Assembly: GCF_001579845.1 (NCBI RefSeq)
Contig: NZ_CP007440.1
Coordinates: forward strand, 5,912,029 to 5,976,028
Source of the DNA: Rhodoplanes sp. Z2-YC6860
GTDB lineage: Bacteria; Pseudomonadota; Alphaproteobacteria; Rhizobiales; Xanthobacteraceae
DNA: 64,000 bases
Direction: 5' to 3'
A program made the position numbers and the translations under genes. Shown piece by piece: positions 1 to 64,000 of this stretch (the stretch's first letter is position 1; every line of letters begins with the position of its first letter). Under the pieces are notes generated by a model. That model was not told the origin of the DNA, did not search any database, and was given only the letters and a program-made list of their open reading frames with translations.

Positions 1-381
1 GGCCGCCCGATCGCCGAGCACCAGGCGATCGGCACCAAGCTTGCCGACATCGCGATCCGGCTCGACGTCGCCCGCTCCGTCGTGTGGCGCGCCGCCTGGG
101 CGGCGGATCATGCCGATGCCTTCGCCGACCGGAGCTTGCCAAACCTGCCGCTCACGACCATCGCCAAGGTCTACACGACCGAGGCGATCTATCGCGCCAC
201 CAAGGACGCCGCCGAATGCTTCGGCGCCATGGGCGTGATGCGCGACATGCCGCTGCAGAAGTACATCCACGACGCCCGCGTCTGCCTCTACTCCGGCGAT
301 GGCGCGGCCGACGACCGGCTGCGCATCGCCGAAGCCGTCACCCAATTTCGGCGCGGCGCGCCGATGCTCGCTGCCGAATAA
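1..381 (+). CDS. Acyl-CoA dehydrogenase, C-terminal part (5' end outside window)
   Basis: Frame 1 is open from the first base to a TAA at 379-381 and gives 126 residues of the C-terminal helical domain of an acyl-CoA dehydrogenase. Recognisable are GRPIAEHQAIGTKLADIA near the start and CFGAMGVMRDMPLQKYIHDAR further on, the usual helices before the active-site loop. FAD-dependent alpha,beta-dehydrogenation of an acyl-CoA is the family reaction. Where most members have YEGT (with the catalytic Glu), this protein reads YSGD, so the usual C-terminal base is missing; the substrate or the location of the base may differ. It lies 11 bases upstream of a second acyl-CoA dehydrogenase in the same orientation, so the two are probably cotranscribed and may form a mixed complex. 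Confidence 0.93.
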   Translation, partial: GRPIAEHQAIGTKLADIAIRLDVARSVVWRAAWAADHADAFADRSLPNLPLTTIAKVYTTEAIYRATKDAAECFGAMGVMRDMPLQKYIHDARVCLYSGDGAADDRLRIAEAVTQFRRGAPMLAAE

Positions 382-392
382 GAGGTGTGACC

Positions 393-1598
393 ATGGATTT
401 TTCACTGAGCAACGAACAGCGCTCCTGGCAGATGCAGGCCCGCAAATTCGCCCAGGAGGAGATCAAGCCGATTGCGCTCGATCTCGACGAAGCACCGGAC
501 GCCCACGGCACCTTCAACTGGGACATCGTCGAGAAGGGATCGAAGCTCGGCTTCCGCACGCTGGCGGTGCCGAAGGAATACGGCGGCGAAGGCACCGACT
601 ACGTGACCCAGGCGCTGGTCATGGCGGAGCTCGCCCGCGGCGACAGCGCGATCTCCAAGACCTTCAGCCAGAACTGGAAGTGGAGCCATCTGATCGCGCA
701 GGCCTGCAATCCCGAACAGAAGGAGCGGTTTCTCCGGCCGTTCGTCGCCGATCACCGATTTCTGCTCGGCAAGGGCATCACCGAGCCGACCGCGGGCTCC
801 GACAACCGCATGCCGCCGAGCGACGCGCCGAAAGCCGGCCTGAAGCTCCGCGCCGAGCGCCAGGGCGATGACTGGATCTTGAATGGCGAGAAATGCTTCA
901 TCGCCAATGCGCCAGTCGGCAAGCTGTTCTTCATCGACGCGCGCACCGATCCGAACGCGCCGCTGCGCCAGGGCACCACGATGTTCCTGGTGCCGCGCGA
1001 CACGCCGGGCTTCCGCATCGGCAAGGTGTTCAACAAAAGCGGCTGGCGGTTCTATCGCAACGGCGAGATGATCTTCGAGAACGCCCGCGTGCCGCACGCC
1101 AACGTGGTCGGCCACGTCAACAACTCCGACATGAAGACGCAAGCCGCGGGCGATCGCACCGGCGGCGACATCTTCGGCGATCTCGAATTGGCCGCGAATG
1201 CGCTCGGCGTCTGCGACGATGCATGTGAGTCCGCGATGAAGCACGCCAAGACCGCGACGCAAGGCGGCAAGCCGCTGTTCGATCAGCAACTGGTGCAGCT
1301 CAAGATCAACAAGATGCACATGTGGACCGAGGCGCTGCGGTCATTGGTCATGCGGGTGGCCTGGGAGCACGACCACAAGGTCCATTCGGCCAATGCCGGA
1401 CTTGCGATGAATCTTTCGACCGACGTGATCCAGGAGGTCACGGAGCTGAACCTGGAGATTCACGTCGGGGCCGGCGGAAATGCGCTGCGTCACGCCGAAA
1501 AGCTCGTGCGCGACGGCTTCATCTGGAGCCATCTCGCCGGCGACACCGTGCAGCGGCTCAAGGTCGCGGCGCGGTTGGCCAAGATGGCGGCGCATTAG
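393..1598 (+). CDS. Acyl-CoA dehydrogenase family protein
   Basis: A 401-residue flavoprotein of normal family length. The order is an N-terminal helical domain (from MDFSLSNEQ), the beta domain with the flavin-contact motif ITEPTAGSD near residue 130 and LNGEKCFI near 165, and the C-terminal helical domain. The ATG at 393 follows AGAGGTGTG and the domain begins immediately, so longer readings upstream are rejected. At the C-terminus the position of the usual catalytic Glu (YEGT) reads LAGDTVQ, so the common base is absent, as in the partner gene just upstream. Members lacking this Glu exist (some place the base elsewhere, some are non-catalytic partner subunits). Predicted cytoplasmic; electron acceptor presumably ETF. 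The substrate cannot be read from the sequence. Confidence 0.92.
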   Translation: MDFSLSNEQRSWQMQARKFAQEEIKPIALDLDEAPDAHGTFNWDIVEKGSKLGFRTLAVPKEYGGEGTDYVTQALVMAELARGDSAISKTFSQNWKWSHLIAQACNPEQKERFLRPFVADHRFLLGKGITEPTAGSDNRMPPSDAPKAGLKLRAERQGDDWILNGEKCFIANAPVGKLFFIDARTDPNAPLRQGTTMFLVPRDTPGFRIGKVFNKSGWRFYRNGEMIFENARVPHANVVGHVNNSDMKTQAAGDRTGGDIFGDLELAANALGVCDDACESAMKHAKTATQGGKPLFDQQLVQLKINKMHMWTEALRSLVMRVAWEHDHKVHSANAGLAMNLSTDVIQEVTELNLEIHVGAGGNALRHAEKLVRDGFIWSHLAGDTVQRLKVAARLAKMAAH

Positions 1599-1654
1599 CA
1601 TCTCGTGCACAGCGCTTGCCCATCGTTGGCATTGACGCATCCACACACTCCGCT

Positions 1655-1766
1655 GTAACCCCCGCGCTTGACGCGGGGGTCCATACGGTGTCACAGCCGA
1701 GAACAATCTTACGATTGCATTCGCTGCGCCCGCTCATGGATTGCCGGGTCAAGCCCGGCAATGACA
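1655..1766. repeat. Palindromic intergenic repeat, two stem-loops (type A)
   Basis: Two perfect hairpins lie here: 1659-1679 (8-bp GC stem, loop CTTGA) and 1740-1762 (9-bp stem, loop TCAAG). The loops are each other's reverse complement, so the whole unit also folds as one long imperfect inverted repeat. This matches the style of short palindromic elements scattered between genes of Bradyrhizobium-like genomes. It sits between an acyl-CoA dehydrogenase and the next gene and may stabilise mRNA ends or terminate transcription; no function is shown. Confidence 0.75.
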
Positions 1767-1808
1767 CCTGTGGTGTTGCACCAGGAGTGGCAACAACAGG
1801 GACAAACC

Positions 1809-2192
1809 ATGGATACAAAAGACCTCGCCGACAAAGGCCTCAAGCTCCGCAAGGAGCTGTTCGGCGAAGCCGCCGTCGCACAACGCATGAACGCATTCGG
1901 CGAATTCGGCGAGCCGCTGCAGCACATCATCAACGCTTACGCCTATGGCGACGTCTGGAGCCGGCCCGGACTCTCACTCGGCGTCAAGAGCCTGGCCATG
2001 ATCGCGATGATGGCCGCGGCCAACCGTCCGGCGGAGCTGCGCGTGCATTTGAAGGGCGCGCTGAAGAACGGCTGCTCGCCCGAGGAAATCCGCGAGATCC
2101 TACTGCTGGTCGCGCTGTACTGCGGCATCCCCGCTGCCAACGAGGCCCACCGCGCTGCCATGGACGTCCTCAAGGAGGAGAAGGCCCTCTAG
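1809..2192 (+). CDS. Carboxymuconolactone decarboxylase (CMD) family protein
   Basis: A 127-residue all-helical CMD-family protein, the length of the gamma-carboxymuconolactone decarboxylase subunit. The centre (SRPGLSLGVKSLAMIAMMAA) and the C-terminal part with CSPEEIREILL and YCGIPAANEA are family hallmarks. The peroxidase-type CxxC of AhpD-like members is absent: the cysteines near residues 94 and 106 are not in that pattern. The family includes the PcaC decarboxylase of the protocatechuate pathway and many uncharacterised members. No other protocatechuate gene is nearby, so PcaC itself is not claimed. The start is the ATG at 1809, preceded by an AGGGAC-like site. Confidence 0.88.
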   Translation: MDTKDLADKGLKLRKELFGEAAVAQRMNAFGEFGEPLQHIINAYAYGDVWSRPGLSLGVKSLAMIAMMAAANRPAELRVHLKGALKNGCSPEEIREILLLVALYCGIPAANEAHRAAMDVLKEEKAL

Positions 2193-2302
2193 CCGCCTGC
2201 CTGGCCCATTGGGACGGCCTCCCATCCCAGCTAGGATGGGCGTGCAAGCACTCGTCAATGCACGCCTGCAAACCCTTAGTACAAACTCTTGGGAGGCTGG
2301 AA

Positions 2303-2524
2303 ATGGCGAAGAAGCAGCAAGGCGGCGTCTACCGCATCGTCGATGTGGTCGGTGTCAGCAAGACATCGTGGGAGGATGCCGGACGCCGCGCGGTGGAAAC
2401 CGCCGCACACTCGCTTCGCGATCTGCGGATCGCCGAGGTCACGAAGATGGACATGACGGTGGAAGACGGCAAGGTCGCGGCGTTCCGCACCCGCGTGGCG
2501 CTGTCGTTCAAGTACGAGAGCTGA
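2303..2524 (+). CDS. Dodecin family flavin-binding protein
   Basis: A 73-residue protein with the dodecin pattern: YRIVDVVGVSKTSWEDAG, then an amphipathic helix, then two strands ending KVAAFRTRVALSFKYE. The family assembles as a hollow dodecamer that stores flavins, stacking the isoalloxazine ring on the conserved Trp of the SWED segment, which is present. The start at 2303 is the only ATG that gives family length and is preceded by GGGAGGCTGG. Several FAD/FMN enzymes are nearby (two acyl-CoA dehydrogenases, the alpha-hydroxyacid oxidase), which fits a flavin buffer, but no operon link is evident. Confidence 0.93.
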   Translation: MAKKQQGGVYRIVDVVGVSKTSWEDAGRRAVETAAHSLRDLRIAEVTKMDMTVEDGKVAAFRTRVALSFKYES

Positions 2525-2542
2525 TTCAGAGTACCGTAGCAC

Positions 2543-2668
2543 GCACTCTCTCCCGGCCTCACCCTGAGGAGCGTTGCGTAGCAACGCGTCTCGAAGGGCG
2601 AGGCCGCCCCCATCCTTCGAGACGCGGTCCTGTGGACCGCTCCTCAGGATGAGGGCGGAGAGAGTGTC
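2543..2668. repeat. Palindromic intergenic repeat (type B)
   Basis: Nested inverted repeats run through this stretch. The outer arms GCACTCTCTCC (2543-2553) and GGAGAGAGTGTC (2657-2668) pair, and inside them CCTCACCCTGAGGAGCG pairs imperfectly with CGCTCCTCAGGATGAGG, followed by further pairing of CGCGTCTCGAAGG with CCTTCGAGACGCG. The arms also contain smaller internal hairpins. This is the architecture of a common intergenic palindrome of Bradyrhizobium relatives. It lies between convergent dodecin and GST genes and could act as a bidirectional terminator. Confidence 0.75.
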
Positions 2669-2676
2669 GCTCGCGG

Positions 2677-3291
2677 CTAAATCTTGATCTTCTCGTCCTC
2701 GAGCACGCGGCCGACCGCGGGCCGTTTGGTCATGCGGTCCTTGAACGCCGTGTAGTTCTTGAGCTCGCCCATCGGCAGCTCACGGCGAACGCCCCAGGTG
2801 TAGAACACGAAGCCATAGGGATCGAGCACCGAATACGAATCGCCGAGCCACTCCCGGCCGGCGAGCATGCCGTCGATCTGCTTCAGGTAGCCGTGGAAGG
2901 TCTTGAGCCCCTGCTCCTTGATGCCGGGGAACGCCGACTGGTCGGCCGTATAGCGCTCGGGCCGCCCGACATGGGCGTGGGCCGGATGCACGCTCGCCGC
3001 AAAGAAGCCGATCAGCGACAGCGCTTTTGCTTCGGCCGCGGCGTCCTTCGGCCAGGCGCCGAAGCGCTTGCCGAGATAGGGCAGGATCGCGGTGTTCTCG
3101 GAAAGATAGTCGCCGTTGTCGAGTTGCAGCAGAGGCACGCGGCCCTGCGGATTCATCTTGATGTACGCCTCGCTGCGCTGCTCGCCCTTGGCGAGATCCA
3201 TCTTCTTCGGCTCGTATTTCTCGCCGCTCTCCTCCAGCACGATGTGCGAAGCCATCGAGCAAGCGCCCGGACCGTAAAACAGCGTCAGCAT
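2677..3291 (-). CDS. Glutathione S-transferase
   Basis: A 204-residue two-domain GST. The N-terminal thioredoxin-like domain begins LTLFYGPGACSMASH; the Cys at residue 11 followed by Ser is typical of bacterial beta-class enzymes, where this Cys contacts glutathione. The cis-Pro/glutathione-binding part is NPQGRVPLLQLDNGDYLSEN (residues about 47-66). The C-terminal helical domain includes ASVHPAHAHVGRPERY and ends with the conserved SVLDPYGF helix cap. Cytoplasmic; conjugation, reduction or isomerisation of electrophiles using glutathione is the family role. The gene is convergent with the dodecin gene, separated by the type B palindrome. Confidence 0.92.
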   Translation of the reverse strand: MLTLFYGPGACSMASHIVLEESGEKYEPKKMDLAKGEQRSEAYIKMNPQGRVPLLQLDNGDYLSENTAILPYLGKRFGAWPKDAAAEAKALSLIGFFAASVHPAHAHVGRPERYTADQSAFPGIKEQGLKTFHGYLKQIDGMLAGREWLGDSYSVLDPYGFVFYTWGVRRELPMGELKNYTAFKDRMTKRPAVGRVLEDEKIKI

Positions 3292-3357
3292 GACAACACC
3301 TTTCCCTAGACAGACGTTCCAACCCGGCCGCGATCAAACGCGGCGGCTCCCACAAGG

Positions 3358-4236
3358 TCAAGTCACGGCCCGGTGACGTCTTCGAATCTCCTCGACGATG
3401 ATGCTGTTGTCGCGCTCGGCCTCGCCCGCGCGAACGCAAGACTCCAGCACGTCGCAATGCACGCGCAGCATCGGCAGCTCCTGGCCGAGCTGCTCGGCCT
3501 GATCGAGCATCATGTGCACGTCCTTCAGCGTCTGCTTGACGCGGCCCTCGGGCGCGAAATCCCGTGCCAGCATCTTCGGGCCTTTGGTGCCCATGACTTG
3601 CGACTGTGACGCCGAGCCCTGGGCCACCGCGAGAAACGCCTTCGGATCGAGCGCCATGCGCTCGGCAAAGGTCAGCCCCTCGGCCAGCGCCATGCGGTTG
3701 AGCCCGAGAATGAGATTGACCGCGAGCTTGGCGCGGCCGCCATCGCCGGCCTTGCCGATGTGGAAGCGTCGCGGAAACAGCGCGTCGAGCACAGCTTTGG
3801 CATCGTCCGCGGTCTTCGGATCGCCGCCGATGAGACCGACACCGTCACCGACCCGCACCTGCTCGCTGGTGCCGGACACCGGCGTTTCGAGAAAGCGGAT
3901 GTTGGTGCCCTTGAGACGCTCGCCCAAAGCCTGGATGCGATCGGGATCGCAGGTGCTGGTGCAGAGCACGACCGTGCCGGCCTTGGCGACCGGCAGCAGC
4001 GCCTTCTCGCACACCTCCTCCACCTGGTCGGTGTTGAACACAGCGAGCGCGATCGTGTCGCAATCCGCGACATCGGCCGGCGACGACGCGGCCTGCCCGC
4101 CCCGCGCGGCGAGCTTGGCGTTCTTGGCAGGATCGACATCGTAGCCTTTGACGCCGAAGCGCGCGGCCATCAGACGGCCCGCCAGCACCTCGCCCATCAG
4201 GCCGAGCCCGATCACGCCCACGGTTTTCTTGCTCAT
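3358..4236 (-). CDS. NAD(P)-dependent beta-hydroxyacid dehydrogenase (3-hydroxyisobutyrate dehydrogenase-like)
   Basis: A 292-residue enzyme of the 6-phosphogluconate/3-hydroxyisobutyrate dehydrogenase superfamily. The Rossmann motif GVIGLGLMG is at residues 7-15, the substrate-binding loop PVSGTSEQ near 119-126, and the catalytic-lysine region GRAKLAVNLILGLN at 168-180 (Lys170, Asn174). Family members oxidise short beta-hydroxyacids (3-hydroxyisobutyrate, tartronate semialdehyde, glyoxylate reduction). The substrate here is unknown. It is divergent from the Gfo/Idh/MocA oxidoreductase with about 90 bases between starts, so the two probably share a control region. Confidence 0.9.
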   Translation of the reverse strand: MSKKTVGVIGLGLMGEVLAGRLMAARFGVKGYDVDPAKNAKLAARGGQAASSPADVADCDTIALAVFNTDQVEEVCEKALLPVAKAGTVVLCTSTCDPDRIQALGERLKGTNIRFLETPVSGTSEQVRVGDGVGLIGGDPKTADDAKAVLDALFPRRFHIGKAGDGGRAKLAVNLILGLNRMALAEGLTFAERMALDPKAFLAVAQGSASQSQVMGTKGPKMLARDFAPEGRVKQTLKDVHMMLDQAEQLGQELPMLRVHCDVLESCVRAGEAERDNSIIVEEIRRRHRAVT

Positions 4237-4329
4237 CCCGGCACCTTCACTCCATCACGGTCACCCGGTTGCCATGTCAGCGTGAATGCCGGACATTGGC
4301 AACGCCAAAGTCCGGGGGAATGCTTTCAC

Positions 4330-5310
4330 ATGATCAATGCCGCCGTCATCGGCCTCGGACGCTGGGGCAAATCCCTCGTCACCGCCGTACAAGGCAAAAG
4401 CCAGCGCATCCGCTTCGTTCATGGCGTCAGCAAGGAGCCGGACGACGTCCGCGCCTTCGCCGCGCAACACGGCTTCCGGCTCTCGACCGAACTCGACGAC
4501 GCGATCGCCAATCCCGAGGTCCAGGCCGTGTTTCTCGCGACGCCCCACTCGCTCCATGTCGAGCAGGTGCGCGCTGTCGCCCGCGCCGGAAAGCCGGTGT
4601 GGTGCGAGAAGCCGTTGGCGCTGACACGGGCCGAGGCTGCCCGCGCGGTCTCGGCCTGCCGCGACGCCAAGGTCGTGCTCGGCAGCGGCAACAACAAGCG
4701 CTGCTTTGCCTCGATGCGCGAGCTGAAGAAGCTCGTCACGAGCGGCGCGCTCGGCGACATCATCCATATCGAGGCGCATTACTCGAACGAGCATTCGACC
4801 CGCACGGTCGCCGGCGGCTGGCGCGACGATCCGAACGAGTCGCCCGGCGGCGGCCTGACCGGCGCAGGCCTCCACATCCTCGACGCGCTGATCAATCTCG
4901 GCGGCCCGATGCGCAGCGTCGACGCCAAGCTCTACGAGCAGAAGCCGCCGCCCGACCCACGGGATTGCCTCGCCGTGCTGGCGCAGTTCACCTCCGGCGC
5001 GACCGGCACCATGGCCACGGTCCGCGCCGCGCCGAACATCTGGCGGGTCCACGTGTTCGGCTCCAAGGGCATGGCCGAGGCCCGCGACGAAGACCAGCTC
5101 ACCGTCAGCATGATCGGCGGCGCGCCCGCGCAGACCCACACCTACGAGCATGTCGACTCGCTGAAGGCTCTGGCCGAGTCCTTCGCCGATGCCGTCGAGG
5201 GTCGCGGCCCGTTCCTGGTCTCCCCCGACGAAATGCTGGCCCTGATTGGCGCCTTTGAAGCCATCCTGACATCGCTTAAAGTCGGCGGCCCAGCGCAAAT
5301 TCCCGCCTAG
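4330..5310 (+). CDS. Gfo/Idh/MocA family oxidoreductase
   Basis: A 326-residue NAD(P)-dependent oxidoreductase. The N-terminal Rossmann domain opens with AVIGLGRWGKS (residues 5-15), the conserved EKP motif is at 93-95 (WCEKPLALT), and the C-terminal alpha/beta domain contains GGWRDDPNESPGGGLTGAGLHILD, which carries the usual catalytic His/Asp segment. The family acts on sugars, inositols and related polyols or on imines. The ATG at 4330 begins exactly at the fold, so a much longer reading upstream is not accepted. The next gene, an alpha-hydroxyacid oxidase, follows 20 bases downstream and is probably cotranscribed. Confidence 0.92.
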   Translation: MINAAVIGLGRWGKSLVTAVQGKSQRIRFVHGVSKEPDDVRAFAAQHGFRLSTELDDAIANPEVQAVFLATPHSLHVEQVRAVARAGKPVWCEKPLALTRAEAARAVSACRDAKVVLGSGNNKRCFASMRELKKLVTSGALGDIIHIEAHYSNEHSTRTVAGGWRDDPNESPGGGLTGAGLHILDALINLGGPMRSVDAKLYEQKPPPDPRDCLAVLAQFTSGATGTMATVRAAPNIWRVHVFGSKGMAEARDEDQLTVSMIGGAPAQTHTYEHVDSLKALAESFADAVEGRGPFLVSPDEMLALIGAFEAILTSLKVGGPAQIPA

Positions 5311-5330
5311 CTTCAGCACAGGTTACAAGA

Positions 5331-6461
5331 ATGAACGACGTCTCTACCGCCAAACCGCTGTCCGGCCTGGACGAGGTCCGCGCCCGCTTTCTCAATCTGC
5401 ATGAGATCGTGCTGGCGGCACGCGCCAAGCTCGACCGCAACTATTGGGACTACCTGATCGGCGGCGCCGAGACCGAAACCACGCTGCGCCGCAATCGGCT
5501 GGCCATCGACTCGCTGGCGTTCCGGCCGCGCATCCTGCGCAACGTCAATTCAACCGACACCAGCGCGACCTTCCTCAAGCGCAAGTTCGCGATGCCGGTG
5601 GCGCTTGCCCCAATCGGCAGCATCGAGCGCTTCGATCCCGCCGCGACCGCCGCCGTCGCCAATGCGGCGGGCTCGTTCGGCATTCCGATGTTCCAGAGCT
5701 CGGTGTCGAAGCCCGAGTTGGAGGAGACCGCCAAGGAAGTCCCCGAAGGGCTGAAAATCTTCCAGCTCTACGTGCGCGGCGACCAGGCCTGGGTCGAGGC
5801 GATCTTCGACCGCGCCGTGGCCGCGGGCTTCGGGGCGCTCTGCCTCACGGTCGACACGCATCACTACAGCCGCCGCGAACGCGACATCTCCAAACGCTAT
5901 TCCGCGGCCTCGGCGCGCACCTCCGAGCACTCGCAGTTCCAGAGCTCGCTCGACTGGGCGCAATTCGACAAAATTCGCAAGCGCTACAAACAGCCGCTGA
6001 TCGTCAAGGGCATCGCCACCGCGGAGGACGCCAAGCTCGCGGTCGAGCACGGCGTCGACGTGATCTATGTGTCGAACCATGGCGGCCGGCAGCTCGATCA
6101 GGGGCTCGGCACCATCGACATGCTGCCGGAGATCGTGGCCGCGGTGCACGGCTGCGCCGAGATCATCGTCGACGGCGGCTTCTGCCGGGGCACCGACGTG
6201 ATCAAGGCCATCGCGCTCGGCGCCGACATGGTTTGCGTCGGTAGGCTTTACGCCTATGGCATGGCGGCCGCCGGCCGCGACGGCATCTATCGGGTGCTCG
6301 AGCTTTTGCAGGACGAAATGATCCGCTGCATGGGGCTCGCGGGCGTGAACAAGCTCGGCGAACTCGATCCATCCTATGTGCGCGCCGCGCCTCCGGTGCG
6401 CCCGCCGCACGTGCTGAGCGCGTTCCCCTTTATCGAGGCGCCGGACGACAAGTATTACTGA
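5331..6461 (+). CDS. FMN-dependent alpha-hydroxyacid oxidase/dehydrogenase
   Basis: A 376-residue TIM-barrel flavoenzyme of the lactate/glycolate/mandelate oxidase family. Seen are YWDYLIGGAETE (residues 38-49), the FMN loop LAPIGSIER (92-100), QLYVRGD (145-151), the FMN-contacting Lys in IVKGI (Lys226), the active-site YVSNHGGRQLD with His250 and Arg253, and IIVDGGF (278-284). It oxidises an alpha-hydroxyacid to the 2-oxoacid, passing electrons to oxygen or a quinone. The TVDTHHYSRRERD segment departs from the common TVDTPVLGRRERD and may tune the substrate. It is likely in one operon with the Gfo/Idh/MocA gene 20 bases upstream. Confidence 0.93.
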   Translation: MNDVSTAKPLSGLDEVRARFLNLHEIVLAARAKLDRNYWDYLIGGAETETTLRRNRLAIDSLAFRPRILRNVNSTDTSATFLKRKFAMPVALAPIGSIERFDPAATAAVANAAGSFGIPMFQSSVSKPELEETAKEVPEGLKIFQLYVRGDQAWVEAIFDRAVAAGFGALCLTVDTHHYSRRERDISKRYSAASARTSEHSQFQSSLDWAQFDKIRKRYKQPLIVKGIATAEDAKLAVEHGVDVIYVSNHGGRQLDQGLGTIDMLPEIVAAVHGCAEIIVDGGFCRGTDVIKAIALGADMVCVGRLYAYGMAAAGRDGIYRVLELLQDEMIRCMGLAGVNKLGELDPSYVRAAPPVRPPHVLSAFPFIEAPDDKYY

Positions 6462-6481
6462 GCCGCTGCTTGCGTAACCCT

Positions 6482-6576
6482 GTAGGGTGGGCAAAGCCGC
6501 GAAGCGGCGTGCCCACGTTCTTTACGCCAAACAAGAAACGCGTGGGCGCGGCGCTTCGCGCCTTCGCCCACCCTAC
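6482..6576. repeat. Palindromic intergenic repeat (type C), copy 1
   Basis: Arms GTAGGGTGGGCAAAGC and its near complement GCCTTCGCCCACCCTAC close this element, with inner arms rich in CCGCGAAGCGGCGTGCCCACG and CGTGGGCGCGGCGCTTCGCG. A second copy lies at 7082-7174, on the other side of the cupin gene. Elements of this kind are frequent in Bradyrhizobium-like genomes and are presumably non-autonomous or structural repeats. Confidence 0.75.
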
Positions 6577-6629
6577 GGCACTGCTACAAGCAGCCGACGC
6601 GCCTGTGAACGCGACGAAGCCGGCAACCG

Positions 6630-7022
6630 TCACGGCTTGACGATATCTGCCGTGATCAAAATGACAGCGTCCGTTCCATCGTTGCGATGCCAATGCACCG
6701 TCGTGCCGGGCTCGCCTGTCGTATCGCCGGGTTTGAACGTCTGCGACGTGCCGTCATCGCGGATGACGGTGTCCGTGCCTTGCATAAAGTAAACGACGGC
6801 GGGCCGCTCCTTGTGGCTGTGCAGACCGATGTGTCCGCCCGGCTCGATCGTCAGCACCCGCAGCCGCAGTTGACGCCCGTTCATTCCCGGAAACTCAGGA
6901 CTCAAATCCACGATGGTGGCTTTGCTCGACGTAAAGCCCTTGTTTTCTTTTGGCGCGTCGGCCGCATGGGCTTGCAGCGCAAAGCAGATCGCAACGCAAG
7001 TTACCGCATGAATCAGTCTCAT
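6630..7022 (-). CDS. Periplasmic cupin-domain protein
   Basis: A 130-residue protein with a signal peptide (MRLIHAVTCVAICFALQAHA, cleavage after AHA) followed by a single cupin barrel. The metal-binding cupin motif 1 is seen as GGHIGLHSHKERPAVVYFMQG, with His/His/Glu in the usual order, and motif 2 as GDTTGEPGTTVHWHRNDG. A possible TTG start 12 bases upstream would spoil the signal peptide; the ATG at 7022 has GGGGGG just upstream and is preferred. The protein is probably secreted; whether it is an enzyme or a binding protein cannot be told. It stands alone between two copies of the type C palindrome. Confidence 0.85.
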   Translation of the reverse strand: MRLIHAVTCVAICFALQAHAADAPKENKGFTSSKATIVDLSPEFPGMNGRQLRLRVLTIEPGGHIGLHSHKERPAVVYFMQGTDTVIRDDGTSQTFKPGDTTGEPGTTVHWHRNDGTDAVILITADIVKP

Positions 7023-7081
7023 GTTGCCCCCCAAGTCTGAACGCTTGAAAAACGGAGCTTATTACTTCCCAAGCAGCAAGC

Positions 7082-7174
7082 GTAGGGGGCAAGCCGCGAA
7101 GCGGCATGCCCATGTCTTTGCTCCGAGCAGGAACGCGGGTGGGCGCGGCGCTAACGCGCCTTCGCCCACCCTAC
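7082..7174. repeat. Palindromic intergenic repeat (type C), copy 2
   Basis: Same element family as 6482-6576: left arm GTAGGGGGCAAGCCGCGAAG, right arm CGCGCCTTCGCCCACCCTAC, same spacing, with some divergence of the arms. It lies between the start of the cupin gene and the end of the TRAP large-permease gene, where it may act as a transcription terminator for the TRAP operon. Confidence 0.72.
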
Positions 7175-7182
7175 AAGAGCGC

Positions 7183-8457
7183 CTATTTCCCGAGCAGCAC
7201 CAGCGAGATCGCCGGAATATAGGTGATCAGCATCAGGCCGATGAAGTTGATCAGCAGGAACGGCATCACGCCACGATAGATGTTGCTGAGCGGCGTCTGG
7301 AACACCGCCTGCGAGGCGAACAGGTTCAATCCGAACGGCGGCGTGTACATGCCGATGCTGAGATTGACCGTCATCACGATGCCGAAGTGGATCGGATTCA
7401 TCCCGACCGCCTGAATGAGCGGCAGCAGCAGCGGCGTCAGGATCAGGATCGCGGCCGGCGGCTCGAGGAAGCTGCCCATGATCAACAGAATGACGTTGAT
7501 CGAAAGCAGCAGCGCCCAGGGCGGCAGGTGCAGCGACTGGACGTGCGCGACGATCGCCTGCGGCATGCCGCTGGTGGTGAGCAGCCACGAATAGAGGCCC
7601 GCCACCGTCACGATCATCAGGATCTGCGCGATCAGGAACACCGAGCTGTTGATGATGTTCCACAGCTTGGGAAAATCGACCTCGCGATGCACCACCATGG
7701 TGACGAACAGCGAGTAGATCACCGCGACGCCCGCGGCTTCGGTCGGTGTGAACACGCCGCCGTAGATGCCGCCGAAGATCACGATGATCGTGCCGAGCGA
7801 CCAACTCGCCTCCTTGGTGGTGGCCCAGATTGCCTCCCAGCGCGCGCGTGCCGTCAGCGGCAGGCGCTTCGCCCAGGCGTAGCCCATCACGTAGGCCGCG
7901 TCGATAAAGCCAATCAGCAGGCTCGGCAGGATGCCGGCGGTGAACAGCGCCACCGCCGACTGCTGCGCCGACACCGAATAGAGAATCATGGCGATCGACG
8001 GCGGGATCACCACCGCGATCGCACCCGACGAAGCGATCAGGCCGACCGAGAAGCGCTCGTTGTAGCCATTCTCGCGGAGCGACGGATAGATCATGCGGCC
8101 GACCGCGATCACGGTGCCGACCGCGGTGTGCGCCATCGCGCCGAACAACTCGGAAGCTGCAACGGTGGTCACCGCCACCGAGCCGCGGATGCCACCGATC
8201 AGCGACACCACCCAGGCGACGATGCGCCGCGCAATGCCGCCTTGGGCCATGATCTCGCCGGCGAAGACAAAGAACGGCACCGCCAGCAGCGGGAAATTGT
8301 CGAGCCCGCCGAACAGATAGGTCTGCACGGCTTCCGTCGGCACATCGGCAATGAACAGCACCGCGACGAGGCATGTCACGAGCAGCACGAGAAAGATCGG
8401 CAGCCCGAAAATGAGCAGGATCGCGGGCAACACGAAATAGACGAAAACTGCACTCAT
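7183..8457 (-). CDS. dctM: TRAP transporter large permease subunit (DctM-like)
   Basis: A 424-residue membrane protein with about 12 hydrophobic segments, the usual size and profile of the DctM/SiaM subunit. Typical motifs are FFVFAGEIMAQGGIARR near residues 62-78, ASSGAIAVVIPPSIAMILY around 146-164, and TPTEAAGVAVIYSL around 235-248. It forms the Na+-driven transport channel in the inner membrane together with DctQ, fed by the DctP binding protein. It is the last gene of the minus-strand run HpaB-like, DctP, DctQ, DctM, 36 bases after dctQ. Confidence 0.95.
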   Translation of the reverse strand: MSAVFVYFVLPAILLIFGLPIFLVLLVTCLVAVLFIADVPTEAVQTYLFGGLDNFPLLAVPFFVFAGEIMAQGGIARRIVAWVVSLIGGIRGSVAVTTVAASELFGAMAHTAVGTVIAVGRMIYPSLRENGYNERFSVGLIASSGAIAVVIPPSIAMILYSVSAQQSAVALFTAGILPSLLIGFIDAAYVMGYAWAKRLPLTARARWEAIWATTKEASWSLGTIIVIFGGIYGGVFTPTEAAGVAVIYSLFVTMVVHREVDFPKLWNIINSSVFLIAQILMIVTVAGLYSWLLTTSGMPQAIVAHVQSLHLPPWALLLSINVILLIMGSFLEPPAAILILTPLLLPLIQAVGMNPIHFGIVMTVNLSIGMYTPPFGLNLFASQAVFQTPLSNIYRGVMPFLLINFIGLMLITYIPAISLVLLGK

Positions 8458-8493
8458 CGATGGATCGCTCTGCGCATCATTGCTCGCCGGCCA

Positions 8494-8997
8494 TCAATGA
8501 CCGACCGTGTCCGAAGGCGCGCGGTCGCCTCCGGTGATCAGGCGGATGATTACCAGCAGCGCCATCAGGAACAGTCCGATCGGCACGAGCGCCTGCGGAA
8601 TGACCATCGGAAACTCGGCGGACTGGCTGCGCTGATCGAAGGCCCAGAGATCGCGGATCACCGGCCAGGCGAACCACACGATGATGAGCGCGACCGCGAT
8701 GAAGATCAGCTCGGACAAAAGCTCGAAAAACTTTTGCAGCGACGGCGGCATCATCCCGACGATGACGTCCATGCGGAGCTGCCGGCCCGACCAGGCGACC
8801 ACGCCGTTGCCGAAGAACACGCAGCCGACCATCAGGAACAGCATGATCTCCTCGGCCCAGAAGATCGAGTCGCCAAAGAAGTAGCGTCCTACGACGTTTG
8901 CGAAGTTCAGCAGGACGCTGGCAACCAGCAGGACGCCGGCAAGGATCCGGAGGACGGCAACGAGCCCACGCGCGCCCCGTAGAAGATTGTCGATCAT
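8494..8997 (-). CDS. dctQ: TRAP transporter small permease subunit (DctQ-like)
   Basis: A 167-residue protein with four hydrophobic segments, the DctQ profile. FANVVGRYFFGDSIFWAEEI (residues about 32-51) matches the conserved NVxxRYxF...W..E signature of the family, and GRQLRMDVI marks the start of the second half. It partners DctM in the inner membrane. It lies between dctP (96 bases upstream) and dctM (36 bases downstream) on the minus strand, consistent with one transcript. Confidence 0.93.
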   Translation of the reverse strand: MIDNLLRGARGLVAVLRILAGVLLVASVLLNFANVVGRYFFGDSIFWAEEIMLFLMVGCVFFGNGVVAWSGRQLRMDVIVGMMPPSLQKFFELLSELIFIAVALIIVWFAWPVIRDLWAFDQRSQSAEFPMVIPQALVPIGLFLMALLVIIRLITGGDRAPSDTVGH

Positions 8998-9092
8998 TTA
9001 GACGCCTGCGGTTGATCCGCCTCCTCGTCTTGATGGCCATCCACCTGAAAGTGCGCCGCCACCACGCGGATGGCGGCAATCCCCGCAGCGTC

Positions 9093-10118
9093 TTAGTTGG
9101 CCTTTGCCTTGGCCTCGAACAGCGCCTTGACGGTCTGGTTGAGGCCTGGCTTCGATTTCGACATATCGTCGCCGATCGTCGATATCTTGGCGATCATCGC
9201 ATCATGCTCGGCCTTGGGCAGCTTGATGGTTTCGCCACCCTTGTCCTTCCAGACTTTGTTTTGCGCGGCCCAGAACTCCTTGACGAAGGGGTTGAAATCC
9301 TTGGTGACCTTCTCGCCGTCATCAAAAACCACCTTCTGCAAATCAGCCGGCAGAGTGTCGAGCCAGCGCTTGCTCACCATGGCGATCGAATTGACGAACG
9401 GCTGCTCGGTTTCGATCACGTTCTTGGCCGTGTCGTAGTAGTGCATGGTCGTGTAGATGATGAGGCTCGTCAAAGTGCCGTCGATGGTGCCTTGCTGCAG
9501 ACCCGGCAGCACGTCGGCCAACGTCATGGCGATCGGCGAAGCGTCCATCCTGCGGATCAATTCGAGCTGGAACGGCGACGCCAGCACGCGGATTTTCTGG
9601 CCCTTGAGTTCGGAGAGTTGCTTCGTCGGCTTCTTGGTCAGAATCGACGACGGCGACATGGTCGCAAAGCCGAAACCCTGAAGTCCCTTCGCCGCTCCGA
9701 GCCCATAGACCATCTTCTTGGTGTCCGGATTGGACATCACACGCATGACCTGGTCATGATCGGTGAACAGCCCCGGCGCGGTCATCGCCTCGAAGCGCTC
9801 GTCGACACCGACCAGGAATTCCGGCGGGCCCATCCAGGCCTGGATCGAGCCAAATTGCGTGCCTTCGATCTGGCGCGGAATCGAGCCGAGCTGGCTCGCC
9901 GGATAGATTTCCGGCTTGATCCGTCCGTTGGAGTCCTTCTCGACCATCGCGGCAAAACGCTTCAGCCACTCGTGCTGCGTATCGTTGATGGTTGCGGTCG
10001 ACAGCTTCATGACGAAAACCTTGTCGGCCTGCGCTTGCGCGGCAGAGCCAGACAAAGCCACCGCCCCGGCGGCCAGGACGGCGCCGAGCGTCGACAGCAG
10101 AATATTACGGATACCCAT
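9093..10118 (-). CDS. dctP: TRAP transporter substrate-binding protein (DctP-like)
   Basis: A 341-residue periplasmic binding protein. The chosen ATG at 10118 is preceded by GGGGAGG and starts directly with a signal peptide (MGIRNILLSTLGAVLAAGAV, cleaved after AQAQA); the longer GTG reading adds 28 residues that would hide it. The DctP fold follows: VFVMKLSTATINDTQHEW, then the conserved GQKIRVLASPFQLELIRRMDASPIAM region, whose Arg normally grips the ligand carboxylate, and LQQGTIDGTLTS. The ligand is therefore probably a carboxylate. Downstream of an HpaB-type monooxygenase, it may supply an aromatic or related acid, but that is inference. Confidence 0.93.
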   Translation of the reverse strand: MGIRNILLSTLGAVLAAGAVALSGSAAQAQADKVFVMKLSTATINDTQHEWLKRFAAMVEKDSNGRIKPEIYPASQLGSIPRQIEGTQFGSIQAWMGPPEFLVGVDERFEAMTAPGLFTDHDQVMRVMSNPDTKKMVYGLGAAKGLQGFGFATMSPSSILTKKPTKQLSELKGQKIRVLASPFQLELIRRMDASPIAMTLADVLPGLQQGTIDGTLTSLIIYTTMHYYDTAKNVIETEQPFVNSIAMVSKRWLDTLPADLQKVVFDDGEKVTKDFNPFVKEFWAAQNKVWKDKGGETIKLPKAEHDAMIAKISTIGDDMSKSKPGLNQTVKALFEAKAKAN

Positions 10119-10220
10119 TCGAAAACCTCCCCTCAGTTCATAAAAGCATCGCATAGGGTCACCATACCTGACCAGTCCCCGCGCCCAAGGCGCGGCCGTC
10201 ATAACGTCGCGGATTGCTCG

Positions 10221-11687
10221 CTATTTGTGCGGCTTAGCGGTCGTATCGTAGGTTCCGAGCAGGTCATCAACCCGCCCTTCCCACTCGGTCCATGGACCGG
10301 TCTGATAGCTATAGCCGTTCATGACGAAGCCCGGCCCAGCATAGAACTTCTCATACTGCATGTGCCGGCCGGCAAAGTCGGAGCCGAGCAGGTCCCAGGC
10401 CAAGTTGAGCAGCTTCATCCGTTCCCGTGCCGATTGCCCCGGCGCCGACCAGTAGGTCTCGAACGTGTCGCGCAGCGTCTCATCCTCCAGAACCGACGCA
10501 TCGGCCGGCATCTGAAACACACCGGCCCCCATCAGCTCGCGCACGGTGTCGCAGATCTCGGAGTGATGGTTGGTGCACCAATGCAGCGCCGCATAGACGT
10601 AGCGACGGTTGACGGTGTGATAGCCGTTCGGATGCGCCTCGCCGCTGTTGATCTGGCCCATGATCAGACCTTCCAGCGTCGCCTCCATCGCGGCGAGCCG
10701 GCCGAGCGTGAACTGCACGGCCGGAACGTTCCGTGCGCCGTTCATGTCGGCGACCTTGCTGGCGATGCCGACAATCAGCTTCAGCTTCTCCAGGAAGCGG
10801 ACATTGGCCTGATGGTTGGCCATGGCATGCCCCGGCGTGCGCATATAGATCGCGCGCGTCATCTCGACATTGTCGTGGCAGAACACGCGCTCCCATGGCA
10901 CCTTCACATTTTCGAACAGCACCGCGGCGTCGTTCTCGTCGAAGCGTGACGCCAGCGGATTGTCGAACTCGCTGACCGCGTATTTCTCATAGGGCTTGCG
11001 CGACCAGATGCTGACGCCCGGCGCGTTCAGCGGCACCACGCAGGTGATCGATTCCTTCTCCTGTCCGGGCGCGACGGGTTGCAGATTGCCGCACCAGGTC
11101 TCGTGGCAGAAGGCTGTCGCGGTGCCGAGCATCTTCAGCCCGTTGATGGTGACGCCCGAATCGTCCTCGTCGACCACGCGCAGCGTCGGCGGTGTGCGCT
11201 TTTCGGCGTCCTTGGGATTCGGCAGCCGCCAGCCCTGCGGGTTGGTCACGGTGTGCGAGGCGAAGATGTCGTTCGCCCGCATGTGCCGATAATATTTCTT
11301 GATGTTCTCGCCAAAGCCTTGGCGGATCTGATCGAACATCGCCGGGTCCATGACGAGCCCGGTCACATAGCTCGGAAAATTGTCCGGCGAGCGGCCAAGG
11401 AGGCCATGAGTCCACGAAGCGATGCGCCGGTGCGTCTCATAGCGTTTGTGCAGGTCTTCACGCGTGCGCGGAAGCAGGAAGTAACTGGAGAAGGTCTCTC
11501 CGTCCTCCTCCGCGGTCATCACCTCGCGGTTCTCAGGTGCGCGCTTCCTGTCGTAGATCATCGCAAACGAATGCGCGGCGTTGCGGAACGCCGGATGCGT
11601 GGTGACGTCCTCCACCAGTTCGCGTCCGACATAGACCTTGCGGCCGTCGCGGATGCTTTCGAGATATTCCTGCCCTGTCAGTAACAT
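10221..11687 (-). CDS. HpaB-family FADH2-dependent monooxygenase (4-hydroxyphenylacetate 3-hydroxylase-like)
   Basis: A 488-residue protein spanning the whole HpaB family: N-terminal helical domain (MLLTGQEYLESIRDGRKVYV), central beta domain and C-terminal helical domain. The family uses reduced flavin from a separate reductase to hydroxylate phenolic acids. The substrate-binding Arg of GRSPD is present (Arg99), as is the His of ASHTVTNPQ (His145). However, the residue after GRSPD, Tyr in classical 4-hydroxyphenylacetate hydroxylases, is Asn103, which suggests a different substrate. No HpaC-type flavin reductase is encoded nearby. It is the first gene of the run with the TRAP transporter and divergent from the DapA-like gene. 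Confidence 0.9.
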   Translation of the reverse strand: MLLTGQEYLESIRDGRKVYVGRELVEDVTTHPAFRNAAHSFAMIYDRKRAPENREVMTAEEDGETFSSYFLLPRTREDLHKRYETHRRIASWTHGLLGRSPDNFPSYVTGLVMDPAMFDQIRQGFGENIKKYYRHMRANDIFASHTVTNPQGWRLPNPKDAEKRTPPTLRVVDEDDSGVTINGLKMLGTATAFCHETWCGNLQPVAPGQEKESITCVVPLNAPGVSIWSRKPYEKYAVSEFDNPLASRFDENDAAVLFENVKVPWERVFCHDNVEMTRAIYMRTPGHAMANHQANVRFLEKLKLIVGIASKVADMNGARNVPAVQFTLGRLAAMEATLEGLIMGQINSGEAHPNGYHTVNRRYVYAALHWCTNHHSEICDTVRELMGAGVFQMPADASVLEDETLRDTFETYWSAPGQSARERMKLLNLAWDLLGSDFAGRHMQYEKFYAGPGFVMNGYSYQTGPWTEWEGRVDDLLGTYDTTAKPHK

Positions 11688-11875
11688 CGTTGTTCTTGCA
11701 GTCCTGCCATCATTGCGCGGCGCAAAATCGCTGGCTGCGGCTGGAAGATCAAGTCCAAGTCTCGAAAGCCACTCCGCGCTGAAGCGATATCAGATGCCTG
11801 CCAAATGCATTGACAGACGTTTCGCGCAGCCACGCCGCCACGGTAAGCTTACCGCAAAGGATCAAGGAGACCGCC
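11688..11875. promoter_or_regulatory. Divergent control region, monooxygenase/TRAP versus DapA-like operon
   Basis: These 188 bases separate two divergent transcription units with related contexts (monooxygenase plus TRAP transporter on the minus strand; DapA-like lyase plus GlcG-like protein on the plus strand). Both promoters must lie here. AAGGATCAAGGAGACC just before 11876 is a good ribosome-binding site for the plus-strand gene. I could not pick out convincing -35/-10 boxes or an operator. Confidence 0.5.
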
Positions 11876-12787
11876 ATGCCGGAGCCGGGATTGATTGTCG
11901 CGCCGCTCACGCCATTCACCGAGCACCTTACGGTCGATGAGCCCGCACTGGCGCGCCAGATCGACTACATCGTCAAGGATTGCCGCGCCACGATGATCGT
12001 CGCGGCTGGGGTTGAGACGCAGGAATATACTTACCTGAGTTTCGAAGAGCGAAAGAACCTGATCCGCCGCACCATCGAACTCACCGACCGCCGCGTGCCG
12101 GTGATGGTCGGCATCTCGCACGCGTCGTTCCGCACCGCCATTGCGCTGGCGCACGAGGCCGAGCGGCTCGGCGCCGCGGCGGTCCAGCTGCTGGCGCCGT
12201 TGCGGCCGTTCGCCGGACCGCCGACGCAGGCCGATCTGCTCGCCTATTTCGAGGCGATCGGCCGCGAAACCAAGCTGCCGATCACGCTCTATCTCAATCC
12301 CGGGCCCGGCGCCGACGTGTCCATTCCCGATACGATCGCGCTCGCCAAGCTGCCGCAGGTTCAGCTCATCAAGGAGAGCTCGCGCGACCTCGCCCGTGTG
12401 TCGCGGCTCATCGTCGAGATCGACCGTGCCGGCCACGCCCGTTACTTCACCACCATGCAGATGCTGCTCGCGACGCTGCAACTCGGCGGCTCCGGCGCGA
12501 CCATGCCGCCGCCGGGGTCCGAGATCGCCCGCGCCGTGATCGATGCATTTGTCGCGAAGGACTACGAGCGCGCCGCCGAGATCCAGCTTCAATTTGCGCT
12601 GTTTCCGTCGAAGTGGATGCATCGGGGATTGGCGCCCGCAATGAAGGCCGCGATGAATCTGATCGGCGTCCCGGCCGGCGAGCCTTACCCGCCCTATGCG
12701 CCGCTGACCCACGACGAAATGACGGCGCTGGCCGCCACGCTGAAATCGACTGTGCTCGCACCACGCTTCAAAGCCGCTGCCGCTTAA
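11876..12787 (+). CDS. Dihydrodipicolinate synthase/N-acetylneuraminate lyase family protein
   Basis: A 303-residue class I aldolase-type TIM barrel. The start at 11876 follows AAGGAG and begins with the first strand (GLIVAPLTPF). The Schiff-base lysine is in LIKESS (Lys166) and the catalytic tyrosine in LYLNPGPG (Tyr139). The GTTGE loop of true DapA is replaced by GVETQEY, and no lysine-biosynthesis neighbour is present, so it is unlikely to be the DapA of lysine synthesis. Related catabolic members cleave or dehydrate 2-oxo acids or sugar acids. It is followed after 14 bases by a GlcG/HbpS-like gene and is divergent from the monooxygenase/TRAP genes, so a shared catabolic pathway is plausible. 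Confidence 0.9.
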   Translation: MPEPGLIVAPLTPFTEHLTVDEPALARQIDYIVKDCRATMIVAAGVETQEYTYLSFEERKNLIRRTIELTDRRVPVMVGISHASFRTAIALAHEAERLGAAAVQLLAPLRPFAGPPTQADLLAYFEAIGRETKLPITLYLNPGPGADVSIPDTIALAKLPQVQLIKESSRDLARVSRLIVEIDRAGHARYFTTMQMLLATLQLGGSGATMPPPGSEIARAVIDAFVAKDYERAAEIQLQFALFPSKWMHRGLAPAMKAAMNLIGVPAGEPYPPYAPLTHDEMTALAATLKSTVLAPRFKAAAA

Positions 12788-12801
12788 GGAACATCAACGC
12801 C

Positions 12802-13233
12802 ATGGCACAACAGGTCGCCCCACCCACCACGCCTTATGGCGTCCCCATCAGCCTTGCCGCAGCCAAGCAGGCGATGGCCGCAGCGGAGGCGGAAGCCACC
12901 AAGAACGGCTGGGCGGTTGCCATTGCGATCGTCGATTCCGGCGCCAATCTCGTGATGACACACCGGCTCGACAACGCGCAGCTTTCGTCGGTGCGAATCG
13001 CCGAAGCCAAGGCCAGGACCGCGGCTGAATTCCGCAGGCCCACGAAAGTTTTCGAGGATGCGATCGCGGGCGGCGGCATAGGCCTTCGTGTCCTGACCTT
13101 CGGCGCCAGCGTTGCCGAAGGCGGCGTGCCGATCGTATCCGGCGGCACCGTCGTCGGCGCGATCGGCGTGTCGGGCGTACAGTCGCATCAAGACGCGCAG
13201 ATCGCGCAGGCCGGCGCCGACGCGGTCAAATAG
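12802..13233 (+). CDS. GlcG/HbpS (heme-binding-type) family protein
   Basis: A 143-residue protein of the GlcG/HbpS fold. Seen are ISLAAAKQAMAAAEAEATKNGW (first helix), VAIVDSGANLVMTHRLDNA (central strands), SVRIAEAKARTAA (helix), and the glycine-rich end GGVPIVSGGTVVGAIGVSG, all characteristic. No signal peptide is visible, so it is probably cytoplasmic. Members often sit beside glycolate or other catabolic genes; a biochemical activity is known for only a few, including heme binding in HbpS. It follows the DapA-like gene after 14 bases and is cotranscribed with it by position. Confidence 0.9.
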   Translation: MAQQVAPPTTPYGVPISLAAAKQAMAAAEAEATKNGWAVAIAIVDSGANLVMTHRLDNAQLSSVRIAEAKARTAAEFRRPTKVFEDAIAGGGIGLRVLTFGASVAEGGVPIVSGGTVVGAIGVSGVQSHQDAQIAQAGADAVK

Positions 13234-13249
13234 CGCCTCGGAAATGCCC

Positions 13250-13277
13250 CTTTGCATTTTCGCAAATCACGTATAGA
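13250..13277 (+). promoter_or_regulatory. Weak sigma70-like promoter candidate ahead of the structured region
   Basis: CTTTGC at 13250-13255 and TATAGA at 13272-13277 are 16 bases apart and sit just upstream of the first hairpin of the structured segment. The -10-like box is good and the -35-like box is poor. It could start an RNA near 13284. No experimental support is available from sequence alone. Confidence 0.3.
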
Positions 13278-13283
13278 CGCGAT

Positions 13284-13644
13284 TCTGCCTCGCTCACTGA
13301 GGGCGTCGACTAGGGACGTCTATTTGGCGGAGCGAGGTGTGGCGCCTGCAGGCGTGGCTCGTGACCACGTCCCAGGGTGTGAGGTCATCGTCCGTCCCCG
13401 ATGAGGGGGCCGCCTTCAGTGGCAGGGCGCGGTCGGGTGAAAGCGGGCGCAAATGCCCCCTGGAGCATGGTGGGTGAAAGCCCAGCCGGTCCGATCGAAT
13501 CTCGAACGGTGGCCTCGCAACAAATCGCCACAAGTGGAGCGCCGGGAGGCGAGCGGACCTGATCGCAAAGGTCCGCGGCACCTCTCGCAAAGGTGCCCCC
13601 AAGGTGCGCCGTCTCGGCGCTCCGCGCCCTCACTCATGTGAGGG
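13284..13644 (+). ncRNA. Candidate structured RNA (chain of hairpins), unassigned family
   Basis: A 557-base gene gap (13234-13790) contains a dense run of perfect hairpins: 13288-13295 with 13330-13337 (8 bp), 13343-13354 (6 bp palindrome), 13353-13357 with 13365-13369 (5 bp), 13386-13390 with 13399-13403 (5 bp), 13445-13448 with 13455-13458, 13553-13559 with 13570-13576 (7 bp), 13577-13583 with 13591-13597 (7 bp), 13606-13611 with 13615-13620 (6 bp), and 13627-13633 with 13638-13644 (7 bp). Two GGGTGAAAG segments lie at about 13434 and 13471. No reading frame across it looks like protein. It may be a small RNA, a long leader or tail, or an inserted repeat; strand is assigned only from the promoter-like boxes upstream. 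It does not match RNase P RNA, tmRNA or a riboswitch core that I recognise. Confidence 0.5.
13627..13644. terminator. Hairpin closing the structured segment
   Basis: CCCTCAC, TCAT loop, GTGAGGG: a perfect 7-bp hairpin at the end of the hairpin chain. There is no T-run after it, so intrinsic termination on the plus strand is doubtful; it may simply be the last domain of the RNA candidate. Confidence 0.3.
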
Positions 13645-13790
13645 ACCAGGAAGAATAGAGGCGCTGGCCCCGCGCCTGCTTTGAAGGGGCCGATGAATCA
13701 CGCCTGCAAGGATGCGGAGGACACGCGGTGCGCAGACCAGCGAAGCGGCGCCGTCCTTTCGGGGGATATGACCGACAGCGAGCAGCAGTC

Positions 13791-14456
13791 TCAGGCGACG
13801 ATCTTGGCCTGCGGCCGCGATGCCGTGACCCGCGCCTCCACCGGGCGCCTGCCAGGCAACGGCTGCGTCACGAAAGCGGCGAAGCGCTTCCACAGACTTC
13901 GCGGCGGCTCACCGTTTTGCAGGGTCGCCATCGCGTCGTTGTTGGACTCGGCAAGGCAGCCGCGCATTCGGATGCCGAACCAGAACAGCGGATTCCAGCT
14001 GCGCCACACCGCCGCAGCGTCACGATACATCAGGCCGCCGGAAATCTGCGGCACGCCGCCGAACACCTGCGGCATCACGTCCGATATTTCCTGGTCGCTC
14101 AGCACGCCCCATTTCGAGAAGCCGCCCATCATCGGCGAGCTGATCGAATAGACCACGCGTCGGATGCGCGTTTCTCGGATCGGAAACGAGCACATCGGGC
14201 ACGGCTCCACGTTGGAATAGAGCGTGCAGTCAGAGAGGTCCTTGCGGCCGAGAACCCGCTGCGCCTCCGAGATTGCGATGATCTCGGCGTGGCGGGTGAC
14301 GTCGGCGTCGCGAGAAACGCGGTTGGTGGTCTCCACGACGACCTCGCCGTCGCGGCAGATCACGCAGGAGAACGGCATCTCATGAGCGCGGACGGCATCC
14401 GCCGACAGCTCAACACAGCGCCGCATCATCTTCAGATCGATATCAGAGGGATTCAT
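13791..14456 (-). CDS. Nucleoside/cytidine deaminase-like zinc hydrolase
   Basis: A 221-residue member of the CMP/dCMP/guanine/tRNA-adenosine deaminase superfamily. The zinc site is complete: HAE at residues 56-58 (His ligand, Glu proton shuttle) and PCPMC at 85-89 (two Cys ligands). The deaminase core ends near residue 150; roughly 70 further residues at the C-terminus, rich in Arg and Trp, have no match that I recognise. This is longer than TadA or guanine deaminase (about 155). It could deaminate guanine, a cytosine derivative or another base. The stop lies about 145 bases past the candidate structured RNA and the gene is not obviously in an operon. Confidence 0.88.
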   Translation of the reverse strand: MNPSDIDLKMMRRCVELSADAVRAHEMPFSCVICRDGEVVVETTNRVSRDADVTRHAEIIAISEAQRVLGRKDLSDCTLYSNVEPCPMCSFPIRETRIRRVVYSISSPMMGGFSKWGVLSDQEISDVMPQVFGGVPQISGGLMYRDAAAVWRSWNPLFWFGIRMRGCLAESNNDAMATLQNGEPPRSLWKRFAAFVTQPLPGRRPVEARVTASRPQAKIVA

Positions 14457-14725
14457 TGCTCAGCACCAACTTGCCGCAGACAGTGCGGCAGCCCCAGCCT
14501 AGCTGTGGCGGTTTGACCCGCTCCAACTGAATGATTTCAACAAGCCCCCGCCCATGCTCGAAACCAATCAATCCAACCTACGAAAAAAAGTTCCACAAAA
14601 CCTTAACTAAGTTCCCATTTGGGGTGCAGTCCCGCAAGGGTTCGAATCGAGAAGCTTTAGGGCCGGACGGCCCGCCTGTAACGTATCTGTCGGGATTCCC
14701 CACGATTTGGTTCAAGCCGGAGCGT

Positions 14726-17371
14726 TCAAACCTGTGCCGGCTCGGAGGCCTTGACCTGCTCCGGCTCCTTAACGGGCTCGGGCGCCGCCACGGTGCGAGG
14801 CTTGCCCATCAGGGCCGGCTGGAAAAGCACCGCGGCGAACATGGTGGTGACCAGCGACAGGGCCAGAAGCTTGCCCATGCTGGACGTGCCCGGATGGCTC
14901 GACAGCCACAGGCTGCCGAAGGCCGTCGCCGTGGTGAGCGCGCTCCAGATCACGGCGCGGGTCAGGCTCGATTGCAGGAGATCGGTCTGACCGGCCCGCC
15001 ACGCCATGATGTAGTAGATCTTGAAGGCGACGCCGACGCCGAGCAGCAGCGGAAGCGCGATGATGTTGGCGTAGTTGAGCGGCATGCCGATCAGCACGCA
15101 GGCCTCGAGCGTGATCACGCCTGCGACCAGCAGCGGAATGAGCGTCAGCAGCACGTCGCCGAAACGCTTGAGCACAATCCACAGAAGAATCGCGATCGAC
15201 ACCAGCGCAAAGCCGCCCGCCATGATGAACGCGTTCACGATGGTGCGGCCGGATTCGAGCAGCGAAATCGGGGTGCCAACGGCCTCCGGGAATTGCGCCT
15301 GCACGGCGCGACCGAAATGCTGCATTGTGTCGTTGTCGTTGGGATCGCCCTTCGGGATCGCCTGGACGCGCATGCGGCCGTCGGCCGAGACCCATTGCCG
15401 CAGCACGCTCTCTGGAAGATTGCTGACCGACACGGGAGCGGCCTGAAGATAGTCGCGCAGCTCCCCGAGCGCGACACGCAGCGGCAGGATGAAAGCGGTT
15501 TCGACTGCATCGCGCTTCGCCTTGTCGGCCTGTGCGAGCTTCGTCAGACTGGCGGCAAGACGATTGGCCGCATTTGCACCGCTTCCGCTGGCCGACGCGG
15601 CAAGCCGCGTGAGCATGTCCGCAGTTCCCTGCAGCGCCGCGACATTCTGCGCGTCGGACGGCGCATGCGCGCCGTCTTCGGCCGACAGCGGTTGCTGAAG
15701 CTGTCGCGCCAACCCGCGGATCATCGCAAGCTTGCTGTCCTGATCGGCCGGGATGAGGCTCGCGACAGTCATGACTTGATCGACTTCCGGAATTTTCTTC
15801 AGACGCTCCGCGGTCGCCTCGGCATCTTTGAGATTCGGCACCAGAACGTTGATCGCATTCACGGCGACGGTCGGATCGTTGCGCAGGTCGAGGAAGGTCG
15901 CGACCGATTCCACCTTCGTGCTGCGCAGGTTGACCGGATTGAAGTCGAAATGCAGGTGGGCCAGCAACGGCAGCCCGGCAATCGCGACCAAAGCCGTGCC
16001 GCCGACCACCGCGATGCGATGCCGTTCGAGGAAACGGTCGACCGGAGCGAAAATACGATAGCCGACCTCCTCCGGCTCGCCCGGCGGCTTGAAGATGGTG
16101 AGCAGAGCCGGCAGCACCGTCAGGCTGGTGAAATAAGCGATCAGCATCCCCAAGCCGGCGACCTGGCCAAGCTCGGACACGCCGCGGTAATCCGTCGGCA
16201 CGAAAGACAGAAAGCCTGCCGCGACGGCCGCGGCCGCAAGCGTCAGCGGCGCGCCGATCTTGCGCGCCGTGCTCGACAGGGCTCCACGCAGATCGGCGTT
16301 CTCGTGACGTTCCGAACGATAACGAACGGCAAATTGAATGCCGAAGTCGACGCCGAGACCCACGAACAGCACCGCGAAGGCGATCGAAATCAGGTTGAGC
16401 GCGCCGACCACGATCAGGCCAAGCGCCGCGGTCACGACGAGGCCGACAAACAGGTTGAGGAACACCGCAACGATGATCCGACCCGAGCGCAGCGCGAGCC
16501 ACAGGATCACCAGCACCACCAGAATGGTGGCCACCGAATTGACCAATGCGCCTTCCTTGATGGTGCCAAATTCCTCATCGGCCATCGCCACCGGTCCGGT
16601 GAGACGCACCCGCGCGCGGAAGTCCTCTGCCAGCCTCAGATCGGCGGCGGTCTTGCGGATTGCCTCGCTCGCCGCCTCGCCGGGCTCCAGCGCGGCATAG
16701 TCGAGCACCGGCAGGACCTCGATCATCCGGCGCAGATCCTTCGGCTGTGGCGCCTTGCCGCTCAGGAGCTGGTGCCACGAGAAGCTTGCCGGCTCGCCGG
16801 CCAGCACCTTGTCGATCGTGTCCGCCGACATCGACAGCGGCCGCACCACCTCGTCGAGCTTCTGGCCGCCGGATTGCACGCCGAGCAATCCGAAGGAAAG
16901 ACCGCGGGTCAGCCCCCGCAGCGATGGATCGCTGGCCAGCGCACCGATGATCGGGCCGGCCGAAGCCAGACCACGCGTGGTGTCGGCGAGTTCGGCCTCG
17001 GATTGAAACAACAGGCCGTTCTTGGTGAAGAACGGATCGCGATCCAGCGGCTTGACCGATTTGAAGAGCGCAGGCTGCTTTTCAAGCCTGCCCGCCAGCA
17101 ACGAGGACGCCTCGGTGGCAAGCTCCGGCGTCGGGGCGTCGACGACGATCAGAATCGAATTGACCGAGCCCGGAAAGGCCGCGTCATAAGCCCTCTCCCG
17201 CTTCCGCCATTCGAGGTTTGGCGCGAGCAGATTATTGATGTCGGTGGTGATGGCAAAGTGCTGCGTCGCATAGACGCCCGAGCCGCCTGCGATAACCGCG
17301 GCAAGGACGATCACGGCCCAGGCGTAGCGGCTGCAAAACTCAACGAGGCGTGTGACGGCAGTTACCAACAT
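14726..17371 (-). CDS. hpnN: Hopanoid-associated RND (MMPL) transporter HpnN
   Basis: An 881-residue RND-type membrane protein of the hopanoid subfamily. The first TM is near residues 15-37, followed by a large periplasmic loop (TTDINNLLAPNLEWRKRERAYDAAFPGS), a block of five TMs in the middle (VNSVATILVVLVILWLALRSG, then ALNLISIAFAVLFVGLGVDFGIQFAVRYRSE), a second periplasmic loop and a second TM block to the end. Known HpnN moves hopanoids from the inner to the outer membrane. The next gene on the opposite strand is hpnH, another hopanoid gene, which supports the call. It is 665 bases divergent from hpnH, so each has its own promoter. Confidence 0.93.
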   Translation of the reverse strand: MLVTAVTRLVEFCSRYAWAVIVLAAVIAGGSGVYATQHFAITTDINNLLAPNLEWRKRERAYDAAFPGSVNSILIVVDAPTPELATEASSLLAGRLEKQPALFKSVKPLDRDPFFTKNGLLFQSEAELADTTRGLASAGPIIGALASDPSLRGLTRGLSFGLLGVQSGGQKLDEVVRPLSMSADTIDKVLAGEPASFSWHQLLSGKAPQPKDLRRMIEVLPVLDYAALEPGEAASEAIRKTAADLRLAEDFRARVRLTGPVAMADEEFGTIKEGALVNSVATILVVLVILWLALRSGRIIVAVFLNLFVGLVVTAALGLIVVGALNLISIAFAVLFVGLGVDFGIQFAVRYRSERHENADLRGALSSTARKIGAPLTLAAAAVAAGFLSFVPTDYRGVSELGQVAGLGMLIAYFTSLTVLPALLTIFKPPGEPEEVGYRIFAPVDRFLERHRIAVVGGTALVAIAGLPLLAHLHFDFNPVNLRSTKVESVATFLDLRNDPTVAVNAINVLVPNLKDAEATAERLKKIPEVDQVMTVASLIPADQDSKLAMIRGLARQLQQPLSAEDGAHAPSDAQNVAALQGTADMLTRLAASASGSGANAANRLAASLTKLAQADKAKRDAVETAFILPLRVALGELRDYLQAAPVSVSNLPESVLRQWVSADGRMRVQAIPKGDPNDNDTMQHFGRAVQAQFPEAVGTPISLLESGRTIVNAFIMAGGFALVSIAILLWIVLKRFGDVLLTLIPLLVAGVITLEACVLIGMPLNYANIIALPLLLGVGVAFKIYYIMAWRAGQTDLLQSSLTRAVIWSALTTATAFGSLWLSSHPGTSSMGKLLALSLVTTMFAAVLFQPALMGKPRTVAAPEPVKEPEQVKASEPAQV

Positions 17372-18036
17372 GATTCATGGCTCTGCCGGGTCGCGTCCAG
17401 CGAGCGCCTCGGGGTGAAATTGCATGCCGAATCTTTCTTATTCATAAGTCCAAACCGGAGTTCCCGATAATGGCTTGGCCCGCAAGCCGGGCCTTACGGA
17501 TGGCCGTCAATATCGTGTGAGCATGCAATCCAAAGCTGAGCGCGAGCCACGCGCCGTACCGGATCGCGGGTCAGGTTCTGGGCCGCGAGGCGGCGCTGAC
17601 GGAGGAGCCGAAGTGACTGGACCATAAAGCCAAATCCGAAGATGAAAGGACCGTTCCTCGTTACTTGCCGAGGTCTACGCTCCCCCACCCCGCCGACCCG
17701 CTGCGGCGGCTATGTCACACAAAGGGCAGCCGCTGTCGACCGTTTCGACACACATCCAACCCCGTTACAAGCATGGCGCATGCCATTCGGACGCGTTTTC
17801 GCCGTGCCTGGGCGTCCTTCCGGCCGTTATCCCAGGATCGCCTTCAAACCGGTTCCGTGTGGCGGCGCTGCCATTGCGCCCCGGGATCAAAATGCTAGAT
17901 ATCAAGGGTTATGCCGCGCCGCGGTCGTTTGACCCCACCGGCTTTGGACAGGAGCCTTCCGGCCCTCACGGGCCAGAGCATTCAACGTGATGGTCTGACC
18001 CGGCAAACCCAACTCCAGCGAAATCAGGCGGTCATT
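17372..18036. other. Long divergent intergenic region between hpnN and hpnH
   Basis: 665 bases without a convincing gene. Short open frames occur on both strands (for example 17494-17688 minus and 17712-17990 plus), but their composition is not protein-like and they lack good ribosome-binding sites. A 6-bp hairpin is at 17472-17488. Both hpn promoters must lie here, with room for a long hpnH leader. I found no clear EcfG-type GGAAC/CGTT pair. Confidence 0.6.
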
Positions 18037-19182
18037 TTGGGCATTCCCCTTCTTCAGAAAGTTCACGTCGGCAGCTACCTCATCCGCCAGCATCTGTCGG
18101 GACGGAAGCGCTATCCGCTGGTGCTGATGCTGGAGCCGCTGTTCCGCTGCAACCTGGCTTGCGCCGGCTGCGGCAAGATCGATTATCCGGACGAGATCTT
18201 GAACCAGCGCATCTCGGTCGAGGACGCGCTCACCGCCGTCGACGAGTGCGGCGCGCCGGTGGTCTCGATCGCCGGCGGCGAGCCGCTGCTGCACAAGGAG
18301 CTGCCGACCATCGTCAAGGGCATCATTGCCCGCCGCAAGTTCGTCTATCTCTGCACCAATGCGCTGCTCATGGAAAAGCGCATGAAGGACTACGAGCCGA
18401 GCCCCTACTTTGTGTGGTCGGTGCACCTGGACGGCGACAAGGAAGACCACGACAAATCGGTCTGTCAGGCCGGCACCTATGATCGCGCGGTCGCCGCCAT
18501 CAAGGCCGCCAAGGCCAAGGGCTTCCGCTGCAACATCAACTGCACGCTGTTCAACAATGCCGATCCGGAGCGGATGGCAAAGTTCTTCGATGAAGTGATG
18601 GCAATGGGCGTCGACGGCATCACCGTGTCGCCGGGCTACGCCTATGAGCGCGCGCCGGACCAGCAGCACTTCCTCAACCGCCAGACCACCAAGCAGCTGT
18701 TCCGCGACATCTTCAAGCGCGGCAATGGCGGCAAGAAGTGGTCGTTCAGCCAGTCCGGCCTGTTCCTGGACTTCCTGGCCGGCAACCAGACCTATCACTG
18801 CACGCCGTGGGGCAATCCGACCCGCACCGTGTTCGGCTGGCAAAAGCCCTGCTATCTGCTCGGCGAAGGCTACGCCAAGACCTTCAAGGAGCTGATGGAG
18901 AGCACCGATTGGGACGCCTACGGCGTCGGCAACTACGAGAAGTGCGCCGACTGCATGGTCCATTCGGGCTTCGAGGCCACGGCCGTGCAGGACACCTTCA
19001 AGCACCCGCTCAAGGCGCTGGCCAACGCGGTTGGCGGCATCAAGACCGAAGGCGAGATGGCGCCCGAAATTTCGCTCGATCGCCAGAGGCCTGCTCAGTA
19101 CGTATTTTCGCGTCACGTCGACCAGAAGCTGACTGAAATCCGAGACAACAAGGCCCGCACCAAGCAACCGACGGCCGCGTAG
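18037..19182 (+). CDS. hpnH: Adenosyl-hopene transferase HpnH (radical SAM)
   Basis: A 381-residue radical SAM enzyme. The cluster-binding motif CNLACAGC (CX3CX2C) is at residues 38-45, followed by KIDYPDEIL, and the SAM-binding SIAGGEPLLH near 86-95. The C-terminal part has further cysteines around residues 252-315 (YHCTPWGN, KPCYLLGEGY, CADCMVHSG), typical of HpnH, which joins the 5'-deoxyadenosyl group of SAM to hopene, the first step of the extended hopanoid side chain. The family begins with a short IPxLQKVHVG strand; the only start giving this is TTG at 18037, with AGGCGG upstream. Longer frames upstream add non-homologous residues. hpnN is divergent upstream. Confidence 0.95.
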   Translation: MGIPLLQKVHVGSYLIRQHLSGRKRYPLVLMLEPLFRCNLACAGCGKIDYPDEILNQRISVEDALTAVDECGAPVVSIAGGEPLLHKELPTIVKGIIARRKFVYLCTNALLMEKRMKDYEPSPYFVWSVHLDGDKEDHDKSVCQAGTYDRAVAAIKAAKAKGFRCNINCTLFNNADPERMAKFFDEVMAMGVDGITVSPGYAYERAPDQQHFLNRQTTKQLFRDIFKRGNGGKKWSFSQSGLFLDFLAGNQTYHCTPWGNPTRTVFGWQKPCYLLGEGYAKTFKELMESTDWDAYGVGNYEKCADCMVHSGFEATAVQDTFKHPLKALANAVGGIKTEGEMAPEISLDRQRPAQYVFSRHVDQKLTEIRDNKARTKQPTAA

Positions 19183-19287
19183 ATTTTTGCCCATTCGACG
19201 CCGTCGGGCGACACGCAACACCAGGGAACCGCGGACGAAACCTTCGCTTAAAACGCAAGGCCCAAGGACCGCGCGATTGGCTGATCC

Positions 19288-19836
19288 ATGATTCAATCGA
19301 ATTCCAATTCATCCGATTCCGAGACTTCCCCATCGAACATATTGAAGGCTGGGCTCAAGACTGGCCTGATCGCCGCGATCTTGAGCTTCGGCATCTTTAC
19401 GAACGGTGCCGCGGTTGCCGCGGAAACTCCGTTCGCCCATCTGGCGGGAAGCTGGGCCGGCCAAGGCAAGATCACGGTTCAGAATGGCTCCAGCGAGCGT
19501 ATCCGCTGCCGCGGCACTTACCGCGCTGGCGAAACCGGGACGACGCTGACGATCAGCCTGCGTTGCGCCAGCGACAGCTACAAGTTCGAGCTGGCAAGCG
19601 ACGTCACCTACCAAAACGGCAACATCTCCGGCTCGTGGAACGAAAGCTCGCGGCAGGTTTATGGCCAGCTCACGGGCCGAGCCAACGCCAGCAGCATCAC
19701 GGCGCAGGCGTCTGCGGTCGGCGTCACCGCGACGATTTCAATCGCCACGCGCGGCAACAGCCAGAGCGTGGCGATCCGCTCGCCCGGCAGCGAGATTTCC
19801 GAAATCGCCGTTACGATGGCTCGCGCCGGCCGGTAA
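19288..19836 (+). CDS. Secreted or membrane-anchored hypothetical protein
   Basis: A 182-residue protein, family not recognised. An N-terminal tail of about 25 polar residues precedes a hydrophobic stretch (LIAAILSFGIFTNGAAVAA, residues about 27-45) that can be a signal peptide ending AVAA or an anchor. The rest is beta-rich and polar (FAHLAGSWAGQGKITVQNG, GTTLTISLRC) with two cysteines (about residues 73 and 92) that could pair. This looks like a small periplasmic beta-sheet protein. It lies 105 bases after hpnH on the same strand and may be cotranscribed; a role in hopanoid biology is only a guess. Confidence 0.75.
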   Translation: MIQSNSNSSDSETSPSNILKAGLKTGLIAAILSFGIFTNGAAVAAETPFAHLAGSWAGQGKITVQNGSSERIRCRGTYRAGETGTTLTISLRCASDSYKFELASDVTYQNGNISGSWNESSRQVYGQLTGRANASSITAQASAVGVTATISIATRGNSQSVAIRSPGSEISEIAVTMARAGR

Positions 19837-19907
19837 GCCCGCCGGAAATAGCGGAAATCATCGACGCGCTCGGCGTGATGCGGCGCCGGAGGCCTAATCA
19901 CAGGGCC

Positions 19908-21956
19908 TCAAGCCGCGCGTACGGTGGCGAGGAACTTGTTGGCTTCGAGCCGGAGCTTGTTGCTCTCCTCAGACAGCGCGCGCGCTGATTCAAGAACGCC
20001 TTCAGACGCCGATCCCGTGTTGGACGCTTCTTTGTTGACGTCGGAGATACCGGCAGTGACCTGTCGCGCGCCCCGCACCGCCTGTTTGACGTTGTTGGAA
20101 ATCTGCAACGCGGTCACGTCCTGGGCCTCCACCGACGAAGCGATCGCGGAGGCTATCTCGGAGAGGCGGACGATGGTTGCGCCAATGCCCTTCAACGCGG
20201 CAACCGATTCCTCGGTGGCCGACTGAATCCCGGAAATCTGCTCGCCGATCTCGTTGGTGGCCTCGCTGGTCCGCTGCGCCAGCATCTTGACCTCGGATGC
20301 GACCACCGCGAAGCCGCGGCCGGCCTCACCCGCTCGCGCAGCCTCGATGGTGGCGTTGAGCGCCAGAAGATTGGTCTGCGCCGCAATGGCGCTGATCAGC
20401 TTGACCACGTCGCCGATCCGGCTCGCGGCCGCCGCAAGCTCCGACATCCGGGCGTCGGTGCTGTGGGCCTGCTGGACGGCCTGGCGGGCAATGCCGCTCG
20501 ATTCCTGCGCCTGGCGATTGATCTCGCTGGCGGACGCGGAAATTTCGTCCGCGGCCTGCGACACGAGTTGCACATTGTTGGCGGCCTGCTCCGCCGAGGC
20601 TGCAAGCATCACCGAAAGCCCGCGCGTTGACGATACAGCCTGGGTGAGAGTGGCGGCGGCAGTCTCGAGCCCGATCGATGTGGACGACACGGTGTTGACG
20701 ACACCGCCTACCGTGGCCTCAAAGGTGTCGGCGAGCTGGCGCATCTCGGCTTTTTGCTCGCTGCGCATGCGTTCGGCGGCCACCTTCTGCTCGCTTTCGA
20801 TCAGCTCCATGCGGATCATGTTGCTGCGAAACACGTCCGCGACGCGAGCGGTGTCGCCGATCTCGTCGCTGCGCTTGGTGTAAGGAATCCGCACCGCCTT
20901 GTCGCCGCCGGCAAGCTGCATCAGCACTTCGCCGATCCTGCGGATCGGCCGGCCGATGGCGACCGAAGAATAGATCATCGTGCCGAGCAACAGGAAGGTC
21001 ACGATTGCGCCGATCACGATTCGCATGCTCTCGGCCCGAGCGAGCCCCGCCGAGGCGGCGAGGCCGGCTTGCTCACTGTAATGAGCCGCGTTGGCGATGG
21101 CCTGTTCCAGCGCGCCGCGTGCTGCGGCCTCCGCGACATTGGCCCGATCGGTCTGGATCCGGTTCTGCGCCTCGATGGCATCGGTCGTGGATTTGAGCGT
21201 CCCGGTGTATTCGGCAACCATGGCCGCGAGTTTGTCGATGCCTTCGGACAGTGATTTGTCCGCGGCGTCCCGCCGCGCATAGTTGAGCTTCTGCACCGCC
21301 TGTTCGGCCGCGACCGTGATCTTGTAGCGTTGGGCCGCCTCGCTCAGGACGAAATAGCGCCAGGTCGAGGTGCGCGCATCTTTGAAGGCGGACTCTGCCT
21401 CGGTGATGAGCGTCTCGACGTTCCTGACATTTGCCAGGAGCTCGAAAGCCGGCGAATTCACAAGGCGCAGAATGCCGCGCGCCCAGGCCGCCTCGGTTTG
21501 GTCGAGGCTTTTGAAAGAGGATAGGATTTCGGTCTGCTTGGCTTCGATCTCGCGAAGCGCCGCGACATATTCCAGCGTCAGGCCCTCGATCTTGTCGAAC
21601 TGCGCTTTGGCCTCGGCGTCGTAGGTCAGCGAGCGCAATCGATCGAGACGCTCATGGACCGCGGCGGCGATCTCGTCGAGCTTGGCAGCAAGGTGATTGG
21701 TTTCTTCGATCGTCTGCGCCTTGCGCAGATCACGCCCGGTGATTTGCGCCGACTGCATCGCGACCTCGGTCATGATGCTCTCGGTAACGATCTCGCGTTG
21801 GCGGTCGGCGCCCGACACGAGATGCTCGATTGCGCGGCTGTTGATCTGCTCGCCGATGATCATGACGGCGACCAGCAAAATACCGACCGCGACGCAAAAA
21901 CCGAGTTTTGCGCCGATACGGAACTTGCCGGGGAAGCCGATTCGCCTCATGGCCAT
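19908..21956 (-). CDS. Methyl-accepting chemotaxis protein
   Basis: A 682-residue chemoreceptor: cytoplasmic start, TM1 (residues about 17-36, [20 protein letters not shown]), a long periplasmic helical sensor of about 270 residues, TM2 near 307-325 ([20 protein letters not shown]), a HAMP domain ([19 protein letters not shown]), then the signalling domain with the highly conserved tip [20 protein letters not shown] near residue 520. It controls flagellar or related motility through CheA/CheW, none of which is encoded here. The ligand is unknown. The gene is isolated and convergent with the preceding hypothetical gene. Confidence 0.95.
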
Positions 21957-22033
21957 CTATGAATTGGCCAGATTTGGTAAATGGGAGGTAAAATCGCTGG
22001 CGTTTCCGCAGGCAAACCTGATGAACGCAGCTT

Positions 22034-22291
22034 TTAGCAGAGGTCAGATTGCTCGCTCCGAGCGCTAATGCCGTGCTTCGTTTGGTGGCAGCTTGAGCAA
22101 ACCAATCGGCCACGCTGGAATTCGGAGGTTACGCCGAGAGTCGCGGTGATCAATTGCGCCTGTTGCCGCCACTTCAGGCCAAGCAGTTCCTGAATACAGG
22201 TGTCGCAGTAAACCTGACCTGGCTTATCGCGCAAAAAATCACGAATGCGCGCTGGCACCGACCGGCTCCCGTTCTGATCGCCCCGAGCCAT
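22034..22291 (-). CDS. Small Cys-rich (zinc-ribbon-like) conserved hypothetical protein
   Basis: An 85-residue protein with two Cys pairs, CDTC near residues 29-32 and CSSC near 65-68, and the intervening segment IQELLGLKWRQQAQLITATLGVT. The spacing fits a structural zinc site. The sequence type is familiar from Rhizobiales, where it is annotated as hypothetical. The ATG at 22291 is followed directly by the domain. It is divergent from cysQ, with no operon partner. A role in nucleic-acid or protein binding can be imagined but is not shown. Confidence 0.7.
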   Translation of the reverse strand: MARGDQNGSRSVPARIRDFLRDKPGQVYCDTCIQELLGLKWRQQAQLITATLGVTSEFQRGRLVCSSCHQTKHGISARSEQSDLC

Positions 22292-22448
22292 CTGATATCC
22301 GCTTCACTTGCCCCATGGAGCGCCGGATGCCCCGGGGTCAAACTCGATCCGGCGCAGGGAAAGTATCGGGACGCAAAAGTCGAGAATGTGATGAGAGACA
22401 CAAATTCCGGAATTTTTCAGCGCATTTTTCCCAACTTCCTCAAACGAT

Positions 22449-23327
22449 ATGGAATGGAGGCTCACTCGGGTACCGGCTATAAGCATATCCAGGGTAGATA
22501 GAGCACGCTTCGAACAACGGACCCGGCAGGTGGTCGACTACAATCAACTCGCACTTGCATTCGGAGCGATCGCGGTCGAGGCCGGCCAGCTCATCATGAA
22601 GGCAAGGGACAAAGGCTGTCCCGCTCGACGTAAAGCCGATGGCTCTCCGGTGACGGAGGCCGACCTCGTCGCCGACCAATTCATTCGGGATAGACTTCCG
22701 GATATCGCTTGCGGCGCGCTTGTGATTACCGAGGAAGCCTTCGATCTGCATGAGGTCGATCCGCTTCCGGACCGCTTCATCCTTGTCGATCCGCTCGATG
22801 GGACTCGCGAATTCGCCGCTGGCCGCGACGAGTTCACGGTCAACATCGCGCTGATCGAGGCAGCGCGACCGGTGGCCGGTGTGATCTACGCGCCCGCCAC
22901 ATCGCAGCTGTATATCGCGGGCAACGAGGCTTACCACGCCGAGGTCAAGCTCGGCGAAGCGATACCCAAGCTGGAAGCGATGCGAAGGCTTTCAACAGCA
23001 CCGGTCCCGCACGACGGACTCCGTGCGGTCGCCAGCCGCTCACATCTCGATTCTACGACCAAGCAGTGGCTCGATGAACGGGCTATCAAACAGTTCTGCT
23101 CGGCGGGCTCGTCGTTGAAGTTCTGTACGCTCGCGGACGGCAAGGCTGACGTTTACCCGCGGTTTTCGCCGACGATGGAGTGGGATACTGCGGCTGGACA
23201 GGCAATCTTGACGGTGGCTGGGGGCTGCGTGCTCGCGCTCGATGGCACACCGCTGTGCTATGGGAAGACAGCCGATAAATTTCGGAACAGCGGCTTTATC
23301 GCCTGGGGGCGTGCGCCCAGCTTGTGA
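22449..23327 (+). CDS. cysQ: 3'(2'),5'-bisphosphate nucleotidase CysQ
   Basis: A 292-residue Mg2+-dependent phosphatase of the inositol-monophosphatase superfamily. The metal site motifs are [30 protein letters not shown] and [10 protein letters not shown], in the right order. CysQ removes the 3' phosphate of PAP, the by-product of PAPS use, relieving inhibition of sulfation and reduction. The fold begins at about residue 30; a GTG at 22530 would give a shorter protein of 265 residues closer to the usual length, so the start is uncertain. It lies just upstream of cysD and cysNC on the same strand, fitting a sulfate-activation operon. Confidence 0.92.
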
Positions 23328-23391
23328 TCTCCAAAGAGAACCTAGACCCAGTACGCCTAGCAGCCGATTGACCATCGCCAGGGTAACTCCC

Positions 23392-24324
23392 GTGCTCCAC
23401 GTGCCGACAATTGCTGCCGCTCGAACACTGCCCAAGCATCTCCGACGGCTCGAAGCCGAGTCGATCGAGATCATGCGCGAGGTGATCGCCGAATTCAAAA
23501 ATCCGGTGATGCTGTATTCGATCGGCAAGGATTCCGGCGTGATGCTGCATCTTGCCATCAAGGCGTTTCATCCGGCACCACTGCCCTTCCCGGTGATGCA
23601 TATCGACACCACCTGGAAGTTTCGCGACATGATCAAATTTCGCGATGACACCGCGAAACGGCTTGGCCTCAAGCTGATCGTCTACATCAACCAGGAGGGC
23701 GTCGAACGCGGCATCAGCCCGATCGCGTCCGGTTCTTCGGTGCACACTCACGTGATGAAGACCGAGGCGCTGAAGAAGGCGCTCGACCTCCATGGCTTCG
23801 ACGCCGCCTTCGGCGGTGCGCGGCGCGATGAGGAGAAGAGTCGCGCCAAGGAGCGCATCTTCTCATTCCGCTCGCAAGGCCATACCTGGGATCCGCGCAA
23901 TCAGCGTCCAGAGCTTTGGAATCTGTTCAACAACCGAATCAAGCCAGGTGAGACGATCCGCGTATTCCCACTGTCGAACTGGACCGAGCTCGACATCTGG
24001 CATTACATCATGCTGGAAGAAATTCCGGTGGTGCCGCTTTATTTCGCCAAGGAGCGGCCGGTGGTGAAGCGGTCCGGCACCTGGATCATGGTCGATGACG
24101 ATCGCATGCCGCTTGAACCCGGTGAGAAGCCGCAGATGAAGCTCGTTCGCTTTCGCACGCTGGGCTGTTATCCGCTCAGCGGCGCGATCGAATCTGACGC
24201 GAACACCGTCGAGGCTATCGTTGCCGAAATGAAAACGGCTCGTGTCTCGGAGCGGCAGGGCCGCCTGATCGACACCGACGAGGCTGCGTCGATGGAGAGG
24301 AAGAAGCGCGAAGGCTATTTCTGA
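23392..24324 (+). CDS. cysD: Sulfate adenylyltransferase small subunit CysD
   Basis: A 310-residue ATP-sulfurylase subunit of the PP-loop type. The pyrophosphate loop SIGKDSG is at residues 43-49 and the conserved [20 protein letters not shown] near 142-161. With the CysN GTPase it makes APS from sulfate and ATP in the cytoplasm. A frame extending 50 codons further upstream overlaps the end of cysQ and is not family-like; GTG at 23392 is preferred, with AGGG 8 bases upstream. The stop overlaps the ATG of cysNC by one base (TGATG), which couples the two genes. Confidence 0.95.
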
Positions 24325-26207
24325 TGCTTGACGTTCTGAACCAGGCCGCCCGGGCCGAGGCTCCTGCCAAAGACCTGTTGCGGTTTCTGACATGCGGCTC
24401 GGTCGATGATGGCAAGTCGACGCTGATCGGTCGCCTGCTCCACGATTCCAAACTGATCTTCGAGGACCAACTGTCCACGCTCGCCAGGGATTCGGCCAAA
24501 CACGGCACGACGGGTGAAGAGATCGATCTCGCTCTCCTCGTCGACGGGCTCGAGGCCGAGCGGGAACAAGGCATTACTATCGATGTCGCTTACCGCTTCT
24601 TCACGACGCCGAGGCGCTCGTTCATCGTCGCCGATACGCCGGGCCACGAGCAGTACACTCGCAATATGGCGACCGGCGCTTCGAAGGCCGATCTCGCCGT
24701 CATCCTGATCGACGCCCGCAAGGGCGTTCTCATGCAGACCCGGCGGCATTCGCTGATCTGCTCCCTGCTTGGCATTCGTCACGTCGTAGCCGCGATCAAC
24801 AAGATCGACCTGGTTGGCTACAGCAAAGACACGTTTGAACGCATTGTCAGTGATTATACAGCCTTCGCCTCGCAGCTCGGCTTCACCACGATCATGCCGA
24901 TTCCGATGTCGGCTCGCTACGGGGATAACGTCACCGAGCTTTCCGAGAACACACCGTGGTTCCGCGGCCCAGCCCTGATCCAGTACCTCGAAACCGTCGA
25001 CGTCGAAGCGAATGCAGCCGAAAAGCCGTTCCGCTTTCCGGTGCAGTGGGTCAACCGGCCCAATCTCGATTTTCGCGGCTATGCCGGCACTGCGGTGTCC
25101 GGCTCGATCAACGTGGGCGACCCAATCGTCGTCGCAAACTCGGGCAAGCTCACGCACGTCAAGGAAATCCTGACGTATGAAGGCGCGCTGGACTCGGCTG
25201 AAACCGGCGAGGCCGTCACCATCACGCTGACCGACGAGACCGACGTCGCCCGCGGCGACCTCCTGGTTGGTCCGACGGAGCTGCCGGAGGTGTCCGACCA
25301 GTTTGCCGCGCATCTGATCTGGATGAGCGAAGACAAGATGGTGCCAGGCCGGTCTTATCTGGCCCGCATCGGCACCAAAACCACTCCGATCACGGTGACC
25401 GCGATCAAATACAAGATCGACGTCAACACCCGGGAGCATCTGGCCGCCAACACGCTTGGACTCAACGACATCGCCTTCTGCAATCTCTCCACCGGCGTAC
25501 CGGTGGCTTTCGATCCTTATGAGCAGAATCGCCACACCGGCGCATTCATCATCATCGACCGTTTCACGAACCAGACAGCCGGCGCCGGCATGATCTCGTT
25601 TGGCCTGCGGCGGAGCGCCAACATCCACTGGCAGCCGCTGCTGATCGGGAAGGCTCAGCGCGCGGCGCTCAAGCACCAGCGCCCGGCGATCATCTGGTTC
25701 ACGGGACTCTCAGGCGCCGGCAAATCGACCATAGCCAACTTTGTCGAGCAGAAGCTGCACGAGGCCGGTCACCACACCATGATGCTCGACGGCGACAACG
25801 TGCGTCACGGGCTCAATCGCGACCTCGGTTTCACCGAAGCCGATCGCGTTGAGAACATCCGCCGCGTCGGCGAGGTGGCAAAGCTGATGACCGAATCCGG
25901 ACTGGTCGTTCTGTGCTCGTTCATCTCACCCTATCGGGCCGAGCGAGAGATGGTGCGGGGGCTGGTGAGCGATGGCGAATTCCTCGAAGTGTTCGTCGAC
26001 ACATCGATCGACGAGTGCATCCGACGCGATCCGAAAGGCCTCTATGCCAAGGCCCGCGCCGGGAAAATCAAAAACTTTACCGGCTTCGACGCGCCCTACG
26101 AGGCGCCGGAGCGGCCTGACGTCCATCTGCACACGGCCGGGAAAGAAGCAGCCGAGTTGGCCGATCAGGTGCTGATGGCGCTTCGCGACCGCGGGATCGT
26201 TGCCTAG
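24324..26207 (+). CDS. cysNC: Bifunctional sulfate adenylyltransferase subunit 1/APS kinase CysNC
   Basis: A 627-residue fusion. Residues 1 to about 440 are the CysN GTPase, with P-loop GSVDDGKST (25-33), DTPGHEQYTRNM (G3) and NKIDL (G4). Residues about 450-627 are the APS kinase, with its own P-loop GLSGAGKST near 461-469, DGDNVRHGLNRDLGFT, and FISPYRAERE. It drives APS synthesis with CysD and then phosphorylates APS to PAPS. The fused form is common in rhizobia, where NodPQ-type pairs feed sulfotransferases. Its end overlaps the convergent rfbD stop by 4 bases, and exopolysaccharide genes begin at once, so the PAPS may serve polymer sulfation. Confidence 0.96.
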   Translation: MLDVLNQAARAEAPAKDLLRFLTCGSVDDGKSTLIGRLLHDSKLIFEDQLSTLARDSAKHGTTGEEIDLALLVDGLEAEREQGITIDVAYRFFTTPRRSFIVADTPGHEQYTRNMATGASKADLAVILIDARKGVLMQTRRHSLICSLLGIRHVVAAINKIDLVGYSKDTFERIVSDYTAFASQLGFTTIMPIPMSARYGDNVTELSENTPWFRGPALIQYLETVDVEANAAEKPFRFPVQWVNRPNLDFRGYAGTAVSGSINVGDPIVVANSGKLTHVKEILTYEGALDSAETGEAVTITLTDETDVARGDLLVGPTELPEVSDQFAAHLIWMSEDKMVPGRSYLARIGTKTTPITVTAIKYKIDVNTREHLAANTLGLNDIAFCNLSTGVPVAFDPYEQNRHTGAFIIIDRFTNQTAGAGMISFGLRRSANIHWQPLLIGKAQRAALKHQRPAIIWFTGLSGAGKSTIANFVEQKLHEAGHHTMMLDGDNVRHGLNRDLGFTEADRVENIRRVGEVAKLMTESGLVVLCSFISPYRAEREMVRGLVSDGEFLEVFVDTSIDECIRRDPKGLYAKARAGKIKNFTGFDAPYEAPERPDVHLHTAGKEAAELADQVLMALRDRGIVA

Positions 26208-27124
26208 CCTGGCGGCAGGGAGCGTGTCGCAGACAGTTCGGCCGCGAGCTTATCCAGCTCCAAGTCCAGCATGTCTCGCCAACCCGGCAAGCTGCCGCCG
26301 AACAGCCCCCGCATGCGCATCAGATCAAGCCGCGAGTTACGGGGCCGCATGGCGCGCGTGGGGTAGGCTTCGCTCGGAATTGCGACCACGCGTTCCACCG
26401 CGAGCGGCACGCCACGAGCTTTCAGGCCCTCGATGATGGCGTTGGCAAAGCCGTACCAGCTCGTTTCCCCCGATGCCGCCAGATGCAGGATGCCATTCGT
26501 CTTCGCGACACTCATCGCAAAGCGCTGCTGCCCGCCGGAAATCAAGGTGGCAACGGCCTCGGCCACGGCGGACGCCGAGGTCGGCGCTCCTATTTGATCG
26601 TCGACGATGCGCAGCTCCTTCCGCTCCTGCGCGAGCCGCAAGATGGTGCGTAAAAAATTGACGCCGCGCGCGGCATAAACCCATGAGGCCCGAATGATGA
26701 GTGAATTGCCGCCGGCGGCGCGGATTGCGTTCTCGCCGGCAAGCTTACTTGAGCCATACACCGACAGCGGACGGGCGGCGTCGGTCTCGCACCAGGGCGC
26801 CGCTCCGCTGCCATCGAAGACATAGTCGGTGGAGAAGTGAATGAACGGCACGCCTCGAGCCTGCACCCAACGCGCGATCGCACCGGGCGCTTCGGCATTC
26901 ACCCGCATGGCGACGTCGCGCTCGTCCTCGGCCTTATCGACGGCGGTGTAGGCCGCCGGGTTGATGATGAACTCCGGCGCCAGACGATCGAGCACGTCGC
27001 CGATTCTCTCAGGCTTGCCGAGATCGAGCGTCGCGCGGTCCGCCGCAATGACATCGTGCGCCCGCAAGAGCGGAAGCAGCGCGCCACCGACTTGTCCGGA
27101 AATGCCTGTCACCAAAATTCGCAT
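26204..27124 (-). CDS. rfbD: dTDP-4-dehydrorhamnose reductase
   Basis: A 306-residue extended SDR enzyme. Seen are the dinucleotide motif VTGISGQVGGAL (residues 4-15), DRATLDLG, INPAAYTAVDKAE, HFSTDYVFDG and the YxxxK pair in YGSSKLAGE. It performs the last step of dTDP-L-rhamnose synthesis, reducing the 4-keto sugar with NAD(P)H. It lies 32 bases downstream of rfbC on the minus strand, and rfbC is divergent from rfbA and rfbB, so the four-gene set is complete. Its stop overlaps the end of cysNC by 4 bases. Confidence 0.95.
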   Translation of the reverse strand: MRILVTGISGQVGGALLPLLRAHDVIAADRATLDLGKPERIGDVLDRLAPEFIINPAAYTAVDKAEDERDVAMRVNAEAPGAIARWVQARGVPFIHFSTDYVFDGSGAAPWCETDAARPLSVYGSSKLAGENAIRAAGGNSLIIRASWVYAARGVNFLRTILRLAQERKELRIVDDQIGAPTSASAVAEAVATLISGGQQRFAMSVAKTNGILHLAASGETSWYGFANAIIEGLKARGVPLAVERVVAIPSEAYPTRAMRPRNSRLDLMRMRGLFGGSLPGWRDMLDLELDKLAAELSATRSLPPG

Positions 27125-27156
27125 CGAGGCCGGCGCGAGTGCTCGATTGATGTCCG

Positions 27157-27723
27157 TTAAGAGCTCCGGATTGCGTCAAGCGTCGGCAGCTTCCCTTTGA
27201 GCTCCGCCAAGGGCAATCCTGTTTGGTCACGCAGCGACAGTTGCGGCGATGAACAGCCCCATTCAATTTCAAGAGCGACATCGTCCCATTTGACGACGAG
27301 CTCATCGGCCGGACTGTAGAGATTATCGCACTTGTAAAACACGTCAGCGCTGTCGGACTTCACGATGAAGCCATGCGCAAAGCCGCGTGGAATCCAGAAC
27401 TGGCGCCGATTTTCCTCGCTGAGTTCTACGGCCACGTGTTTCCCGAATGTCGGACTCCCCAGGCGAACATCAACCGCCACGTCCAGGATGGCTCCCCTCA
27501 GCACCGTCAGGAGCTTACCCTGCGGGTTGGGGTTCTGAATATGAAGCCCTCGAAGCACGTTGCGGGAGGAACGCGACAGGTTATCCTGGACGAAGCTGCG
27601 CGGCATCCCCGCCTTGGCATAGCGGTCGCTCTGAAACAGTTCGGTCAGAAACCCCCGGTTGTCGCCAAACAGCTTCGGCTGGACGATCAATACGCCAGGA
27701 ATCGCCGTCTCGATCGTGTCCAT
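27157..27723 (-). CDS. rfbC: dTDP-4-dehydrorhamnose 3,5-epimerase
   Basis: A 188-residue cupin-fold epimerase. The active-site His lies in RGLHIQNPNPQGKL, the usual conserved block; FAHGF and the tyrosine in DVFYKCDNLYSP complete the typical sites. It converts dTDP-4-keto-6-deoxyglucose to dTDP-4-keto-rhamnose. The ATG at 27723 gives family length (about 185); a longer reading of 15 extra residues is not needed. It is read divergently from rfbA with about 110 bases between starts. Confidence 0.95.
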   Translation of the reverse strand: MDTIETAIPGVLIVQPKLFGDNRGFLTELFQSDRYAKAGMPRSFVQDNLSRSSRNVLRGLHIQNPNPQGKLLTVLRGAILDVAVDVRLGSPTFGKHVAVELSEENRRQFWIPRGFAHGFIVKSDSADVFYKCDNLYSPADELVVKWDDVALEIEWGCSSPQLSLRDQTGLPLAELKGKLPTLDAIRSS

Positions 27724-27832
27724 CCGGTTCTCGTCAACGAGGCACGCGGCCCCGGCGCGAGGAGCCATACAACGCGAATCGGTGTAAGGCTATCGGGAAA
27801 CATAGGGATTAGCTGCAGGCTTGGTGGGCGGG

Positions 27833-28726
27833 ATGAAAGGAATAATTCTCGCTGGCGGCTCCGGGACTAGGCTTTACCCGGTTACGACCGTTGTCTCGAA
27901 GCAGCTGCTCCCGGTGTTCGACAAGCCGATGATCTACTATCCGCTTGCGACTCTGATGTATGCCGGCATTCGCGAAATCCTGATCATCACCACGCCCCAG
28001 GATCAACCGCTATTCCAGCGGCTCCTGGGTGACGGCTCGGATTTTGGGCTCCAGTTTTCCTACGCCGAGCAGGAGCAGCCACGCGGCCTTGCCGACGCCT
28101 TCATCGTCGGCGCCAATTTCATCAAGCAAGATTCCGTGGCTCTGGTGCTGGGCGACAACATCTTTCATGGCCACGGCCTTGTGGATATTCTGGTCCGCGC
28201 CAGCGCGCGCACCAAGGGTGCAACCGTGTTCGGATATGCCGTCAGCACGCCTGGGCAATATGGCGTCATCGAGCTCGACCCAGCCGGGTTGGCAAAGTCG
28301 ATCGAGGAAAAGCCGGCACATCCGAAGTCGAATATTGCGGTCACTGGTCTCTATTTCTACGACAACGAGGTGGTGAAGATTGCGGCGAGCCTGAAGCCTT
28401 CGCCCCGGGGTGAGCTCGAAATCACCGACGTCAATCGCGCCTATATGGAGCGCGGCGAGCTCCACGTCGAAGTGCTGGGCCGCGGCTTCGCCTGGCTTGA
28501 CACCGGCACCCATGCATCGCTGGTCGAGGCGAGCCACTTCGTCCAGATCCTCGAGCAGCGCCAAGGCGTCCGCGTGGCCTGCCCGGAGGAAATTGCCCTG
28601 CGGTTCGGCTATATTTCTCTGGATCAGTTCGAAAAGCTTGCGCTGCGCTGCGCCAAGAGCAGCTACGGCGAATACCTGATGACAATCTGCCGGGGTTTTG
28701 CAAAGAACCGCCGCGCGGAGCCTTGA
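27833..28726 (+). CDS. rfbA: Glucose-1-phosphate thymidylyltransferase
   Basis: A 297-residue nucleotidyltransferase. The N-terminal motif [18 protein letters not shown], the conserved [16 protein letters not shown] and the downstream GDNIFHGHG and EKPAHPKS motifs are all present. It makes dTDP-glucose from glucose 1-phosphate and dTTP, the first step of the rhamnose pathway. The ATG at 27833 follows GGGCGGG and begins the fold. The next gene, rfbB, starts at the adjacent ATG after its stop, so the pair is coupled. Confidence 0.96.
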
Positions 28727-28727
28727 G

Positions 28728-29813
28728 ATGCGGTTCAAAGGCGATGTGATTTTCGTCACTGGCGGAGCCGGATTCATCGGCTCCGCGGTGATTCGTCATC
28801 TGCTCGACGAAACCGATGCCAGCGTCGTCAACGTCGATAAGCTCACGTATGCGGCCTGCCTGGAGTCGATCCCGCAGGCTGTCGATCATCCACGCTATCG
28901 CTTTGCAAAGGTCGACATCTGCGACGCGCGCGGCCTGCGCAATCTGTTCGATCAATATCGTCCCGCGGCAGTCATGAATCTCGCGGCCGAGAGCCATGTC
29001 GACCGCTCAATCGACGGGCCTGCCGAATTCATCCAGACCAACGTGGTTGGCACCTTCACGCTGTTGCAGGAGGCGCTGCGCTATTTTCGCGGGCTCGACC
29101 ATCCGGCTCAGACACGATTCCGCTTCCATCACATCTCGACCGACGAGGTCTATGGCTCGCTTGGCGATCATGGCCTATTCCATGAAGCGACGCCTTATGC
29201 ACCGAACTCGCCTTACTCCGCCTCGAAGGCCTCATCAGACCACCTGGTTCGCGCCTGGCGCGAGACCTACGGGCTACCCACGTTGTTGACGAACTGCTCG
29301 AACAATTACGGCCCCTATCATTTCCCGGAAAAACTGATCCCCCATATGATCATCAAGGGCCTCGCCGAGGACCCCTTGCCGGTTTACGGCGATGGCCGAA
29401 ACATTCGCGATTGGCTTTATGTCGAGGACCATGCGCGCGCACTGACGCTGGTGCTGGAGCGCGGGCGTATCGGCCAGACTTACAACATTGGCGGCCGCAA
29501 CGAGCGGACCAATTTGCACGTGGTCACGACAATCTGCGAATTGCTCGACCGGCTCGAGCCGTCATCCCACGGTTCGCGTCAAAGGCTGATCTCATTTGTA
29601 GCGGACAGGCCAGGTCACGACCGGCGCTACGCTATCGATGCCGCGAAGCTCGAAAGCGAACTCGGCTGGCGGGCGGTGGAAACCTTCGAGAGCGGACTCG
29701 CAAAGACTGTGCAGTGGTATCTCGACAATCGGTCCTGGTGGCAGGCGATCCTGGAGCGCGGCTACAAGGCTACACGGATCGGCGTGTTGCAAAAGACCGG
29801 GCACTCGGCCTGA
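28728..29813 (+). CDS. rfbB: dTDP-glucose 4,6-dehydratase
   Basis: A 361-residue extended SDR enzyme. Motifs in order are [12 protein letters not shown] (residues 10-21), [26 protein letters not shown] and the catalytic YSASKASSD (YxxxK), then [17 protein letters not shown]. It dehydrates dTDP-glucose to dTDP-4-keto-6-deoxyglucose. The ATG at 28728 follows GGAGCCTTGAG and is one base past the rfbA stop, implying translational coupling. The chain ends with a short extension ([14 protein letters not shown]) beyond the usual fold. Confidence 0.95.
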
Positions 29814-29905
29814 CGGCCACGCTCAAGCACAAGCATTCCCTTCGATTGAAAGCTGGAATTCGTGCGGTTGTCAGCCGGAGGAATGCCGGTCGAGCAAGCA
29901 GAAAA

Positions 29906-30127
29906 TCAAGCCGCGTGTTCGGCGGGATAGCGTGCGAGGCAGCGTCCGTCCGGACCGAGCGGCGCTCCGCAGCAGCACTTGCCCTCATCGAGATTTTGCC
30001 GCGGGCTCTCGACACGCCTGCCGCGTGCGTCGAGTTCAGGCGCCCGCAAACTCATCCATATGAAAAAAACGACAGAAGGCACTGTGGAGATGAAAACGCC
30101 TGCGAAGAATGCCTGCCAAGCTGTCAT
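29906..30127 (-). CDS. Small single-TM protein with Cys cluster, hypothetical
   Basis: A 73-residue protein. Residues about 5-27 form one strong hydrophobic segment (AFFAGVFISTVPSVVFFIW), followed by a charged stretch and a C-terminal region with CCCGAPLGPDGRCLARY, four cysteines that could bind metal or a cofactor. No family is recognised. It lies in a 540-base gap between rfbB and a WecG-type transferase, in locally AT-richer DNA. The ribosome-binding site at the ATG is weak, so expression is not certain, but the hydrophobicity and Cys pattern are hard to explain by chance. Confidence 0.5.
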   Translation of the reverse strand: MTAWQAFFAGVFISTVPSVVFFIWMSLRAPELDARGRRVESPRQNLDEGKCCCGAPLGPDGRCLARYPAEHAA

Positions 30128-30353
30128 GGCCAGATTACCAACTACGATCTGCGAATTCGGCCTCGGTAAATATCATAACAATTACCGCTTTAATGTGGGG
30201 TAAAATAATGACTTCATAAGTTCGAGGGCCCCTGACTAGTTCATTAATCCACAGGCGCACGCGCTCACAGTGCACAAACGCACACCCCAGGCTGCGGCCT
30301 GCTCGCATTCAAGGCAATGTGATTGTGGAACTCGATTCCGGCCGGTCGCCGCT

Positions 30354-31193
30354 CTAATTGGCGGGTCCGGACGATGCGCCAGCCCCCGGCATGCGAATGG
30401 CGCGCCGAATCAGAAAGAACGCAAGCAATCCTGGCTCGATCAAATACCGAAAAGCGAGCCGCCGAGGACTGGCTGCGAGCCGGTAGAGCCACTCAAGCCC
30501 GATTCGCCCCATCCAGCGTGGCGGCGTCGGCTCAAAACCAGCAAAATAAGCGAATGCCGCCCCTCCCAATCCGATGACCGGAGCGTCGATTCTTGAGCGG
30601 AAGCGATAGGCGAACTGCTCCTGCCGAGGCATGCCCATGCCCAAAAACAGGATGTCCGGCTTGAATGCATTGACGCGATCGATCGCGCGCGTGGCTTCAG
30701 CCGATCCATCTTCGATATTGAAAAAGCCGTGTGCACCGTCGATCCGCAACGTCGGCCACTTCGCGCGCGCCTTGGCCAAACCTTCTTTCAGGACATCGGG
30801 CGTATGGCCCAGAATATACACGGAGCGGCCTTCCCGCTCGGCACGCGCCAGCGCATCGGGAAACCAGTCCAGCCAGGTGGTGCGGTGACGACGCCCGACC
30901 TTGTAGCCCAGCATCCGTAACACCGGCACCACCGGCATGCCGTCCACAATGACCAGCGTGTCCGGGGCTTGAAGCAAGCGGTCGTATTCCGGATCCGTAC
31001 AGCTGACGTAGAGACCATGCAGATTGGCGCCGCCAAGCACCATCTTGTCGCCGGGCCCGCGGGTCCGGAAAATCTCATCCAGCAGCTGCTGTTTTGTCAC
31101 CGGGTGAAACCGCAGGCCAAGCGCCCGGATTTCCCACAGCCTGGAGCTGAGTGGCTCCGGAGATCGCGATGCAATGTCGTGCGAGTCCAACAT
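30354..31193 (-). CDS. WecG/TagA/CpsF-family glycosyltransferase (GT26)
   Basis: A 279-residue GT26 enzyme. Conserved are the start of the fold KMVLGGANLHGLYVS, the catalytic-region VDGMPVVPVLRMLG, and FLGMGMPRQEQFAYRFRS near the middle. Members transfer a sugar such as ManNAc, ManNAcA or glucose onto a polyprenyl-linked intermediate at the inner face of the membrane. The ATG at 31193 matches the family; a GTG-initiated frame 76 codons longer lacks homology at its start. It follows 62 bases behind the initiating transferase gene on the same strand and probably adds the second or a later sugar of the repeat unit. Confidence 0.92.
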   Translation of the reverse strand: MLDSHDIASRSPEPLSSRLWEIRALGLRFHPVTKQQLLDEIFRTRGPGDKMVLGGANLHGLYVSCTDPEYDRLLQAPDTLVIVDGMPVVPVLRMLGYKVGRRHRTTWLDWFPDALARAEREGRSVYILGHTPDVLKEGLAKARAKWPTLRIDGAHGFFNIEDGSAEATRAIDRVNAFKPDILFLGMGMPRQEQFAYRFRSRIDAPVIGLGGAAFAYFAGFEPTPPRWMGRIGLEWLYRLAASPRRLAFRYLIEPGLLAFFLIRRAIRMPGAGASSGPAN

Positions 31194-31255
31194 GGCCGGC
31201 AGCGCCGCGTGAGAGTGGACTGTGAAGATAGAGCGTGAAGGAGCCAAGGCGGCGC

Positions 31256-32716
31256 TCAGCGCGCTTCGCGATAGGCCAACGGAGAGAACACCGTCAGCAG
31301 CATGATCTTGCAGTCCAGGAAGAACGACCAATTGTCGAGATACCAAAGGTCGTGCTCGACCCGGCCCGCCATCTTCTCGATCGTGTCCGTCTCGCCGCGA
31401 TAGCCGTTGATCTGGGCCCACCCGGTGATTCCCGGCCGAATGTTATGTCGCCGATTGAACCATTTGATGCGATCCGAGAACGCTTCGTTCAGCGCAACAG
31501 GGTGCGGCCTCGGCCCGACCACCGACATTTCACCAAACAGCACGTTCAAGAGTTGCGGAATCTCGTCGAGATTGGTCCGGCGCAAGAAGCGGCCGATCCG
31601 GGTCACCCTCGGATCGTTGCGAGTGGCCTGCCGAAACGCCTTGCCGTCCTCGAGGACGTGCATGGTTCGGAACTTGAGTACGCGGATCCCCTTGTTCCCG
31701 TAGCCGTGCCGGGTCTGCCGAAAAAAGATCGGCCCTTTTGAATCGCACGCGATGGCGATGGAGACGGCAACAAACAAGGGCGCGAGCATCAGCAACGCTG
31801 TCAGTGACACAGCGATGTCAAAGCCGCGCTTGAGCACGAAGTCGATCGAGGTCAGCGGACGATTGGACACGATCGCCGTGGGCAGCCCGCCGATTCCATC
31901 AGAGCTGCGCCGGCAAGGAGGATTATTCTTATTCTCCGAGAGCGGCACGATATGAACCGTGACCGGCGTCTCGGCGAGGCCCTCGACAATCCGCGAGGCC
32001 GCAACGGTGTTTTCGTGAGATGGAGCGATCACGACCGTATCGACCTCGTGAGTTCGGCACTCCTCGATCAGGTCACGGACGAACGCACTCAGGTTCCGGT
32101 TGCCTACGATCGAGCCCGAACCTTCCAAAGGCAAACTCAAGACCACGCGCGCACCGCCGCGGGTCAATCGATCGAGAAATGCGCGATCGCGAGCGACCGA
32201 GCCGATCACGATGATCTTTTGCGTGAGAAGCTGGCCTTGGGCGAGCGCTGACCGGATGAACGTCTGGAAGCCTGCACGAATCACGAACAGCGTCGTCGTG
32301 ACGGCGAAAAATTGGGCGATGACCATGCCGCGCGAATAGCCCTCTGAAACTTTGAAGGCGAAAAATAATGCAATCAGGATGCTGAATGCCTCGAGCGAGG
32401 TTCGCACCGCTGACCAAAGAAAAGCCGGACTCGGAATCAGCACGTGACGAATGCGGTCGCCGAATACCGTGATGGCGCTCACGAGCAGCGAGATCAGCAT
32501 GCTCGGCGCCAACATCTCCCAGATTGACGGAACCCACTCGTAGCTCTTTTGCCAATAGATCCACGCCGCGAGAAACGCAGCGATGGTGATGCTCGCAATT
32601 TCGAAGACACCGTAGATCGCTTCCACGCGGCTGAATCGAAATATCCGCTTTGAATTCGAAGTCTCGATCCGGACACCGTCAACGACAAACCCCGGCATCT
32701 TGCTCTGGTAGGTCAT
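31256..32716 (-). CDS. Undecaprenyl-phosphate sugar phosphotransferase (WcaJ/ExoY type)
   Basis: A 486-residue polyprenyl-phosphate hexose-1-phosphate transferase. The N-terminal half has four or five hydrophobic segments (one at about 37-55) and a cytoplasmic CoA-binding-like domain ([18 protein letters not shown]); the C-terminal catalytic core has [26 protein letters not shown], and [22 protein letters not shown], the PHPT signature. It moves a sugar phosphate from a UDP-sugar to undecaprenyl phosphate, starting exopolysaccharide repeat-unit synthesis. The sugar is probably glucose or galactose by family precedent. It is upstream of the WecG-like gene on the same strand. Confidence 0.95.
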
Positions 32717-33067
32717 TCCGATGCTCCAACCGCGATTGATCTGCTAGCGAGCGTCGAGGATATTTGCGGCGACTTCGTGGTGCAGCGCAACGTTGAAATT
32801 TGTGCAGCGCGTTTGCTGAAAAAAATCGCCGCGTCTTTTCTGCGAAATGCGAGCGCGCCGCTAGCTCTTCTGCACGAACTGCATGTCAGTATCCCGCATG
32901 GAACGAAATGCCGTCACGCGTTTGCAGTGACGACAGGGTATCAAGGATTGCATCGCACGATGCGTGTCGCTTTTCGTTGCGATCGATCATGCAGTTTCAA
33001 TGTAATTGTCGTAATCGGTTCCGCGGTGACGTGAGCACTCGGCCTCCGGCCGACTGGCCTCACTGCG
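32717..33067. other. Intergenic region upstream of the initiating transferase gene
   Basis: 351 bases with no protein-like frame. It lies downstream of the glycosyltransferase at 33068-33916 and upstream of the minus-strand transferase at 32716, so it should hold that gene's promoter. A GCATCG/CGATGC inverted repeat around a 2-base loop occurs near 32950, and GTGCAGCGC is repeated at about 32780 and 32802. No clear promoter box could be fixed. Confidence 0.5.
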
Positions 33068-33916
33068 TCACGGCCAACCATAAGCATCGATCATCGCCTT
33101 GACCTGTACATCGTTACCGTCCGCGCGCACCGAATTGACTTGATAGAGCGACTGCGCTTGCGTTCCCGTCCAATTGTGAAATCGCCGCTGCTGGCCGACT
33201 TTGCGAAAGCAGAAGCCCGCACGGCGCGCCATCCAATAGAGCCAAAGATCGTCCGCCGTCGGCGTGAGCGTCATCGCCCGCTCGAGATCGAGCACATCCG
33301 AGCCCATCGCGGCCGGCTCGTACAACACGCCGCCAAGTCCGGTCGGAAAGATTTCCGGTGAAGCGTGGGAATCGCTGGTGTTATGTTCCCACCGATCGTA
33401 GGGCTGCGGCGTTCCGGACTCGGTGAAGATGATCTTATGGGCACGCAAACACGCAAATTCGCGCGAGTCTGAGCGATATCCTCCGACCAGTTCCTCCAGC
33501 CACCGGGGCCAATAGTACGCATCGTCGTCCGCGGTCACCACGAAACAATCGGAAAACTCCCGAAATGCATATGTGTATTTTTTGTGAGAGCGGACATCGT
33601 CGCAATAGCGGATGATGATACCGTGTTCCGCCAGTTCCAACATGTCTTCCGACACAGCTTGCCGATCCTGACTCGCGATCCAGAGAATCGTCTGGTCCGC
33701 CCTGATCGATTGCGCCAGCAGGCAACGCAAAGTCAGTCCCAGCGTCTGAAAGCGCGGCGGATATGACGTCAGAGACACGATCAGAGGCTTCGGAAGTCGG
33801 TGCGCAACCGACGCTTGCCGGCGGCGATTCCAATATTTGCGAACTTTCAGTCGCAGCCAAGGATCGTAAAGCTCGATGGCTGCTTGCTTGGCCCGCGCGA
33901 TTGGAAGCATCGTCAT
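33068..33916 (-). CDS. Glycosyltransferase, probable GT-A fold
   Basis: A 282-residue protein with the start of a GT-A fold (LIVSLTSYPPRFQTLG, residues 45-60) and a DxD-like catalytic motif TADDDAYYWP (Asp130-Asp132), followed by a short C-terminal helix region with YGW-rich end. No transmembrane segments. The family is found in capsule or exopolysaccharide clusters. The sugar and acceptor are unknown. The ATG at 33916 is preceded by AAGG. It is divergent from the methyltransferase at 34065 with 148 bases between starts. Confidence 0.85.
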   Translation of the reverse strand: MTMLPIARAKQAAIELYDPWLRLKVRKYWNRRRQASVAHRLPKPLIVSLTSYPPRFQTLGLTLRCLLAQSIRADQTILWIASQDRQAVSEDMLELAEHGIIIRYCDDVRSHKKYTYAFREFSDCFVVTADDDAYYWPRWLEELVGGYRSDSREFACLRAHKIIFTESGTPQPYDRWEHNTSDSHASPEIFPTGLGGVLYEPAAMGSDVLDLERAMTLTPTADDLWLYWMARRAGFCFRKVGQQRRFHNWTGTQAQSLYQVNSVRADGNDVQVKAMIDAYGWP

Positions 33917-34064
33917 TGTGCTGCCTTCTATTTCGACAAATCATCTCGCCATCAGCGCAAAAAAGTGGCGCGTTTGTCGCCTAAAATTCGCCGGTGTAGC
34001 GTAGTGCATTGGACGCTGATCTGTTGAAACCTCTGCATCACACCTTCGTCAAGGGATTCTGCGC

Positions 34065-34757
34065 ATGTTGCGAAGCCTGAAGAAAATTGTCTCGCAGACT
34101 CCCGTCTTGGGTCCCGTCGCAGCGAGCATCTATCGCGGCGTCCGCGGCGGTGCGAATCCCGTCTTCACCAATTCGGGCGAATACTGGGATGCGCGCTACA
34201 AGATGGGAGGCAACTCCGGATCCGGTTCCTACAACGAACTCGCTCTGTTCAAGGCCGAGGTCTTGAATGAATTTGTTCGAAATCATCACGTCTCAAGGGT
34301 CATGGAATTCGGCTGCGGCGATGGCGCCCAGCTCGGGCTCGCGGCCTATCCTGACTACGTCGGCCTCGATGTTTCCAAGCAAGCGATCGAAATTTGCCGA
34401 GCACGCTACCGCGACGACCCCGGCAAGAAGTTTCTTTTGATCGATGCGGGCCAGCCGGCCATCACCGCCGATCTGACGTTATCGCTGGACGTGATTTATC
34501 ATCTTGTCGAGGATCGCGTCTTCGATCAGCACATGTCGTCGCTGTTCAACGCGTCTCAAAAATATGTCGCGATCTACGCGAGCAATGAAGACCACCACCC
34601 GTCCGACCCGCATGTCCGGCATCGCCGCTTCATGACCTGGATCGAGAAGCAACGACCGGATTGGCGTCAAATCGGTTTCGTCAAGAACAGGTACCCTTGG
34701 GACGCCACAAAACCGCAACAGACCTCGTTCGCAGACTTCTACTTCTTCGAGAAATAG
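34065..34757 (+). CDS. Class I SAM-dependent methyltransferase
   Basis: A 230-residue methyltransferase. The SAM-binding motif I is VMEFGCGDGAQLG (residues about 80-92), followed by YVGLDVSKQAIEICRARY (motif II) and the DLTLSLDVIYHLVED strand. The N-terminal 55 residues form an extension with no match I recognise. It begins with AAGGGA 8 bases before the ATG. In this location it is most simply a sugar O-methyltransferase or a modifier of the polymer, but the substrate is unproven. The flippase follows about 75 bases downstream. Confidence 0.88.
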   Translation: MLRSLKKIVSQTPVLGPVAASIYRGVRGGANPVFTNSGEYWDARYKMGGNSGSGSYNELALFKAEVLNEFVRNHHVSRVMEFGCGDGAQLGLAAYPDYVGLDVSKQAIEICRARYRDDPGKKFLLIDAGQPAITADLTLSLDVIYHLVEDRVFDQHMSSLFNASQKYVAIYASNEDHHPSDPHVRHRRFMTWIEKQRPDWRQIGFVKNRYPWDATKPQQTSFADFYFFEK

Positions 34758-34833
34758 TCGAGCGCCGGAGCGTTGCCTTCTGTAGCGGCATGAATTCAAA
34801 GTCGGGCGGCAGACGCCGGAGTTCAAGTCAAAC

Positions 34834-36264
34834 ATGGCCCTGCATGCCCTAATCTACGGGGTGGCGTTCCTCGTCCCTGCTGTCCTGGGCTTTGGCACTT
34901 TTGTCACGCTGACGCACCTGTTGGATTCCGCCCAATACGCGATCTATTCAACCGGAAACAGCTTCGCTTTCTTCGCCGGCAGTTTCTTTTTCAGCTGGGT
35001 CCGCTTTTCAGCTGGACGATACGAGGCGGAACGCGGCGGCCCGATCGCCATCCGCTTCTGGATGTCTTGCTATCTTTTCACGCTTCCGGTCGCAGCCGCA
35101 GCACTGAGTCTCACTGTTTTCCTGAAGCTCATCACGCCGGGTGTGGCTCTGGGAGTCTTCCTGGTCGCTTCCGGCCAGGCACTATTCGACCTCGCGCAGG
35201 AATTCTATCGCGCTCGGCACAGATCAAGACCGTTTGCCGCCTTCAATGTCGTCCGCAGCACGATCAGCATCGTCCTGGCGCTGGCCATTGCGTTTACGTT
35301 CCCCAGCGGCGCTGTCTTGCTGAGCAGCCTTGGTTTCTCATTTTTCCTGTGCGCGCTGATCAATGTCTGGAAGCAGGCTCGTAACGGCATTGAAACGGAC
35401 CATGAATACTCCGTCAGAGAGATTCTCGTTTATGGCGGCGCACTTGCGGTCTCAGGCCTGGTGTTCTCGGCGGGATCGGTGCTGTCGCGCCTGATCGTCG
35501 CGAGCATGCTGGGCGTTGCGACCGCCGGCCCATATAACGCGGCCGCGGACCTGGCTTCTCAGATCGGTGGGATGATCGGTATCAGCATCTATTCGATCGC
35601 AGGACCGACGGTCATCAAGAATTTTGCAAGCAGTGGTATCGATCGGGCTCGTGCCGAATTTCGCAAGGCGGGCGAGATGTTTCTGGCGGTGGCATTACCG
35701 GCCACGGTCGGCGTTGTCCTCGTTGCCGATCCCCTCGTCGCCGTCGTGACCGGGCCCCATTTTCACGATGTGACGGCAAGATTGCTGCCGCTGATGATCG
35801 TCTCGGTCGCGATCTCCGCCTGGAATCAATACCACCTGCACATCGCGTTTCAGGTCGTCTCCAAACCAGGTCTGCAGGTGCTGGCCGGACTGCTTCAGGT
35901 CGTTTCATTGGTGGCTTTCACCTACCTCCTGATTGGGCCGTTCGGGGTAGAAGGCGCAGCATATGCTTTTGTGATCGCCAGTGTGATCGGGAGCGTCGTG
36001 ACGCTGGCGCTGGCGAGGTCGATCTTCCCGGTTTCACTGCCGATGGCCGGTAGCGCCAAGATTGTCGCCTGCACGATCGGCATGGCGCTGGTTGTTTATG
36101 TGTGCACGCACTCGATATCTGAGAACATTCTGAAGCTCGCAGTCGGAATGCCCGCGGGCATTGCCGTCTATGGGCTGTTGGCGCTTCTATTCGACGTTTG
36201 GGATGCGAGAAGACGCTCGCACACGCTCTTCAATCTTCTCAAGGTTCGTTTTGCCGTTCGCTGA
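34834..36264 (+). CDS. Wzx-like polysaccharide flippase (MOP superfamily), copy 1
   Basis: A 476-residue membrane protein with about 12-14 hydrophobic segments and no signal peptide beyond the first TM (YGVAFLVPAVLGFGTFVTL). Loop motifs such as LLDSAQYAIYSTGNS and FSAGRYEAER are typical of MOP flippases and resemble the second flippase of this locus at 49800-51245 (LTHLLDSAQYAIYSTGNSFAF versus YTRILSPEEYALYSIGTSVSF). It would move polyprenyl-linked repeat units across the inner membrane. Its last 78 bases overlap the convergent methyltransferase gene. The ATG has a poor ribosome-binding site (GGAG 12 bases away). Confidence 0.9.
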   Translation: MALHALIYGVAFLVPAVLGFGTFVTLTHLLDSAQYAIYSTGNSFAFFAGSFFFSWVRFSAGRYEAERGGPIAIRFWMSCYLFTLPVAAAALSLTVFLKLITPGVALGVFLVASGQALFDLAQEFYRARHRSRPFAAFNVVRSTISIVLALAIAFTFPSGAVLLSSLGFSFFLCALINVWKQARNGIETDHEYSVREILVYGGALAVSGLVFSAGSVLSRLIVASMLGVATAGPYNAAADLASQIGGMIGISIYSIAGPTVIKNFASSGIDRARAEFRKAGEMFLAVALPATVGVVLVADPLVAVVTGPHFHDVTARLLPLMIVSVAISAWNQYHLHIAFQVVSKPGLQVLAGLLQVVSLVAFTYLLIGPFGVEGAAYAFVIASVIGSVVTLALARSIFPVSLPMAGSAKIVACTIGMALVVYVCTHSISENILKLAVGMPAGIAVYGLLALLFDVWDARRRSHTLFNLLKVRFAVR

Positions 36265-37002
36265 CAGCTTGCGCGCGACCAGGAGGTAGCCGAGCGGAAA
36301 CCGAACGCGCGTGCGCGCCGTAAGCCGCTTGGCCAGCGACGTTCGCCGCATCATGCGTGCACAGCGAACGAAGCTCTTCTGGACGATTGGCACCGGCGAC
36401 ATCAGCTTGCCGGCAAGATCGGCCAGAATTTCGGGTGCTCCCCCGGTTTCCTCCAGATAACAGACTTCGAAGCCTGCATCTTCGACCATGCCGGCGAGCG
36501 CAAACTTGGTGTAGCGAAAGAAGTCGTGAGGCTCTTCATGGATCCAGTAGAAAAACGGCACGCCGAGAATGGCCACACCGTTGGTGCGCAGCAGCTTGTG
36601 AACCTGCCCGATCAGCTTCTCCGGCTGTCTGATATGCTCCAGAACGTCACTCAGAATGACCGTATCGAATGAATCGGACGGCAGCTCGAGGTCTGCGTTA
36701 AGGTCGCGGAAAAAATCGACGTGCTTGCTGCCATGAAGGCCACTCTGCCAATCGACGCACACGGCGTCATCGACGAGATCGCGATAAACCGCGTAGAGCG
36801 GCACCTTGCCGCAACCGAGGTCAAGAAGCTTTCCGTGCGCAAATTCCAGAATCGCGCGCTGATACTGGGCCGCCATACACTCGGCAACGATACGCGAACC
36901 GATGCCGAGCTCGGCCGGATCATCGCTGGGTAACAGCTTCCCGTTTTTGAGAACGAACTTTGACGGCTTCCATTCTTCAGCGGCCTTCATGAGCCGCCCC
37001 AT
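36187..37002 (-). CDS. Class I SAM-dependent methyltransferase
   Basis: A 271-residue methyltransferase. Motif I is LLDLGCGKVPLYAVY (residues about 58-72), followed by VCVDWQSGLHGSKHVDFFRDLNADL and VILSDVLEHIRQPEKL, the typical UbiE/COQ5-like layout. The C-terminal part (YTKFALAGMVEDAGF, then an Arg-rich tail) is family-like. A second start 12 bases downstream (MKAAEEWK) is also possible. It overlaps the flippase tail-to-tail by 78 bases, so the last 25 codons of each gene are read on both strands. Likely role: sugar or lipid-linked intermediate methylation in exopolysaccharide synthesis. Confidence 0.88.
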   Translation of the reverse strand: MGRLMKAAEEWKPSKFVLKNGKLLPSDDPAELGIGSRIVAECMAAQYQRAILEFAHGKLLDLGCGKVPLYAVYRDLVDDAVCVDWQSGLHGSKHVDFFRDLNADLELPSDSFDTVILSDVLEHIRQPEKLIGQVHKLLRTNGVAILGVPFFYWIHEEPHDFFRYTKFALAGMVEDAGFEVCYLEETGGAPEILADLAGKLMSPVPIVQKSFVRCARMMRRTSLAKRLTARTRVRFPLGYLLVARKLSANGKTNLEKIEERVRASSRIPNVE

Positions 37003-37041
37003 GAAAGACGTCTCGCATGCAAATGTGGAAGCCGCGACACA

Positions 37042-38154
37042 TCATGCTTTTGACCGCAAAAATTGAGCGATGACCGACCATTGTTCCTTACGACGGTACT
37101 GATCATCGAACGGCAGCGGACGCATTGCGCGTCCATCCTTGCGCCGGTGCCACATCGTGAGCCAGGTTCGCCCATCGGTGAACCCCCAATTCGTGACGGT
37201 GACCGGCTTTGCCTCCGATCCAACGCAGGCGAGATAATCCCTGACGTGGCTCGCCACCATGTGATCGCGGGTGTTTTCGTCACCAGGCAGATTCTCATCG
37301 ATCACGTCGAGTTCAGTGATGGCAATCTTGTAGCCAAGTTGCTTGACCTCCCGAACGAATTTCGCGAGCCCATCCCGATCGAGTGTCAGGCCCGCATCGA
37401 GATGCGACTGCAGGCCCAAGCAGTCGACCTCGACCTTTTCGTCGCGGAAGCGGCGGAGCAAGGCAAGCAAGGCGGCGCGTTTGGCCTTGTTATCCGGCTT
37501 GTCATACTCAAATCCGTATTCATTGAAGCAGAGCAAGACATTCGGATCCGCAGCCCGCGCCGTCGCATAGGCATGCTTCATGTACTCGCGCCCGAGCTTG
37601 TCCAGATAAAATGTTCGTCGCAGCCCCTCGCCCGAAGAATCAGCTCCGGTTTGCTCGTTGATCACATCCCATCGCACGACGTTGCCACGAAATCGCGAGA
37701 CGACGTCGTGAATGTAAGCATCCATAGCATCGTAAATCGCCGCCGGCGTTTCCAACTGGTTCAGCCATTCCGGGACGGCGTGGTACCAAAGCAGCGTGTG
37801 ACCGACCAGCCGAACGTCACGCTCTTTCATGAACTGGGCGATTGCATCGAGCTTGCCATAGGTTCTGACACCCTTGGTCCGCTCGACAAGCTTCCAGTTA
37901 AATTCATTGCTTGGAACGTAGATATTACATTCCCGCGCGAGCTGCTCATAATATCCGCGATTGGCCGGAAACTGAGCAGTCGTCTCACACAGCCCGTAAG
38001 GAATCCCCACGCCCTTACCTAGGTCTCTCAGCGACGGCTCAGCGCTCAAGTCGGCGGTTTGGCCGTCACCAGCGCGCGCGCTTGCTGCGGTCAGCGCAAG
38101 CGCCGTTGACCCCGACAGCAAAGTTCGCCGTGACACCGAGTGCGCAAATCCCAT
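37042..38154 (-). CDS. GH10 family glycoside hydrolase (xylanase-like), Tat-exported
   Basis: A 370-residue GH10 enzyme. The N-terminus has a twin-arginine signal (VSRRTLLSGSTALALTAASARA), so the protein is folded before export. The GH10 catalytic pair is complete: acid/base Glu167 in WDVINE and nucleophile Glu281 in ITELDV. HTLLWYHAVPEW near residues 119-130 and LQSHLD near 249 are also diagnostic. Most family members hydrolyse beta-1,4-xylan. It sits inside a polysaccharide locus that also encodes the enzymes for UDP-xylose, so trimming or release of the cell's own polymer is likely. It is divergent from the methyltransferase at 38427. Confidence 0.95.
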   Translation of the reverse strand: MGFAHSVSRRTLLSGSTALALTAASARAGDGQTADLSAEPSLRDLGKGVGIPYGLCETTAQFPANRGYYEQLARECNIYVPSNEFNWKLVERTKGVRTYGKLDAIAQFMKERDVRLVGHTLLWYHAVPEWLNQLETPAAIYDAMDAYIHDVVSRFRGNVVRWDVINEQTGADSSGEGLRRTFYLDKLGREYMKHAYATARAADPNVLLCFNEYGFEYDKPDNKAKRAALLALLRRFRDEKVEVDCLGLQSHLDAGLTLDRDGLAKFVREVKQLGYKIAITELDVIDENLPGDENTRDHMVASHVRDYLACVGSEAKPVTVTNWGFTDGRTWLTMWHRRKDGRAMRPLPFDDQYRRKEQWSVIAQFLRSKA

Positions 38155-38426
38155 GACGTGGCGCCTCTTTGATTCCGAACGAGCAAAACAAGCTCACTGC
38201 TAACGGAACTGCACATCGGGATTGTGTCAGCAGTGAGAACTCCTGCGCACCGCTCGATGCCGAACGTGAGGCCCTTTGGTGCGCCACGAAGATTTCATCT
38301 TCAAGAGATTCGAATTCGTACGGGACGCTCCTCCATTACCATCGCGCTGCGGATGTTCCAGGAACAACGCGTCTCGCGGATGCATTGTCCGACGGCTGGA
38401 GGGTTCACCATCACGGGGAATTCGCA

Positions 38427-39206
38427 ATGGTGAGAACCGTCGAGCAATCTGTGCGGGAATTTTACGATGGGCAAGGTTGGAAGGGCAGCGAAGACAGGCT
38501 GTTTCGCCAATATGGGCGCGCGTACCAGCAATATCACACCGCAGCCGACGGAAGGACAATCGACTGCTTCGCGGGACGAAATGGCTCGCTGCTCATCGCC
38601 GGCGGCGGCGATATGCCGGAAAGCCATGTCTGTATTGCGACCAAATTCGAGAAAGTTTCCTACGTCGACATTTCCGATACGGCACTCAAGATCGCGCAGC
38701 ACAGGCTGCCGAAGCTCGAACCGAAGCTGGGGTCGATCTGCTCCGCGCCGTTTGAGACTTCCACTTTCGACGCCGTGTTCTGTGCGCACGTGATCTATCA
38801 TATCGATGCGGCAGAGCAGGAGAAGGCCGTTCGCGAACTCATCCGAATCTGCAAACCCGGCGGTCGGATCGTTATTTTGTACAAAAACCCAAGATCGCCG
38901 ATTCGCTACGCGGCCAGTGCAGTTGATCGGCTTCGCAAACTGGCGGCACCGAAATACGCAGTCGAAAAGGCATCCGGATTATATTTTTCTGCTCACCCGC
39001 TCAGGTGGTGGAGACGCTTCAGTGACAGTGCCGCAATCAGCATGAGACCATGGGACATTATCGGCAGCACTGAAGAGAGAACGTTGATTCCAGCCAACTG
39101 GCTCGCGAGCACGTTTTATGGGGTCGCCAGAGAGGTCGAAAGGGCCATTCCCGGCCTTGCCGTGAAGCTCTGGCAGTATCCGATCGTGATCCTCGACAAG
39201 CAGTGA
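38427..39206 (+). CDS. Class I SAM-dependent methyltransferase
   Basis: A 259-residue protein. The SAM site is around SLLIAGGGDMPESHVCI (GxGxx variant), then KVSYVDISDTALKIAQHRL and DAVFCAHVIYHIDAAEQEKAVREL with a Lys/Arg-rich catalytic-domain end. The ATG at 38427 has GGGGA nine bases upstream and is preferred over the longer frame that begins near 38169, which is not methyltransferase-like. The C-terminal 90 residues (SAAISMRPWDIIGSTEERTL) are unusual and may bind the substrate. Third methyltransferase of the locus. Confidence 0.85.
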   Translation: MVRTVEQSVREFYDGQGWKGSEDRLFRQYGRAYQQYHTAADGRTIDCFAGRNGSLLIAGGGDMPESHVCIATKFEKVSYVDISDTALKIAQHRLPKLEPKLGSICSAPFETSTFDAVFCAHVIYHIDAAEQEKAVRELIRICKPGGRIVILYKNPRSPIRYAASAVDRLRKLAAPKYAVEKASGLYFSAHPLRWWRRFSDSAAISMRPWDIIGSTEERTLIPANWLASTFYGVAREVERAIPGLAVKLWQYPIVILDKQ

Positions 39207-39250
39207 TCGCTCTGGCGGTGGCTAGCGCTTCCCAATGGTGAGGAGACCAT

Positions 39251-40660
39251 TTAGCGAAAATCCCTCGAACGGTCTTCCAAAGCGCGCACATGATGGGTTC
39301 GGATCTGCGGCGTGACCGCGCCGTCAGAATAGCGGCCGGGCAACTGCAACTGCCATCGGACCGGCTCTACGCTTGCCCACCCGGATGCCCGCTCCTGCTC
39401 AACGATCAGCCTACGGAGGCAGGCTATTCCGATCAGCATCATGACCCAGGACGGATCGGATTTATCGAACAGGTTGGACTCGGTGATCGCGAGGTACAGC
39501 GGCATCAACCACATCGTGACGTAGACGGCAAAGATAGGGTTGCTCCGATCGCCACGATAAGCACAGATGTCCCGCAGCGGCCGCCAGATGACGAAGCCGA
39601 GCGCCAGAATAATCCCCGGTATGCCGATGGCGGCCGCAAGATCGAGATAGCCTTGATGTCCGTAGAAAGCGGTGTTCAACCAAGTGCCGCCATAACGCAG
39701 GGCCGGCGAATCCGTATTGAGCTGCCAGAAGGACTGAAAACCGGCCCCCGTAATCGGCTTGAGTGAGGTGTAGAACAGAAGAACCTGCCAGATCTCGGTC
39801 CGGCCGGTGAAGGAGGCGTCACCGACAATCTTGGAGGCAAAATACTTTGCGGTATCGCTCCAGACAGAACCGATGGTAACGAAATTGGCAATTGCCAACG
39901 GCACGAGCACAGCGGCCCATATCGCAACAGTGTTGCGTGACCGCGTGATGAATTCCGACAACAAATAGATCGGGATGGTCAAGTATGCCGCTGTCTTGCC
40001 TCCGGCGAACCAGAGAAACATCACCTGAAGCGGCAATAGCGACCATGTGTACCACCACCTCAACTGCTGCCGCATCCGCCATATGATCAGAATCATCAGG
40101 GCAAACAGCGGCGCTGCCACGTTCTTGTGCGCGAACTGTCCGCGCCAAAGCCCAGCGAGATGGGACTCAGCGCCTTCGGCCTGATGCCGTCCGAAACGAG
40201 GGATAAAGAGCGCGTAGAACAGCGCGTAAACCGTGGTGATGGCAAAGCACAAAAGCAGGGCATTCCAGAGCCGACGCTCATCGGCGATCGACGACACCGC
40301 AATCAGCACCGCGATCACCACCAGCATCATGAAGAGGTAGCGGCGGAGCGAAACGCTCGGGGCGATCGCCGTGAAGGTCGTCAGCAGCGCCCACGACGAG
40401 AACAACCAGAATGTGAGGTCGAATTGACGGAACACTGCCGCCCAGCGATTCATCACGCATGCGACCGCAAACACCACGATCACAGGCCACAGGAGCTGGG
40501 TAAACAACGAGCCTTCTACGGTGCCAAGGCCGCCATCGGCCGACCAGGTGCGCGACGTCGGGTTCGGTTCGATGAAGACAAAGGCGAGGATGGCCATGAA
40601 GCACAGCCACCGCAGCGCGTCCCATTGCCGCTCAGCAGATCCGAGTGTCAGCGCGCTCAT
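39251..40660 (-). CDS. Wzy/WaaL-like O-antigen ligase or exopolysaccharide polymerase
   Basis: A 469-residue membrane protein with about ten hydrophobic segments and a large loop (FVFIEPNPTSRTWSADGG) after the first TM. The signature is GLWRGQFAHKN and, further on, FTGRTEIWQVLL and YGHQGYLDLAAAIG in the O-antigen ligase/ExoQ-type domain. It polymerises lipid-linked repeat units on the periplasmic side. ATG at 40660 is chosen; a TTG 30 bases upstream would add ten residues. It lies 39 bases downstream of the UDP-xylose synthase gene on the minus strand. Confidence 0.92.
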   Translation of the reverse strand: MSALTLGSAERQWDALRWLCFMAILAFVFIEPNPTSRTWSADGGLGTVEGSLFTQLLWPVIVVFAVACVMNRWAAVFRQFDLTFWLFSSWALLTTFTAIAPSVSLRRYLFMMLVVIAVLIAVSSIADERRLWNALLLCFAITTVYALFYALFIPRFGRHQAEGAESHLAGLWRGQFAHKNVAAPLFALMILIIWRMRQQLRWWYTWSLLPLQVMFLWFAGGKTAAYLTIPIYLLSEFITRSRNTVAIWAAVLVPLAIANFVTIGSVWSDTAKYFASKIVGDASFTGRTEIWQVLLFYTSLKPITGAGFQSFWQLNTDSPALRYGGTWLNTAFYGHQGYLDLAAAIGIPGIILALGFVIWRPLRDICAYRGDRSNPIFAVYVTMWLMPLYLAITESNLFDKSDPSWVMMLIGIACLRRLIVEQERASGWASVEPVRWQLQLPGRYSDGAVTPQIRTHHVRALEDRSRDFR

Positions 40661-40699
40661 GCTTCGACCGATGTCAGCGATTGACCTCAACGCATAACG

Positions 40700-41644
40700 T
40701 CATTGCAGGGTTCGTTTGAAGTAGTCGATGGTTCGTTCAATGCCATCCTCAAGGGCGATTTTTGGTTCCCACCCAAGCACCGAGTTGGCACGGCTGATGT
40801 CAGGCTTGCGTTGTTTCGGGTCGTCCTTGGGGAGCGGATGATACACAAGCTTCGACTTCGATCCTGTTTTCCGCAAGACGAGTTCCGCCAGTTCCAGCAT
40901 CGTGAACTCGCCCGGGTTCCCCACGTTGATCGGGCCCGTGATCTCCCGCCCGCTGTCCATCATCAGAATCATGGCTTCGACCATGTCGTCGACGTAGCAG
41001 AACGACCTGGTCTGACGGCCATCGCCGAAGATCGAGATCGGCTGGCCCGTCAAGGCTTGGACGATGAAATTCGACACGACGCGGCCGTCGTTGGCGTGCA
41101 TCCGGGGACCATAGGTGTTGAAGATCCGGATGACCTTGATCGGCAGCTTATGTTGACGGTGGTAGTCGAAGAACAATGTCTCCGCGCAGCGCTTGCCTTC
41201 ATCGTAGCAAGCGCGCGGACCGATCGTGTTGACGTTGCCCCAGTAATCTTCGGTCTGAGGGTGAACCATCGGATCGCCGTAGATCTCGCTGGTCGACGCC
41301 TGCAGCACCGGCGCATTCAAGCGCTTGGCAAGACCAAGCATGTTGATCGCACCGTGCACGCTGACCTTGGTGGTCTGCACCGGATCTCGCTGATAATGGA
41401 TCGGCGAGGCCGGGCACGCCAGATTGAAAATGCCAGACACTTCCACGTACAGCGGAAAGGTCACGTCATGGCGCATGACCTCGAAGCGTTCATTCGACAA
41501 CAGGTGGGCGATATTGGCGCGTGTGCCGGTGTAATAGTTGTCGACACATAATACCGCCCGCTGGCGCGCCAGCAGCCGTTCGCACAGGTGGGAGCCGATG
41601 AACCCGGCACCACCTGTGACAAGGACTGTGTTGTCATACGACAT
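40700..41644 (-). CDS. UDP-glucuronate decarboxylase (UDP-xylose synthase)
   Basis: A 314-residue SDR enzyme very close to the UXS family. Motifs are [13 protein letters not shown] (residues 9-21), [18 protein letters not shown] (74-91, with the UXS-specific CPASP stretch), STSEIYGDP (117-125) and the catalytic pair Tyr147/Lys151 in CYDEGKR. It oxidises, decarboxylates and reduces UDP-glucuronate to UDP-xylose. The preceding gene on the same strand, UDP-glucose 6-dehydrogenase, makes its substrate, so the pair gives UDP-xylose. The intermediate UDP-4-keto-pentose is not expected to be released. Confidence 0.96.
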
Positions 41645-41699
41645 TGTTCGGTCGATCCTCCACCGTCGAATTCAACTTGACGTTATTTCACAGCCGGCA

Positions 41700-43046
41700 C
41701 TACGCGGCCTTTTCGACGGAACCAATGTCGGTATCCTCCGCTGTGCTGCGACCGACATCGACATAAACAAAGCCGTGTTTGCGCACTTCTTCCGCGCGAT
41801 AGATGTTGCGCAAATCGGCCAGAACCGGAGTGCGCATGACCGACTTGACCCGCTCGAGATCGAGCGCCCGAAACGCGTCCCACTCCGTCACGATGGCGGC
41901 AGCGTCGGCGCCGGAGACGCAGTCGTAGGCGCTGTCGGCATAGTTGATGTCGCCGAGCACGGCCTTGGCGTTAGGCATGCCTTCCGGATCATAAGCGCTG
42001 ACACGCGCGCCGGCGTCCTGCAACGCCTGAATGAGGGCGAGCGAAGGCGCGTCACGAATGTCGTCGGTATTGGGTTTGAAAGTGAGGCCCAGCACGGCGA
42101 TGGTTTTGCCGTGAATCGAGCCGCCGCAAGCCTGGATGATCCGGCGCGCCATGCCGCGCTTTCGCTGATCGTTGACCGCCTGCACAGCCTCGAGAATACG
42201 GAACGGCACCCCATGATCTTGAGCCGTCTTGATCAGCGCAAGCGTGTCCTTTGGGAAGCACGAACCGCCAAAGCCCGGGCCGGCATGCAGAAACTTGGCG
42301 CCGATCCGATTGTCCAGGCCAATCCCGCGGGCAACCTCCTGCACATTCGCGCCAATCTGCTCGCAGAGATCCGCGATCTCATTGATGAAGGTGATCTTGG
42401 TGGCCAGGAACGCATTGGCGGCATATTTGATGATCTCCGCCGTGCGTCTGCTGGTGTGAAGAATCGGCGCACTGTTGAGATAGAGCGGCCGATAGACTTC
42501 CTCCATGACCTCCCGCGCACGGGTGTCCTCTGAACCGATGACGATACGGTCCGGCCGTTTGAAATCGCTGATCGCGGCGCCTTCGCGCAAGAACTCAGGA
42601 TTTGAAACGACTGCGAAATCGGCATCAGGGCGCAATTCACGGATGATGCGTTCGACGGCATCCCCTGTCCCGACCGGTACAGTCGATTTTGTGACGATCA
42701 CCGTGAAGCCGGACAGAGCACTCGCAATCTCGCGGGCAGCCGCGTAAACGAAGCTGAGGTCGGCGAAACCATCGCCGCGGCGCGAGGGCGTGCCCACCGC
42801 AATGAACACTGCATCCGCCTGAGCAACCGCCTCGGAGACGTTGACACCGAACGACAGGCGCCCTGCCCTGACGTTCTTGGCGACGAGGTCGCTCAATCCC
42901 GGCTCGTAGATCGGAATTTGACCGCGGTCGAGGCTTTCAATCTTTCCTTCGTGCTTATCCACGCACACGACGTGGTGCCCGAAATCCGAGAAACATGCGC
43001 CAGATACCAAACCAACATATCCAGCGCCGATCATCGCAAGATGCAT
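41700..43046 (-). CDS. ugd: UDP-glucose 6-dehydrogenase
   Basis: A 448-residue NAD-dependent enzyme. Rossmann motif MHLAMIGAGYVGLVSG begins the protein; NPEFLREGAAISDF and the catalytic Cys in FGGSCFPKDT (about Cys262) are present, with a C-terminal GLTFKPNTDDIRDAPS domain. It oxidises UDP-glucose to UDP-glucuronate, feeding the UXS encoded 55 bases downstream on the same strand. The ATG at 43046, preceded by GGGAGA, begins the fold; six more codons would be needed for the longer reading. Confidence 0.96.
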   Translation of the reverse strand: MHLAMIGAGYVGLVSGACFSDFGHHVVCVDKHEGKIESLDRGQIPIYEPGLSDLVAKNVRAGRLSFGVNVSEAVAQADAVFIAVGTPSRRGDGFADLSFVYAAAREIASALSGFTVIVTKSTVPVGTGDAVERIIRELRPDADFAVVSNPEFLREGAAISDFKRPDRIVIGSEDTRAREVMEEVYRPLYLNSAPILHTSRRTAEIIKYAANAFLATKITFINEIADLCEQIGANVQEVARGIGLDNRIGAKFLHAGPGFGGSCFPKDTLALIKTAQDHGVPFRILEAVQAVNDQRKRGMARRIIQACGGSIHGKTIAVLGLTFKPNTDDIRDAPSLALIQALQDAGARVSAYDPEGMPNAKAVLGDINYADSAYDCVSGADAAAIVTEWDAFRALDLERVKSVMRTPVLADLRNIYRAEEVRKHGFVYVDVGRSTAEDTDIGSVEKAA

Positions 43047-43413
43047 CACCGTTCTCCCAAGCAAAGCCGATCCACGACAGGCGCATGTAGCGCACGCCGA
43101 GCGGCAGTTCTGTGGTGGTCAAAAGAAAAGAGCGTGTTGTTGGCAGTGATCGAAACGGAGTGTGTCGACATCACTCCGCGTTCATCAATCGCGGTTCGAT
43201 AGTTCTGCGATCTCCGCAAATTCGTCAACCGTTTTTATTGCATCGCAGCAAGATCAACTTCAAACATGGTCGAAATCATGACGCACGCAGAAAACGTACT
43301 CTCTGCATCATACGCCAGCGATCTTGTCGGACGTTATGTCGGAGCGATGACGCATTCGTTGCATTGTGAGATGCAGGCGACGTCCATGACTGAAGAATAA
43401 ACCAGCACTGCGC
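43047..43413. other. Intergenic region upstream of ugd
   Basis: 367 bases between the ugd start and the end of the glycosyltransferase gene at 43414, both on the minus strand. No protein-like frame. A TTGAC-like -35 box read on the minus strand lies at 43223-43228, with a weak -10-like sequence 18 bases on, so the promoter of ugd and the following genes probably lies here. This separates the ugd-uxs-wzy run from the glycosyltransferase run to the right. Confidence 0.5.
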
Positions 43414-44328
43414 TTAGATTCGCGCCACTGCACCGGCAAGTCGGAGCATGACCCAAGGCACTCTCGCGCGGTAACGACGCATGGCTTGGCGCGCAATTCT
43501 CAAGCCAGGGGACAACGCGCCGTGACGGATGGCCTGCGTCGCACAGTACGTCATAAGACTCACCTCCGCTTCGCGCCGCGCGAGGGCGACATCATGCGGT
43601 GGAAGCTTTGCGAGTACGCTCTCCTCGTTGAAGATCCGAATGAGCGCCGGCTCAAAATCAGCGTAATCGCGGAAACGTGTCATCATCACGCTACCGTCAT
43701 GCTCGCGATAATCCATGACACGTTCGGCCGTATAGACGAACGGCCCGGAGGCAGCGAGCTTGCACCAGAGATGCCAGTCTTCGCATAGCGATAAACGTGA
43801 GTCGAAGCCTTCCGAAGACCAGAACGCCGCACGATCGACGATGGCAATCCCGCCATTGATGATGAAATTGCCGCGGATCAACTGAGGTAAGATGTCACCT
43901 GAAGGCTTGCTCCGTGACCGGACCAGAAACCGCCGGCCAATGCGCTGTCCGGTTCGATTGATCCTTTCGTAATCGCCATAGGCCACTATTGCACGGCGTT
44001 CCCGTCCGGCGGCATCGAGAAGAGACGCCAAACCGCCGCCGACAAGCCGGTCATCGGCATCGAGAAAGAGAAGCCATTTCGTATCGGCAAGGCTCGCGCC
44101 AAAGTTCCGAGCTGCCGACACGCCACGCCCCGGATTTGATACAGCGGTCACACGACGGCTATCCAAGGCAGCTACGGAAGCCAGCGTGCTGTCCGTGGAA
44201 CCATCGTCCACGACGATCACACTGCGGACGGTATCGCCCTGCGCCAGCGCGCTCTGAACAGCCTCGCCGATAAACGGCTCACCGTTTCTGACTGCGACGA
44301 CAACCGTAACCGCGTTGTCATCGACCAT
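43414..44328 (-). CDS. Family 2 glycosyltransferase
   Basis: A 304-residue GT2 protein. The N-terminal fold shows VVVAVRNGEPFIGEAV, SVIVVDDGSTDST and LLFLDADDRL (the DxD region), and CEDWHLWCKL and DYREHDGSV are seen in the second half. The ATG at 44328 overlaps the preceding glycosyltransferase stop by 11 bases, and a GTG 33 bases further up is an alternative. The overlap implies cotranslation with the gene at 44318. A membrane-associated transferase for one sugar of the repeat unit is likely. Confidence 0.92.
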   Translation of the reverse strand: MVDDNAVTVVVAVRNGEPFIGEAVQSALAQGDTVRSVIVVDDGSTDSTLASVAALDSRRVTAVSNPGRGVSAARNFGASLADTKWLLFLDADDRLVGGGLASLLDAAGRERRAIVAYGDYERINRTGQRIGRRFLVRSRSKPSGDILPQLIRGNFIINGGIAIVDRAAFWSSEGFDSRLSLCEDWHLWCKLAASGPFVYTAERVMDYREHDGSVMMTRFRDYADFEPALIRIFNEESVLAKLPPHDVALARREAEVSLMTYCATQAIRHGALSPGLRIARQAMRRYRARVPWVMLRLAGAVARI

Positions 44329-45256
44329 GGACAATCCGGTATTCTTCGTGACGCCCGCCACTCAGCGCGACGATCTTCCCCAGCACTCTTGCACCCAACC
44401 TCAGGCCCTCGAAACGGCGGGGCGGGTACCACGCAAAGAGAACGACATTAAAGGCCGCGACGCACATTGCGCCGCCGATCTTGGCGGCTTCGGACGCGAG
44501 GCCGAAGCCTGGAGGCCGGTGCTTGAGGTTGATCAACGTATCCGTGTTCCCCACCCAATAGGCACGCTTGAGCATCCATTTCTGCGAGCAGCGCGACGCC
44601 GGCATTTCTTCGGTCACATAGGCGCGGCTCGCCCATGCAAAGATTTTTCTTTCGATTTTGAGCGATGTGAGCAGGTCCTTGTCTTCACCGCCCATCAACG
44701 CGTAGCTCGGGTCGAACCACGGGGACGCTCGCTCGCGGAATAAGTCCGCACGAAACAGAATGTTGCTTGTCGCGTCGATCAAACTCACCTGACCGTCAAC
44801 CATCTTGTCAAAGGCGGCCTGGTTGGCCCGGCACAGGTAGCGTGGTACTGCGAGCTCGAAAATTCTCCGCACGGGCCCGCCGACCACATCTGCGTCATAG
44901 GCGGCTTGTACGCGCAAAAGTTCCTTGAGCCAGGTATCGTCAGCCCATTCGTCATCGTCGATCATTGCAACGGCGGTGACCGACGGACCCTTGAGGGCTT
45001 CCGCCACGATCGCGTTGCGTGTGTGCGAGATTCCGCGTTCAGCAACACGGACGACCTTCAACGGAATAGGGAACCCCTCGGCCAACAGGTCTTCGCATAC
45101 CGCGACCCCCTCCCCGCGTTCGGTATCATTGTCAGCAACGACGATGCCGAACGGGCGATCGATTTTCTGCTGGCCGAGCGACTGCAAGCAGCGTCGCAAC
45201 CACAACGGGCGTCGAAACGTTGGAACTCCGACAATAATTTCGGGAGGGGGCTGCAT
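44318..45256 (-). CDS. Family 2 glycosyltransferase
   Basis: A 312-residue GT2 protein. It begins IIVGVPTFRRPLWLRRCLQSL, with AVAMIDDDEWADD near residues 95-107 as the metal/nucleotide-sugar motif, and continues DPSYALMGGEDKDLL and RAYWVGNTDTLINLKHR. The C-terminal part has one hydrophobic stretch (GGAMCVAAFNVVLFAWY) that may attach it to the membrane. Its end overlaps the next glycosyltransferase by 11 bases. It follows the GT92-like gene by 6 bases, so three glycosyltransferase genes are in one transcript. Confidence 0.92.
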   Translation of the reverse strand: MQPPPEIIVGVPTFRRPLWLRRCLQSLGQQKIDRPFGIVVADNDTERGEGVAVCEDLLAEGFPIPLKVVRVAERGISHTRNAIVAEALKGPSVTAVAMIDDDEWADDTWLKELLRVQAAYDADVVGGPVRRIFELAVPRYLCRANQAAFDKMVDGQVSLIDATSNILFRADLFRERASPWFDPSYALMGGEDKDLLTSLKIERKIFAWASRAYVTEEMPASRCSQKWMLKRAYWVGNTDTLINLKHRPPGFGLASEAAKIGGAMCVAAFNVVLFAWYPPRRFEGLRLGARVLGKIVALSGGRHEEYRIVHGR

Positions 45257-45262
45257 GCACCG

Positions 45263-46435
45263 CTACCTTTGCCAGTTCACGCGCGCAAACGCCGCTTTTA
45301 AGCGCTCGTCAACACGGTGCTTTCCCGGGTCGAAAACCTCAACTGTGTCGCGTCTGTATTTCCAGCCCGTGCTCAACCCGCGGAAGTGGCGGAATGAGAA
45401 TTTCGGGTTCCACATCTGGCTGCGCCACCAGTTTTTGATCCGGTGATGCGTCATATGGCCAAGCGGCGGCACCGCGCGTGGCGCCACGGCCCATTTCGGC
45501 TGGCACAAATTCTTGTATGGCGGAACTCGAAGCGCGTAAACCGGCGCCTCCACGTGCGAGAAGTCGATGTGGCGGATCTGTTTGGTCTCGTCCGCGGCAT
45601 TGACTCGAATGTTCGGCATCCAGGCACCATAGAAGCGCGCGACTCCATGCCGCTCTGCCGCCTCAAACACGCTTTCACCGCGACGTGACACCACCAACTC
45701 ATCGACATCGGTGTTGAGAAAACTTTTCGCATCCAGAAGAAACCGCCAGCGGGCGTGCTCAAGCGAGCCGATTTGCAGAAAATTGGAATCCCAGCTGCGC
45801 CGCAGCCCCACACCCGGCGGGCCGAAGCGAAACGGGAACGGCACGACGCCGACGAAGGCCAAGCCGTGAACCTCGCTCAGACGGCCAACCAGCTCGGAGC
45901 TGTCGTAGGCCGTCGAGGCATTGTCGTACAAAAGAATCGCCTGTGCCCCGTGAACGTCGCGGTTGTAACGTGCCCAGTCACAGATCCAGGTAATGTCGTT
46001 GTTCTTGGAAATCGTGCAGAGCACGCGCAAGGCGCGATAATTTCCTGCTTCGGGCTGTGACACCTTTGCGTAAAACTCGCCAGCGCTGGTTTTTAAGACA
46101 ATTTCCGATGTGCCGGCCGGCGCATCGACTTCCACGCGCGTCAGCCTGTCCATATCGAGACGGCGAAACGCGCAGCTCGCGCCGCTCGGCTTGGCAATGA
46201 TGGTAATTTCTTTGAAGAGTTCTGCGAGGTTGTAGAGCGCGGGCCCGATCAAAAGCACCATGCTGCTGTCGGGATGGCGGAACACATCGTAGAACAACGT
46301 ATCGAAATCGAACCGATCTTCGAAATCGGGCTGCCGAAGGGCATGAGGTCTCGGCGACTGTCTTCGCAGCCCAAGCGAGGGATCCAGGGTAATCGGTGAG
46401 ATATCGAAAATCTTGCTGCGCATCGAGACGTTCAC
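45263..46435 (-). CDS. GT92/DUF23-like glycosyltransferase
   Basis: A 390-residue protein with a C-terminal two-thirds that resembles GT92-type transferases: CDWARYNRDVHGAQAILLYDNAS, then ARWRFLLDAKSFLNTDVDELV, where the TDVDE stretch is the likely metal-binding site, and WMPNIRVNAADETKQIRHIDF. The first 120 residues form a beta-rich domain with no match recognised. No hydrophobic segment. The GTG start at 46435 is kept; an ATG four codons in is also possible. It is the first gene of a three-gene minus-strand glycosyltransferase run. Confidence 0.78.
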   Translation of the reverse strand: MNVSMRSKIFDISPITLDPSLGLRRQSPRPHALRQPDFEDRFDFDTLFYDVFRHPDSSMVLLIGPALYNLAELFKEITIIAKPSGASCAFRRLDMDRLTRVEVDAPAGTSEIVLKTSAGEFYAKVSQPEAGNYRALRVLCTISKNNDITWICDWARYNRDVHGAQAILLYDNASTAYDSSELVGRLSEVHGLAFVGVVPFPFRFGPPGVGLRRSWDSNFLQIGSLEHARWRFLLDAKSFLNTDVDELVVSRRGESVFEAAERHGVARFYGAWMPNIRVNAADETKQIRHIDFSHVEAPVYALRVPPYKNLCQPKWAVAPRAVPPLGHMTHHRIKNWWRSQMWNPKFSFRHFRGLSTGWKYRRDTVEVFDPGKHRVDERLKAAFARVNWQR

Positions 46436-46552
46436 AACGCAATCGTCTGCCGAGCGGCGAAGCTTCTAACACAGTCGCGGCGATTGTCGCTATGCAACAA
46501 TTTGAGCCGACGTTGCATGTCTGGCATTGGCGCCCGCTTCAATCCCAAAATC

Positions 46553-46927
46553 CTACATCTCCTTCTCGGTGAAATCGAAATTCAGCGTGGGCATCGACGA
46601 ATTCGTTATCCCGAGGAGAACTTCCTTTTTCTCCAGCGAGTGAAGCGTAAATTCGACGCAACGCGTGCTCTGCGTGTAGCAAGCCTTGATCTTGATGACC
46701 TTCGGGCAAGAATTAGCAGCGCGGAGGTAATGAGTTATGATGTTCGTGTTGATTTTATCGATCAACATGCGGCCCTTCACCGTCACGCAGGGACGATTCG
46801 CGATGTCACGGACACGAAGCGGATTCTTGTGCGCGGGATCAACATCATCGTTGGCAGTCTGAGCGACGGCGCCTGAGCAAGCAACAAACGCACCAATCGC
46901 CAACAACGCTCCCGCAAGCTTCAGCAT
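46553..46927 (-). CDS. Secreted small hypothetical protein with four Cys
   Basis: A 124-residue protein. The signal peptide MLKLAGALLAIGAFVACSGAVAQ starts at the ATG at 46927 (AGGG upstream) and cleaves after VAQ. The mature part is charged, with four cysteines in the motifs RPCVTV, NSCPKV, KACYTQ and TRCVEF, probably two disulfides, and a beta-like end. No family recognised. A longer reading upstream (27 residues) blocks the signal peptide. It stands by itself between the transferases and the tyrosine-kinase gene; a role in cell-envelope or exopolysaccharide handling is a guess. Confidence 0.7.
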   Translation of the reverse strand: MLKLAGALLAIGAFVACSGAVAQTANDDVDPAHKNPLRVRDIANRPCVTVKGRMLIDKINTNIITHYLRAANSCPKVIKIKACYTQSTRCVEFTLHSLEKKEVLLGITNSSMPTLNFDFTEKEM

Positions 46928-47526
46928 CGTGCCCTGAGTCCTCGATTGAAACGCGATCGAGGCAACGTGCACGGCAATCTGGACGATAGTGCGAATAAGC
47001 CGTGCCATTCATGCAAATGTTTTTTGACATATCCCGCGGCCAAAAAGCGGGCAGCCTGCCGCCACACCCGGCACTCATACATCGCGACTCATACGCGCCG
47101 CTTGAAGCATGCGCGCTCATCTGAACTTGCACGCGAGTGCACGGAGGTATCGTCATACGCGAAGCGCGTATGTTGCCTGTTCCCTAATGCGAATGAACAA
47201 ATATGCGTCGTGCACTGCTCGAAAATTCGTTTCGCCGATATCTGTCGGGCAACCGTCACGAGATTTCTCATCGCGCGGGTTTCACCATGATGCGGTCACA
47301 CTGTTTAGTGTAGATTTCCACGGCTCTTCGATGGAGCTTTCAAGAACCGGATGAGTTGCTGTGTTGCAGCTCGACAGTCACTTGTTCAACGAACGGACGC
47401 TCAACCTCGCGAACAAGCGAGGAGCACAGCAAGCAAGTTTTGAGGGAGGAACGAGAGCGTAAGGTGCGCCCGCGTTCGCATGGGCGCTCAAACCAATGAG
47501 ATAGTCGCAAGGGACGATTGGCACTT
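46928..47526. other. Long intergenic region upstream of the Wzc-like kinase
   Basis: 599 bases with short frames only. It holds a perfect inverted repeat CATACGCG-AAG-CGCGTATG at 47154-47172 and a hairpin CTCGC-GAACAA-GCGAG near 47415. The plus-strand Wzc gene begins at 47527, so its promoter is here, and the minus-strand secreted protein starts at the other end. No clear -35/-10 boxes were found. Confidence 0.55.
47154..47172. promoter_or_regulatory. Perfect inverted repeat, possible operator
   Basis: CATACGCG, 3-base spacer AAG, CGCGTATG. The 8-bp arms are a perfect inverted repeat of a size that suits a dimeric DNA-binding protein. It lies 355 bases upstream of the Wzc-like kinase gene. 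It could equally form a hairpin. No other copy was noticed in the window. Confidence 0.4.
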
Positions 47527-49722
47527 ATGCTTCAAACCTCCAATATCAGCCTCGGCGAACCGCTATCTTCCCCGCATCTCCTCTCGCCAGTCGACATCCT
47601 GTTCCGCTCGATCGCGATCGTACGCAGACACTACAAGCTCTGCGCCGTCGTTCCTGCGGTGTTCTTGGTCCTTGCAGTCGTGTACCTCACCGTCACTCCG
47701 GCGCAATTCACGGCGACGACAGTGATGGCCATTGATCCGAGAAAAAGTGCGACGGCCACGCCCGGCGCTTCCTCACAAAATCAAGACATCCCTGTCGACA
47801 ATCTCACCGTCGAAAGCCAGACGGAGATACTCCAATCCGAGAACATCTCGCTCAAGGTCATCAGGGACCTGAAGCTTCTCGACGATCCCGACTTCAATCA
47901 GAGAAGCGCCATAGGGGCAGTCTTCGGCTGGCTGATATCGTGGGTTCATAGTTCCCCGCCGCCGACTGACCTCGAGCGCGAACGCGCCGTTGTCGAGCAA
48001 TTCGCCAAACGCTTGAGTGTGAAACGAATCGGCGTGACGTTTATGTTCGAGATTGGCTTTACGCTTCCCGATAAGGAAAAGGCGGCTGTGGTCGCCAATG
48101 CCGTCGCAAACGCCTATGTCGACGATCAGTTGCAGGCCAAATACGAGGTGGCGGCGCGAGCTGGAAACTGGCTGCAGGATCGCTTGAAGGAACTCGGCAA
48201 ACAGACATCGGCGGCTGAGCGCGCGGTCGTCGATTTCAGAATCAAGAACAACATCGTCGATACCGGCGGCCGCCTGATGAGCGAGCAGCAACTGGCGGAG
48301 CTGAACTCGCAGCTGGCTTTGGCCAGTGCAAGCGCCAGCGAGGCCTCCGCCAAGTTGTCGCGGATTCAAGAAATCATGGCGTCCGACGTCCCGGACGCAA
48401 ACGTAACGGACGCTCTGCACAACGAGGTAATCGTCAAGCTTCGGAATCAATACACCGACTTGCAGAAACGCGAAGCCTATCTGGTCGACAAACTCGGGCC
48501 CGCCCACCAGGCCGTTTTGCAAGTCCGCGCCGATATGCGTACAGCAGTGCGTTCGATCAGACAGGAACTGCAGCGAATCGCGGCGGGTTACCAAAGTGAC
48601 TTCGAGATCGGAAGGTCCCGCGTCGACAGCATCCAAAAAAGCCTCGCCGATCTCGTGTCGAAAGCGAACACCACCAATCAGGCACAGATCGAGCTCAAGG
48701 CCCTCGACAGCACGGCACAGAGTTATCGCACGTTGTATGACACGTTCCTGCAGCGGTATATGGAATCCGTTCAGCAGAAGTCTTTCCCGTTGACCGAAGC
48801 TCGCGTCATCACGAAGGCAACGCCCCCGCTCAAGAAGAGCAAACCCAAGACACTGATCACGTTGATTATCGCGTTGATCGGCGGCAGCGCTGTCGGTTTC
48901 GCAGCGGCGTGGGTTCGCGAAATCTTTGACCGTACTCTCCGCACCAGCGACGAAGTGCGAGCCGCACTCGGCGTGCCCTGCATTTCAACAGTTCCGATGT
49001 TGGATCCTGGTTCGCGGCCAAACCCCGTGTTCACGGGCATGTCGCACTTGGGCGAGGTCGTTGCTCGTCCGATGTCCCGTTTTGCCGAATCGATGCGCGC
49101 CATCAAGGTAGCCGTCGACTTCTTCCCGGCAGACCGAAAGCCGCAGGTCATAGGGTTCATTTCTGCTCTGCCCGGCGAGGGCAAGAGCACGATCAGCGCA
49201 AACTTTGCCGCACTGGTGGCTTGTTCGGGCGCGAGTGCGATTCTGGTCGACGGCGACCTGCGCAGCTCGATGCTGTCCGGCCGGCTGACACCAGGCGCGC
49301 AGAAGGGTTTGCTCGATCTTTTGTCCGGACGTCAGGCCGAAGGATCCCTGGTGCGACTTGATCACTTGCGATGCGACTTTATCCCCTCGGTGCACGGGAG
49401 CGCCGCAGCAAATCCAAATCAATGGATTTCCTCTGTCGCGATGCGCTCTCTCCTGGAAAAGCTCAAGGCACGCTACGATTATGTCATTGTCGATTTGCCG
49501 CCACTGGTGCCGGTCACCGACGCACATGCCGCAGCCGATTTGTTCGATTGCTTCGTGATGGTGGTCGAATGGGGCGCAACATCGGCCGAGATCGTTCAAA
49601 GCGGTTTTCATGGATCGTCGCGCATAACGACCAAGACCGTGGGCGCGGTGCTGAACAAAGTCCATCCGACCGCGAGCGCGTACTATGGGAATATGAGATA
49701 CGCCACGGTCACATATTCCTGA
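47527..49722 (+). CDS. Polysaccharide co-polymerase/BY-type tyrosine kinase (Wzc/GumC-like)
   Basis: A 731-residue protein. The N-terminal Wzz domain has TM1 near residues 42-60 (VVPAVFLVLAVVYLTV), a long periplasmic coiled-coil part and TM2 near 445-465 (LITLIIALIGGSAVGFAAAW). The C-terminal kinase has Walker A PGEGKST (548-554), Walker A' VDGDLR (about 573) and Walker B VIVDLPPL. The chain ends with tyrosines 719, 720, 725 and 730, a short autophosphorylation cluster. It controls polymer length and export of Wzy-type polysaccharides. The start is the ATG at 47527; TTG at 47518 adds three residues. The flippase gene follows 77 bases downstream. Confidence 0.93.
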   Translation: MLQTSNISLGEPLSSPHLLSPVDILFRSIAIVRRHYKLCAVVPAVFLVLAVVYLTVTPAQFTATTVMAIDPRKSATATPGASSQNQDIPVDNLTVESQTEILQSENISLKVIRDLKLLDDPDFNQRSAIGAVFGWLISWVHSSPPPTDLERERAVVEQFAKRLSVKRIGVTFMFEIGFTLPDKEKAAVVANAVANAYVDDQLQAKYEVAARAGNWLQDRLKELGKQTSAAERAVVDFRIKNNIVDTGGRLMSEQQLAELNSQLALASASASEASAKLSRIQEIMASDVPDANVTDALHNEVIVKLRNQYTDLQKREAYLVDKLGPAHQAVLQVRADMRTAVRSIRQELQRIAAGYQSDFEIGRSRVDSIQKSLADLVSKANTTNQAQIELKALDSTAQSYRTLYDTFLQRYMESVQQKSFPLTEARVITKATPPLKKSKPKTLITLIIALIGGSAVGFAAAWVREIFDRTLRTSDEVRAALGVPCISTVPMLDPGSRPNPVFTGMSHLGEVVARPMSRFAESMRAIKVAVDFFPADRKPQVIGFISALPGEGKSTISANFAALVACSGASAILVDGDLRSSMLSGRLTPGAQKGLLDLLSGRQAEGSLVRLDHLRCDFIPSVHGSAAANPNQWISSVAMRSLLEKLKARYDYVIVDLPPLVPVTDAHAAADLFDCFVMVVEWGATSAEIVQSGFHGSSRITTKTVGAVLNKVHPTASAYYGNMRYATVTYS

Positions 49723-49799
49723 CCCAGATCGAACGCTGCTGAATCGAGGACGCCAGAACTCAGCGTGGTTGTCAGGTCCGTGCACCGCAGGAGTTGAAA

Positions 49800-51245
49800 T
49801 TGCGGCCCATGGCCAACCACGCGTTCATCTATTTCCTCGCATTTGCGATGCCAGGCGCGTTTGGCTTTTTCGCATTCAGCATCTATACGCGAATTCTCTC
49901 TCCTGAAGAGTATGCGCTCTACTCCATCGGAACGAGCGTATCGTTTTTGATCGGCAGCGTGTCTTACGGATGGATTCGCTTCTCTGTAGGCCGGTATCAG
50001 GCCGAATCGCCGACGGCAAATTTCCTGCCTTTCTTGTTGGTTTGCTATGCCGCGGTGACCGCGTTTCTCGTACCGGTCATCGGCATCTCGTCTTGGCTGA
50101 TCAAAAGCTTGCCAGTCGCAGCTGTGCTTGCCGTATGGGCCCTGACGATGTCGCAGGCCTTATTCGACATCAGCCAGGAGATTCGCCGGGCGCGCGGCCA
50201 ATCCGTCGCTTTCGCGGAGGCGACGATCGGGCGCAGCATCCTGAGCTTTTCCTTTGCGGTCGCGGGTGCGTTTTATTTCTTCTCGGGCGCAGGATTGGTA
50301 TTCGGCATCGCTACCGGCTTCGCCATCATGGCGGTTCGATTTTTGGTCAAGAATCGAACCTGGCTGCTTCGGCACACGCTTGCCCCAACCGAGGTCAAGC
50401 GATTCCTGGCCTACGGTATGCCACTCACCCTGTCCGGCCTGGCTTTTGCGGGCAATTCAACGGCAGCGCGCGCCATGGTGGCGACACTTCTTGGAGCGAG
50501 CGACGCTGGTCAGTTCGGTGCAGCGCTCGATGTCACCACGCAGTTGGCCGGAATCGTCGCCGCGAGTGTTTCGGCGATTGTCGCACCGATTGCGATTCGT
50601 GCTTGCCGCGAGGGGGGCGCAGCGGCCGCAACGGCTCGCCTCGGCGACGGCGCCGAACTCATGCTTGCAGCTCTCGCACCCGCAACCGCTGGCTTGATCA
50701 TTCTCGCCCAAAGCTTCGGAGATATCGTCGTCGGCCCAAGGTTCGAGCATGCCGCGCAAGTCTTAATACCCGTGCTCGCGCTATCACGCGCGATTGATGC
50801 CTTCTCACAATACTACCTTCATCTGGGCTTCCAGATTATCGAGCGCCCCACCCTCCAGGTTTTGTGCGGCGGCGCTACGCTGATCGTCAATATCTCTCTC
50901 GCCGCCATCCTGCTGCCGACCCACGGCGTTCAAGGGGCTGTCTACGGTTTGCTGATCGGCGATATCGTCGGCGCGGTGGTGTCATTCTTGCTCTTGCGAA
51001 TGATGTTCCCCATGCCGATTCCGGTTCACGCGCTCGCCCGCGTCGGCGTGTGCACGGCGCTTATGGTGGCGGCATGCGCTCCGCTGGCGCATTCGCTGGA
51101 AGGCCGCCCTCTGCTGTCGCTGCTGCTTGTCCCAGCGGCCGGTGTCTTGATCTATGGTGCTGCGGCCTATGCGCTGGACATCGCGAGGATCCGGACTCAA
51201 TCCGTGCGCGTCATGTTGTCCGGAGCGAAAGGTCAATTGCTGTAG
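49800..51245 (+). CDS. Wzx-like polysaccharide flippase (MOP superfamily), copy 2
   Basis: A membrane protein of 481 residues with about 12-14 hydrophobic segments; similar in size and loop motifs to the first flippase (34834-36264). Start choice is open: AGGAG at 49789-49793 is six bases before TTG 49800 (product MRPMANHAF...) but 15 before ATG 49809, which matches the other flippase better in sequence. Motifs such as ILSPEEYALYSIGTSV and IRFSVGRYQAES are MOP-like. It would move lipid-linked repeat units to the periplasm. The acyltransferase gene follows 43 bases downstream. Confidence 0.92.
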   Translation: MRPMANHAFIYFLAFAMPGAFGFFAFSIYTRILSPEEYALYSIGTSVSFLIGSVSYGWIRFSVGRYQAESPTANFLPFLLVCYAAVTAFLVPVIGISSWLIKSLPVAAVLAVWALTMSQALFDISQEIRRARGQSVAFAEATIGRSILSFSFAVAGAFYFFSGAGLVFGIATGFAIMAVRFLVKNRTWLLRHTLAPTEVKRFLAYGMPLTLSGLAFAGNSTAARAMVATLLGASDAGQFGAALDVTTQLAGIVAASVSAIVAPIAIRACREGGAAAATARLGDGAELMLAALAPATAGLIILAQSFGDIVVGPRFEHAAQVLIPVLALSRAIDAFSQYYLHLGFQIIERPTLQVLCGGATLIVNISLAAILLPTHGVQGAVYGLLIGDIVGAVVSFLLLRMMFPMPIPVHALARVGVCTALMVAACAPLAHSLEGRPLLSLLLVPAAGVLIYGAAAYALDIARIRTQSVRVMLSGAKGQLL

Positions 51246-51288
51246 CGCGCGGCGATCATCGATCACCGCACAAAAAACGAAGAAGGCG

Positions 51289-52410
51289 ATGCTACACAAA
51301 GATCAGCGTCCATATTTCGAGAGCCTGGATCTCGTGCGTGGATTGGCTGCGCTGGTCGTCCTGATCTACCACATCGATTTCATGTTCGGTCTCAGAGGCT
51401 GGCTGCTGCACGGCGGCTACCTTGCGGTGGACCTGTTCTTTGTCCTGAGCGGCTTCGTGTTGTCACTGACCTATGGACGTGGAGTGGCGAACGGCGAGTT
51501 GAGCGTCCGGCGATACATGGTTGCGCGCGTCGCACGCCTGTTCCCGCTGTTCCTGGCGACCACCGCCATCGGCTTTGTCGTCATGACGGCGAGATACCGT
51601 TCAAACTACGGAGACTTCGATACAGCGAACCTGATCAAGTCAGCGCTGCTCAACGTCTTCATGGTGCCCAGTTTCGTCACCCTCTACGATTTGAAGGTGT
51701 CGTTCCCGTTCAATCCAGCGACCTGGTCAATTTTTTTCGAGATGATCGCGAGTATCCTGTTCTTTTTCTTCTTCGGTAAAGCCAACCGGACCACATTGGC
51801 CGTCGTCGCGGCCTTCGCATGGTTGGTTCTCGTCGCCACGGTAGCGGTGTTCGGAACTCTCGATGTCGGCTACGCGAGTGACAATTTTATCGCTGGGTTT
51901 CCGCGCGTCATTTTTTCCTTCACGGTCGGGGTCTTGATCGAGCGCGCGTATGCGAAGAGCCCGTGGCGATGTCCGGCGCTGCTCTTTTACGTTTTGCTCT
52001 CGGCATGGCTTCTGCTGATGCAGGCGAGATCGCTCCTGATCAACCCGTATGTCTTCGACCTTGTGAGTGTGACCGCACTTTTACCGGCCCTGGTCGCGGC
52101 GGGCGCGGGTGTCGTATTGACGGGCAGAGCGCGCTTGCTAGCGATCTTTCTCGGTCAAACGTCGTATGCGGTTTATCTGACGCAAGGCTCGATGATCATT
52201 GCGGCCGCAGGCGTGTCGCAGATCTTGTTCGGTCGGAAAATCTATGACTTCGCGCCCACCGTCGGTTTTCTCTTTATACCGCTCGTGATGCTCGCTTCTT
52301 ACCTGTCCTACCGCTACTACGAATTGCCAGCGCGGATTGCGATGAGGCGTTTCGGCGAAATCAGAACGCTCAATCCGGTCGGCCCGGACAGCGTGCCACC
52401 GCAAAGATAG
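51289..52410 (+). CDS. Acyltransferase family 3 protein (OafA-like)
   Basis: A 373-residue membrane protein with about ten TMs. The family-3 signature begins SLDLVRGLAALVVLIYHIDF (residues about 12-31), with the His of YH that is essential for acyl transfer, and continues GGYLAVDLFFVLSGFVLSL. A C-terminal SGNH domain is absent. It would O-acetylate or otherwise acylate a sugar of the polymer. The ATG at 51289 follows AGAAGGCG and starts the fold; longer readings overlap the flippase. It is the last gene of the plus-strand run kinase, flippase, acyltransferase. Confidence 0.93.
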   Translation: MLHKDQRPYFESLDLVRGLAALVVLIYHIDFMFGLRGWLLHGGYLAVDLFFVLSGFVLSLTYGRGVANGELSVRRYMVARVARLFPLFLATTAIGFVVMTARYRSNYGDFDTANLIKSALLNVFMVPSFVTLYDLKVSFPFNPATWSIFFEMIASILFFFFFGKANRTTLAVVAAFAWLVLVATVAVFGTLDVGYASDNFIAGFPRVIFSFTVGVLIERAYAKSPWRCPALLFYVLLSAWLLLMQARSLLINPYVFDLVSVTALLPALVAAGAGVVLTGRARLLAIFLGQTSYAVYLTQGSMIIAAAGVSQILFGRKIYDFAPTVGFLFIPLVMLASYLSYRYYELPARIAMRRFGEIRTLNPVGPDSVPPQR

Positions 52411-52571
52411 CGGCCCCAACCGGCTTGGATGAAAGCTGCAGCTTCGGTGTCTCTTTGTGGCACAGCGCGGTTCGGCCAAACTCTGGGCCGGAAGCGCACT
52501 TTCGCTACGGAGTTTCAGCCTTGGTCAACCATGGCGCGCATTGGGTCCAGTTGCGTAAGTTTGGATTAGCC

Positions 52572-52907
52572 ATGCTCCGATACCGTCTGCGGCAACCGAG
52601 GGGACCTATCGTGCCGCAAATTTGGTTGTCATACCTAGAACTTGGCTCGCTGCTGCAGTGTCGTCCTGACGAGGCGCGATCGCTGGCGATTACAGTGGGG
52701 GCGGATCGCAAAAAAAGCCGAGATGGCCTTTCACGCGTCAAACTGACGGCGACCTGGATGGACCTGTGGATTCAGCAGATCCGGGGTGCGGATCGCTTCC
52801 AGCGCGCCGCGGAGGAAATCTGGATGTTGCCGCATATGGATTTAACTCCTGCGGTCGAGCCGAAGCCGGAACAAAGCCAAGCGACGGAACAAAGCAAGGC
52901 CGCCTGA
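52572..52907 (+). CDS. Conserved small hypothetical protein (rhizobial type)
   Basis: A 111-residue protein. The segment VPQIWLSYLELGSLLQCRPDEARSL followed by ADRKKSRDGLSRVKL resembles a family of small proteins seen in Bradyrhizobium relatives, annotated as hypothetical. The first half could be a helix-turn-helix-like element, but that is not secure. The C-terminal 20 residues are Glu/Gln/Lys-rich. A longer reading from 52425 is not supported by composition. It lies 160 bases after the acyltransferase gene and convergent with a small zinc-ribbon protein. Confidence 0.65.
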   Translation: MLRYRLRQPRGPIVPQIWLSYLELGSLLQCRPDEARSLAITVGADRKKSRDGLSRVKLTATWMDLWIQQIRGADRFQRAAEEIWMLPHMDLTPAVEPKPEQSQATEQSKAA

Positions 52908-52969
52908 TCGGTTTCCCTTCGAGCGTGTCGATCTCCAGAATCGATTGGTGTTGAAGACTGCGGTCAACT

Positions 52970-52987
52970 GCCGTCCCATTCGACGGC
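52970..52987. terminator. Possible bidirectional terminator hairpin between two convergent small genes
   Basis: GCCGTC, loop CCATTC, GACGGC: a perfect 6-bp hairpin between the stops of the convergent genes 52572-52907 and 53094-53270. There is no T-run on either side, so it is only a weak terminator candidate. Confidence 0.3.
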
Positions 52988-53093
52988 GGTTGTCGCCATT
53001 TGCCTGCCTTCAGCGAAATGGCGGTGGATGACGAAGATATCGGGCTTTGGGCTGCCTTTGCCTGGGCTTTTGACCCCGCCCCTGAGGCGACCT

Positions 53094-53270
53094 TTAGACC
53101 GCTTCGGAGTTCCAAACCGTCAGCCGCAATTCATGCGAACAGGCGGGGCATTCAAATATTCGAATCTCGGTATCGATGTCGGCGGCTTCAGTCCGCTTAA
53201 GGTGCATTTCGCGAGTGCAAATACAAACCGGGAGTTCGGTCGATCCTGGCTCTAGCAGGCGTTCGAACAT
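53094..53270 (-). CDS. Small zinc-ribbon-like conserved hypothetical protein
   Basis: A 58-residue protein beginning MFERLLEPGSTELPVCICTREMHL, with CIC near residues 16-18 and a second pair in FECPACSHELRLTVW. This four-Cys pattern looks like a small zinc ribbon and is familiar from Rhizobiales proteins of the same length. The ATG at 53270 has GGAG five bases upstream, an excellent site; a GTG two codons earlier is an alternative. No partner gene is close by; its convergent neighbour is another small protein. Confidence 0.72.
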   Translation of the reverse strand: MFERLLEPGSTELPVCICTREMHLKRTEAADIDTEIRIFECPACSHELRLTVWNSEAV

Positions 53271-53602
53271 GACCACTCCGCCCCCTTGATTTGTTGCGCT
53301 GCAAAAGCAGCGTATCAGAACGTTGGAGACGAGTCCCCGTTTAATTACAGCTTTTTAAGCACTGGGGCTAACCAGGTTTTACGTTGACTTTTGCGGGGCA
53401 GCATAACATTTTCCGCGATGACTGCGGCCAGTCCCGTCCAATACGGTCACGGCGGTACCACTTTCAGGCTTCTTTTCGTGACCGGACCGTACTACCTCTG
53501 GGCCTCGGCGATCTCTGCGTTTTGGGGGCCTCGTACCAGCCGCCTCGCAGAAACCGCATTCGGCTTTGATAGGGCATCTGCCGACGGAGGAAATTCTGCC
53601 TC
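53271..53602. other. Intergenic region upstream of a membrane-anchored hypothetical protein gene
   Basis: 332 bases between divergent genes. A TTGACT box at 53384-53389 is a reasonable -35 element for the plus-strand gene, but the candidate -10 boxes downstream (TAACAT, ACATTT) are not at ideal spacing. GACGGAGGA just before 53603 is a clear ribosome-binding site. No coding frame convinces. Confidence 0.5.
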
Positions 53603-55081
53603 ATGGCGGATCCAAAACCGCAAGACCGTAAAAATTCGAATTCCGGTCAGCCGACCGCACCCGTGCCCGAGGATTATTATGCGCTTCTGAAGAAGCTCAT
53701 CGCCGACGTCACGGCGGATCACGCGATGCTGCGAAAGCTGGTCTACGCGCTCGCATGGCAGAACCTCAACCCTGAAACGATCGTCAGCAAGCCTGTTTCC
53801 GAGGCGAAAAACCAGGCCAAGACGATCGTCGAGCTCGAGAAAGCAGTGCTGCTCGAGCGGGCGATTCAGCAGCTTGAGATCGAGGCAGACAATACGGCGC
53901 AACACGGGCAGCCGCCGATCACGGGCGCGGTCCCCAGAGACGCCGCTCCTGGAAAAGGAGTTGGCCAGCCGGACAACAAGCCTATCCCCACCGTGGCCGA
54001 TGATCCTTCCTTCGACATTGAACTCCAGAAATCCGAGCAGCCGGCCGACGGCCCTATGGATCTGGATGCTCTGATTTCCAATTCGAATTCTGGGGCAGAG
54101 CATTCGAAAAGCGAGGTCGAACGCGACCCGCAGCTGGAAGCACTGGATGCGTCGTTCGAACCTCCGCGCGCCAGAGGCAGCGTGATGCTATTGCCGGAGC
54201 CCGCTCCAGGCAGCCAGCAGACTGAGATTGTGAAACTAGAGCGCATTCCATCTTGGCTCGATCCCAAAGTGCGCATCGCGTTGGATGCGATTGAATACGA
54301 GCCTGTGCGTCACCCGCCGCCGCCGCACCAACCGCGTTCGAATTTCGTATCGTTTTTGCAATTGATCGCGGCATCCGTGATCGGCGTCGTGCTTTATATC
54401 GGCATAACCGGATGGGTCTATATCGGCCGACAGACAGGCTTCGCTCCCCCGACGCCGGCACCTCAGGCGCCGGTGGCGGCGCCCCCACGAGCCGAAGCCG
54501 TGCCTATAGACAGCCCAGCGGTGCCGGTAAAACCACGAGAGCCGGAGCCAATTCTGCCATTTCCTCTGCCGCGTTCTTTTGGAGTTTTTGCCGGCGTTCC
54601 CGGAAAGCTTTTCGAGCTCGAGCAATTGCCGATCAAGGCTCCGGATCCGCGAATTCTTGTCTCCGCCGAAATCACCAAACCCAGCAGTGTGACGATACCG
54701 GGCGACAATCTTGCATTCGTCGTGTTCCGCCGGGACCTCGTCACCAGCGCACCACAAACCGCCAGCGTTCGCGTCGTCGCCCAAGTCAGGAGCACTACAA
54801 AATACGTCGACGGCAAACCGACCGTCGTTCCACTGAAAGGGACGTGGCGGATTCGCTCCAAAGAATACGTATTCAAGGTTTCGCCGCTGGAGGGTCACAA
54901 CGAGATGATCGTGATCCAGCCCGATCCCGGCTTCGTATTTCAACCCGGACGCTATGCTCTCATTTTAAACGGCTTCGGCTATGATTTCACGGTTGCAGGC
55001 CAGATCACGGCACCAGAGCAATGTCTGGAGCAGGTCGAGGTGGTGAACGGAGCCGTAGTTACAGAGTGCCCGAAAACCTGA
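53603..55081 (+). CDS. Single-TM hypothetical protein with disordered middle
   Basis: A 492-residue protein. The N-terminal 100 residues are helical (DYYALLKKLIADVTADHAML, then a Lys/Glu-rich coiled stretch), followed by about 140 low-complexity acidic residues. One TM (about residues 250-275, FLQLIAASVIGVVLYIGITGWVY) leads to a Pro-rich linker and a C-terminal beta-rich domain of about 180 residues. The TM topology puts the C-terminal domain in the periplasm if the N-terminus is inside. No homologous family could be named. It has a clear ribosome-binding site and typical codon use. It may be a scaffold or envelope-sensing protein, but no function is assigned. Confidence 0.75.
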   Translation: MADPKPQDRKNSNSGQPTAPVPEDYYALLKKLIADVTADHAMLRKLVYALAWQNLNPETIVSKPVSEAKNQAKTIVELEKAVLLERAIQQLEIEADNTAQHGQPPITGAVPRDAAPGKGVGQPDNKPIPTVADDPSFDIELQKSEQPADGPMDLDALISNSNSGAEHSKSEVERDPQLEALDASFEPPRARGSVMLLPEPAPGSQQTEIVKLERIPSWLDPKVRIALDAIEYEPVRHPPPPHQPRSNFVSFLQLIAASVIGVVLYIGITGWVYIGRQTGFAPPTPAPQAPVAAPPRAEAVPIDSPAVPVKPREPEPILPFPLPRSFGVFAGVPGKLFELEQLPIKAPDPRILVSAEITKPSSVTIPGDNLAFVVFRRDLVTSAPQTASVRVVAQVRSTTKYVDGKPTVVPLKGTWRIRSKEYVFKVSPLEGHNEMIVIQPDPGFVFQPGRYALILNGFGYDFTVAGQITAPEQCLEQVEVVNGAVVTECPKT

Positions 55082-55093
55082 GCCGCTCGTCAA

Positions 55094-56521
55094 TCAATAC
55101 CGAATGCCGGTGAACTTGATTTGAGAGAACTCTTCAATTGCATAGCGCACCCCCTCACGGCCGACACCAGAAGTCTTCATTCCGCCGAACGGATACAGAT
55201 CAAGACGGAATCGGCTCGCCTCGTTGACCCAAAGTGAGCCGACATCGAATTCGTTCGAGAAGCGGAATGCAGACCGAAGATCGCGAGTAAACACCGCGCC
55301 CTGCAGGCCGAATGGCGAATCGTTGGCCAAACGCAGAGCGTGATCCACGTCATCGAATGGCGTCACGATGGCGATCGGCCCAAACACCTCCTCCTGCCAG
55401 AGCCTTGCGGGCTGCGGCACTTCCACAAGTATCCCCGGCGACAGAATGGCGCCGTCGCGCTTGGGTTCAAGCACGTAGCGCGCTCCGCGCTTGATCGCAT
55501 CCTCGCACATCCCGACGACGCGATCGGCCGACGCGCTGCTCACCATCGGACCGACGTCGGTCGCAGGATCATCGGCACGACCGACTTTGAGACCCTTGGC
55601 GGCCTCCACGAATTTCTCAACGAACGCATTCAGCACCTTACTATCGACCAGAACCCGCTGAGCAGAAATGCACTGTTGTCCGCTCGCTTCAAAAGCCGCG
55701 CTCGCAATCCGCTTGGCTGCATCGGCGATATCGGCATCGGCCAGAACAATGTTGGCTGCATTCGAGCCGAGCTCGGCTACGAATTTCTTGGCTCCAGCTG
55801 CGCGCGCCAGCGCATCGCCGCCGGCGGTGCCGCCGGTGAACGATATCATCCGCACGTCAGGGTGCTTGACGAGCGCCGTGGCCGTCGCCTTGTCACCGGT
55901 CAGTACGGTGAACAACCCTTTGGGCCAGCCCGCCTCCTGAAACAGCTTGGCGACCCGAAGCGATGTACGCATTGCGGCGGGCGCAGGCTTGGTGATGATC
56001 GCATTACCGGCCGCAACCGCCGGCGCAACCTTTTGGATCAGGAGATTGATTGGCGCATTGAAGGGGGTCACTCCGGCAACGACCCCGTACGGGTGCCGGC
56101 GGGTGAATCCGAAATGCCCCTCGCCCGCCTGTGTGATGTCGACAGGCAGCACTTCCGACGCAAGCTGACTCAGCGCCGACGCAGTCGCCTCCAGAAACTC
56201 CGCCCCGCGGCGCGCTTCGAAGCGCGCCGCCTTGATCGGCTTGCCCACGTCCTCGCTGATAAGCAGCGCAAGTTCTTCAGCATGCTTGATCAGGACCGCT
56301 GCGCCGGTTTTCAACAACGCGATTCGCTTGTGTGTCGGCGACAGGCGGTGGGCCTGAAAGGCCGCCTTCGCAGCCATCACCGCTGCATCGACACCAGCCG
56401 CGCCCGCTTCCACGATCCGTCCGACAGTCTTGCCATCCTGGGGGCGGACCCATTCAAATCCGCCCTCGCCTGCCGGAAGTTCTTCACCAATGAACGAGTT
56501 GATGTCCGGAATTTGTGTCAT
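55094..56521 (-). CDS. Aldehyde dehydrogenase family protein
   Basis: A 475-residue NAD(P)-dependent aldehyde dehydrogenase. The Rossmann and catalytic domains show VTPFNAPINLLIQKVAPAVAAGN (NAD-binding), the Glu base in FVAELGSNAANIVL, and the nucleophile Cys in EASGQQCISAQR. It would oxidise an aldehyde to an acid or acyl group. ATG at 56521 has GAGG eight bases upstream; an earlier ATG 21 bases up is also possible. It is the last gene of the minus-strand beta-oxidation operon, after a gap of 140 bases, and could use aldehydes from the same pathway. Confidence 0.92.
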   Translation of the reverse strand: MTQIPDINSFIGEELPAGEGGFEWVRPQDGKTVGRIVEAGAAGVDAAVMAAKAAFQAHRLSPTHKRIALLKTGAAVLIKHAEELALLISEDVGKPIKAARFEARRGAEFLEATASALSQLASEVLPVDITQAGEGHFGFTRRHPYGVVAGVTPFNAPINLLIQKVAPAVAAGNAIITKPAPAAMRTSLRVAKLFQEAGWPKGLFTVLTGDKATATALVKHPDVRMISFTGGTAGGDALARAAGAKKFVAELGSNAANIVLADADIADAAKRIASAAFEASGQQCISAQRVLVDSKVLNAFVEKFVEAAKGLKVGRADDPATDVGPMVSSASADRVVGMCEDAIKRGARYVLEPKRDGAILSPGILVEVPQPARLWQEEVFGPIAIVTPFDDVDHALRLANDSPFGLQGAVFTRDLRSAFRFSNEFDVGSLWVNEASRFRLDLYPFGGMKTSGVGREGVRYAIEEFSQIKFTGIRY

Positions 56522-56661
56522 CGACGCGACCTCGGTTTGCATGTTCCAAGATCGTTATAGTCCGTGCGCACCAACGACGAGCACTGCTGCCTTTGCATTC
56601 CAGCGTCGGATTGACGGCATAGAGAGCCGAGTCCCCAGCCTCATTCAGACCAGGACCGACG

Positions 56662-58527
56662 CTAGCTGTCTACCGAGTTCAATGCTCCTCGGACAAGAAG
56701 CGAATACAACCACTCCGAAGGCCCAAGTGGATTTCCCAATCCAAGCCGGGTCAAACACTCTTGATTCGTCGCATTGGACCAAAGACCTCGCAGCAGAAGA
56801 GCAATAAGCTGACCGGTCGATGCGGATTTCAACAATTGAAGTGCTGGAAGTAGGCGCCTCTCTACCTCGGTAAAGTCCGTACCAAACGGATACATCGGCA
56901 GAAGACCGGCATCGGCGGCGGGCTTCAATGCACTCTTGATCGCATCTGGCGAATTATTGCGCGCCGTTTTCGGCAGCACGAACGATGGCTCGATTTTTCC
57001 CGCATCTTTCGCTTGACGCAGCAGATCATCCTGGAACTCTCGATCAGAAATCGCGAGCATGGCCACGATCACATCGCGATCACTCTTTCCACGAAGATCC
57101 GCGACACCGTATTCGGTTACGATCATATCGCGCAGATGGCGCGGAATGGTGGTGTGACCGTAATTCCATCGGATATTCGACTGTCTTTTCCCTTTCGTCA
57201 TTCGGCTGGCGCGCAGCATGATAACGGAGCGCGCTCCTTTAAGAGCGAAACCTTGTGCAACAAAATTATATTGCCCGCCGACACCGCTGACGATCCGACC
57301 GTCTTCGAGACCGTCGGACACGACGTCTCCCAGTAGCGTGGCCATCATACCGTCGTTGATAAAACGTGCGTCGACCCGCGCACGACGCTTGGCGTCTTCC
57401 TCCCCATAAAGTTCGTTGACATAGGAGATCGAAGTCATACGGAACTTGTCTGACATCGCTCGCGGCATCTCACGCAGAGCTTTGTAGAACGCACGTGAGC
57501 CGAGAAAGAAACCGGCGTGCAATATCGCCCCATCGACCTCGCGCTTGAGGATGCCGGCGCGTTGAATATCCAGAAGTCCCTCCACGAACATTTCGCTGCA
57601 GCCGTAGAGGCCTGTCTCGAACGAAGTGGTGTAGCGGACCGCGTCCACAGCCTCGTCCGGCCGAAGGCTATCCAATAGCGCCTTGAAGTCTGAGGGCTTG
57701 CGGTGGCGCAATATCAGAGCTTGAGCAACGGCATCCCCCAACGATCCAATGCCGATCTGCAGCGTACCGCCATCCGGGACGGTGCTGGCCGCATGAAGTC
57801 CCGCCGCATAGTCGCCCAGCGCGACCGGCTCCCGCGGCGGCGCAAACAGCGGAAAGTCGGTTGCCGGACTATCGAGCAACAGGTCGAATTCCTCCGCACC
57901 GACAGCGGCATCGTTTCCCATGAACGGCAGTTCGGAATTGACCTGGCCCGCGAGCAGGAAATTCACGCGGCCCTGACGGCGAAGGGCCAGGAGATCGAGC
58001 GTAAGGTCGGGATTGCAGCTCAAACTGAAGGAATGCCGCGATGCCTCACCGCGATGCGCCACGAGCTGAGCGACAACGTTCACACCACGGTCGAGCACAG
58101 CACTGAGCGCGTGGGTGTAGTTTGCCGAAATATAATGCTGCTGTGCATAGGGAGAACCGAGCCATTGCCCGGCAAGAAAGAAGAACTCGTTGATCGTGAT
58201 GTTGGAGGGGACAGTGCCGGCGTGAATCGCCGTGGCATAGCCCAGCGCCGGATAACCCGCAAAAACGCGTTGCGCGAGCGGTTCAAGAAACCGGCGCTCC
58301 AATTCGCTCTTTCCCTTGGGCGCTTCCAAGGTCAATGCGGTGAAGATCGTCAGGCGGATTGAAGGGTCGGCCGCCGCCTTCGCGTAGAGCGCGTTGGCGA
58401 TGTGATTGGCTTTTCCCAACCCGAGCGGTAGAGCCAGGACGACTGTCTTTCCCACGCGCTCAATGATCGTATCGGCGAGCCGGATTGCATCGTTCAATAT
58501 GATCGGCTCGACGCCCGAACGGATCAT
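56662..58527 (-). CDS. Acetyl-CoA hydrolase/CoA-transferase family protein
   Basis: A 621-residue protein of the acetyl-CoA hydrolase/4-hydroxybutyrate CoA-transferase family. Two domains are seen: an N-terminal half with VVLALPLGLGKANHIANAL, and a C-terminal half with SGVGGQYNFVAQGFAL and GHTTIPRHLRDMIVTEYGVADLRG, which are typical. It moves CoA between short acyl groups or releases acids. It begins with ATG overlapping the FadJ-like stop by 4 bases, so the two are coupled. The length (about 100 more residues than many family members) reflects an extended C-terminal tail. Confidence 0.9.
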   Translation of the reverse strand: MIRSGVEPIILNDAIRLADTIIERVGKTVVLALPLGLGKANHIANALYAKAAADPSIRLTIFTALTLEAPKGKSELERRFLEPLAQRVFAGYPALGYATAIHAGTVPSNITINEFFFLAGQWLGSPYAQQHYISANYTHALSAVLDRGVNVVAQLVAHRGEASRHSFSLSCNPDLTLDLLALRRQGRVNFLLAGQVNSELPFMGNDAAVGAEEFDLLLDSPATDFPLFAPPREPVALGDYAAGLHAASTVPDGGTLQIGIGSLGDAVAQALILRHRKPSDFKALLDSLRPDEAVDAVRYTTSFETGLYGCSEMFVEGLLDIQRAGILKREVDGAILHAGFFLGSRAFYKALREMPRAMSDKFRMTSISYVNELYGEEDAKRRARVDARFINDGMMATLLGDVVSDGLEDGRIVSGVGGQYNFVAQGFALKGARSVIMLRASRMTKGKRQSNIRWNYGHTTIPRHLRDMIVTEYGVADLRGKSDRDVIVAMLAISDREFQDDLLRQAKDAGKIEPSFVLPKTARNNSPDAIKSALKPAADAGLLPMYPFGTDFTEVERRLLPALQLLKSASTGQLIALLLRGLWSNATNQECLTRLGLGNPLGPSEWLYSLLVRGALNSVDS

Positions 58528-60641
58528 TCCAGGCTGTCCCAGCCCGCGTCCGGCCGGAAACGCGGACCATATTTCACTGCGAGACGTGCCAAGGTATCAC
58601 GCACGTCACCGGCTCCCCGCGTCCGCGCGTAATTCATGGGCCCGCCACGGAACGGGGCGAAACCTGTCGCGAAGACCATCGCGCCGTCGACGATCTCCTC
58701 GTCCGTCACCACGCCCTCCCGCAAACAGGCCATGCAGACGTTGAGCATGGGCAGGATCAAGCGATCGATCGTCTCTGGCGTCGGTGCAGCCGCCTCGCCC
58801 GCCTTGGTGGCACGATCATGCTTCCAATCGTACAGCCCCTTCCCGGTCTTCTTTCCCAACTCGCCCTTTGCGACTTTGTCCCTGAGCCATTGCGGCGGAT
58901 CGGGCAGATCCGGATTGCTGCTCTTGAGCATCTCGGCGACATGCAGGCAGATGTCGAGACCGACCTGGTCGGCAAGCTCGATCGGGCCCATCGGCATGCC
59001 GAAATCCTCGGCCGCCCTGTCGATGCTCTCTTTCTTCATGCCTTCGTCGAGCATCACCATGGCTTCCAGCATGTACGGTGTCAGCGCGCGGTTCACCAGG
59101 AACCCGGGTGAGCTCTTGACCGGTGCGGGGAGCCGATCGATCCGGCCGAGGAACGCGCCGGCGCCGGCCAGGACATCTGTCGCGACCTGGTCGTGGCTGA
59201 CGACTTCGACAAGCTGCATCCGCGAAACCGGATTGAAAAAGTGGATACCGACCAGCCGCTCAGGTCGCTTCAGACCATCACGCAACTGTTCGAGCGGAAT
59301 GCTCGACGTGTTTGTGGCAAGGATCGCACCGGGTTTCATTTTCGGTTCAATACCGGCAAAGACCTTTTGCTTCAGGCCAAGATTTTCCGGCACAGCCTCG
59401 ATGATCAGGTCGGCAGACGCGGCCCCTTCGCCCTGAAGATCGGGAATCAATCGGTCGAGCGCATCGCGGACCTTGCGGCGGTTGTCGCGGCCGATTTTTC
59501 CATAGAGCTCGGCGGCGCGCTTGATCGCGCCGGCGAGAGGCTCGGGCTTCATGTCGGCAAGACTGACGGTGAAACCATGCCACGCGCACCACGCCGCGAT
59601 GTCACCTCCCATGGCGCCGGCGCCGATGACATGAACGCGGCGGCCCTCCCAACGGCCTTTCGCAAGGCCCTTGAGCTTCTCGCGCAGAAAGAACACGCGG
59701 ACAAGATTTCTTGATGTTTCCGAAACCAGCAATCGGGAGAAGGATTTGATCTCCTCCTTCTGCATCATGTCGCGATCGCCGCCATGAGCGACCCAAAGAT
59801 CGATCAACTGATACGGGGCTGGATAATCTTTCTTGGGCGCTTTCTTGGCGGCTTCGGTCCGCATGCGGGAGGCCAGCAGGCTTCGCGCCGGGCCGACGTC
59901 GTGCAACCTGTCGAGCAAGCCTTGCCGATGCGGCTTCAACCCGCCGCCGATGGCATCCTTCACGGCGGCCCGGACATGCCGCTCCTGCGTCAGCGCGTCG
60001 ACCAAGCCGAGCGACTTGGCCCGGCGCCCGCGCTCGGTCTTTCCCGTCAACATCATCGTCATGGCCTGGACTGGATTGATCAGGCGCGGAAGCCTCACCG
60101 TCCCGCCAAGACCGGGATGCAGTCCGAGCAGAACCTCGGGAAATCCAAAGCTCGCGTCGTCAACGGCGATCCGTTTGTCGCAGGCCAGCGCCAGTTCAAG
60201 ACCACCGCCGAGGCAATAGCCGTGGATCACGGCAACGGTCGGCAGCGGCAGGCGGTCGAGCCGATCGAGAACAGCGTGGCCGCGCGTCAGCAGCGCTTCG
60301 ATCTGCGCCGCATCGGTGATGCGGCGAAACTGCGCGATGTCGGCGCCTGCGACGAAGCCGCCGGGCTTGCTCGAGCGAATGACCAGACCCGGCGGACGGT
60401 CATGCTCCAGTCTGTCGAGCGCAGCGTCAAGCTCGGTGAGGGTCTCGTCATCCAGCGTATTCGCGCTCGCGCCTTGTTTGTCGAACAGCAGCCAAACGAC
60501 GCCGTCCTCGTCGGACCGCATCCGCCAATGCTTCCACGAAAAGCCGTCATCGCGCGTCTCACCGGCTGCGAACGGTCCAAGCTCCAGATCGCGTGGTTCG
60601 AGAATGTCCAGGACGGGTTTTGGAGCGGGTGATTTGCTCAT
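58524..60641 (-). CDS. fadJ: Fatty oxidation complex alpha subunit (FadJ/FadB-like)
   Basis: A 705-residue trifunctional-type enzyme. Residues 1 to about 290 are the enoyl-CoA hydratase/isomerase domain (KPGGFVAGADIAQFR, CLGGGLELALACDKRIA, GFPEVLLGLHPGLGGT). Then comes the 3-hydroxyacyl-CoA dehydrogenase domain (VIGAGAMGGDIAAWCAWHG, VGIHFFNPVSRMQLVEVV with the catalytic His) and its C-terminal helical part. It carries out the hydration and dehydrogenation steps of beta-oxidation. ATG at 60641 begins the domain; an upstream frame of 20 residues is not family-like. It is coupled to the CoA-transferase by a 4-base overlap. Confidence 0.95.
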   Translation of the reverse strand: MSKSPAPKPVLDILEPRDLELGPFAAGETRDDGFSWKHWRMRSDEDGVVWLLFDKQGASANTLDDETLTELDAALDRLEHDRPPGLVIRSSKPGGFVAGADIAQFRRITDAAQIEALLTRGHAVLDRLDRLPLPTVAVIHGYCLGGGLELALACDKRIAVDDASFGFPEVLLGLHPGLGGTVRLPRLINPVQAMTMMLTGKTERGRRAKSLGLVDALTQERHVRAAVKDAIGGGLKPHRQGLLDRLHDVGPARSLLASRMRTEAAKKAPKKDYPAPYQLIDLWVAHGGDRDMMQKEEIKSFSRLLVSETSRNLVRVFFLREKLKGLAKGRWEGRRVHVIGAGAMGGDIAAWCAWHGFTVSLADMKPEPLAGAIKRAAELYGKIGRDNRRKVRDALDRLIPDLQGEGAASADLIIEAVPENLGLKQKVFAGIEPKMKPGAILATNTSSIPLEQLRDGLKRPERLVGIHFFNPVSRMQLVEVVSHDQVATDVLAGAGAFLGRIDRLPAPVKSSPGFLVNRALTPYMLEAMVMLDEGMKKESIDRAAEDFGMPMGPIELADQVGLDICLHVAEMLKSSNPDLPDPPQWLRDKVAKGELGKKTGKGLYDWKHDRATKAGEAAAPTPETIDRLILPMLNVCMACLREGVVTDEEIVDGAMVFATGFAPFRGGPMNYARTRGAGDVRDTLARLAVKYGPRFRPDAGWDSLE

Positions 60642-60652
60642 AGTGCCGCTCT

Positions 60653-61933
60653 CTAGACCGCTTCGATCAGCATGGCGCCACCCTGCCCGCCACCGATGCA
60701 TTCGGTAGCGATACCGCGCTTCAAGCCGAGCCGCTTCATAGCGTTCACAAGATGCAGCACGATCCTATTGCCGCTGGCGCCGACCGGATGGCCCGTTCCA
60801 ATGGCGCCGCCGTCGACATTGATTCGATCACGGTCTATGCGCCCCGCGGGACCGTCGAGCCCCAACGCGTCGCGGCAGAATTCGGCGTCCTCCCAGGCAG
60901 CAAGACAGCCGAGCACCTGCGCCGCGAAAGCCTCGTTCAACTCCCACAGATCGATATCGCCGAGGTTGAGCTGATGCCGCTTCATAAGCGCGGTCGAGCA
61001 ATAGACCGGGCCGAGCCCCATGACAGACGGATCGAGCGCCGCCCACTCGCTGTCAACGATGACCGCCTTGGGCCGCAGATTGTGTTCTTTTACGGCCTCC
61101 TCCGACGCGAGGATGACCCAGGACGCGCCATCGGTGATCTGGGAGCTGTTGCCGGGGGTGACCTTTCCCCATGGCCGCTCGAAAGCCGGCTTGAGCTTGG
61201 CCAGGCTTTCGACACTGCTGTCGGGGCGCACGCCATCGTCATGATCGAACAACGTGCCGTCCTTCGCAAAGGCCGGTTCGACCTCGTCTTTCAGCAAGCC
61301 TTCCTTTTGTGCCTTCGCCAGCCGGAGCTGACTTTCGACGGCATACTGATCGGCCTGCTGGCGGGAAATCTTGAACAGATGCGCGACCAGTTCGGCGGTC
61401 TGCCCCATGTTGAGGTCGGTGATCGGATCGGTGAGGCCTCGCTCCAGGCCGATGACCGGTGTCAGGAACGACGGCCGGAAGCCGAGCATCGCCACGAGCT
61501 TCGACCAGGGATCGCGCGCACCGTTCAGTCGTGCGAACCACCCCACGGCCCTGCGATTAAAGACCAGCGGCGCGTGGCTCAGCGATTCTGCGCCACCAGC
61601 CAGGATCAGGTCCGACAGGCCCTCCTGGATATACCGGTAGCCGGTGTCGATCGACTGCATGCCGGAGCCGCAGTTGATCTGCACGGTGAATGCGGTCACG
61701 GTTTCGCCCATGCCGAGCCGAAGCGCCGCAACGCGAGCCGGGTTCATCTCGTCGGCGATGACGTTGACGCATCCGAGGATAACCTGGTCGAACGCGTCTG
61801 GCGCGAAGGGCTGGCGCAACAGCAGCGGCCGGCCGCATTGCACAGCCAGATCGGCCGGCGTGAACGGGCCCGGCTTGCCGCGCGCCTTGATGAACGGCGT
61901 ACGGCTGCCATCGACGATATAGACCGGGCGCAG
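60653..61933 (-). CDS. Acetyl-CoA acyltransferase/thiolase (FadI/FadA-like), probable CTG start
   Basis: A 426-residue thiolase. The nucleophile Cys is in INCGSGMQS (Cys88), and NEAFAAQ, the catalytic His in GTGHPVGASGNR and CIGGGQGGAML complete the active site. Family members begin RPVYIVDGSRTPF; this sequence occurs here in frame, but its first codon is CTG (61931-61933), with GGAG five bases upstream. Between the upstream TAA and the GTG at 61843 there is no ATG, GTG or TTG in this frame, and the GTG start would delete the first strand and 30 residues. CTG is therefore likely. It starts two bases past the fadE-like stop and performs the final thiolysis. Confidence 0.93.
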   Translation of the reverse strand: MRPVYIVDGSRTPFIKARGKPGPFTPADLAVQCGRPLLLRQPFAPDAFDQVILGCVNVIADEMNPARVAALRLGMGETVTAFTVQINCGSGMQSIDTGYRYIQEGLSDLILAGGAESLSHAPLVFNRRAVGWFARLNGARDPWSKLVAMLGFRPSFLTPVIGLERGLTDPITDLNMGQTAELVAHLFKISRQQADQYAVESQLRLAKAQKEGLLKDEVEPAFAKDGTLFDHDDGVRPDSSVESLAKLKPAFERPWGKVTPGNSSQITDGASWVILASEEAVKEHNLRPKAVIVDSEWAALDPSVMGLGPVYCSTALMKRHQLNLGDIDLWELNEAFAAQVLGCLAAWEDAEFCRDALGLDGPAGRIDRDRINVDGGAIGTGHPVGASGNRIVLHLVNAMKRLGLKRGIATECIGGGQGGAMLIEAV

Positions 61934-61944
61934 CCCTACTCCGC
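61931..61944 (-). promoter_or_regulatory. Ribosome-binding site and CTG start codon of the thiolase gene
   Basis: Read on the minus strand: GCGGAG, TAG stop of the preceding gene, GG, CTG. GGAG at 61939-61942 is five bases before the CTG. The overlap with the previous stop suggests translational coupling, which would favour initiation at an unusual codon. Confidence 0.6.
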
Positions 61945-64000
61945 CGCGGCTGATGCTGCCGTTTGGGATGACACATCTCCTTTATTGGAAGCGTCACGGG
62001 AGGTCAGTTCTTCCGGCGCGAAGTCGTTGACTGCGACTGCCGCAGAAACCGCTTCCGCGGCAGCCTTCAATTGGACCGATTCTTCCACGGTGATCGTTCG
62101 CTGCTTCACCGCCTGCTCAATGTCCCGGACACGCGCGGCATGCATCCGGTCCCGGATCGGTTGCACACCAACCGCCATCGAAAACGCGCGTTCCAGAATG
62201 GCCACGCCGTCGAGACGTTTGTCTGCAGTCTCGACGGGTTTGAACAAGTCAACGGTCAGCCGATCGCGCGCCGGGCACGGACTAGCGAGAATTTCCGCGC
62301 ACTGCGCCATGGTTCGGTCGGACGGCCCACGACGGCGCGGCCCGAACGGCTGGATCAAGAAGCGCAGAACCCACGCCACCGGACGTACCGGGAAATTCGC
62401 AATGATCTCGTCGAACCGCGCCTCGATCGCGGCGAAGCTCGTTTCCATGCAAAAGGTCAGAAGCGGCAGGTCCTCCAGCTTGCGGCCCTCGTCGTTCCAG
62501 CGCTTCAGCGCGGCGCTCGAAAGATAAAGTTCGGAAAGAATGTCGCCGAACCGCGCCGATACCATTTCTTGCCGTTTCAGCCCGCCGCCAAGACTGAGCA
62601 GAGCAAGATCGACGGCAAGCGCAAACGCGGAAGCGTGCCGGCTGAGTTGACGATAGAACGGCGACGCTGCTCCGGCAGCGGGAGCTGGTGCAAGCAATCC
62701 GCCGGTCCAGGCCCTCCCCCAGGCGCGGAACGTGTTGGCGATGCTGTGGCCGACATGGGCCCAAAAAGCCTTGTCGAAAGCCTCGAGGCCCTGCGCGCGA
62801 TCGGCATCCTGAAGCGCCATCATCTCCTTGAGCAAATAGGGATGGCTGCGAATCGCGCCCTGGCCGAACTGAATCAAACTCCGGGTGACGATGTTGGCGC
62901 CTTCGACCGTGATGCCGATCGGCACGCCCCGGTAAAGACTGCCCAGATAGTTGAGCGGCCCCTCGATGATGCCCTTGCCGCCATGGACATCCATCGCATC
63001 ATTGACCGACACGCGCATGCGCTCGGTTGCCTGCTGCTTCATAATCGCGGTGACGACAGCCGGATGGTGGCCGTCATCAAGCGCGGCGCAAGTCATCCGG
63101 CGCGCTGCATCCAGCAGATAAGCGGTGGCAGCCATTCGGCCGAGCCGTTCCTGAATGGCCTCGAACTTGGCGATCGGCACATGGAATTGCTCGCGAATGC
63201 GCGCATAGGCTCCGGTGACGTGAGCTGTGAATGAGGCGCCCGCTGCGGACAGGGACGGAAGTGATATGCCACGACCGGCTGCGAGCGCGCTCATGAGCAT
63301 CTTCCAACCCTTGCCGACCTGCTCGACACCGCCGATCACGTTGTCCATCGGTATGAAGACGTCGCGTCCCCAGTTCGGTCCGTTCTGAAAGACGTGCATT
63401 GCCGGAAGGTGACGGCGACCGATGCTGATGCCAGGCAGATGCGTTGGAACGAGAGCGAGCGTGATTCCGATGTCGTCGCGCTGGCCGATCAGATGATCCG
63501 GGTCATGAAGCTTGAACGCCAGTCCGAGCACGGTTGCGATCGGCCCAAGCGTGATATAGCGCTTGTGCCAGTTCAGCCGGATGCCAAGCGTCTCTTGACC
63601 CTCGTATGTGCCACGGCAGACCACGCCTGAATCAATCATCGAGGCGGCGTCCGATCCAGCCTCGGGGCTCGTCAGTCCGAAACATGGAATTTCCTCGCCA
63701 CGAGCCAGACGCGGCAACCAGTAGTCCCGCTGCGCCCTGGTGCCGAATTGCATCAGCAACTCGCCCGGCCCCAGCGAATTCGGCACCATCGCGGTCACTG
63801 CCGCGGACAACGACCGCGAGGAGAGTTTGCGGATGACTTCGGAGTGAGCATAGGCGGAAAACCCAAGCCCGCCATACTCTTTCGGAATAATCATCGCGAA
63901 GAATTTGTGCGCCTTCAGAAACTCCCAGACCTCAGGCGGCAGATCGCGCCATTCCCAAGTGATCCGCCAGTCGTCGAGCATGCCGCAAAGCTCGTCGACC
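61936..64000 (-). CDS. fadE: FadE-like acyl-CoA dehydrogenase (5' end outside window)
   Basis: 688 residues of a long-type acyl-CoA dehydrogenase; the frame runs off the window end, so at least the N-terminus is missing. Seen are MIIPKEYGGLGFSAYAHSEV, the flavin loop CFGLTSPEAGSDAASM, KRYITLGPIATVLGLAFKL, and PMDNVIGGVEQVGKGWKMLMSALAAGRGISLPS, then the extended C-terminal domain of FadE (about 300 residues beyond the usual 400). It catalyses the first step of beta-oxidation. It is followed by thiolase, FadJ-like, CoA-transferase and aldehyde dehydrogenase genes on the same strand. The tail (TVEESVQLKAAAEAVSAAVAV) is Ala-rich. Confidence 0.95.
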   Translation of the reverse strand, partial: VDELCGMLDDWRITWEWRDLPPEVWEFLKAHKFFAMIIPKEYGGLGFSAYAHSEVIRKLSSRSLSAAVTAMVPNSLGPGELLMQFGTRAQRDYWLPRLARGEEIPCFGLTSPEAGSDAASMIDSGVVCRGTYEGQETLGIRLNWHKRYITLGPIATVLGLAFKLHDPDHLIGQRDDIGITLALVPTHLPGISIGRRHLPAMHVFQNGPNWGRDVFIPMDNVIGGVEQVGKGWKMLMSALAAGRGISLPSLSAAGASFTAHVTGAYARIREQFHVPIAKFEAIQERLGRMAATAYLLDAARRMTCAALDDGHHPAVVTAIMKQQATERMRVSVNDAMDVHGGKGIIEGPLNYLGSLYRGVPIGITVEGANIVTRSLIQFGQGAIRSHPYLLKEMMALQDADRAQGLEAFDKAFWAHVGHSIANTFRAWGRAWTGGLLAPAPAAGAASPFYRQLSRHASAFALAVDLALLSLGGGLKRQEMVSARFGDILSELYLSSAALKRWNDEGRKLEDLPLLTFCMETSFAAIEARFDEIIANFPVRPVAWVLRFLIQPFGPRRRGPSDRTMAQCAEILASPCPARDRLTVDLFKPVETADKRLDGVAILERAFSMAVGVQPIRDRMHAARVRDIEQAVKQRTITVEESVQLKAAAEAVSAAVAVNDFAPEELTSRDASNKGDVSSQTAASAAAE

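Follow-up and report, generated by a model that had tools for sequence, protein, structure and literature searches.

Large structured RNAs with conserved folds are rare in bacteria and their functions are mostly unknown. OLE, GOLLD and ROOL belong to this class and are mostly few-copy. Structured RNA without a linked protein can also occur in many copies, as seen for the guide RNAs of the IscB/TnpB type (HEARO/omega RNA). At the other end of the size range, the palindromic repeats Br-REP1 and Br-REP2 of Bradyrhizobium are found in many intergenic copies and consist of stem-loops of about 20-40 nt, according to PMC5082802, whereas the family described here is a multi-domain unit of 430-475 nt. 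One copy of it lies in the window, the 64-kb stretch of the Rhodoplanes sp. Z2-YC6860 chromosome that was analysed. It represents an undescribed multicopy gene for an intricately folded RNA. In searches of open-access literature, no paper on this RNA stood among the titles and abstract openings listed, and word searches of PMC11109978 and PMC8632094 (main text) found none of six Rhizobiales names.

The preliminary description drew attention to positions 13284-13644 for their unusual density of hairpins, and both stem counts and folding energy place this density above chance in comparison with shuffled sequences. Under a uniform rule (perfect, non-overlapping Watson-Crick stems with loops of 3-10 nt) the segment contains five stems that are 6 bp or longer, where shuffles average 0.8 +/- 0.9. 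None of 300 shuffles reaches five. When the window is cut into 177 equal tiles, with those over the region itself included, one of them does so. The excess is less striking for stems of at least 5 bp, where six are found against 2.7 +/- 1.4 in shuffles, a count also reached by 13 of 300 shuffles and 15 of 177 tiles. The density is real, but this rule does not recover the nine perfect stem-loops originally counted. The predicted folding energy of 13255-13680 is -222 kcal/mol on the plus strand (z -4.99) and -191.9 kcal/mol on the minus strand (z -2.66), with 0 of 100 shuffles as low in either case. Two adjacent hairpins had been noted for their similar CGCAA(A) loops; they are found at 13553-13576 (8 bp) and 13577-13597 (7 bp), both with CGCAAA loops, and the two GGGTGAAAG motifs are located at 13435 and 13472. 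The full unit is larger than this segment and extends past it at both ends (Table 1); with 13000-14560 as the query, another copy matches at 97% over exactly the limits of the whole element.

Table 1. Features of the window copy and the flanking reading frames (window positions)
Feature	Position	Strand	Details
GlcG-like ORF, upstream of the copy	12802-13233	+	Name assigned by eye
Whole element (RNA gene copy)	about 13251-13713	+	Limits placed where homology among copies ends
Promoter-like 5' block, start of homology	13251-13284	+	TTTGCA 13251-13256; TATAGA 13272-13277
P1 stem, 5' domain	13288-13337	+	13288-13295 pairs with 13330-13337
P1a hairpin, candidate dimerisation loop	13301-13321	+	7-nt loop GACTAGG 13308-13314; palindromic centre CTAG 13310-13313
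P2 long-range helix closing the middle domain	13339-13531	+	GTGGCG 13339-13344 with CGCCAC 13526-13531
P3 hairpin	13353-13369	+	Perfect stem; covariation
P5 stem enclosing two CGCAAA-loop arms	13534-13625	+	GTGGAGCGCCG 13534-13544 with CGGCGCTCCGC 13615-13625
P6 hairpin	13627-13644	+	CCCTCAC/GTGAGGG; perfect stem
3' H-type pseudoknot	13660-13691	+	S1 13660-13664/13672-13676; S2 GGCCCC 13666-13671 with GGGGCC 13686-13691
3' tail	13692-13713	+	boxA-like motif of many other copies absent beyond here
Nucleoside deaminase-like ORF, convergent with the copy	13791-14456	-	Name assigned by eye

The 8.19-Mb chromosome carries 54 recognised copies of this dispersed unit, which measures about 430 nt, or about 475 nt with boxA. 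A search of the genome with the segment returned at least 40 matches; those scored are the window copy itself and 39 more sequences, which are 79-97% identical to it. With a covariance model that covers 107 positions of the 5' domain, 51 places were recognised at E <= 0.001. Three weaker copies, whose E values were 0.003-0.02 when fetched loci were searched, came to light through their 3' boxA motif. The total of 54 counts two incomplete copies (L062 and L149), and a 5'-truncated one (L066) is additional to it. At about 460 nt per copy the family occupies an estimated 25 kb of one chromosome. In an all-against-all comparison, identity between copies rises to 98-99% across stretches of hundreds of bases; the similarity ends at the limits of the unit, and the flanking sequence is unrelated between copies. 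Counted from the 5' domain, left alignment ends cluster at -34 to -42; for pairs of copies that differ in the promoter-like block, the cluster is at about -2 to +12 instead. Right ends cluster at +405-430 and +470-475, with an extra internal cluster at about +270. These clusters are read as mosaic exchange between copies of a unit that would begin with the promoter-like block and reach as far as the 3' end. A short subtype (L083-L085, L120) lacks the middle domain. At L143:1534-1637 and downstream, the 3' half has been exchanged for unrelated sequence, and this copy is probably disrupted.

The family extends beyond its own genome. By blastn, 15 of 61 genomes match, the own genome included. The covariance model detects homologues in 162 of 296 sampled genomes of the bacterial family and in 32 of its 47 genera, with the 11 listed members of the own genus among them; this breadth matters in an RNA that has no match among the 4227 families of Rfam. 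In the order, 15 of 397 genomes match, 12 of them outside the family, and in a sample of the class the own genome is the only match among 385. The scans of family, order and class score 9-13 candidates per genome under strict filters. Relatives may therefore carry more than the several copies counted in them, and a missing match is weak evidence of absence. Among nine loci in other families, the 5' domain leads on to later helices in six (judged by eye) and L159 stops after the 5' domain; for L158 and L161 the inspected stretch did not include the match. A pattern scan of GTDB contigs found 25 stretches, all in MAGs, with titles naming Rhodoplanes, Pseudolabrys, Xanthobacteraceae, Bradyrhizobiaceae, Hyphomicrobiales, Alphaproteobacteria or Proteobacteria.

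Comparison of the copies settles two points: the unit is repeated, and its RNA fold is conserved. Alignment A1, made by MAFFT without structural information from 25 own and related copies, has 96.6% of cells paired in the 5' domain and double changes in 13 of its 26 pairs. The 65 doubly changed cells compare with 20.6 +/- 3.3 in shuffles, and 0 of 500 shuffles equal the observed value on any of five measures. Slid controls reach at most 52.7% of cells paired and at most 14 doubly changed cells. A second alignment of 65 distinct rows is biased towards the model, to which its rows were fitted; it gives 96.7% of cells paired, double changes in 18 of 26 pairs and 216 doubly changed cells, again unmatched in 500 shuffles. 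By helix, P1 (helix 1) has double changes in six of ten pairs with 97.6% of cells paired, and P3 (helix 4) in all six pairs with 93.8% paired. The P1a stem (helix 2) is 96.6% paired with double changes in one of seven pairs, and five vary one-sidedly. The earlier reading as a structured RNA is thereby supported, and the covariation among relatives that had been proposed as a check proves strong; the copy number, the palindromic loop and boxA had not been foreseen. The concern that many copies might mark an inert repeat is borne out for their number (at least 54) but not for their behaviour, as the structure is kept across genera and families. The unit is almost surely a family of structured RNA genes, to judge from these comparisons, and very likely an expressed one.

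Further helices lie outside the 5' domain. P2 reads GUGGCG/CGCCAC in own copies and GCGGCG/CGCCGC in many relatives (compared by eye), and it is also present in the MFE fold. A P5-type stem occurs in 116 of 133 hits, by a search run without shuffle control in which at least one stem (L101) is misassigned; several of the 17 hits lacking it are cut by contig ends. The variants of P5 covary (TGGCGCGCCG/TGGCGCGCCA, TGGTGCGCCG/CGGCGCACCA, TGAAGCGCCG/CGGCGCTTCA). For the 3' pseudoknot, which many copies show, a pair count on MAFFT alignment A4 is weak, with 60.5% of cells paired against 58.4 +/- 1.3 in shuffles (32 of 500) and two slid versions scoring higher on covariation. Because MAFFT had set own and related copies out of register, an alignment-free test was applied to the same 33 copies, which had been chosen from the 133 model hits for showing the motif. 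The 22 distinct loops match their own tails with a mean run of 4.64, compared with 3.65 +/- 0.17 for the tails of others, a difference found in 0 of 5000 permutations. This test establishes a match between loop and tail; the frequency of the motif is outside its reach. Own copies with another 3' tail (e.g., L068, L072, L074 and L075) lack this form of the pseudoknot. The alternative tail, CCGACAGGGAAATCTGG..., takes its place in these four and in L144-L147.

The absence of a plausible protein frame, asserted at the outset, is upheld: open reading frames exist mechanically, but none of four that were tested is kept across 40 aligned copies. A 102-aa frame on the minus strand is open throughout in five of the 40, and the other three tested frames are open in 30, 34 and 23. 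The length of the four is shifted out of frame in 25, 23, 27 and 24 of the copies, respectively. A protein-coding gene was rejected on these grounds, and a small ORF from the 3' ATGAATCACGCC was dropped because its ATG is not kept in relatives. Rfam 15 (4227 models) gives no match in the window at curated cut-offs; up to E = 10, the only hit within 13200-13800 is a chance one to mir-3569 (17.1 bits against a cut-off of 50). No tRNA or tmRNA is found in the window, and there is no match to the ribozyme, intron or guide-RNA families of Rfam. An autonomous transposon or group II intron was also rejected, with no kept frame, no Rfam intron match and a single, protease-fused reverse transcriptase in the genome. 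That enzyme, the only reverse transcriptase found, is a 517-aa ORF (L162:8078-9631, minus strand, at about 4.055 Mb). By eye it is a retron-like fusion of a reverse transcriptase with a trypsin-like protease, and it lies about 6 kb from the short-subtype copy L083.

The P1a loop is 7 nt long in most copies (115 unique hits surveyed). A self-complementary centre is present in 13 of 15 distinct 7-nt loops (CTAG in five, CATG in three, CCGG in three and CGCG in two), with all four self-complementary dinucleotides in use. The loops that break the rule carry CCCG (L103) and CCAG (L149, a truncated copy). Ten loops have other lengths; six of them contain a palindrome of the CNNG or GATC type, including CGATCG in the short subtype, and L148, L015, L029 and the doubtful hit L052 do not. 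On a rough tree of 105 rows built without the loop, the centre has changed at least 19 times and one row is not self-complementary. This tree rests on about 100 nt of mosaic genes and omits L149 and the rows with loops of other length, except for the 9-nt GATC loops. Since neighbouring loop bases cannot pair together, a palindrome kept through such changes indicates pairing with a second molecule. The same palindrome-covariation argument is made for the bridges of OLE and GOLLD in PMC12286853. The P1a loop is therefore probably the signature of a homodimeric kissing loop, and the RNA a homodimer. A dimeric DNA-binding protein on the P1a dyad is the alternative to RNA-RNA pairing, but the many G-U pairs kept in the stem suit RNA better.

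The 5' block of the window copy is of a type common to many own copies, and others bear an alternative block, TTGACGCA...TGATAAG; from these two conserved alternatives we infer that the own block has promoter activity. Own copies match the sigma-70 consensus in 1 of 50 cases, with no excess over shuffles (4.5%). Among related copies, 23 of 63 match TTGACA/TATAAT at 9 or more of 12 positions; a control region 140 nt upstream gives 0 of 63, and shuffles 5%. In all 23 the model begins 2-5 nt after the end of the -10-like hexamer. Another promoter-like block is shared across families: CTTATCCCCGC, with TTATCT or GTATAC about 16-18 nt further on, sits upstream of the copies in L024, L010, L023, L089, L128, L151, L156 and others. 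Words resembling ATTCCTA recur near the -35 to -10 region upstream of L088, L090, L094, L033 and others; together with the palindrome TATTCCTATAGGAATA in L088 they are a possible operator.

A boxA-like motif follows the RNA on its 3' side in 28 of the 50 own copies considered and in 15 of 55 from relatives; for the latter, the reversed pattern used as a control gives 0 of 55. It closely resembles the motif of the rRNA operon: the own rRNA leader bears GCTGTTTGACAGGTGAATC about 220 nt before 16S, and the commonest boxA of the copies, GCTGTTTGACAATTGAATC, agrees with it at 17 of 19 positions. A scan of the genome allowing up to 3 mismatches found 36 boxA-like sites, and 32 of these have a same-strand copy 226-381 nt upstream of them, against an expectation of 0.08; when the three copies located through the motif are left out, the count is 29 of 33. 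The other four sites are the rRNA leader and three unassigned ones. Whether NusB-S10 would bind the boxA of the copies is an even bet. The motif is missing from the window copy, where it was sought beyond the 3' tail, from 22 of 50 own copies and from 40 of 55 related ones, so it is not needed for a function common to all copies. Its position at the 3' end also means that it cannot protect the RNA itself from termination. A REP-like repeat, GTGTCATTGCCGGGCTTGACCCGGCAATCCATGAGC, directly follows the boxA-like motif of many copies (for example L037, L038, L041, L048, L050 and L057).

The best explanation, to which we assign a probability of roughly 55%, is a trans-acting, homodimerising structured RNA linked to Nus factors. 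Every copy would be transcribed on its own, and the RNA would pair with a second molecule of the same subtype via the self-complementary P1a loop. Transcripts bearing boxA would recruit NusB-S10, tying the RNA to the rRNA antitermination machinery. The assembled RNA would then act in trans as a scaffold or a Nus-factor sink, and not as the leader of the next gene. Both neighbours were called, with a home-made codon-usage script, for 46 of the 54 copies: 24 lie in convergent gaps, eight and seven in tandem gaps and seven between divergent genes. In 31 of the 46, the gene that follows the copy has the opposite orientation, which argues for trans rather than cis action. A hand count places 34 of 50 copies in co-orientation with replication (GC-skew switches taken as origin and terminus; four copies at 0-0.5 Mb excluded); it is not counted as evidence, which would take a genome background for comparison. 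Trans action, as opposed to mobility alone, is reasonably favoured, and titration of Nus factors in particular is improbable.

The main rival is a selfish, non-autonomous mobile element whose fold would serve its own spread, guiding a trans-supplied protein or being its substrate, with no gain for the host. Dispersal in at least 54 copies that end sharply and have unrelated flanks fits mobility too, as does placement in harmless spots such as the convergent gaps (24 of 46). In related MAGs, several hits are found where contigs end, as happens with repeats. No protein frame is kept, however, no ribozyme, intron or guide-RNA model of Rfam matches, no TnpB-type family was found in the genome, and the sole reverse transcriptase is the fusion mentioned above. 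The interiors of the copies are mosaic, the pattern expected of gene conversion. Searches for carriers found no blastn match at E <= 0.01 in 72,556 plasmid records and, by one exact pattern, none in IMG/VR. A purely selfish element seems possible but unlikely; the two accounts may both be partly true. A cis-acting leader, whose fold and boxA would control transcription or translation of the next gene, would explain why many copies carry a boxA-like motif on their 3' side, and a statement in PMC5725501 on E. coli was counted in its favour. It is very improbable given the opposite-strand neighbours already noted and a window copy that runs into the 3' end of the convergent deaminase-like ORF. 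An inert hairpin-rich repeat with no RNA-level function, which the high copy number and the REP-like repeats adjoining many copies might suggest, is the least credible reading, contradicted already by two alignments whose compensatory changes, among copies from several genera, are equalled by 0 of 500 shuffles on any measure, as well as by the loop-tail complementarity of the pseudoknot.

A broader picture can be sketched, which we put forward as speculative. The copies could form a multigene family of self-recognising RNAs, with dozens of loci bearing subtype-specific palindromic codes (CUAG, CCGG, CAUG, GAUC...) that each pair only with themselves. Gene conversion would keep the genes alike, as in rRNA genes, and in the many copies with boxA this motif would couple their output to rRNA synthesis or make it compete with it. 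Since the loop is palindromic, swapping loops would be a direct test for RNA homodimers in cells, and boxA provides a handle on the possible link to rRNA transcription.

The family can finally be set against the known systems. The leader of the rRNA operon contains the same boxA motif, but in the copies boxA follows a structured RNA and no rRNA comes after it. In contrast to HEARO/omega RNA, the family lacks an Rfam match and its genome a detected family of the TnpB type. With OLE, GOLLD and ROOL it shares the character of a long, multi-helix candidate RNA without a protein frame. The profiles of these three, which we take to be among the 4227 Rfam models, were not matched by the family in the Rfam searches. 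It further differs from them in its at least 54 dispersed copies in one genome, in the boxA at the 3' end of many copies and in a distribution that was found here only within one order of Alphaproteobacteria. Switching between palindromes, as seen in the P1a loop, also occurs in L9.3 of OLE and L21a of GOLLD, as reported in PMC12286853. By this one tested feature, the covariation of a palindrome, the RNA appears to work like the homo-oligomeric ornate RNAs.
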